Source: a virus
IMG/VR virus record: IMGVR_UViG_3300028196_000067
Location: 1 to 27,396 of that record
Strand: one strand, 5' to 3'
DNA: 27,396 nucleotides
The notes below the pieces were generated by a model, which ran no database searches, had not been told where the DNA came from, and saw nothing but the letters and a program-made list of their open reading frames with translations. The position numbers and the translations under genes are program-made. Below are positions 1-27,396 of the stretch, piece by piece (the stretch's first letter is position 1; each line of letters starts with the position of its first letter).

Positions 1-174
1 TTCTTGTATTTTTGCAAGAAATTTTTGCATTGGTCCATAAGAAAGACCAACTTTTGTTTCATCTAAAATACTACCATCACTTTTTGTATGTCTGATGGAA
101 ATATTATTGAACAATGTGCCAAAACTAATAATAGTTTTTCTTATAATTTCGTGATAAAAATAGGTTCCTAACAT
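1..174 (-). CDS. gp15: gp15 tail sheath stabiliser / tail completion protein (partial, N-terminal 58 codons)
   Basis: The frame opens with ATG at 174-172 and stays open to the left edge, so only the first 58 residues are present. The predicted protein begins MLGTYFYHEIIRKT and continues with FGTLFNNISIRH. T4 gp15 begins with a very similar aromatic and basic stretch (MFGYFYNSSFRRY, then LMGDLFSNIQIKR). In T4, gp15 forms a hexameric ring that caps the tail tube and sheath and docks to the neck. Its place directly after gp13 and gp14 is the T4 order. The start codon overlaps the gp14 stop by one nucleotide (TAATG), and no strong Shine-Dalgarno is visible, so translation is probably coupled to gp14. 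The start is supported by the overlap and by the T4-like N-terminus. The C-terminal part is not in this window. Confidence 0.85.
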   Translation of the reverse strand, partial: MLGTYFYHEIIRKTIISFGTLFNNISIRHTKSDGSILDETKVGLSYGPMQKFLAKIQE

Positions 175-1583
175 TAATAACTACCAAATGGATTTGACTC
201 TGAAAAATCTATAATATTATCTGCTTCAAATTCTATATCTTCATTAGAGTCATATGTATTTTTATAACTATTTGTATCATAATCTAATACAGTATATCTA
301 GCAGAAGAACTTGATCCCACAATAACTTCACCATTACTAAATTTACCAGTATTTATTGATAGTGAAAGACTGGTTAGTGAACTTGTATTTGTAAAGTCTT
401 TAACTACTGCCGTTGTACCTGAAGATTCTCCGGTTATAACTTCATTAAGAATATAAGTCCCAACACCAATAGTGGATAATCCTGCTATAGAAACAGTAGG
501 TGCTTGAGTATATCCAATACCTGGATTGAGTATTCTTATATAATCGAGTTTATTGTCGGTAGTAATTCCGGCAATTGCAGTCGCAGTCACTCCTACTCCA
601 GGACTGCCAATAGTAATTATTGGTGCAACAGAATATTGATTGCCAGGATTGCTGATAGATATGGAAGAAACACTAAACTGCGTTCCTCCTATAGAACAAG
701 TTGCCGCAGCTCCTGTTCCTCCTCCACCAGTTATTGTTATTGTTGGTGTAGTAGTATATCCAGATCCACCATTTGTCAATTCCAATCTTAAAATAGATTG
801 CACATTTGCTTTACTAGTTGTAACTGCAACTGCTGTTGCCGTATTTATTCCACTATTTGGTCCTGAGAAAGTTACTGTAGGAGTAGAAGAATATCCACCA
901 CCATCATTATTTAAGAATATCTCTTTAATAGAATTACTGGAAATTCCTGCCGTTGCAATAGCAGTTACTCCAGATCCAACCAAGGTCATATATGTAATAT
1001 ATCCTTCATCCTCTACTGTGGCATCAATTTCTTCAATTGAAGTATCAATAAGTTCATTTTCATATTCATAAAGTTCACAACTCAATTCGTAAACATAACT
1101 AGATCCCAATTGATAAAATGGTTTTTCATGCTCTACTCTCTTAATTTCAAATAATCTTTCCCCAAGAGGAAAATAAATTAAATCTCCTTCCCTTGGTCTA
1201 GAAATTAAGTCGGCAAAATCATAGTCAGTAATTTTTCCTTCTCTAATACCAGCAGTAATACCCTCCAAAAAAGGTACAATATATTCTTCATATCTTTCTC
1301 TAGATATAGTTAAACTTATTTCATTTTTTAATCTTAATCCAAATTTTGTCATAATATCACTATCTGGAGCATAACCATCATAATTATTCAAATATGCTTC
1401 TATGGCAAAGTTATCATCAAATTTGGAAGATTGTATTTCACGAATTATATTATCAGTTTTAAAAATCTTTCTGGGTAAGTAATTAACTTCTATACCATAA
1501 ATTTTTAATTGTTCATTAATTAAATCTTGAACAAGAAATTGTTCATTTGGAGAACCTTGAAGAAAAAATGGATTTAATGACAT
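174..1583 (-). CDS. gp14: gp14 neck / head-closure protein with a repetitive beta-module insertion
   Basis: This 469-residue protein matches T4 gp14 over its first ~185 residues: the IEAYLNNYDGY segment (61-71), the REGDLIYFPLGERLFEI segment (131-147) and FYQLG (156-160) have clear T4 counterparts. In T4, gp14 joins gp13 to seal the portal of the DNA-filled head and make the tail docking site. T4 gp14 is about 256 residues. The excess here is a block at about 202-372 with four units of roughly 41-44 residues, each built on GGxGYxxxPxVxI or a degenerate form (near 228, 272, 313 and 354). It is followed by a GExxxGxSSG module at 377-436 and an acidic tail ending in NPFGSY. The gene starts 5 nt after the gp13 stop and overlaps gp15 by 1 nt. 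Function of the insertion is unknown; surface decoration of the neck is an inference. Confidence 0.88.
   Translation of the reverse strand: MSLNPFFLQGSPNEQFLVQDLINEQLKIYGIEVNYLPRKIFKTDNIIREIQSSKFDDNFAIEAYLNNYDGYAPDSDIMTKFGLRLKNEISLTISRERYEEYIVPFLEGITAGIREGKITDYDFADLISRPREGDLIYFPLGERLFEIKRVEHEKPFYQLGSSYVYELSCELYEYENELIDTSIEEIDATVEDEGYITYMTLVGSGVTAIATAGISSNSIKEIFLNNDGGGYSSTPTVTFSGPNSGINTATAVAVTTSKANVQSILRLELTNGGSGYTTTPTITITGGGGTGAAATCSIGGTQFSVSSISISNPGNQYSVAPIITIGSPGVGVTATAIAGITTDNKLDYIRILNPGIGYTQAPTVSIAGLSTIGVGTYILNEVITGESSGTTAVVKDFTNTSSLTSLSLSINTGKFSNGEVIVGSSSSARYTVLDYDTNSYKNTYDSNEDIEFEADNIIDFSESNPFGSY
465..980 (-). repeat. Four tandem GGxGY beta modules inside gp14
   Basis: Residues ~202-372 of gp14 contain four consecutive units with a Gly-rich turn ending in Tyr, then x3-4-Pro, a beta strand and a Gly/Ala-rich strand. 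The cores are GGGYSSTPTVTF, GGSGYTTTPTITI, PGNQYSVAPIITI and PGIGYTQAPTVSI, with a period of about 41-44 residues (~125-130 bp). The repeats are clear in protein but diverged in DNA, so they are old duplications rather than recent ones. Confidence 0.8.
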
Positions 1584-1588
1584 AACTA

Positions 1589-2434
1589 TTAACCAATACA
1601 GTCCAGAGGTGGCAATTCGTATTCAGAAGACATCCTCTGCTTTATATCTTCTAAGTCTCTTTGTCCATCTTCAAATATTGCACGACCATTTAGTTCAATA
1701 CCTCCAGGAAGTTTTACACCTTGGAATTTAATTAAATTTTGACCCCATTGTTTTTTTATTAATGCAGTAAGATATTTTTTAACAAAACTATCATTATAAA
1801 TTTGAGAAAAACTTTCTGGGTCAAGGGCTCTGTAACATTCCAAAACAAGGAATGTATCTTTAGTTTTTTCTCCCCAATCTATATCCAAATATAATCTATC
1901 TTGTCTTTTATTAAATCTTACTTGTTTATCTGTCGTCAATAAAAAATCAATATCTTCAAGATATGATTTTGTCATCGCATAAGACAACAAATCAACTGAA
2001 CTAAAATAATATAGATCATTCAAGAATAACTGATATTTGATGCTGAACATTCCACTAGAAAGAGTGCTAGTATCAAATTTGAATACTTTTTCTATTCCTA
2101 TTACAGAATCGGGAACTTGAATAAAATTAGAATTTTCATAAAAATTTGATGTAATTGTTCCAACACCACTTATATTAGTTGAAGTTCCAGTTGTTGTTAC
2201 AATACCAACTCCAGTTGTACCTGTTGCCCTACCTCTATCAATATCATCTTGAGTAATTTTATATTTAAGAAACATTTTTTCAACACCATCATAATGTCTC
2301 TCATTAAAGTATTGAATAGTATCATCAACCAAATCATCAATCTGTTCATCAGCAACATTTATTTCTAAAACTGGTGCTCCAAGTTGTCTCAGACAATAAT
2401 CAATAAGTCCTTGCTTAGTATTGGGTTTTGCCAT
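1589..2434 (-). CDS. gp13: gp13 neck protein
   Basis: From ATG 2434 this gene encodes 281 residues starting MAKPNTKQGLIDYCLRQLGA. The first 60 residues match T4 gp13 in pattern: LxxLGAPxxxV..., then YFNERHYDGVEKMF, beside T4's RRLGAPIINVEL and YGEYHFDGL. gp13 and gp14 form the neck that closes the head after packaging and receives the tail. Later blocks such as FIQVPDSVIGIEKVF, MFSIKYQLFLNDLYY and DRLYLDIDWGE look like conserved core. Residues ~69-96 are a Gly/Thr-rich linker. A longer frame could start at 2467, but I prefer 2434. It has a strong GGAGG nine bases upstream, it makes a TAATG overlap with the previous gene, and it begins where homology begins. Confidence 0.9.
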   Translation of the reverse strand: MAKPNTKQGLIDYCLRQLGAPVLEINVADEQIDDLVDDTIQYFNERHYDGVEKMFLKYKITQDDIDRGRATGTTGVGIVTTTGTSTNISGVGTITSNFYENSNFIQVPDSVIGIEKVFKFDTSTLSSGMFSIKYQLFLNDLYYFSSVDLLSYAMTKSYLEDIDFLLTTDKQVRFNKRQDRLYLDIDWGEKTKDTFLVLECYRALDPESFSQIYNDSFVKKYLTALIKKQWGQNLIKFQGVKLPGGIELNGRAIFEDGQRDLEDIKQRMSSEYELPPLDCIG

Positions 2435-3414
2435 TAGAAAGATCCTCCATCTATCGTTGAAGTCCAAGTAGGAATTCCTACATTGTTAGTTGTTAATACG
2501 AAATAACTTTCAGATAATGCATTTTCTGTACTGGCAGCACCAATTAGTTTTCCAGTATTATCGAAATAAGCAATTCCATTTGGTCCATCATAATCGTCAG
2601 CATCATAATATAAACCTTCAGTAACACTTGCAAATCCAGTAATTATTACATTACCTTCAATATCAATATTGCTATTAAAATCTAAATCACCATCAAAAGT
2701 AGATGTTCCGGAAACATATAAGTTAGTTGTAGTTACTATACCAGAAAATTTTCCGTCTCTCCACCTTTGCGTTGTAATTCCAATATCAAAAGTATTATCA
2801 GTATTTGGAACTAAATTTGATACAAATTCACCTCCAACATCAATGTCATCTCCAGTAGAATCACCAATTCCAATTGTACCACCTCTAAATGTGGCATTTC
2901 CAATAAAGTTTGAAGTTCCGGCAACTTCTAGATTAGTGCCTACATAAAGTTCTCCTCCAGTAGTTGTAATACCACCAGCAGAAGCAAGAGTTGTAATTCC
3001 AACGGAGTTAAATGTGGAATTTACTGTTAATCCGTTTAATATGTCAACAGCAGCATTAATATCTAAATCAGAAGCAAAGGTGGAAATACCTGCAACTGAT
3101 AAATTTCCTCCAATATTAACTGCTTTACCAATTCCAATTCCACCATCAATAACTAAAGCACCATTTGTAGGTGCAGTAGAATCTGTAGTATTTGAAAATG
3201 TTACAATGCCAGTAATATTTAAGGATGACGAATCAATCGTATCCGTCATATAGAATTTTTCTGTAGAAAGATCCCATACTAAGATCATTCCATCTCTAGT
3301 TTTTAGGGAGGAATCTACATCACTTAAATTTACTAATTTTGTTGGGGGTGCAGATGCGTTGGATAAAACTCGAACTACGTTTTTGGAACCAACTCTAGCT
3401 ATAATGTTGGGCAT
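2434..3414 (-). CDS. Repetitive fibre/whisker-like structural protein in the wac (fibritin) position
   Basis: This 326-residue protein has no recognisable T4 homologue. Residues ~1-60 form a distinct head (MPNIIARVGSKNVVRVLS..., ending with a VWDLSTEKFYMTD strand). Residues ~65-270 are low-complexity Gly/Thr/Ile/Asn sequence with recurring beta-hairpin-like units such as GGNLSVAGISTF, GTNLEVAGTSNF and LYVSGTSTFDGDL. This pattern is typical of trimeric beta-helical phage fibres. A TDNTFDIGITTQRWRDGKF segment (about 205-223) resembles a motif common in phage tail-fibre proteins. It lies just before gp13, where T4 carries wac, so a neck whisker or short-fibre role is plausible but inferred from position. 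The start overlaps the previous stop (TAATG) and has a strong AGGAGG site. Confidence 0.6.
   Translation of the reverse strand: MPNIIARVGSKNVVRVLSNASAPPTKLVNLSDVDSSLKTRDGMILVWDLSTEKFYMTDTIDSSSLNITGIVTFSNTTDSTAPTNGALVIDGGIGIGKAVNIGGNLSVAGISTFASDLDINAAVDILNGLTVNSTFNSVGITTLASAGGITTTGGELYVGTNLEVAGTSNFIGNATFRGGTIGIGDSTGDDIDVGGEFVSNLVPNTDNTFDIGITTQRWRDGKFSGIVTTTNLYVSGTSTFDGDLDFNSNIDIEGNVIITGFASVTEGLYYDADDYDGPNGIAYFDNTGKLIGAASTENALSESYFVLTTNNVGIPTWTSTIDGGSF
2444..2448 (-). promoter_or_regulatory. Ribosome binding site of gp13
   Basis: The minus strand reads GGAGG here, nine nucleotides before the ATG at 2434. It lies downstream of the alternative ATG at 2467, so it argues for the 2434 start and against the 11-residue longer product. 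Confidence 0.75.
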
Positions 3415-3749
3415 TATCTAGTAACTCCTCCTCTGACTAATACAGCACCCTCTACAACTTTAAATTCTTTACCATTATTTATTACCTTTATATCAAAAAC
3501 GTATCTTCCAGGTTTAATGTTGACAGTTTGTGTTTTACTTAGAGAAATTGTAACAACTCCCAATTCTGGACCAGATACAGTTGACGCAAAAGATACTGAA
3601 GTAGAAGAACCATAATATTTTCTCAACTGCGCTTCAGCAGAAGCACCAGTCAAAATTAATGGAGAATTGGATCTAGTATCCTCTAACTCGAAGGATGTAT
3701 CAAAATCATAACCTTGTTCAATCACAATATTAGATACATAAACTGCCAT
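3414..3749 (-). CDS. Small beta-rich virion protein (111 aa), function unknown
   Basis: I do not assign a function. The protein starts MAVYVSNIVIEQGYDFDTSFEL and ends with RYVFDIKVINNGKEF...VEGAVLVRGGVTR. The sequence alternates beta strands: a strand with EQGxDFxxxFxLED, a LTGASAEAQLRKYYGS segment, and a PGRYVFDI strand. This order (a term on the property of the input, LTG, PGxYxFDI) resembles the N-terminal fold of upper-baseplate proteins of the BppU type and small proteins common in marine T4-like phages. No signal peptide or membrane segment is visible. It is the first gene after a perfect TATAAATA late promoter, and its stop overlaps the next gene's start. A structural adaptor for the following fibre-like protein is a reasonable inference, not shown. 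Confidence 0.6.
   Translation of the reverse strand: MAVYVSNIVIEQGYDFDTSFELEDTRSNSPLILTGASAEAQLRKYYGSSTSVSFASTVSGPELGVVTISLSKTQTVNIKPGRYVFDIKVINNGKEFKVVEGAVLVRGGVTR
3425..3434 (-). promoter_or_regulatory. Ribosome binding site of the 326-residue fibre-like gene
   Basis: The minus strand reads AGAGGAGGAG, with its last GGAG ten nucleotides before the ATG at 3414. It lies inside the 3' end of the preceding 111-residue gene. It is one of only two clearly strong Shine-Dalgarno sequences in the window. Confidence 0.75.
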
Positions 3750-3776
3750 TATCTTTATGAATTATTATCTTTTAGA

Positions 3777-3784
3777 TATTTATA
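3777..3784 (-). promoter_or_regulatory. T4-type late promoter (TATAAATA) for the 111 aa-326 aa-13-14-15 unit
   Basis: The minus strand carries an exact TATAAATA, the extended -10 element recognised in T4 by gp55-programmed RNA polymerase. The box ends 27 nt before the ATG at 3749, leaving a leader of about 20 nt. It sits in one of the few real intergenic gaps (3750-3802, 53 bp). A short TATCT-AAA-AGATA hairpin follows the box. Confidence 0.8.
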
Positions 3785-3802
3785 TGAATTATTGATAGCA
3801 GT

Positions 3803-4006
3803 TTATTTGTTTAAGAAATCTTTGAGTAAATCCTTTATTTCTTCAATATCTTTTTTCATATTATTTAACTCTTCTTTCTCAGAATTTTTTCGTTTAACTC
3901 TACTCATATATCTATTATAAGCAATATTGTCACAATTAACAATTGCTCCGGTATCCTCATCTCTGTAAAGATGAGGATGATCTTTAACTTTTATTAAATT
4001 CTTCAT
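3803..4006 (-). CDS. Small basic/acidic protein (67 aa) with a C-terminal coiled coil
   Basis: The 67-residue product has two parts. Residues 1-34 (KVKDHPHLYRDEDTGAIVN, then AYNRYM) are a motif that recurs in small conserved proteins of T4-like phages, as far as I recognise it. Residues ~36-67 are rich in Lys and Glu with hydrophobic residues at heptad-like spacing (LNNMKKDIEEIKDLLKDFL), so a coiled coil is likely. The ATG overlaps the stop of the DUF4815 gene as ATGA, and no good ribosome binding site precedes it, so translation should be coupled. Function is unknown. A small structural or chaperone-like partner of its large neighbour is possible from coupling alone. Start and frame are well supported by the overlap and by the recognised N-terminus. 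Confidence 0.7.
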   Translation of the reverse strand: MKNLIKVKDHPHLYRDEDTGAIVNCDNIAYNRYMSRVKRKNSEKEELNNMKKDIEEIKDLLKDFLNK

Positions 4007-7000
4007 GCTAATGCGATTGTTCTGAGATCACTAATAATTGGTGCATTTGCCTGATCAGTTCCTGACATGATAATTTTGATTGAATATCCACTAAATTCTC
4101 CCAAATTATCTGCACTAAACTCATATTCTAAGAACTGATTAGCAGAACTTGCAGGAACTTTAACATCAGATTTGCCATTATTTAGAGATGGATCAATAAC
4201 TCTAAATCCACCGTCAGAAGTTGCTTCAAGATTCTCATGTCCTGGAAATAATTCAAATTCTTGTTCTATCTCTGAAGAATCATCTCTAACAAGACTATAA
4301 AGAACTCTAATGTCAGAAGAAGCAGGTCTATATGCTCCAAGTATAACCTTCAAAGAAGATGCTGGTTTAGATAGTCCAATAGTATCAGAAACATAGATTG
4401 CCGAGTGTGGATCATCTAATATTGAATTCACTCTAGAATCAGTAGCAAAGTTTGTAACAGGTCTATTCAAATAGTTTGATGCAAATTCGATAGTGGAATT
4501 TTCAAGATTTATAATTGGAGATAAATTTTCATCTGTACTGTTTAATGTAACTGCTGTAGTAAATGATCTTCTACCAGAAACATTATTGAATGCTGGTTGC
4601 TGCAACTCATTGACTCTAGAACATACTATTCTGGTGGATTTTAAATTATTAAAGGAGTTCAATTCTACTGGTTCTACTTCATTTAGAAGTTGGAAAGAAG
4701 TTTCAGTACCATCAATACTGGTTCCGGTTGTCGTTCTAATTACGGCACTTACTGAAGTTGAATCTCCAGGTGCCTGAATAAAGAATCTTGGATTTACAGA
4801 ATTAAACTGAATATTTTCAGTTGCATAGACATTATTTCCACCACCAACAAATTGTCTATTAAATGATAATTGTGGTAGAGTTGCAGTATCTGCAGATCTA
4901 TTTACTCCATATGTAGCACTTCGATCTATTTCAACATAATATCCATTAGAGTCAATTCCAATATCGGAAATATCATAAATTACATTATTAATTCTTCTTA
5001 AAGATACTCCATTAAACTCATATTTTTGAACCTTAGAATTAATTTCATGTGATTGAACTATTCCTTCAATACCTCTACTAAGAGTTCTTAATTCATTTGA
5101 AACTGCTGTTTGGTATGATATAACTTCATCTCCAACTTTTACATATCCAGGATTAGAAGCACTGACAGGTAATCCTTCGAAAGTTTCAAATACTGAAGAA
5201 TTTTTAACAAATATTGTATCTGAACCTGTTGATAATAAATTAGCAGTAAGAATTGATGGTGAAATATCAGATTCGACACCAGTCAATTTTAATTTATTAT
5301 TATTGGCATACATTCCATGATTGAAATGACTTACCTCTAAGTAATTTCCAGAATTTGTTCCTGTTCCTTCGGTTATACGTGTAATGGTTGAAGCTAAAGA
5401 TACAATAGTTGTATCAGTATCGTAATAACTCACACCAACACCAATTGGAAATGCATTTCCTGCACCAACTTCACCTTGAACATTAGTCAAGTAGAGTGTA
5501 TCTCTTCCATTAATTGCACTAATAGTAATTAATGCGTCTCTGCCTGTTGTGTTACTAGTGATAGTCACTACATCACCAACTTCATATCCGGTTCCATTAG
5601 CAGTTTTTGTAAGACTGGTGATTGCACCATTTCCATCTACACTACCAATAGTAAATTCCAATCCACTACCATTTCCGCCATTAATATTAGTTGTTGGTCT
5701 ATTAGATTGAGTAGTATAATTTACTCCACCATTAGTAGTTGTAATACCACTGGCTGGACCTCCAGCATATTCAATATAACCATAACTATTTGGAATAGAA
5801 CCGGCAATCTTTCTACCGGTAGCCAAAATACCAATTGTTGCTGCATCTGTGAATGTTGCAACACCAACAGTAGTAGTTTTTGGTAAACTACCAAGTGGAT
5901 TTGTAAGTAAATTATTTACATATCCATTACTTTGATCTAAAGGTGGATTTCCAAAATGAGCAATACCAGTATTTGCGGTGAATTTTGCTTTATAAAGTTT
6001 AAATTTAAGATCTAATTTTTGTGTAGGTGTCCAAATAGAACCATTTTGAGACTTAAACAAACTACCAAGTGCAAATTGCTTAGTATAAATTACTGCTTCT
6101 GCATCAGGTAAAGATTGTGTATTAACAGTTTTCTCTCCCATTTTTGCAATCCAAACTTCATATTCGTCCGAAGTAGGTGCAATTAAAACTACAGCATATT
6201 CATTTCCAGGAGCGAGATACTTTGGTTCGTCAAATGTAACTCTTGTTGCAATTTCACCAGTTTTTGATGTTGTAATTTGATCTGGATACAATGTTTTCGA
6301 TTCTCCAACCAAAATTAAAGTTGGGATACCGAGTTCTACTGTTCTTATTTGAACTTCGAGAGGTGCACTACCTGCTGGTTTGTTAGCAAAATAGAGATCT
6401 AATTCAGTAAGAACTACACCTTTATCATCACTACTAAATCCATTCAGATCTGGAGCATCAATATCTCTACCGACAACAAATGATTGTGCAAGAGGATCAT
6501 CTCTTCTAGCTCTCACAATTTCACGTTGAGTTGTTGTTAAGATTGTGGTACGTCTTATCGTAGTTTCAATAGTTGTAGTTACTGTAGTTTGTATTTGTCT
6601 TGTTAGGAGAGTTCCAACAGCACTATAAGATCCTTGTCCGGTGGAAATTAACTTACTTCCAGGTAATGGTTTCTCATTTGTAGAACTACTAGTTAATAAG
6701 TATGTCTTTTTACCAGTAAGAATTCTTGGATTTGGTGCTGGATTTGTATGTGGATTCTTAATAAAGAAGGATCCATATAAATCTCCATAATTATCGGTTA
6801 TCAATCTCAAGTCTTTTACATAAGCAATTGCACCACTACTCTGCCCAACGATTTTTGCACCTTTTGTAACATATCCAAAGAATTTTCCTTGTGCCTCACT
6901 AGACAGTGAATTTAAATCGATATTTATTGTTTTAGATGATTGGCTATATGAAGATGGTAAATTCTCTTTCCTTGCATAAGGATTGATATTATATGTTCTT

Positions 7001-10000
7001 GATGGTGAACTGAAGGGACCTTCTTTGTGATTTGACTTTGCAAGTCTAAAACGACCTATTTCTCGGTCTTCTTTATATACTTTTATCGTTTCTCCAGATT
7101 TAAATGATCCCTGCAGAACACCAGGTGTATTTAAAGATATACTATTAGAAATCTCTAAAAGTTTTGGTATGAAACTTACATTACTATGATTATCTAAGAA
7201 CTGGTAATGTTTTGTGAGGGGTTTTAGTGATCTTCCGAAGAAAGAAACATTTCTAGATCTGATATATTGATCATCACCACTAGAAATAAGAACATCTCTA
7301 GATCTTACATTAACTCTAGTTCTAGAACTTGTTGAAGTTTGTACTCTAGAACTGGTATTAGTTTCGGTTCTTCTTGTTTCTGTAACTCTAGTTCCACTTC
7401 CAGTTTCAATTCTTATAGGTGATAGAGTAATAGTGTTTCTAATAGTATTACGAACAACATTGATAGTTCTTCTTGTTATATTCTGTACAGAAGGGGGAAT
7501 ATAAATGGTTCTAATCCAAAAATCATTTGCTGGGGATAATTTTACATTTCCAACATATTCTATCACATGAAATGGATTGACATTTTCTACACGAGTAGCA
7601 AGTGGTTGTTCTAACCAACCAATAGAATCATATTTTAAAGTAACAACATTTCCAGTTTTTTGAATATTTGGATCTAATAGGTCAAAGTTGGTTGTTAAAT
7701 CTAAATCTTCTTCTGAAATTTCTGTTGAAGGTAAAACTCTTTGATTTAAAGAATTTAAAATAAGTCTTGGTCTCAATTCACCTTCACTTATGTCTGCGGA
7801 GGTTAAATTTTGGTCAGAAAGATTGCCATCTACAAAATTATCTACAAAGAAACCGGATTTAAATCTATTATTTCCATCTTCATCTTCAATACGTAATGCT
7901 TCAGTACTAACCTCCAATAAACTTAAAGATGTAACTCTTTCTAAGTTTTCTATTCTATCTTCAAGTTGACCAATATCTCTCATAGTATATCTTCTATTGT
8001 CAACCAGACTAATAGAAACATTATCTGGATCATAAAGATATGGTGGAAGTGTAATAGTTGCCAATTCCATCAAACTTTGATCATTACTTGGAGATGCTTT
8101 TGGATCTTTTGCCGAAACACCTTTACTAACAATAAGATTTTCAAACTTATCAAGATATAACTTATCAATTCTAGGAAGATAAAAATCAAATCCAATTAAT
8201 GAACTTTCACCAGGTTTTAAGTGGGGGTCTACAATTGCACTAAAATCTCTTGACCCAAAATCAAATGGTGAAGCAGTTGTTGAAGAATAATTAGCAACTC
8301 TTGGTCTAAAATCTAATGTATCAGAAGCTCTAACATTTTTGGGACCAATTGTGGGAATATCATTTAAAAATCTATCAGCATCATAACTTAAAACAGTAAA
8401 TACATCTCCAGTATCTGACGCGGGAACTATATAATGATCAAAAATAACCAATAATCTTTTAGATGGTTCTGAATCTGTTGTTCTAATCAATCTAGAATAA
8501 TCATAATATTCATTTTTTTGTCCACCATCAAGAACAAAATTGTCTGTTACATTATTATATTCCCCTAATGTAATAGACTGGATGGTAGAAATAATATTAG
8601 ATTCTTCGAATGTTACGGTTTCTCCGGCAATAAAAGTATTCTGGTTTAGATAGACTACACCTAGTTTATTTGCATCACCTGATGATGGTGTGGAACTATT
8701 ATTTGTTACAACTCTTGCAACTGTTCCACTCTCAGAACCAATGATATTTTCACCAATAATTGCATCTGTTGCAACATTGGATATTGAAGAAAACTCAATT
8801 GCATCTAATATAGGATTTGCAGTATTCGTTGATTCGTATACTACAAGAACTTTTGCAACATCAGGAACATTTAATGAAATTTGATCGTCTTGAACTCTAA
8901 GTCCATAATATTGATTATATGTTAGTCCATCATTGATTGATATGCTAGATGCAGACCCAGATTGTGCTAATTTTGAAAGATTAACTACTTTTACTGCACT
9001 TCTAGTAAATTTTTTAATTTTACTTTGAATTCCATTCTTCTTCAGTGTTACATTTACAATACTATTTCCACCACTAGAATTCAGATTAGTAACGGCAATA
9101 CCAGTTCCTCCCCCAGTAAGAGTAAATGCATCAGAAGTTATTGTTCCGATTCCACCACCATTATAATGAATCGAATATCTTTCTTGGTCGAATGTCTCAT
9201 AAAATGAACTAGTAAGTCCAGTATTAGATTGATTTAACTCAAGTTCAACATCATTAATGTTTACCTCAATTTGTTTAGATATTAATAATTGAGAATTAGA
9301 AAGATCAACAGAGGAAATATTAGATTCTGGAAGATTTGCATAAAGATATCCATTTTCACTATTTCTTATTTTTGGTACTCTTAGATTTGCCGTATAATCT
9401 CCATCAGTAATTACTGGATTGCCATCAAAAACTCCACTAACATCTGAAATGGTTCCAAGAGTTAATGTTGATAAGTCTGAAGAAACGGCTGTAATTCTAT
9501 TATATTTTAAAATACTTGATTGTGCAACACTAATTACATCATTCACTTTGACTCCAGAAAATAATTTTCCTGGACTTGTTACTGAACCTCCAGCAATATT
9601 AACTTCTGTAATTCCATTAGAGAACTTTTTAGGACTTAGAACTGCATCTGCAAAGAAATTTGGAAATCCTGATACACCCGATTTTGTAACAGCTTTGATT
9701 TGGTCAGTTGTATTTTGTATAAAACTTGCAATTGTTAGTGCCGTTTCAATTCCATTGACAATTAGTTTTTCACCGGTTACAAAAGTCCCTGAAGTTTGAC
9801 TCAGATTTAATGATGATGCAGAAGCACCAAGAACAACAAATCCACTTGCACCACTACTTTTTCCCTTTATAAAGGAGGAAGTTGGAATCTCCGTTGCCGT
9901 TACACTTCTATTAAAAGTTACATTTGTATAAGTTTGAATATCATAAAGATATAAATCCCACTGAGTTGCTGCACCAGAATATGCAGCATCAGTCAAATTA

Positions 10001-11298
10001 AATGTATAAACTCTCGCAACACCAATTACACTACCTCCATTAAGTCTATTTTTTAATTCAACAGTGTCATTTTCTTTTGGAGCACCAATAACATTATTAA
10101 CCCTTAACAAATGTCCCATCTCAAATGGAATATTTGCACTATTAACAGTTTCAGTATCTCTTGGTTTTTCTACGTCTACAGCAGTTTCTGCAGGTAAAGT
10201 AACATCATACCCATCAACATATGCTCTTCCAGAACTTACTTGTAGGCACATTAATCCGTCTGATGGAGTATTTCCTTGTTCTGTAGTTTCACCTTCTAAA
10301 TATAGTCCATCATTATCAATTTGATCATTTAATGAATTGAGTGCTTTAATATCAAACTCATCTACAGCATAATGACCAGATTCATCAAATGTTCTTTCCG
10401 CAATATAATCTCTTATTAAATTATATTGCGGTTTATTATCAATTTTTTTAATTTTTCCTTCATCTAATCTCAATATCTCTACAAAATCAGTATCTGTATT
10501 ATTAGATATTTCTTTCTTTGTAAGTGTTAATGCTATCTTTAATCTGTCTGCTCCTGGTGCTGCAAAATTAGTGAAACCACTTGCATTATCATACAAGGAT
10601 GAATCATCTTTTGCATTAACAATAGTTTCTGATATTTTTAGTCCTACTCTATATGAAGGAGTATTAGTATAATAGTCTAATATAAGTGTTTGCTTAGAAA
10701 CTTCTACAAATGTTCCTCTAATAAAGTAAACACCATTATCGATAAATGCTGCTGAACCAGTAGATATTGCATCTTCTGATATTAATGATGCAAATGCAGT
10801 ACCTGCTGTAATTGTAGTATTTCCATATGTAACATTTTCACTTGCAAATAATTGCTCCCCATCTTGGAAAGTATCCACTTCTGCATCGTCTCCGGATTCA
10901 CCATATTTTACATAAATTGTAATATCAGTTACTAGGTCATTATCAGATGTGAGTGCAACTTCTTGAATAGATGCTGTTACTCCCGAAAGTTGTCCCGTTA
11001 TTTTTTTCCCAATAAAATTTTTAATATAAACAGAGACATCTATACCTAAATTGATCTCATTTAATTTTACTGCAGAAAATTGATTATCAAAAGTTACAGA
11101 TCCTGGAAGAACCATAGATCCTTCTTTGAAAATATTTCCACCAAAAGACTCTACTTGATTTTGTAAGATGGACTGGAGAGTTGTTAATTCTCTAGCCTGA
11201 ACTGGATATCCTGGTTTAAATAAAACTTTATAAAAGTTTTTATCTCCATCAAAATCATCATAATATGGGCTTATATTTAAGTCTGTTTTTTGTGCCAT
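4003..11298 (-). CDS. Giant DUF4815-type baseplate/tail protein (2431 aa), probable wedge-fibre connector
   Basis: The N-terminus (ISPYYDDFDGDKNFYKVLFKPG, then VQARELTTLQSIL) and the VSSGRAYVDGYDV segment (~352-365) are hallmarks of DUF4815-type phage structural proteins. The RDIGQLEDRIENLERVTSLS segment (~1103-1125), predicted coiled coil, is also typical. Later blocks are IRSRNVSFFGRSLKP (~1340), DPLAQSFVV (~1600), an EVQIRTVELGIPT region (~1660) and a C-terminus ending in SDLRTIALA. Two Thr/Arg-rich stretches (~1262-1350 and ~1560-1600) separate these blocks. At least four GExxxGxSSG-type modules, GGxGY modules (~1850-1930) and one RGxxG module (~2028-2094) are interspersed. The gene lies 6 nt after gp8 and occupies the place of T4 genes 9-12, so it may link the wedge to tail fibres or form the baseplate periphery. 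That role is inference. No stop or frameshift interrupts its 7.3 kb. Confidence 0.75.
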   Translation of the reverse strand: MAQKTDLNISPYYDDFDGDKNFYKVLFKPGYPVQARELTTLQSILQNQVESFGGNIFKEGSMVLPGSVTFDNQFSAVKLNEINLGIDVSVYIKNFIGKKITGQLSGVTASIQEVALTSDNDLVTDITIYVKYGESGDDAEVDTFQDGEQLFASENVTYGNTTITAGTAFASLISEDAISTGSAAFIDNGVYFIRGTFVEVSKQTLILDYYTNTPSYRVGLKISETIVNAKDDSSLYDNASGFTNFAAPGADRLKIALTLTKKEISNNTDTDFVEILRLDEGKIKKIDNKPQYNLIRDYIAERTFDESGHYAVDEFDIKALNSLNDQIDNDGLYLEGETTEQGNTPSDGLMCLQVSSGRAYVDGYDVTLPAETAVDVEKPRDTETVNSANIPFEMGHLLRVNNVIGAPKENDTVELKNRLNGGSVIGVARVYTFNLTDAAYSGAATQWDLYLYDIQTYTNVTFNRSVTATEIPTSSFIKGKSSGASGFVVLGASASSLNLSQTSGTFVTGEKLIVNGIETALTIASFIQNTTDQIKAVTKSGVSGFPNFFADAVLSPKKFSNGITEVNIAGGSVTSPGKLFSGVKVNDVISVAQSSILKYNRITAVSSDLSTLTLGTISDVSGVFDGNPVITDGDYTANLRVPKIRNSENGYLYANLPESNISSVDLSNSQLLISKQIEVNINDVELELNQSNTGLTSSFYETFDQERYSIHYNGGGIGTITSDAFTLTGGGTGIAVTNLNSSGGNSIVNVTLKKNGIQSKIKKFTRSAVKVVNLSKLAQSGSASSISINDGLTYNQYYGLRVQDDQISLNVPDVAKVLVVYESTNTANPILDAIEFSSISNVATDAIIGENIIGSESGTVARVVTNNSSTPSSGDANKLGVVYLNQNTFIAGETVTFEESNIISTIQSITLGEYNNVTDNFVLDGGQKNEYYDYSRLIRTTDSEPSKRLLVIFDHYIVPASDTGDVFTVLSYDADRFLNDIPTIGPKNVRASDTLDFRPRVANYSSTTASPFDFGSRDFSAIVDPHLKPGESSLIGFDFYLPRIDKLYLDKFENLIVSKGVSAKDPKASPSNDQSLMELATITLPPYLYDPDNVSISLVDNRRYTMRDIGQLEDRIENLERVTSLSLLEVSTEALRIEDEDGNNRFKSGFFVDNFVDGNLSDQNLTSADISEGELRPRLILNSLNQRVLPSTEISEEDLDLTTNFDLLDPNIQKTGNVVTLKYDSIGWLEQPLATRVENVNPFHVIEYVGNVKLSPANDFWIRTIYIPPSVQNITRRTINVVRNTIRNTITLSPIRIETGSGTRVTETRRTETNTSSRVQTSTSSRTRVNVRSRDVLISSGDDQYIRSRNVSFFGRSLKPLTKHYQFLDNHSNVSFIPKLLEISNSISLNTPGVLQGSFKSGETIKVYKEDREIGRFRLAKSNHKEGPFSSPSRTYNINPYARKENLPSSYSQSSKTINIDLNSLSSEAQGKFFGYVTKGAKIVGQSSGAIAYVKDLRLITDNYGDLYGSFFIKNPHTNPAPNPRILTGKKTYLLTSSSTNEKPLPGSKLISTGQGSYSAVGTLLTRQIQTTVTTTIETTIRRTTILTTTQREIVRARRDDPLAQSFVVGRDIDAPDLNGFSSDDKGVVLTELDLYFANKPAGSAPLEVQIRTVELGIPTLILVGESKTLYPDQITTSKTGEIATRVTFDEPKYLAPGNEYAVVLIAPTSDEYEVWIAKMGEKTVNTQSLPDAEAVIYTKQFALGSLFKSQNGSIWTPTQKLDLKFKLYKAKFTANTGIAHFGNPPLDQSNGYVNNLLTNPLGSLPKTTTVGVATFTDAATIGILATGRKIAGSIPNSYGYIEYAGGPASGITTTNGGVNYTTQSNRPTTNINGGNGSGLEFTIGSVDGNGAITSLTKTANGTGYEVGDVVTITSNTTGRDALITISAINGRDTLYLTNVQGEVGAGNAFPIGVGVSYYDTDTTIVSLASTITRITEGTGTNSGNYLEVSHFNHGMYANNNKLKLTGVESDISPSILTANLLSTGSDTIFVKNSSVFETFEGLPVSASNPGYVKVGDEVISYQTAVSNELRTLSRGIEGIVQSHEINSKVQKYEFNGVSLRRINNVIYDISDIGIDSNGYYVEIDRSATYGVNRSADTATLPQLSFNRQFVGGGNNVYATENIQFNSVNPRFFIQAPGDSTSVSAVIRTTTGTSIDGTETSFQLLNEVEPVELNSFNNLKSTRIVCSRVNELQQPAFNNVSGRRSFTTAVTLNSTDENLSPIINLENSTIEFASNYLNRPVTNFATDSRVNSILDDPHSAIYVSDTIGLSKPASSLKVILGAYRPASSDIRVLYSLVRDDSSEIEQEFELFPGHENLEATSDGGFRVIDPSLNNGKSDVKVPASSANQFLEYEFSADNLGEFSGYSIKIIMSGTDQANAPIISDLRTIALA

Positions 11299-11304
11299 CT
11301 TTTT

Positions 11305-12816
11305 TTAGAATTCCAGAATAATTTTGATGTCTTCTTTTTGTCTAGAGTCTCTCTGAACTTCGGGTCGGTTGTCAATATAAATTATATTCCCCGTCTTTTT
11401 ATTTATCTCCGGATTTGCAAGACCATTTGTAAAAGTAACACCTAAGTTTATTTGTTTATTATTAACAACTACAACACTACCGTTTAGATTTGCAATACTT
11501 GCAGAACCTCCACTAGTATTAAATGTGATATCATTAGTAGAATCGAATGCTATTACATCCGTTGTACTGTTACTAAGTGTTTGGTCTACGTTATTTCCAA
11601 AACATAATGATCTGTCTTGATAATACTTCAAAACTTTAGTATCTTTATCAAATGATGCTACATATCCTTTTGCTCCAGATACATTTTGAGTTATTTGTTC
11701 ACCAATAGTTACATTTCTAGACTCTGATAGTCCGATACCAGAAAGAGATGAGAATGTATTTCCAGTAAAAGTTACTCCTGCTCCAGAAAATGTTTCGGGA
11801 TTTTTTATAATACCAACTTGAGCAAATTTAGTGTCTATTGGAAAATCTTTAGTTGAATCATCGAATCTTGCATACATTAATACTTTATCTGTTCCCAACT
11901 CCTCATAAATGTTATAACCATGGCCTTTTGATGGAGGAATTATGGGTATTAATTTTGCAGTATCAGTGGGGGAAGATTTGGGTAGGTTGAGAATTCCATA
12001 AGTATATCCTTTTCCACCATTTGTCACCGTAATATCGGTTATTGTACCTGCACTATCTGTCGTAATTGAAACTGTACCTCCCGTCCCATCTCCTAAAATA
12101 TCTGCGGTCGTACCTGTAGTGTATCCTGATCCACCATCTTCGATATATATTACCTTTATTTGATTGTCATTAGTATCAGAGTTTCCTCCTTCTCTAATAG
12201 TTTGAATATCAGAATCTGTTGTAGTTAACCAATCGTTAGGAACTGTAATATACTCTGTAGAATCAAATTTGATTACATCTGATGGAAGAATAGTGAATAG
12301 ATATTTCCATCTATATCCATCAGACCCTGCAACAGATGGTTCTACATCTGTATGTGTTGGTTCTATTGTCGATCCTGTAACAGTAGGATTGGATCCAGAA
12401 GAACCATTGTCTATACAAATATAAACTTTAAATTCACTTGTAATAATATAATAATTTGTATCATATAATCTTACCGTTTTGGATACAGGTGCTTCATTTC
12501 CTTGACGATAATCATGCCTATACATGTCATAAGGAGTATTTGCGACCCATTCAACCTTTCTTATAACTCTTCTGGCATTTTCTGCAGTAATTTTCTTACC
12601 AAACAAACTAGTATCTCTATAATGAGACAAATATTGAAAATTATCTACAGGATTATTAGTTGTACTTGTATTCCAATTGTCGGTTCTTCCAAATCCAACT
12701 GATCCTGGAGTTGGATTTGATAACCCCAAGAAAGCATAGTAAGAATTATTACTGATAGACTCTACAAAAGAACCAGCATTCAATATTCTAAATTGATCTG
12801 TTACGAATGCGGACAT
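11305..12816 (-). CDS. gp8: gp8 baseplate wedge protein
   Basis: This 503-residue protein matches T4 gp8 (334 residues) at both ends. The N-terminal part has an FRILNAGSFVESI...YYAFLGLSNP region. An SDGYRWKYLFTILPSD block (~168-183) matches T4's DGYVWEYLFEIPPD, followed by EYITVPNDW beside T4's EYIVVPWP. The C-terminus GNIIYIDNRPEVQ...EDIKIILEF matches T4's GEMIYMENRPPI...EEINILFTF. In T4, gp8 dimers bind gp7 and gp10 in the wedge. The extra length comes from two GGxGY beta modules (about residues 226 and 264) and a GExxxxxSGAKG module (~370-400) inserted between the conserved ends. The gene has its own late promoter 18 nt upstream. The ribosome binding site is not obvious. Confidence 0.9.
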   Translation of the reverse strand: MSAFVTDQFRILNAGSFVESISNNSYYAFLGLSNPTPGSVGFGRTDNWNTSTTNNPVDNFQYLSHYRDTSLFGKKITAENARRVIRKVEWVANTPYDMYRHDYRQGNEAPVSKTVRLYDTNYYIITSEFKVYICIDNGSSGSNPTVTGSTIEPTHTDVEPSVAGSDGYRWKYLFTILPSDVIKFDSTEYITVPNDWLTTTDSDIQTIREGGNSDTNDNQIKVIYIEDGGSGYTTGTTADILGDGTGGTVSITTDSAGTITDITVTNGGKGYTYGILNLPKSSPTDTAKLIPIIPPSKGHGYNIYEELGTDKVLMYARFDDSTKDFPIDTKFAQVGIIKNPETFSGAGVTFTGNTFSSLSGIGLSESRNVTIGEQITQNVSGAKGYVASFDKDTKVLKYYQDRSLCFGNNVDQTLSNSTTDVIAFDSTNDITFNTSGGSASIANLNGSVVVVNNKQINLGVTFTNGLANPEINKKTGNIIYIDNRPEVQRDSRQKEDIKIILEF

Positions 12817-12834
12817 ATTAATAGTTTTTTTATA

Positions 12835-12842
12835 TATTTATA
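12835..12842 (-). promoter_or_regulatory. T4-type late promoter (TATAAATA) for gp8
   Basis: An exact TATAAATA on the minus strand ends 18 nt before the gp8 ATG, in the 45-bp gap between gp7 and gp8. The expected leader is only about 12 nt and A-rich, with no clear Shine-Dalgarno. Confidence 0.8.
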
Positions 12843-12861
12843 AGACAATTTTAGTTTTCAA

Positions 12862-15800
12862 TTATACTTCTCTTTTAGGTAATGCTCCAGTTTTTCTAAT
12901 ACCAATACCTCTTCTTTGGATTGTTGGATATGTTGTCAATCCAGATACGGTATTTCCAGTAACTCCGATTGATATTGGATTTGTAGATCTTGTTCCTCCT
13001 TCCAATAATCCCCATGAGTATTTCCCAACGGGATTTAATGCACTTCCAGTAGTTCCAAGACCAACTATATTAGAATTTGAATCTACATTACATGTAATAA
13101 TTCCAATTGTAGTTCCAGCACCTGTATTATTGGACCAAGAAGAAACATAATAAACATTGTCCAAGAAATTAGTTCCAATTCCAACAACTGCAGAATTTGA
13201 ATCATCAATTGAGGTGACTCCACTACCAATTTGAGTATCATAGATATAAATTGGATAACCCGTCGATAGTCCAGTAAAGTTATTACTGTCAATCAATGTA
13301 AATTGAAGTGCTAAAGGAACACCAACTCCAGATGCTGTTGTAATACCAGTTACAATTCCAGAGAAACCTTCAATATTACTAAATCCTGTGATTTTTTCAA
13401 TAGAACCTGAAGATGCTGTAGAAATTCCATTAATAATAACCGCATCTAATGGAGTAGAAGAATCGGTATATCCATTATCAGTTTCATAATTAAATAATTC
13501 TACATTATCGACAAATATTTTAGTATCTGTTGTGGATACATCTTTAATAATTCTTGCAGTCGGGAAGATTAAAGGTTCTAGTACATCTCTTGATTTATAA
13601 ACATATTGGCCATTAATTTTCTTATCTGTTTTTTGCTTAGTCCAAGAAAGAGGTTTGTAATTAGATTCATCAACTCCTAATCCAGCATATCGATTAGTTT
13701 CCAATTTATCAGAAGTAGTTATGTTATAAACTGTTCTTTCATCTTGTGTTATTGTATTTGGATAGATATTGTTACTTATTACTTGAACAACATCACCAGT
13801 TTCTATAGTTGGTATGATATTATCTACAAGTATAGTATCAGTCCCATCAACACCTCTATAGAAGTAAATTTCAATTTCTTCTTCTGGTGACGGTGCTCTT
13901 GTAAATGCAAATGATGTTCCGCCTTCAAAAATGTAATTTTCCACAGGTTTTTGTAATATACCATTAACAAAAATTATAAGAATATTATTAATATTTTTTT
14001 CAATAGGAGAATTTTCTTTAGGTTCAAAACTTAAAAGTTCTGAATTGTAATTGAGTGGGAATCTAACTCTTGATCCATCTTGCAGGTTTTGTATAGAATC
14101 AATATAATCAAGTTCACCAAATTCCCAAGCAGCAAAATTATCAGAGTAAGTATCAACCACTGTAATCTCAAAATCTGATATTGGAGAAGATAAAGAACCA
14201 TCAGTGACTAATCCAACTGGTTTGAATACATCACCTCTTCTGAAATTATATCCTGGTCTTGAGAATTTAACTTCACTTACCTCGAATAAAGTAGATCCTA
14301 TTCCCGTAGATCCACTAACTTTTAAATCTACTAATAATCCATTACCAGTATCAGTTGTTGCTCCAATTCCCAATCTAGAAACACCGACCACGGGTAGATT
14401 TTTATATGATGGGTCTGAAACAAATATTTCTGGATTACTATATCCAGTTCCTCCACCAACAACATTGAATGATAAAGTTCCTCCAACACCAATATTTGCC
14501 GTAATTGTTGCTGCAGCACCAGAATGTCCACTTTCATATACAGATATTCCGATGGAAACTAAACCATTATATCCAGAACCATGTCCTGTCGTTCCTAGTC
14601 CAACAGATACAATAGAACCTCCAGCACCAACAACAGCAGTCACAGAAGCACCTACAAGTGGTGCAAACCCAAGTCCAGGTGTAGATCCATATGAAACTAT
14701 AATTCCACCCCTAGGAACTTCATTTGCATTAATATCATAATCAGAAGTCACATATTGAAGAGGATTGTCTAGTCTAGTAATTCCAGAAAATTCTACAGTT
14801 GATATTCCTGCACTGGAGTCTTCTAAGATTTGATAATTAAATCTTGTCGGATTATTATCAGTTTTGGGTGATTGATAAATGTTATTAATGAATACTAAAC
14901 CACTTGCACCTTCTGTTCCAATTCCTGTAGTATTTGCACCACCAACTTTCAGAGTAAATGTTCTTCCAATTCCAGTAAATTCATCAGACAAATCGTCATA
15001 GACTTTGTTATTTTCATAATCAGATTTAAAAAATACTCTACCACTAAATGAAGAAGTGTCAAAGTCTAAATTATTTTTTGTTTTTGAGATTTGTGAATTA
15101 CCTCTTGGTGCTTCTGTGAAATAAATTTCACTATCTTCAATATTAAACGATCCTTTATAGATTCTTACTAAGGTGGAATCTGTATGAGTTGATGCAGAAG
15201 AACCTACAAATCCTCTCTTGACCTCAACTAAATTTATACTCCCTTCATTTGTAATCGGTCCTACATTGGTTGTTCCTAATCCAACACTAGTGACACCCAT
15301 GTATTCATCATCAACTTTCAATATATCTCTTGGATTTATTGTTGAAATACCACTTAGTGATACAATACTTCTACTATTGTTTAGAGAACCACCAACATTT
15401 CCACTCAAAGTATGTGTAATCTTAGTGGGTGCTATTGGATATTGAACCAATTCATCGACAGTTAAGATACACTTGGTGTTTCTCTCTTTCATAGTGAATC
15501 TATGAGCATTTCCTTCTCCAAGGGAAGTAAATGTTGTTCCAATTCCAGCAGCTGCTGCTGTAGTTGTTATTGCTACTTTAAAAGTATTTTCAGTTAATTT
15601 GATAGCATAAACTGTAGATGGAAGTTCTCCACCAGGAGTAACTACTGCACTAGTTCCAACACCAACGATTGTAGAGTTTGGAGTATATATTAATTCTTCT
15701 CCAGTAACAAAAAAGTGATTCTGGATTGTAAAAGTTCCAGTAGATGCATCCAGTGCAGATGAATTTGGATTAAATTTTTTGGAGAAAATTGGAATGCCAT

Positions 15801-18800
15801 TATCAGTTAATTCGAAACTGTCTTTATTAATTCTACTAAGATTAATAGCATTATAGAATTTTTCATCAATACTTTCAGTTACAGTACCATAAGATAAATC
15901 TAAAGGTTCATTAACAGTGTCTACTTCAGAATAGAATGATTTGCTGAATACTTCAATATCAATTTGACCTGTTTGATTTGCATCTGGGAAGAATTTGAGC
16001 ATTAAATTGCTTCCAGATATTTCTCCTCCAAATGTTCCAATACCAGCAGCATCATCTAAAACATCATCATTAGATGCTGAAAGGAAAGGCAATTGTTGAG
16101 TATAAACATCAGTCTGATCGGAGACCATCATAACTTGATGAAGTGCTTTTGTAGAACCAATACTTACTTGAATTAATGATTTGGATGCATTAAATAAAGT
16201 TTTATCTAAAGTTTGAACTGTTGTGGAAGAAGCACCCACCGTAGTATAATATCTCGAATCATATATTATACTTCTTTCTTGCCCATCAAATTGAGCTGAA
16301 GATTTAAATCTATATGTACCAATTCCAGTAGATGTTGTTCCAAATCCAACAATATTAGTTTTTATCTTAAGTTCATCGGAAGAAGTATTTTCATGTGTTA
16401 TAGATAAAATTCCACTATCTACATTAGAATAAAAAGTTCCTATTTGATTTCCTGTTGAAGAACTCAAAACATTACTATCAATATAATATTCTGACATGTA
16501 AGAATTTGTTCCAGCAATAGAAACATACAATCTCACATAATTCATATCGTTAGTAACTGTATTAGTTACCTGTGCATTAACATAAAGAGATTCAAAATTA
16601 TTAGAATTTAAAGAAATAATTGTTGTAGTTCCAATTCCCACACTAGTATTTTCTATATCTACAGAACCTGTCAAATTGACAAAACCTATAGACTGTGTTC
16701 CAACACCAGATAAATTTGTATTGAATATTTGTTTAATTACTTTTAGATCGTAATTTGTATTCAATGCATCATTAGGAACGAATCGTAAGAAAGTTTTTTC
16801 ATTTCCGTCTGTAAATAAGTCAAAAATACCATAATTAAATTCTTGTCCAGATATGGACTCATTTTCAATAATGACTGATTCTAATTTATTTTTTAAAATA
16901 GTAATATCTGTTAACTGAAATTCGGTATCATCTTCACTAGACACTCTTAATAAGTAATTAAAATATGTTCTACTATCAAGTTCGTCTACTAATAAAAATT
17001 CTGTAGATTCGGATTCTGAGTTTGAGAATTGATTTTGAAGATCATCAATTGTTAATACATTAATATTTTTTAATTCTGTATAATTAGTGAGTTTTTTAGT
17101 TTTTAATTTTAAAAATTTTGATTTTGAATCTACGACATCGATATCAATAACATTATCAAAATTATTAATAGTGTCTACTCTTTTCTCATCAATTACATCA
17201 TAAATTATAGTAATTCCATCATTAGTAGTTGTTAAACCTGCATTAGTGTTTGAAGATATTCCAGTATCTGCAAAATTCTTTAGTCCACTTGTATGAACTA
17301 AACTTTCTACTGGAGATTGTTGATCTCTATATGTTATTGAACTCTTTACGGAATATGATAGATTTTGATAATAGTTATTGTCTGGAGTGACCTGAAAATC
17401 TTCACTTAATTTTCCAGTTTCAGTATCCCAACCAATATCCTTTATATTAGAGTATCCAACACCAAATGTTCCTTCATTTAAATTTAAAGACTTAATTGTT
17501 GCGACAGTGCCAGATTCATTTCCAGTAACAACTTCACCTATTGACAACTCATATGATCCAGAAACTTTTAAAGAATCTCCATCACTTTCTGTAACTTCCA
17601 AGTCTTTTATTATCTGATTTGAAGATAAAGTTTCTCCAATAAAAAATTTGGATGGTTCTTGAACTACCTTAAAAGTAGGGTAATCATTTTTATTGATTAT
17701 AACTCCACTAAAATTTTGAATTGTTTTTGCAATTCCAGTATTTGTAGTGAATTCAGATACACCAATGGAGACTGTATCATTAATTCCCGCAGTGCTATAC
17801 CCCCTTACCTTAAAGAATTTGTATCCATAATCAGAAGAATTGAATCCATCTCCATCAGAACTGTATTTTATAATACCTTCAATGAATACTTCATCTCCAA
17901 CAGCAAATGGAGGGGTATTAAAAGTATTTCCAATACCAGGAGTTGATATTATACATGTGAAAATACCGGTATTTGATGATTCTACCTTTTCAATCGCAAC
18001 GCCATTGTTATTATTTGTTGCAAAAACTTCTACTGTTTCATCAGGTAAACCTTTTGGTTGTATTTTAATATCTAAAGAAGAAATTGCAGATCCTGTTATT
18101 TTTGGTTCAATTAATCCAGAATTTATTACATTTCTTGTTGTGGGATTGATGAAAGTAATAAATGGTGCAGATACATAACCCTCTCCTCCACTAATTATTG
18201 ATATCTGACTTAATGTATTTGAATCTTTTGTTACAATGTTTGGGGAAACATTGACCTTAGGTCTTAAAGTTTTATCCGAAGAATAGGTAAATCTATTATT
18301 GATGACTCTACTTTCTTTTATAGAACCTACATCTATAGATTTTGCGTTTACGATTAAATCTACTCCAGAAACAGAATTTGTAGACTTCAAAGAAGGCAAT
18401 TTTTTATATCCAATTCCTGAAGATATAATACTTAAGGACTTAACTGGACCAGATGCTGAAGTTGATAATGTTGAATAATCTAATATATCACACTCTGTTG
18501 AACCATAAGAAAGTTTTTCTGGTTTTTTGTTGATATTTACATTGAACGTTGTTGCAGCAACACCACTAATAGTGTATGAGTTATTATAGTCACTATTAAC
18601 ATACTTAATACTCGAATAGTTACTAACATCAGTATCAGATTTAATTAATACTCCATCTTTTTCTAAAGTATAGAATAATTCTTCAATTTGTGAGGTATAA
18701 TCTAATGTAAGAGTTGCTGTAGATGTTACTCCAACAGTTCCCACTCCAGATATACTGAAAGTATTTGTGGAACCAGTAGAAACAAATTCATTATTGAACT

Positions 18801-21800
18801 CTTTGTCCTGATACAATCTCAAACTATAATTTACGAGTGAAGAATCTGAAAGGTCAAATACTAAATTGTTATTTTTGACCGGTTGTAATTGTGGATTAAT
18901 TAATGATATTGTTTGTGAAGAACCACCCGTAGAAGCAAAACTTACAACTGTTGGTGGATTTTGTTGAGAATCTATTAAAGTTTCGCAGAGATTAATTTTA
19001 TTTCTATTAACTTTATAAACAAAATATTCGTTATGTCCACTATCTTCATAAAGAACTTTATCACCAGTTACTAACTCATGATCTGTAATTGTGATTTCAT
19101 TAGTTACTGTATTAATTCCTGTGGAATTAAATCCAATTGGATTGATTACAATATTATCAATTTCTGATTTATAGAGAACACGAACTGCTGTTGAGGTTCC
19201 AATACCTACTGAAAGATTGGGTTGAACATCTAATGTTACCGTATCTCCATTTTGAAGTTCATGAGATGTTGATACTGAAACAGTCACTACATTCTTATCT
19301 ACATCTCCCAATATTTGAGTATAATTAGATTCGAATGAATACTGATCATTATCTACTCCATTAGAATGGAAGAACAATTCTTCACCTGCAATTGTAGTCT
19401 TCAATCCAATAATACTTGGACCTTTCTTAACTACAAAAACATTGGTATCTAAATTTATTGGGATAGATGTTCCATCGGCAGAAACAGTTATAGGTGTTCC
19501 ATTAGAAGCATAAACAACTGGTTGATTTGTTACAAAGGGATGACTTTCAATGTAAATTCCTTTTGTAGGAATACTTCTAGTTACAGTTGAAATTCCTCCG
19601 AATGTAAATGATGTGCTATATCCAACACCACTTATTGTTCCAACACCAACAGACTCTCTAGGATTGAAAAATACTTTATCATTTACTTTAGAATCAAATT
19701 TATCTACAGATTTAGAAATTGTAAAAGAATCTGGAGAGAAAGTTACTGCCGTTCCAACAGTATGTGATACACCCACCAATCCTCTTTCAACTCTGAGAAT
19801 ATTTTGACTTTTAAATACTTCAAGAACTTTTAAAGTTTCTGTTCCAATACTAATACTACTACCAACAGATACTTGTTCTGGAATTGGAGAAACGTAAATT
19901 TCTGTTGTTTCTGTTGAAATTCCTGCAGATGTTATAGTAGAAAGACATCTTCCATTTGCATAAGAAGGAACTGTAATTTGATGTGTTCCATTAAGTGTCG
20001 ATAGATTTGTAGAAAATCCAGATATAGTTACATAATCTAGATTTAAAAGATCATGATTGGGTAATATTGATACTTTTACTCTACTTGTAGATTCCCATGT
20101 AAAAATAGAATTTAAATATTCAGTTGAATTTGTATTTAATTCTACAATACTCTTTCCTTTAATGGAAGCAATATTAACATCTAAACCACTTCCTGAAGTA
20201 TCAGTATCATCAAATATTAATTTATCTCCAACTTTGTAATTACTGCCAGAATTTTCAATCTCTATAGATTTTACAGAGTCTGATGTTACAGATACTACTT
20301 CTATTTTTTGATCTAAAACATCACTAGTTTCATTAATAAAATCATAATCAGCATTTAGTTCTGATACTTTATATGGTAATGTGTTTCTCAATAAATTTGA
20401 ATTATTGAAATCAAATGATTGATCCAAATCAGAATTGGAAATTAATTTTGATTTATACTTATTACCTATAAAATATGGAAATTGGTCTATTGTAGCATGG
20501 TATGCATAAACACCATTCGGATACTCTACATTTTTTTCATATCTACCATTATATTCATCTAAATCTCCAACACCATTAAATTGATAGTCTTCGACAAAAA
20601 AACCAGCATTAAATCCAGATGGTCTATCTTCAACATTAGATGTGTTTAAAATATATCCAGATTCTAATAATCTCGTTCCGGAAGGTACATTAGGATCAGA
20701 ATATCCATAGGGTCCATAAATTGGATTACCATCATAAGCCCATCCAATTATGTTTGAAATGCTTGTAGATCCTGAACCCACTTTACTTTCTTTAAAGGAA
20801 TTTCTCAAATTCTCAAAATATTTTGATACTGAATATTGAAGTTTATCTTTACCTTCTAATAAAACTTCTCCAGTAGTGAATCTTGCAATATTATCATTTA
20901 AAGTTAATTTTCTTATTTGTGGATCAATAAAAGCATTTTTTCCTGATGAGACAACTTCAATTTTTGTGTTTGATGCAGAATACCCAATGCCCGTATTCAG
21001 AACTTTTACTTCTGATATTTCCCCATTATTAATTATTGCTCTTAACTCGGCCCCAGTGCCAGATCCAGAAACAATTAATTCTGGAACAGAATAATATTCA
21101 CTTCCAACATAACTTGTAAAAACATTAATTATTTTTCCATCAACGATAGATGGTGTTAATTGAGCAGATTTACCATTCTTTATAGAGATTATTGGTTTTT
21201 TCTCTAAGTTTAAAATTGTAGATCCATAACCAGTTCCTGATTCGTAAACATAGGCATCAATAATACTTCCTTTTACTACTGGAGTTACTACTAAATCATT
21301 ATTCTGTTGAGTAGTAGTGCCAAATCCTACAGTATTGTATTTAATTGAAACAGAAATATCAGAATATTTGAATACTTGATTTTGTGATCCAGTTGATACA
21401 AATTTAACATAATCTTGTCTTTCAAAATTAGAGGTGATAGTTCCTCCAATACCAGCATCACATATTCTAAATTTATCATTATCAAGTTTCAAAACATAAT
21501 ATTGATTTGTAGTTTCTACGCCTGCTATTGGAATCGGTGCAGCAAAGTCTCCAGTAATAGTACCATCTGCTGTAGCAGATGCATAAAAATCTTCCGATAA
21601 ATCAGTTGTTTTTGTTATACCGGGACCTTCATAACTAATTCTAAAAGAATCACCACCACTACCTTCTTCCATTACCACTCTAAACGGATAATAAACACCG
21701 GCAATTAAGTCTATAGTTGCTGATCTTTCTGTTGCTGCTTGACCAGAACCCATCCCATTATCTAATGTAGCATTAGCCTTTGTTCTTGTTTGACCCTCAA

Positions 21801-24800
21801 GTGCAAGATTACCTATCCAAATACCACTTCCATCATCTGAACGGGTGTAGAATTTATATGTTCCAGATACTCTTGGTCTAAAATATCCTACTCCAATCCA
21901 TCCATAATTATCTCCTATACTATTACCAAAATTAACACTACTCCAGAAATTCACTCCAAACCTATAACTTGGATCTGGTAATCCAGATGTTCCTGTTACA
22001 TTACTACTATCATTTGCCGTAGTAAGAGGTATTGATCCTATATTACCAGTAGATATTACTGATCTCCAACTTCCATTAAAGAATTTTCCAGCAATACCAC
22101 CCTTTTTAAAAGTTGAAGTTCCGGAAACAGATCCTGCATATTCTACAATTTCACCACTATTAAATCCATGATTCTTGAAGTTAATAGAGTTTTGTGTCGT
22201 AGATATTCCAGTAGAATTTACAATTAATTTTCTATTTGTATATCCTTCACCTTTGTTAATTACTTTTATATAAGAAACTTGTTTTGAAGACGAAAGTGTT
22301 GAGAATTTATGTGTTCCAACAGAACCGGTATAGATTCCTACAACATTTGCGTTTGATTGCTGATCACTTAAAGTATTATATAATTTTATTGCTTTATTGT
22401 TAGTAACACCAACAAAATACGTTGAATTAGTAGGAAGATTGATATTATTTCCTGCAGTTCCAATTGCTATTGGATCATTACCTAAAGAATTATAAATTAC
22501 TTCTTGACCATTAATAAAGTTATGATCTGTTAAAAATACAATTTGATTCGTTGTTTCACTAACTCCACCACCACTAGAAAATTCATCTGCATTAAATAAA
22601 ACTTCTCTGGGTCTTTCGATTATTACAGGTTCGATTACGGCACCACTACCATTTCCTCCTGAAATATTAATAGAAGTTATCTCTCCAATATTATAATCTT
22701 GCGAATCTACATATACTTTTTCAAAACCTCCACTAATAACAGGTTGAATTTTTGCAGTAATACCAGCACCGGTAGAAACTTCAACTAATGGTGGATTAAT
22801 TATATCAAAATCTTCTCCACCAGAGAGAATATCTACATCCTCAATAGGACCATAGTAAACTACATCTTTAGATTTATAGTTGTTAATTTCGACACCATTA
22901 ATTAACACTCCAGTAGTTCCTGGAGTTGTTAAGGTTCCGGAACCATTTTCAATATTTTTTTCTAATGGAAATTTTCTTAGAAGTTTTTGTATTCCTATAT
23001 CATTTTTTCTTTGGGAATCTAAGGTAAAAGTATGAGTTCCTATACCAGAATTTGGTATTTGAAATGATACATTACTGTCCGAATCTAATAAAGAAGGTGT
23101 AGTATATAATTTGAATTGATTTGTAGATGTTACTTTTACATAATAATTACCAGTTTGCAATCCAACTAAAGGTTCATCTTGTGGAAGATAATATATTTTA
23201 TCTCCTGTTAAAAATGGGATGGAAGGATTGAATTGAATTATATTATAAACATTGTTACCTCCTGAAATTTCTGGAATATTAAAAGTGCTAGCAATACTTA
23301 CTTTTTTAATACTAGTTTTAATATCAAGACGATAATCTACAATTCCATTTTTTTCTTCGGAAGGTAGTGAATTTGATGCTACATATGCGTAATCATCTTT
23401 ATCAACATATACATTAAGAATGTCTGATAATACAGAACTACTTTCAAAATTTGAACCTGAAGATTTTGTTTTATTTAATTTTCTTCTTACATCATATTCT
23501 TTATTGTTTTCTAAAGTTGGTTTGTTTATTAAACTTAAAGAATTTACTGAAGTATCGATATCTTGAATATAAGGTGTATTAGCAGAGGATACTACAAGTT
23601 CACTACCTCTTTCTAATATTTCAACTTCATCTCCAATTTTTAAACTGGATCTATCAATAGTCGATCCTAATTTTACACTCGAATTATTTACAATCTGATA
23701 TCTTGTGCTGGTATTGTATATGAAAGAATTTGCAAAAATCTCTTTCCAGTTTAAATTACTATTCTTAATCCTGTCTCCAAGATTTTTAATTGTAATTATA
23801 TCATTTTCGTCTACTTTAAAGTCTTCATTTTCTTCTACTAAATCTTGTATTACTCCAAGCAATATTAATTCAACTTTCTTAGAAGTATCTCCATCTTCAT
23901 AAGAAAAGTAAGTGTCTTTAGATCTAATATTTGATGATGTAGTTATAATATCGTTGATACCAGTACATCCAAAAAATTGATTAATACTTTTTCCAGTGTA
24001 AGAAATAGTATTAGTTCCTGAAATTAATGTTCCAGATTGTGGAAAACTTAGAGTTGAATCCACTGTTAAAATGGAAGATCCTACAGATACACTTTCAATT
24101 AGTTTTGTATTTGGAGTAATTTCAAAATTTCCTTGAACTGAAGAAGAATCAACAGTATTTCCAATATAAAATTCAATTTTATAGAATGTTTTTCCTTTTC
24201 TTGAAAATGATTCTATAGCCGATATTGAAGCAGTTGTGTTCTCATCAGTAGTCTTTATGAGAGTTTGTCCGACAATTTTTGAGGGTTCACCTGATATTAC
24301 TTCTGCTATTGCAACTTCTCTTCTTACATAATTTGCGGAAGAAGGTTTGATTAAATAATCTTCCAAATTTATAATTGAAGGAGTTTCTCCAAAAATAACT
24401 TTGAAAAGTATTTTTATTGCTTCATCTGTTCCTTTAGAAGCATAAAAATCTTTTGCTCTTTTGATAAAATTACCAACGTCAATTTCATCTGAAAATTTAA
24501 TATTTTCCAATCCTGGAGTAAAAGTATACTTTAGTTTTTTATAAAAATCTTTTAAAAATAAAGAACTTAAATTCTGAACAGATGTATCGTTAGAATGCTC
24601 TGCTGCTGTTGATGTGGAAAAAACAAGTTCTCCACGATTCAAATCTTGATGGTAATCGGTTACTCCACTAAATCCGCGCACACAACCAGTAAAACTATTG
24701 GTAGTAATTCCAGTATATGTAATGACTTCATTATCAATTTTAAGAAGTCCATACTGATTAGGGAATCCTTTTGTATTAGAAACACTAATAGTAGTATCAG

Positions 24801-25044
24801 TAGATGATACACTATTACTAGTTGTTGTACTATCTACAATAACTTCAGGTTTTAAATTATCTAATTTCAAATACTGATCTAAATTATCACTAATATCAAT
24901 AGGACCACCTTGATATTCTTGAGAAATATAATATTGCTTTAAAAATTCTACTGCGTTTGGACTTTCTTCCAAGATAAACTCTGGAAGTTGATGGTCAATA
25001 AGATCTTGTACTTTAATTCTAGATTCAAATCCAGTTTGTATCAT
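12862..25044 (-). CDS. gp7: Giant gp7-class baseplate wedge protein (4060 aa) with PA14 and YHYH-type domains
   Basis: The gene lies between gp6 and gp8, as T4 gene 7 does, and encodes about four times the T4 length (1032). A stretch near residues 187-216 (FIKRAKDFYASKGTDEAIK, then LFKVIFGE) followed by IVGQTL and a FYKIEFYIGN strand matches the C-terminal third of T4 gp7 (FYSTKGIEASYKFLFKVLYNEE, LVGQTIY). In T4, gp7 initiates and holds together the wedge. Beyond this core the protein is a mosaic: six copies of an ~80-residue HxFxTGxxVxY...YYV...FKL module, GGxGY modules, RGxxG modules, a PA14 domain (~983-1145), a YHYH-type domain (~1429-1530), a DIGWDTETGKL...PDNNYYQNLSYS block (~2535-2595), duplicated beta-rich regions (~2640-3100) and an FVNGILQ module (~3690-3740). 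It ends in a basic RRGIGIRKTGALPKREV tail. Start ATG is 1 nt after the gp6 stop. Host contact is inferred only. Confidence 0.82.
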   Translation of the reverse strand: MIQTGFESRIKVQDLIDHQLPEFILEESPNAVEFLKQYYISQEYQGGPIDISDNLDQYLKLDNLKPEVIVDSTTTSNSVSSTDTTISVSNTKGFPNQYGLLKIDNEVITYTGITTNSFTGCVRGFSGVTDYHQDLNRGELVFSTSTAAEHSNDTSVQNLSSLFLKDFYKKLKYTFTPGLENIKFSDEIDVGNFIKRAKDFYASKGTDEAIKILFKVIFGETPSIINLEDYLIKPSSANYVRREVAIAEVISGEPSKIVGQTLIKTTDENTTASISAIESFSRKGKTFYKIEFYIGNTVDSSSVQGNFEITPNTKLIESVSVGSSILTVDSTLSFPQSGTLISGTNTISYTGKSINQFFGCTGINDIITTSSNIRSKDTYFSYEDGDTSKKVELILLGVIQDLVEENEDFKVDENDIITIKNLGDRIKNSNLNWKEIFANSFIYNTSTRYQIVNNSSVKLGSTIDRSSLKIGDEVEILERGSELVVSSANTPYIQDIDTSVNSLSLINKPTLENNKEYDVRRKLNKTKSSGSNFESSSVLSDILNVYVDKDDYAYVASNSLPSEEKNGIVDYRLDIKTSIKKVSIASTFNIPEISGGNNVYNIIQFNPSIPFLTGDKIYYLPQDEPLVGLQTGNYYVKVTSTNQFKLYTTPSLLDSDSNVSFQIPNSGIGTHTFTLDSQRKNDIGIQKLLRKFPLEKNIENGSGTLTTPGTTGVLINGVEINNYKSKDVVYYGPIEDVDILSGGEDFDIINPPLVEVSTGAGITAKIQPVISGGFEKVYVDSQDYNIGEITSINISGGNGSGAVIEPVIIERPREVLFNADEFSSGGGVSETTNQIVFLTDHNFINGQEVIYNSLGNDPIAIGTAGNNINLPTNSTYFVGVTNNKAIKLYNTLSDQQSNANVVGIYTGSVGTHKFSTLSSSKQVSYIKVINKGEGYTNRKLIVNSTGISTTQNSINFKNHGFNSGEIVEYAGSVSGTSTFKKGGIAGKFFNGSWRSVISTGNIGSIPLTTANDSSNVTGTSGLPDPSYRFGVNFWSSVNFGNSIGDNYGWIGVGYFRPRVSGTYKFYTRSDDGSGIWIGNLALEGQTRTKANATLDNGMGSGQAATERSATIDLIAGVYYPFRVVMEEGSGGDSFRISYEGPGITKTTDLSEDFYASATADGTITGDFAAPIPIAGVETTNQYYVLKLDNDKFRICDAGIGGTITSNFERQDYVKFVSTGSQNQVFKYSDISVSIKYNTVGFGTTTQQNNDLVVTPVVKGSIIDAYVYESGTGYGSTILNLEKKPIISIKNGKSAQLTPSIVDGKIINVFTSYVGSEYYSVPELIVSGSGTGAELRAIINNGEISEVKVLNTGIGYSASNTKIEVVSSGKNAFIDPQIRKLTLNDNIARFTTGEVLLEGKDKLQYSVSKYFENLRNSFKESKVGSGSTSISNIIGWAYDGNPIYGPYGYSDPNVPSGTRLLESGYILNTSNVEDRPSGFNAGFFVEDYQFNGVGDLDEYNGRYEKNVEYPNGVYAYHATIDQFPYFIGNKYKSKLISNSDLDQSFDFNNSNLLRNTLPYKVSELNADYDFINETSDVLDQKIEVVSVTSDSVKSIEIENSGSNYKVGDKLIFDDTDTSGSGLDVNIASIKGKSIVELNTNSTEYLNSIFTWESTSRVKVSILPNHDLLNLDYVTISGFSTNLSTLNGTHQITVPSYANGRCLSTITSAGISTETTEIYVSPIPEQVSVGSSISIGTETLKVLEVFKSQNILRVERGLVGVSHTVGTAVTFSPDSFTISKSVDKFDSKVNDKVFFNPRESVGVGTISGVGYSTSFTFGGISTVTRSIPTKGIYIESHPFVTNQPVVYASNGTPITVSADGTSIPINLDTNVFVVKKGPSIIGLKTTIAGEELFFHSNGVDNDQYSFESNYTQILGDVDKNVVTVSVSTSHELQNGDTVTLDVQPNLSVGIGTSTAVRVLYKSEIDNIVINPIGFNSTGINTVTNEITITDHELVTGDKVLYEDSGHNEYFVYKVNRNKINLCETLIDSQQNPPTVVSFASTGGSSQTISLINPQLQPVKNNNLVFDLSDSSLVNYSLRLYQDKEFNNEFVSTGSTNTFSISGVGTVGVTSTATLTLDYTSQIEELFYTLEKDGVLIKSDTDVSNYSSIKYVNSDYNNSYTISGVAATTFNVNINKKPEKLSYGSTECDILDYSTLSTSASGPVKSLSIISSGIGYKKLPSLKSTNSVSGVDLIVNAKSIDVGSIKESRVINNRFTYSSDKTLRPKVNVSPNIVTKDSNTLSQISIISGGEGYVSAPFITFINPTTRNVINSGLIEPKITGSAISSLDIKIQPKGLPDETVEVFATNNNNGVAIEKVESSNTGIFTCIISTPGIGNTFNTPPFAVGDEVFIEGIIKYSSDGDGFNSSDYGYKFFKVRGYSTAGINDTVSIGVSEFTTNTGIAKTIQNFSGVIINKNDYPTFKVVQEPSKFFIGETLSSNQIIKDLEVTESDGDSLKVSGSYELSIGEVVTGNESGTVATIKSLNLNEGTFGVGYSNIKDIGWDTETGKLSEDFQVTPDNNYYQNLSYSVKSSITYRDQQSPVESLVHTSGLKNFADTGISSNTNAGLTTTNDGITIIYDVIDEKRVDTINNFDNVIDIDVVDSKSKFLKLKTKKLTNYTELKNINVLTIDDLQNQFSNSESESTEFLLVDELDSRTYFNYLLRVSSEDDTEFQLTDITILKNKLESVIIENESISGQEFNYGIFDLFTDGNEKTFLRFVPNDALNTNYDLKVIKQIFNTNLSGVGTQSIGFVNLTGSVDIENTSVGIGTTTIISLNSNNFESLYVNAQVTNTVTNDMNYVRLYVSIAGTNSYMSEYYIDSNVLSSSTGNQIGTFYSNVDSGILSITHENTSSDELKIKTNIVGFGTTSTGIGTYRFKSSAQFDGQERSIIYDSRYYTTVGASSTTVQTLDKTLFNASKSLIQVSIGSTKALHQVMMVSDQTDVYTQQLPFLSASNDDVLDDAAGIGTFGGEISGSNLMLKFFPDANQTGQIDIEVFSKSFYSEVDTVNEPLDLSYGTVTESIDEKFYNAINLSRINKDSFELTDNGIPIFSKKFNPNSSALDASTGTFTIQNHFFVTGEELIYTPNSTIVGVGTSAVVTPGGELPSTVYAIKLTENTFKVAITTTAAAAGIGTTFTSLGEGNAHRFTMKERNTKCILTVDELVQYPIAPTKITHTLSGNVGGSLNNSRSIVSLSGISTINPRDILKVDDEYMGVTSVGLGTTNVGPITNEGSINLVEVKRGFVGSSASTHTDSTLVRIYKGSFNIEDSEIYFTEAPRGNSQISKTKNNLDFDTSSFSGRVFFKSDYENNKVYDDLSDEFTGIGRTFTLKVGGANTTGIGTEGASGLVFINNIYQSPKTDNNPTRFNYQILEDSSAGISTVEFSGITRLDNPLQYVTSDYDINANEVPRGGIIVSYGSTPGLGFAPLVGASVTAVVGAGGSIVSVGLGTTGHGSGYNGLVSIGISVYESGHSGAAATITANIGVGGTLSFNVVGGGTGYSNPEIFVSDPSYKNLPVVGVSRLGIGATTDTGNGLLVDLKVSGSTGIGSTLFEVSEVKFSRPGYNFRRGDVFKPVGLVTDGSLSSPISDFEITVVDTYSDNFAAWEFGELDYIDSIQNLQDGSRVRFPLNYNSELLSFEPKENSPIEKNINNILIIFVNGILQKPVENYIFEGGTSFAFTRAPSPEEEIEIYFYRGVDGTDTILVDNIIPTIETGDVVQVISNNIYPNTITQDERTVYNITTSDKLETNRYAGLGVDESNYKPLSWTKQKTDKKINGQYVYKSRDVLEPLIFPTARIIKDVSTTDTKIFVDNVELFNYETDNGYTDSSTPLDAVIINGISTASSGSIEKITGFSNIEGFSGIVTGITTASGVGVPLALQFTLIDSNNFTGLSTGYPIYIYDTQIGSGVTSIDDSNSAVVGIGTNFLDNVYYVSSWSNNTGAGTTIGIITCNVDSNSNIVGLGTTGSALNPVGKYSWGLLEGGTRSTNPISIGVTGNTVSGLTTYPTIQRRGIGIRKTGALPKREV
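20455..20758 (-). other. YHYH-type domain within gp7
   Basis: Residues ~1429-1530 contain the order of motifs typical of the YHYH family: a GWAYDGNPIYGPYGY segment, then GDLDEYNGRYE, then YPNGVYAYHATIDQFPYFIG. The first His of the name-giving motif is Ala here (YAYH). The family occurs in secreted and phage structural proteins; its biochemical role is not settled. Confidence 0.75.
21610..22095 (-). other. PA14 domain within gp7
   Basis: Residues ~983-1145 read as a PA14 beta-barrel: it opens with GKFFNGSW, has a GVGYFRPRVSGTYKFYTRSD strand pair and the signature SDDGSGIWIGNL, and closes with GVYYPFRVVMEEGSGGDSF and a FRISYEGPG strand. PA14 domains in other proteins are often carbohydrate binding or adhesion modules; the adjacent Asp pair used for calcium and sugar binding in yeast adhesins is present (SDD). 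Confidence 0.85.
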
Positions 25045-25045
25045 A

Positions 25046-26947
25046 TTACTTTCTTACTAAATTTCCGTTTGAATAACTTGATGTATAGAAGTCAGAAACA
25101 AATCTGGTTCCAGATATTTCATCCCCAGAAGCAATCACATCCCTGACAATATTTATTGCACTTTTAGAAATGTTTAATGAGATATACAAATCTCTTAGTC
25201 CAACAACATCATTAGATTCTGGAAATGCTTGTATTTCAATCAATCCATTACTCAATGAAGTTGATGTGATATTAACAGTTCCTAAAATTATTTCACCTTT
25301 TAGATAATCCACAGTTCCTGCAGATTTTACTATCACTCTTGTTTCATCAGATACTTGCTTTACAATCGATAAAATACCCGTTTTTAAATCTGCATTTGGA
25401 ATATCTGTAAAATAAACCGTATCAGTTTCTCCCAAAATTTTAAATCCGGTAGATTTTATATTAAATCCTTTAGTATTTGCATGAAATTGATTTCCATAAC
25501 ATAGTTCATATTGTGCAAACTTATTGAGTACAGGTTTTAAATCTCTACGAATAATAATTCTTGTAATATTTGATGTAATTGCAGTATCTGTATTATCAAT
25601 AACTTGTTGCAGTTTACTATACCTAACTCTACCTCCAAATTTATTTAAATCTAAAGATTCTGAATATTTTTGAAGAGAATTTGTAACAGAAGTTTTTAAT
25701 GTATCTGCACTCGATACTTGAGAATAATTATAATAAACAGAACTATTAAGTTCGACATAGAGAATTTTAAGATCAGTTATCTTTTGATTGATTCCAGATA
25801 CTGTAAATTGCTTTAATTTTGATAAAATTTGTGTTTTATTAAAATCTGAAACAAATGATCCATTTTTTGGTTTAATACTGATCTGAACTGTACCGAATTG
25901 TGGAGGATCCATTTCCTCACCACCAACTACAGATACGGACTCTGTATCTGGATATATTTTTTTAATGATGGTTTCATAGTCTCTTGATGTAACTGCTCTA
26001 TATTGAGACGAATACAATCTTGGAGCATAATATTTAATCGAATCTACAGGTTCAATGTCTCCACCATTGATTGACGATTGGTTAGTTGTAATCGTAACAG
26101 TTCCTGGATCAATAATACTATTAGATGCATCTTCCAATGTTCCAGAGAATGAAAAATTGGAAGCACCATTTCCATCTCTTCCGTCTGTAATAATATAGTT
26201 GGCAGTAATTATTGTCCCATCAGAACCAACTGCATCTCCAAGTTTTTTACCAATTAGTCCATCACCAAATCTCAATTCATATTTTTCATCCTGAACTTCA
26301 TTAATGAAGAAAATTTTAGAGTTTTTATCTATATCAAAAATATTTTCTGAAAGGAAATACTCAATACCAAGTCCGGATTGTCCTGTTTTTTTAATGTATA
26401 CCTTAAGTGTCGATGTATCAATAAAAGAATTATTCAGAACAAATCTTTGATCCAAAGAACCATCATATTGAAATTGTTTGGTTAGGAATATTCCCTGATA
26501 AACATTAAGATTACTGAAAGAAGCTGTACCATTCACTACGTTTGCTGTAACGTCTTCTGATATGGCAAAGGTATATGTAGTGTCATTAGCACTCCCTACG
26601 CACACTATACCTGCCTTCAGGGTGAGTGTAGGAGTGTTTGTGCTAGTTGTTACGTTAAATGATATTTGTGCCGTAGATGCGGTTCTGGAACGGGGTACAT
26701 ATCCAATATTACCGGCAAGAGAAACTACATTCTCTCGAAGAGTTGCAGAATCCAAGAAGGATTCATTCACAACCATATTCGAATTGAATGCAGTAATGTA
26801 AGTATTATATGCTAACGTATCAATTAAAACTGAAAAGTTTGATCCCTCAAAGTCAAAGTCCGTGAATGTAGAGTTGGCACGGAGATAATCTTTGATAGAA
26901 GTTTTTATCTGATCAAAATCTAAATTTGTATATTTTGTAAAAGGCAT
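25046..26947 (-). CDS. gp6: gp6 baseplate wedge protein (baseplate J-like)
   Basis: This 633-residue protein compares with about 660 in T4 gp6. The N-terminus (NLDFDQIKTSIKDYLRANSTF, then SVLIDTLAYNTYI) and a YELRFGDGLIGKKLGD segment (about 230-245) are characteristic of the gp6/baseplate J family. A GGEEMDPPQFGTVQISIKP segment (~340-360) is strongly conserved in marine T4-like phages. In T4, gp6 forms the iris-like ring joining the six wedges and drives baseplate opening. The start is one base after the gp25 stop (TAA-A-ATG), with an AGAGG 12 nt upstream inside gp25, and the gene ends one base before gp7. No anomalous region was seen; unlike its neighbours it lacks inserted repeat modules and has close to standard length. 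Confidence 0.93.
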   Translation of the reverse strand: MPFTKYTNLDFDQIKTSIKDYLRANSTFTDFDFEGSNFSVLIDTLAYNTYITAFNSNMVVNESFLDSATLRENVVSLAGNIGYVPRSRTASTAQISFNVTTSTNTPTLTLKAGIVCVGSANDTTYTFAISEDVTANVVNGTASFSNLNVYQGIFLTKQFQYDGSLDQRFVLNNSFIDTSTLKVYIKKTGQSGLGIEYFLSENIFDIDKNSKIFFINEVQDEKYELRFGDGLIGKKLGDAVGSDGTIITANYIITDGRDGNGASNFSFSGTLEDASNSIIDPGTVTITTNQSSINGGDIEPVDSIKYYAPRLYSSQYRAVTSRDYETIIKKIYPDTESVSVVGGEEMDPPQFGTVQISIKPKNGSFVSDFNKTQILSKLKQFTVSGINQKITDLKILYVELNSSVYYNYSQVSSADTLKTSVTNSLQKYSESLDLNKFGGRVRYSKLQQVIDNTDTAITSNITRIIIRRDLKPVLNKFAQYELCYGNQFHANTKGFNIKSTGFKILGETDTVYFTDIPNADLKTGILSIVKQVSDETRVIVKSAGTVDYLKGEIILGTVNITSTSLSNGLIEIQAFPESNDVVGLRDLYISLNISKSAINIVRDVIASGDEISGTRFVSDFYTSSYSNGNLVRK

Positions 26948-26948
26948 T

Positions 26949-27350
26949 TTATCTGGTTGCCTCTAAGAGGAATGAATATTCTTGTGTCGGAAACTCTTGA
27001 CCAATAATATCAAATATGACTGTTACATTAAATGTGTTTTCGTCTGCTATTGGATCTACTTGAACGATCAAATTTTCGACTCTATCTTCAAAATTATTAA
27101 TCGCAATTTCAATTTGGTCCTGAATGACTGATGCAGTACCAAAATCAACGAACTCAAATAGACTTCTTCTTACATCAGAACCCAACAAAGAGTTAAAAAA
27201 TCTCTCTGTTGGGATAGTTTCTACTATATTTCTTACGGAACGACGAATTGCGTTCTCATTTTTTAGAATCGGAAGATCCTTTGTCACAGGATGGGGTTCA
27301 AAAGACAAACTAATGTCCTTAAATGCCCGTGATATCCTCTGAATTGCCAT
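26949..27350 (-). CDS. gp25: gp25 baseplate wedge / lysozyme-like fold protein
   Basis: The 133-residue product matches the length of T4 gp25 (132) and the GPW/gp25 family. It has an LKNENAIRRSVRNIVETIP segment (28-46), LLGSDVRRSLFEFVDFG, a helical QDQIEIAINNFEDRVE region and terminal beta strands (FNVTVIFDI, YSFLLEAT). In contractile injection systems gp25 binds gp6 and the sheath and helps transmit the trigger for sheath contraction. The start ATG at 27350 lies 22 nt downstream of a perfect late promoter box. The ribosome binding site is weak. The first gene of a 25-6-7 unit. Confidence 0.93.
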   Translation of the reverse strand: MAIQRISRAFKDISLSFEPHPVTKDLPILKNENAIRRSVRNIVETIPTERFFNSLLGSDVRRSLFEFVDFGTASVIQDQIEIAINNFEDRVENLIVQVDPIADENTFNVTVIFDIIGQEFPTQEYSFLLEATR

Positions 27351-27372
27351 TGTTAAAGAGTTTTCTTAATTA

Positions 27373-27380
27373 TATTTATA
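27373..27380 (-). promoter_or_regulatory. T4-type late promoter (TATAAATA) for 25-6-7
   Basis: An exact TATAAATA on the minus strand ends 22 nt before the gp25 ATG, near the right edge of the window. It matches the boxes before gp8 and before the 111-residue gene. The remaining bases to the right edge are too few to assign to a gene. Confidence 0.8.
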
Positions 27381-27396
27381 CTCTATTCTTGAAGAT

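Follow-up and report, generated by a model that had tools for sequence, protein, structure and literature searches.

The sequence analysed here, referred to throughout as the window, is a fragment of 27.4 kb (27,396 nucleotides) from a marine virus, and carries a T4-like cyanophage baseplate operon on its minus strand. The genes run in the order gp25-like, gp6-like and a gp7-like gene coding for 4060 residues, followed by more structural proteins. The gp7-like protein matches PHROG 2885 (baseplate wedge subunit) with E = 0, and its orthologues in Kyanoviridae adjoin gp6 and are annotated as gp7 or as baseplate wedge initiator. The gp25-gp6-gp7 neighbourhood and the family match together identify it as a gp7 of the T4 type. 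Homology to T4 gp7 is drawn from these annotations and from PHROGs; residues 1–800 matched no PDB baseplate chain at E ≤ 5. What the protein shares with T4 gp7 is its place beside gp25- and gp6-like genes and the annotation of its orthologues, whereas the cyanophage proteins are about four times longer (about 3900–5200 residues here, compared to 119 kDa for T4 gp7; PMC3004832) and contain module repeats and loop inserts. The closest isolated relative of the window is Synechococcus phage S-SKS1, with approximately 90% DNA identity over nearly the whole overlap; its host is Synechococcus WH7803. The features discussed below are listed in Table 1.

Table 1. Features of the gp7-like gene, in order along the protein.
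Feature	gp7 residues	Window positions	Strand	Basis
Giant wedge protein of the baseplate, gp7-like (4060 aa)		12862..25044	(-)	single open frame; PHROG 2885; annotated orthologues
Module copy A, intact	597-680	23005..23256	(-)	module profile
Module copy B, intact	827-923	22276..22566	(-)	module profile; AlphaFold2 model
Module C, first half	946-973	22126..22209	(-)	N-terminal part of module profile; leave-out test
PA14/GLEYA domain nested in module C loop	983-1167	21544..22098	(-)	Pfam; missing from S-SKS1 and 88/93 homologues; stand-alone relatives
SDDGSGIWIG, candidate DcisD calcium/carbohydrate site (D1070-D1071)	1069-1078	21811..21840	(-)	invariant DD; PMC8092209
MEEGSGGDSF, candidate second calcium-binding loop	1125-1134	21643..21672	(-)	invariant columns; phmmer to Flo5
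Module C, second half	1172-1231	21352..21531	(-)	C-terminal part of module profile; leave-out test
YHYH domain, downstream of module C	1424-1525	20470..20775	(-)	PF14240, 2.6e-22
Module copy D	1825-1910	19315..19572	(-)	module profile
Half-copy D'	1916-1961	19162..19299	(-)	module profile positions 3-47 only
Module copy E, intact in window	1976-2045	18910..19119	(-)	module profile; beta-propeller-loaded in S-SKS1 and relatives
Module copy F, intact in window	3099-3191	15472..15750	(-)	module profile; insert-bearing in phage S-T4

The module profile finds six copies of a β module of about 87 residues in gp7, together with one half-copy. Copy C is split, such that profile positions 1–37 align with residues 946–979 and positions 30–85 with residues 1172–1231. 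A preliminary description of this DNA had placed conserved module sequences on either side of a PA14 domain, and they are found in the expected positions: the N-side flank KNHGFNSGEIVEYAG is residues 957–971 (window 22132–22176) and the C-side flank PIPIAGVETTNQYYVLKLDNDKFR is residues 1170–1193 (window 21466–21537). The gap of 20–35 residues that it gave for the other copies needs to be widened, to roughly 5 to 30 residues, E having the shortest gap and B and F the longest.

The segment between the two halves of C belongs to the PA14/GLEYA family by the curated Pfam cut-offs, with matches to GLEYA (PF10528) at residues 1052–1137 (1.7e-15, 57.5 bits against a cut-off of 26.2) and to PA14 (PF07691) at residues 1045–1150 (4.8e-11, 43.1 bits against a cut-off of 24). 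Its extent had been given as approximately residues 983–1145. The start is correct, but the end was some 20 residues short: judged by its stand-alone relatives, the complete domain covers residues 983–1167.

The relationship between the two halves and the other module copies was assessed with a profile rebuilt from 359 module copies, from which all C copies and all members of the window's clade were left out in order to avoid circularity. The joined halves score 47.9 bits (7e-17) against this profile, whereas in swapped order they match only piecemeal, one part at 20.1 bits and the other at 21.6. The maximum score was 13.5 bits for 200 shuffles, and 8.6 bits for 200 random pairs of segments from elsewhere in gp7. 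The flanking halves are therefore related to the other copies of the module, as had been proposed.

An AlphaFold2 model of residues 826–1285 (87 aligned sequences, mean pLDDT 84.6, pTM 0.59) leads to the same arrangement. In the model the PA14 fold occupies a loop of module C, and the intact copy B and the split copy C share one order of elements, namely strand-strand-[loop]-strand-strand-helix-strand-strand. As far as the predicted order of elements goes, this agrees with the earlier suggestion of a nested insertion.

The same site is empty in most relatives. S-SKS1 has 94% DNA identity to the window up to the insertion point, ...GAAATTGTAGAATATG, and homology resumes after the module. Its module C is intact and has no PA14, reading HGFNNGEIVEY-DYESGQISGITTANQ-YFILKVDDDSFRLCDAG; it is a homologue of the kind that the preliminary description had proposed to look for, in near-identical DNA. 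A metagenome scan for gp7 alleles kept 80 of about 600. The module C site could be measured in 93 homologues, and the loop from anchor to anchor is 12–29 residues in 88 of these, most often 15; in the other five it is 212 residues, the same length as in the window. The gp7 of phage Bellamy was considered as a PA14 carrier on account of a BFVD fold match, and was rejected because its module C loop is empty.

The empty site in S-SKS1, the short loops in 88 of 93 homologues, the leave-out profile and the predicted model all agree with the original proposal that the domain is nested in a loop of a module that was already there, and the refuting outcomes named with that proposal did not arise. On these sequence comparisons and predictions, PA14 is almost certainly inserted within the loop of module C, and the empty site and the leave-out test rule out a tandem arrangement.

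Module C is not the only copy affected. The loop of module E is unloaded in the window (DHELVTGDKVLYEDSGHNEYFVYKVNRNKINL) and is 3–13 residues long in 71 of 84 gp7s, while in S-SKS1 it consists of about 270 residues of β-propeller-like repeats between DKVLYE and NSEYYVYK. The propeller is common to 11 viral-contig loci besides S-SKS1, being complete in eight (L105–L112) and running off the contig edge within the insert in L113–L115; it is related to proteins from phages of Lentibacter and Roseobacter. When the propeller-bearing module E of L106 is modelled with AlphaFold2 (pLDDT 78.6), the insert again lies with one half of the module on either side, and its structural matches are of propeller type, headed by an archaeal surface-layer protein with a YVTN propeller. 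A third insert, of roughly 130 residues and with no Pfam match, is found in the module F loop of phage S-T4. Given PA14 in C, the propeller in E and the S-T4 insert in F, three copies are loaded at the same position, and on sequence evidence modules C, E and F each take inserts at an equivalent place in one phage or another. Apparent inserts of 162–169 residues in module E of L073, L087, L098 and L102 were discarded, the reading of L098 placing the segment before the module and outside the loop. All contigs with the propeller in E have an empty module C wherever it is visible, and no sequence has both PA14 in C and the propeller in E. We do not claim that the two are mutually exclusive, since just two members of the window's clade, the window itself and L011, extend as far as module E. 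Neither the domains in equivalent loops nor the exchange of the PA14 segment described below had been spotted in the preliminary description.

Relatives of the PA14 domain at 56–65% identity occur in other virus contigs, either as stand-alone proteins of about 200–280 residues or as the C-terminal part of longer proteins that contain LamG or Calx-beta domains. In one contig (L015) the stand-alone PA14 gene adjoins genes matching tail-fibre families. A tblastn search found no close relative in isolated phages at E ≤ 1e-3; with the L125 homologue as query, the only isolated-phage match was to the tail protein of a Pelagibacter phage, 36% identical. No relative that might indicate a cellular origin was found among 84,980 species genomes, using a pattern scan that reaches fairly close relatives only. 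The gp7-borne PA14s group apart from the stand-alone ones (94/90, not starred), which is consistent with a single capture.

PA14 in module C is found in contigs from several metagenomes (L010–L014, and a third lineage comprising L125–L127 and L141), with identical junctions. On the gp7 backbone tree its carriers fall at three distinct positions interspersed with empty relatives, implying three changes, which are forced by starred branches. At fourfold sites the window and L013 are 91% identical in the insert and 100% identical in the 45 codons that follow it (14 sites), compared to 51% and 52% upstream and 53% past the 45 codons. Fisher tests give 2e-11 for the insert and 3e-4 for the 45 codons. 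In these same 45 codons the window has 70–73% DNA identity to its empty sisters, compared to 86–90% upstream. Fourfold identity far higher in the insert and the 45 codons than in the flanks is the signature of a homologous exchange, recent in time, that took in the loaded loop together with the 3′ half of the module, and these comparisons make it very likely that PA14 has been exchanged horizontally between gp7 lineages. With 43% identity to the window at the fourfold sites of the insert, the L125 lineage is too distant to call the exchange recent or old. The dN/dS of the insert is 0.77–1.35 (six pairs give a defined value), compared to 0.23–0.38 in the upstream 600 residues, with small counts and non-independent pairs; the raised ratio may reflect either diversifying selection or relaxed constraint.

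Foldseek recognises the PA14 β-sandwich fold in the predicted model, with matches to the yeast Flo1 and Flo5 and Candida Epa lectins (E ~1e-8) and to the Marinomonas MpPA14 lectin; the best E over these matches is 5e-9. In PA14 lectins Ca2+ is held by a DcisD pair, and the lectins bind vicinal sugar hydroxyls (PMC8092209). The equivalent D1070-D1071 pair is invariant in all nine aligned phage PA14s, so that the Asp pair of a candidate DcisD site is present in sequence. The E, E, G and D columns of the MEEGSGGDSF loop are likewise invariant (9/9), and phmmer aligns this loop with the second calcium loop region of Flo5. The asparagine of the fungal-type CBL2 is absent, and in our reading of the phmmer alignment a glutamate takes its place; the bacterial MpPA14 has Gln, Gly and Asp in L11 instead of this asparagine (PMC8092209). 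The window domain thus shares with Flo5, Epa1 and MpPA14 the Pfam PA14/GLEYA match, the Foldseek match and the consecutive Asp pair, but differs in being nested within a phage structural protein and in not keeping the fungal CBL2 Asn. Lectin activity of the domain is somewhat more likely than not.

The explanation that we favour, and consider somewhat better than even, is that the loops of gp7 modules display exchangeable adhesion domains. The gp7 protein is built in part from repeated modules, and the loop that joins strands two and three of these modules tolerates the insertion of whole domains. In the lineage of the window, the module C loop would have captured a PA14/GLEYA domain of a type that otherwise stands alone near tail-fibre genes or ends fibre-like proteins at their C-terminus. 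Homologous recombination very probably then spread the domain among divergent gp7 alleles, and some 45 codons from the 3′ half of the module travelled with it. T4 gp7 is part of the baseplate pins, at the periphery (PMC3004832), and by analogy the insert is expected to be exposed on the baseplate and to project from its edge. There it could bind glycans on or near the host through Ca2+ on D1070-D1071, and so add weak multivalent adhesion beside the tail fibres. A weak, multivalent and calcium-dependent glycan contact near the host surface is favoured because the Asp pair is present and invariant, as in PA14 lectins. A role for PA14 in adsorption is a more tentative proposal, which we put at slightly below even. 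More tentative again is the wider suggestion that the gp7 repeats act as a rack with multiple slots, in which the C/E/F loop has repeatedly taken up contact domains unrelated to one another. Phage lineages would swap loaded loops by homologous recombination, with the conserved flanks of the module as anchors, and T4-like cyanophages would thereby have a second, combinatorial adhesion system apart from the tail fibres.

Some observations could also be explained if gp7 loops simply accept domains cheaply and PA14 is carried along by recombination, with no function in adsorption. The patchy distribution of PA14, its absence from most relatives, the fact that most gp7s manage without any insert, and an insert dN/dS near 1 would all fit. 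We nevertheless regard this as unlikely, given that the open frame is maintained in gp7s that differ by about 30–50% in sequence, that the DD motif and the EE..G.D loop do not vary in any of the aligned domains, and that both inserts that can be assigned (PA14 and the propeller) are contact-domain types. The possibility that PA14 binds non-receptor glycans, such as extracellular polysaccharide or particles, and concentrates phage near hosts, is slightly less likely still. It is in keeping with the promiscuity that PA14 lectins can have (PMC8092209) and with the fold matches to yeast and bacterial adhesins; however T4 gp7 sits in the baseplate and not in the head (PMC3004832), and a host-surface contact role is therefore at least as likely.

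The insert might alternatively have a mechanical or spacing role in an enlarged baseplate, unconnected with sugars, and the growth of gp7 from 119 kDa in T4 (PMC3004832) to about 3900–5200 residues here, as well as the S-T4 insert that matches nothing in Pfam, would be in line with this. We consider it improbable: PA14 is of a ligand-binding type, it lies in a loop rather than between modules, and it is dispensable, S-SKS1 having none. The window is a metagenomic fragment, so a chimeric assembly also has to be considered, but the same junctions in independent contigs (L010–L014, L125–L127, L141) refute it, and leave this explanation with a negligible probability.

The closest described arrangement to the gp7 loops is the 'evolved Dit' of Gram-positive siphophages, in which carbohydrate-binding modules occupy loops of Dit and are variably present among relatives (PMC7291167, PMC6669499). 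In both cases a domain of ligand-binding type lies in a loop of a structural tail-tip or baseplate protein and is missing in relatives. The carrier is different: in evolved Dit it is the galectin domain of Dit, whereas in the window it is the T4-type gp7 wedge protein of a cyanomyophage. Moreover the module that carries the inserts in gp7 is repeated, so that there are several equivalent loops, and these hold PA14, a propeller or the S-T4 domain without a Pfam match. We would therefore say that gp7 works like an evolved Dit but is not one, because its carrier is a gp7-type wedge protein. The gp7 inserts can also be likened to the domain shuffling described for phage tail proteins (PMC10684548), although a display loop common to the repeats of one protein is not found there, and the words 'nested' and 'PA14' are absent from that paper. 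Among the open-access papers searched, none was found to describe domains nested in the loops of gp7, and the only match to 'PA14 domain' with 'cyanophage' in open full texts is a paper on cryoconite phages, where the gene concerned is unrelated.

There is no obvious reason for cyanophage gp7 to be roughly four times the size of its T4 counterpart. If the loops are acceptor sites, part of this size could be read as exchangeable host-contact equipment on the baseplate, and some host-contact parts would then lie outside the tail fibres, which is where host range is usually sought. The window and S-SKS1 form a near-natural control in this respect, their DNA being about 90% identical over the window and two loaded loops setting them apart.

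The β-propeller-like repeats in the module E loop of S-SKS1 gp7 have a weak match (26.5% identity, 7e-6) in phage S-SCSM2R, to a protein annotated as baseplate wedge protein 53, and it is possible that this second wedge protein also carries a propeller-type domain. In the deposited S-SKS1 record, the gp7 gene is split into three overlapping frames, and annotation is missing over most of the gene. Unbroken gp7 relatives of 4136–4250 aa are present in viral contigs L105, L106, and L109.

The gp7 proteins of viral loci L116, L117, L119, L098, and L062 have an additional length-variable region near window-equivalent aa 3470–3590, which is not within the module loops, and where the differences between phages range from several hundred to ~1,100 residues. 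Immediately N-terminal of module E, L098 gp7 has ~150 additional residues (aa ~1810–1960), which include a dockerin/EF-hand-like motif, FDLDGDGVVSPTDTLIAHRQMIN, matching under the Pfam cut-off. Segments of similar length are found ahead of module E in the homologues L073, L087, and L102. The region containing the YHYH domain is among the best-conserved stretches across gp7 homologues.

Coordinates of the gp7 and wedge protein features
Feature	Position	Details
YHYH domain in gp7	window 20470–20775	PF14240, 2.6e-22
S-SKS1 gp7 gene	L002:9590–19781	HQ633071
S-SCSM2R baseplate wedge protein 53	L122:2957–5299	780 aa
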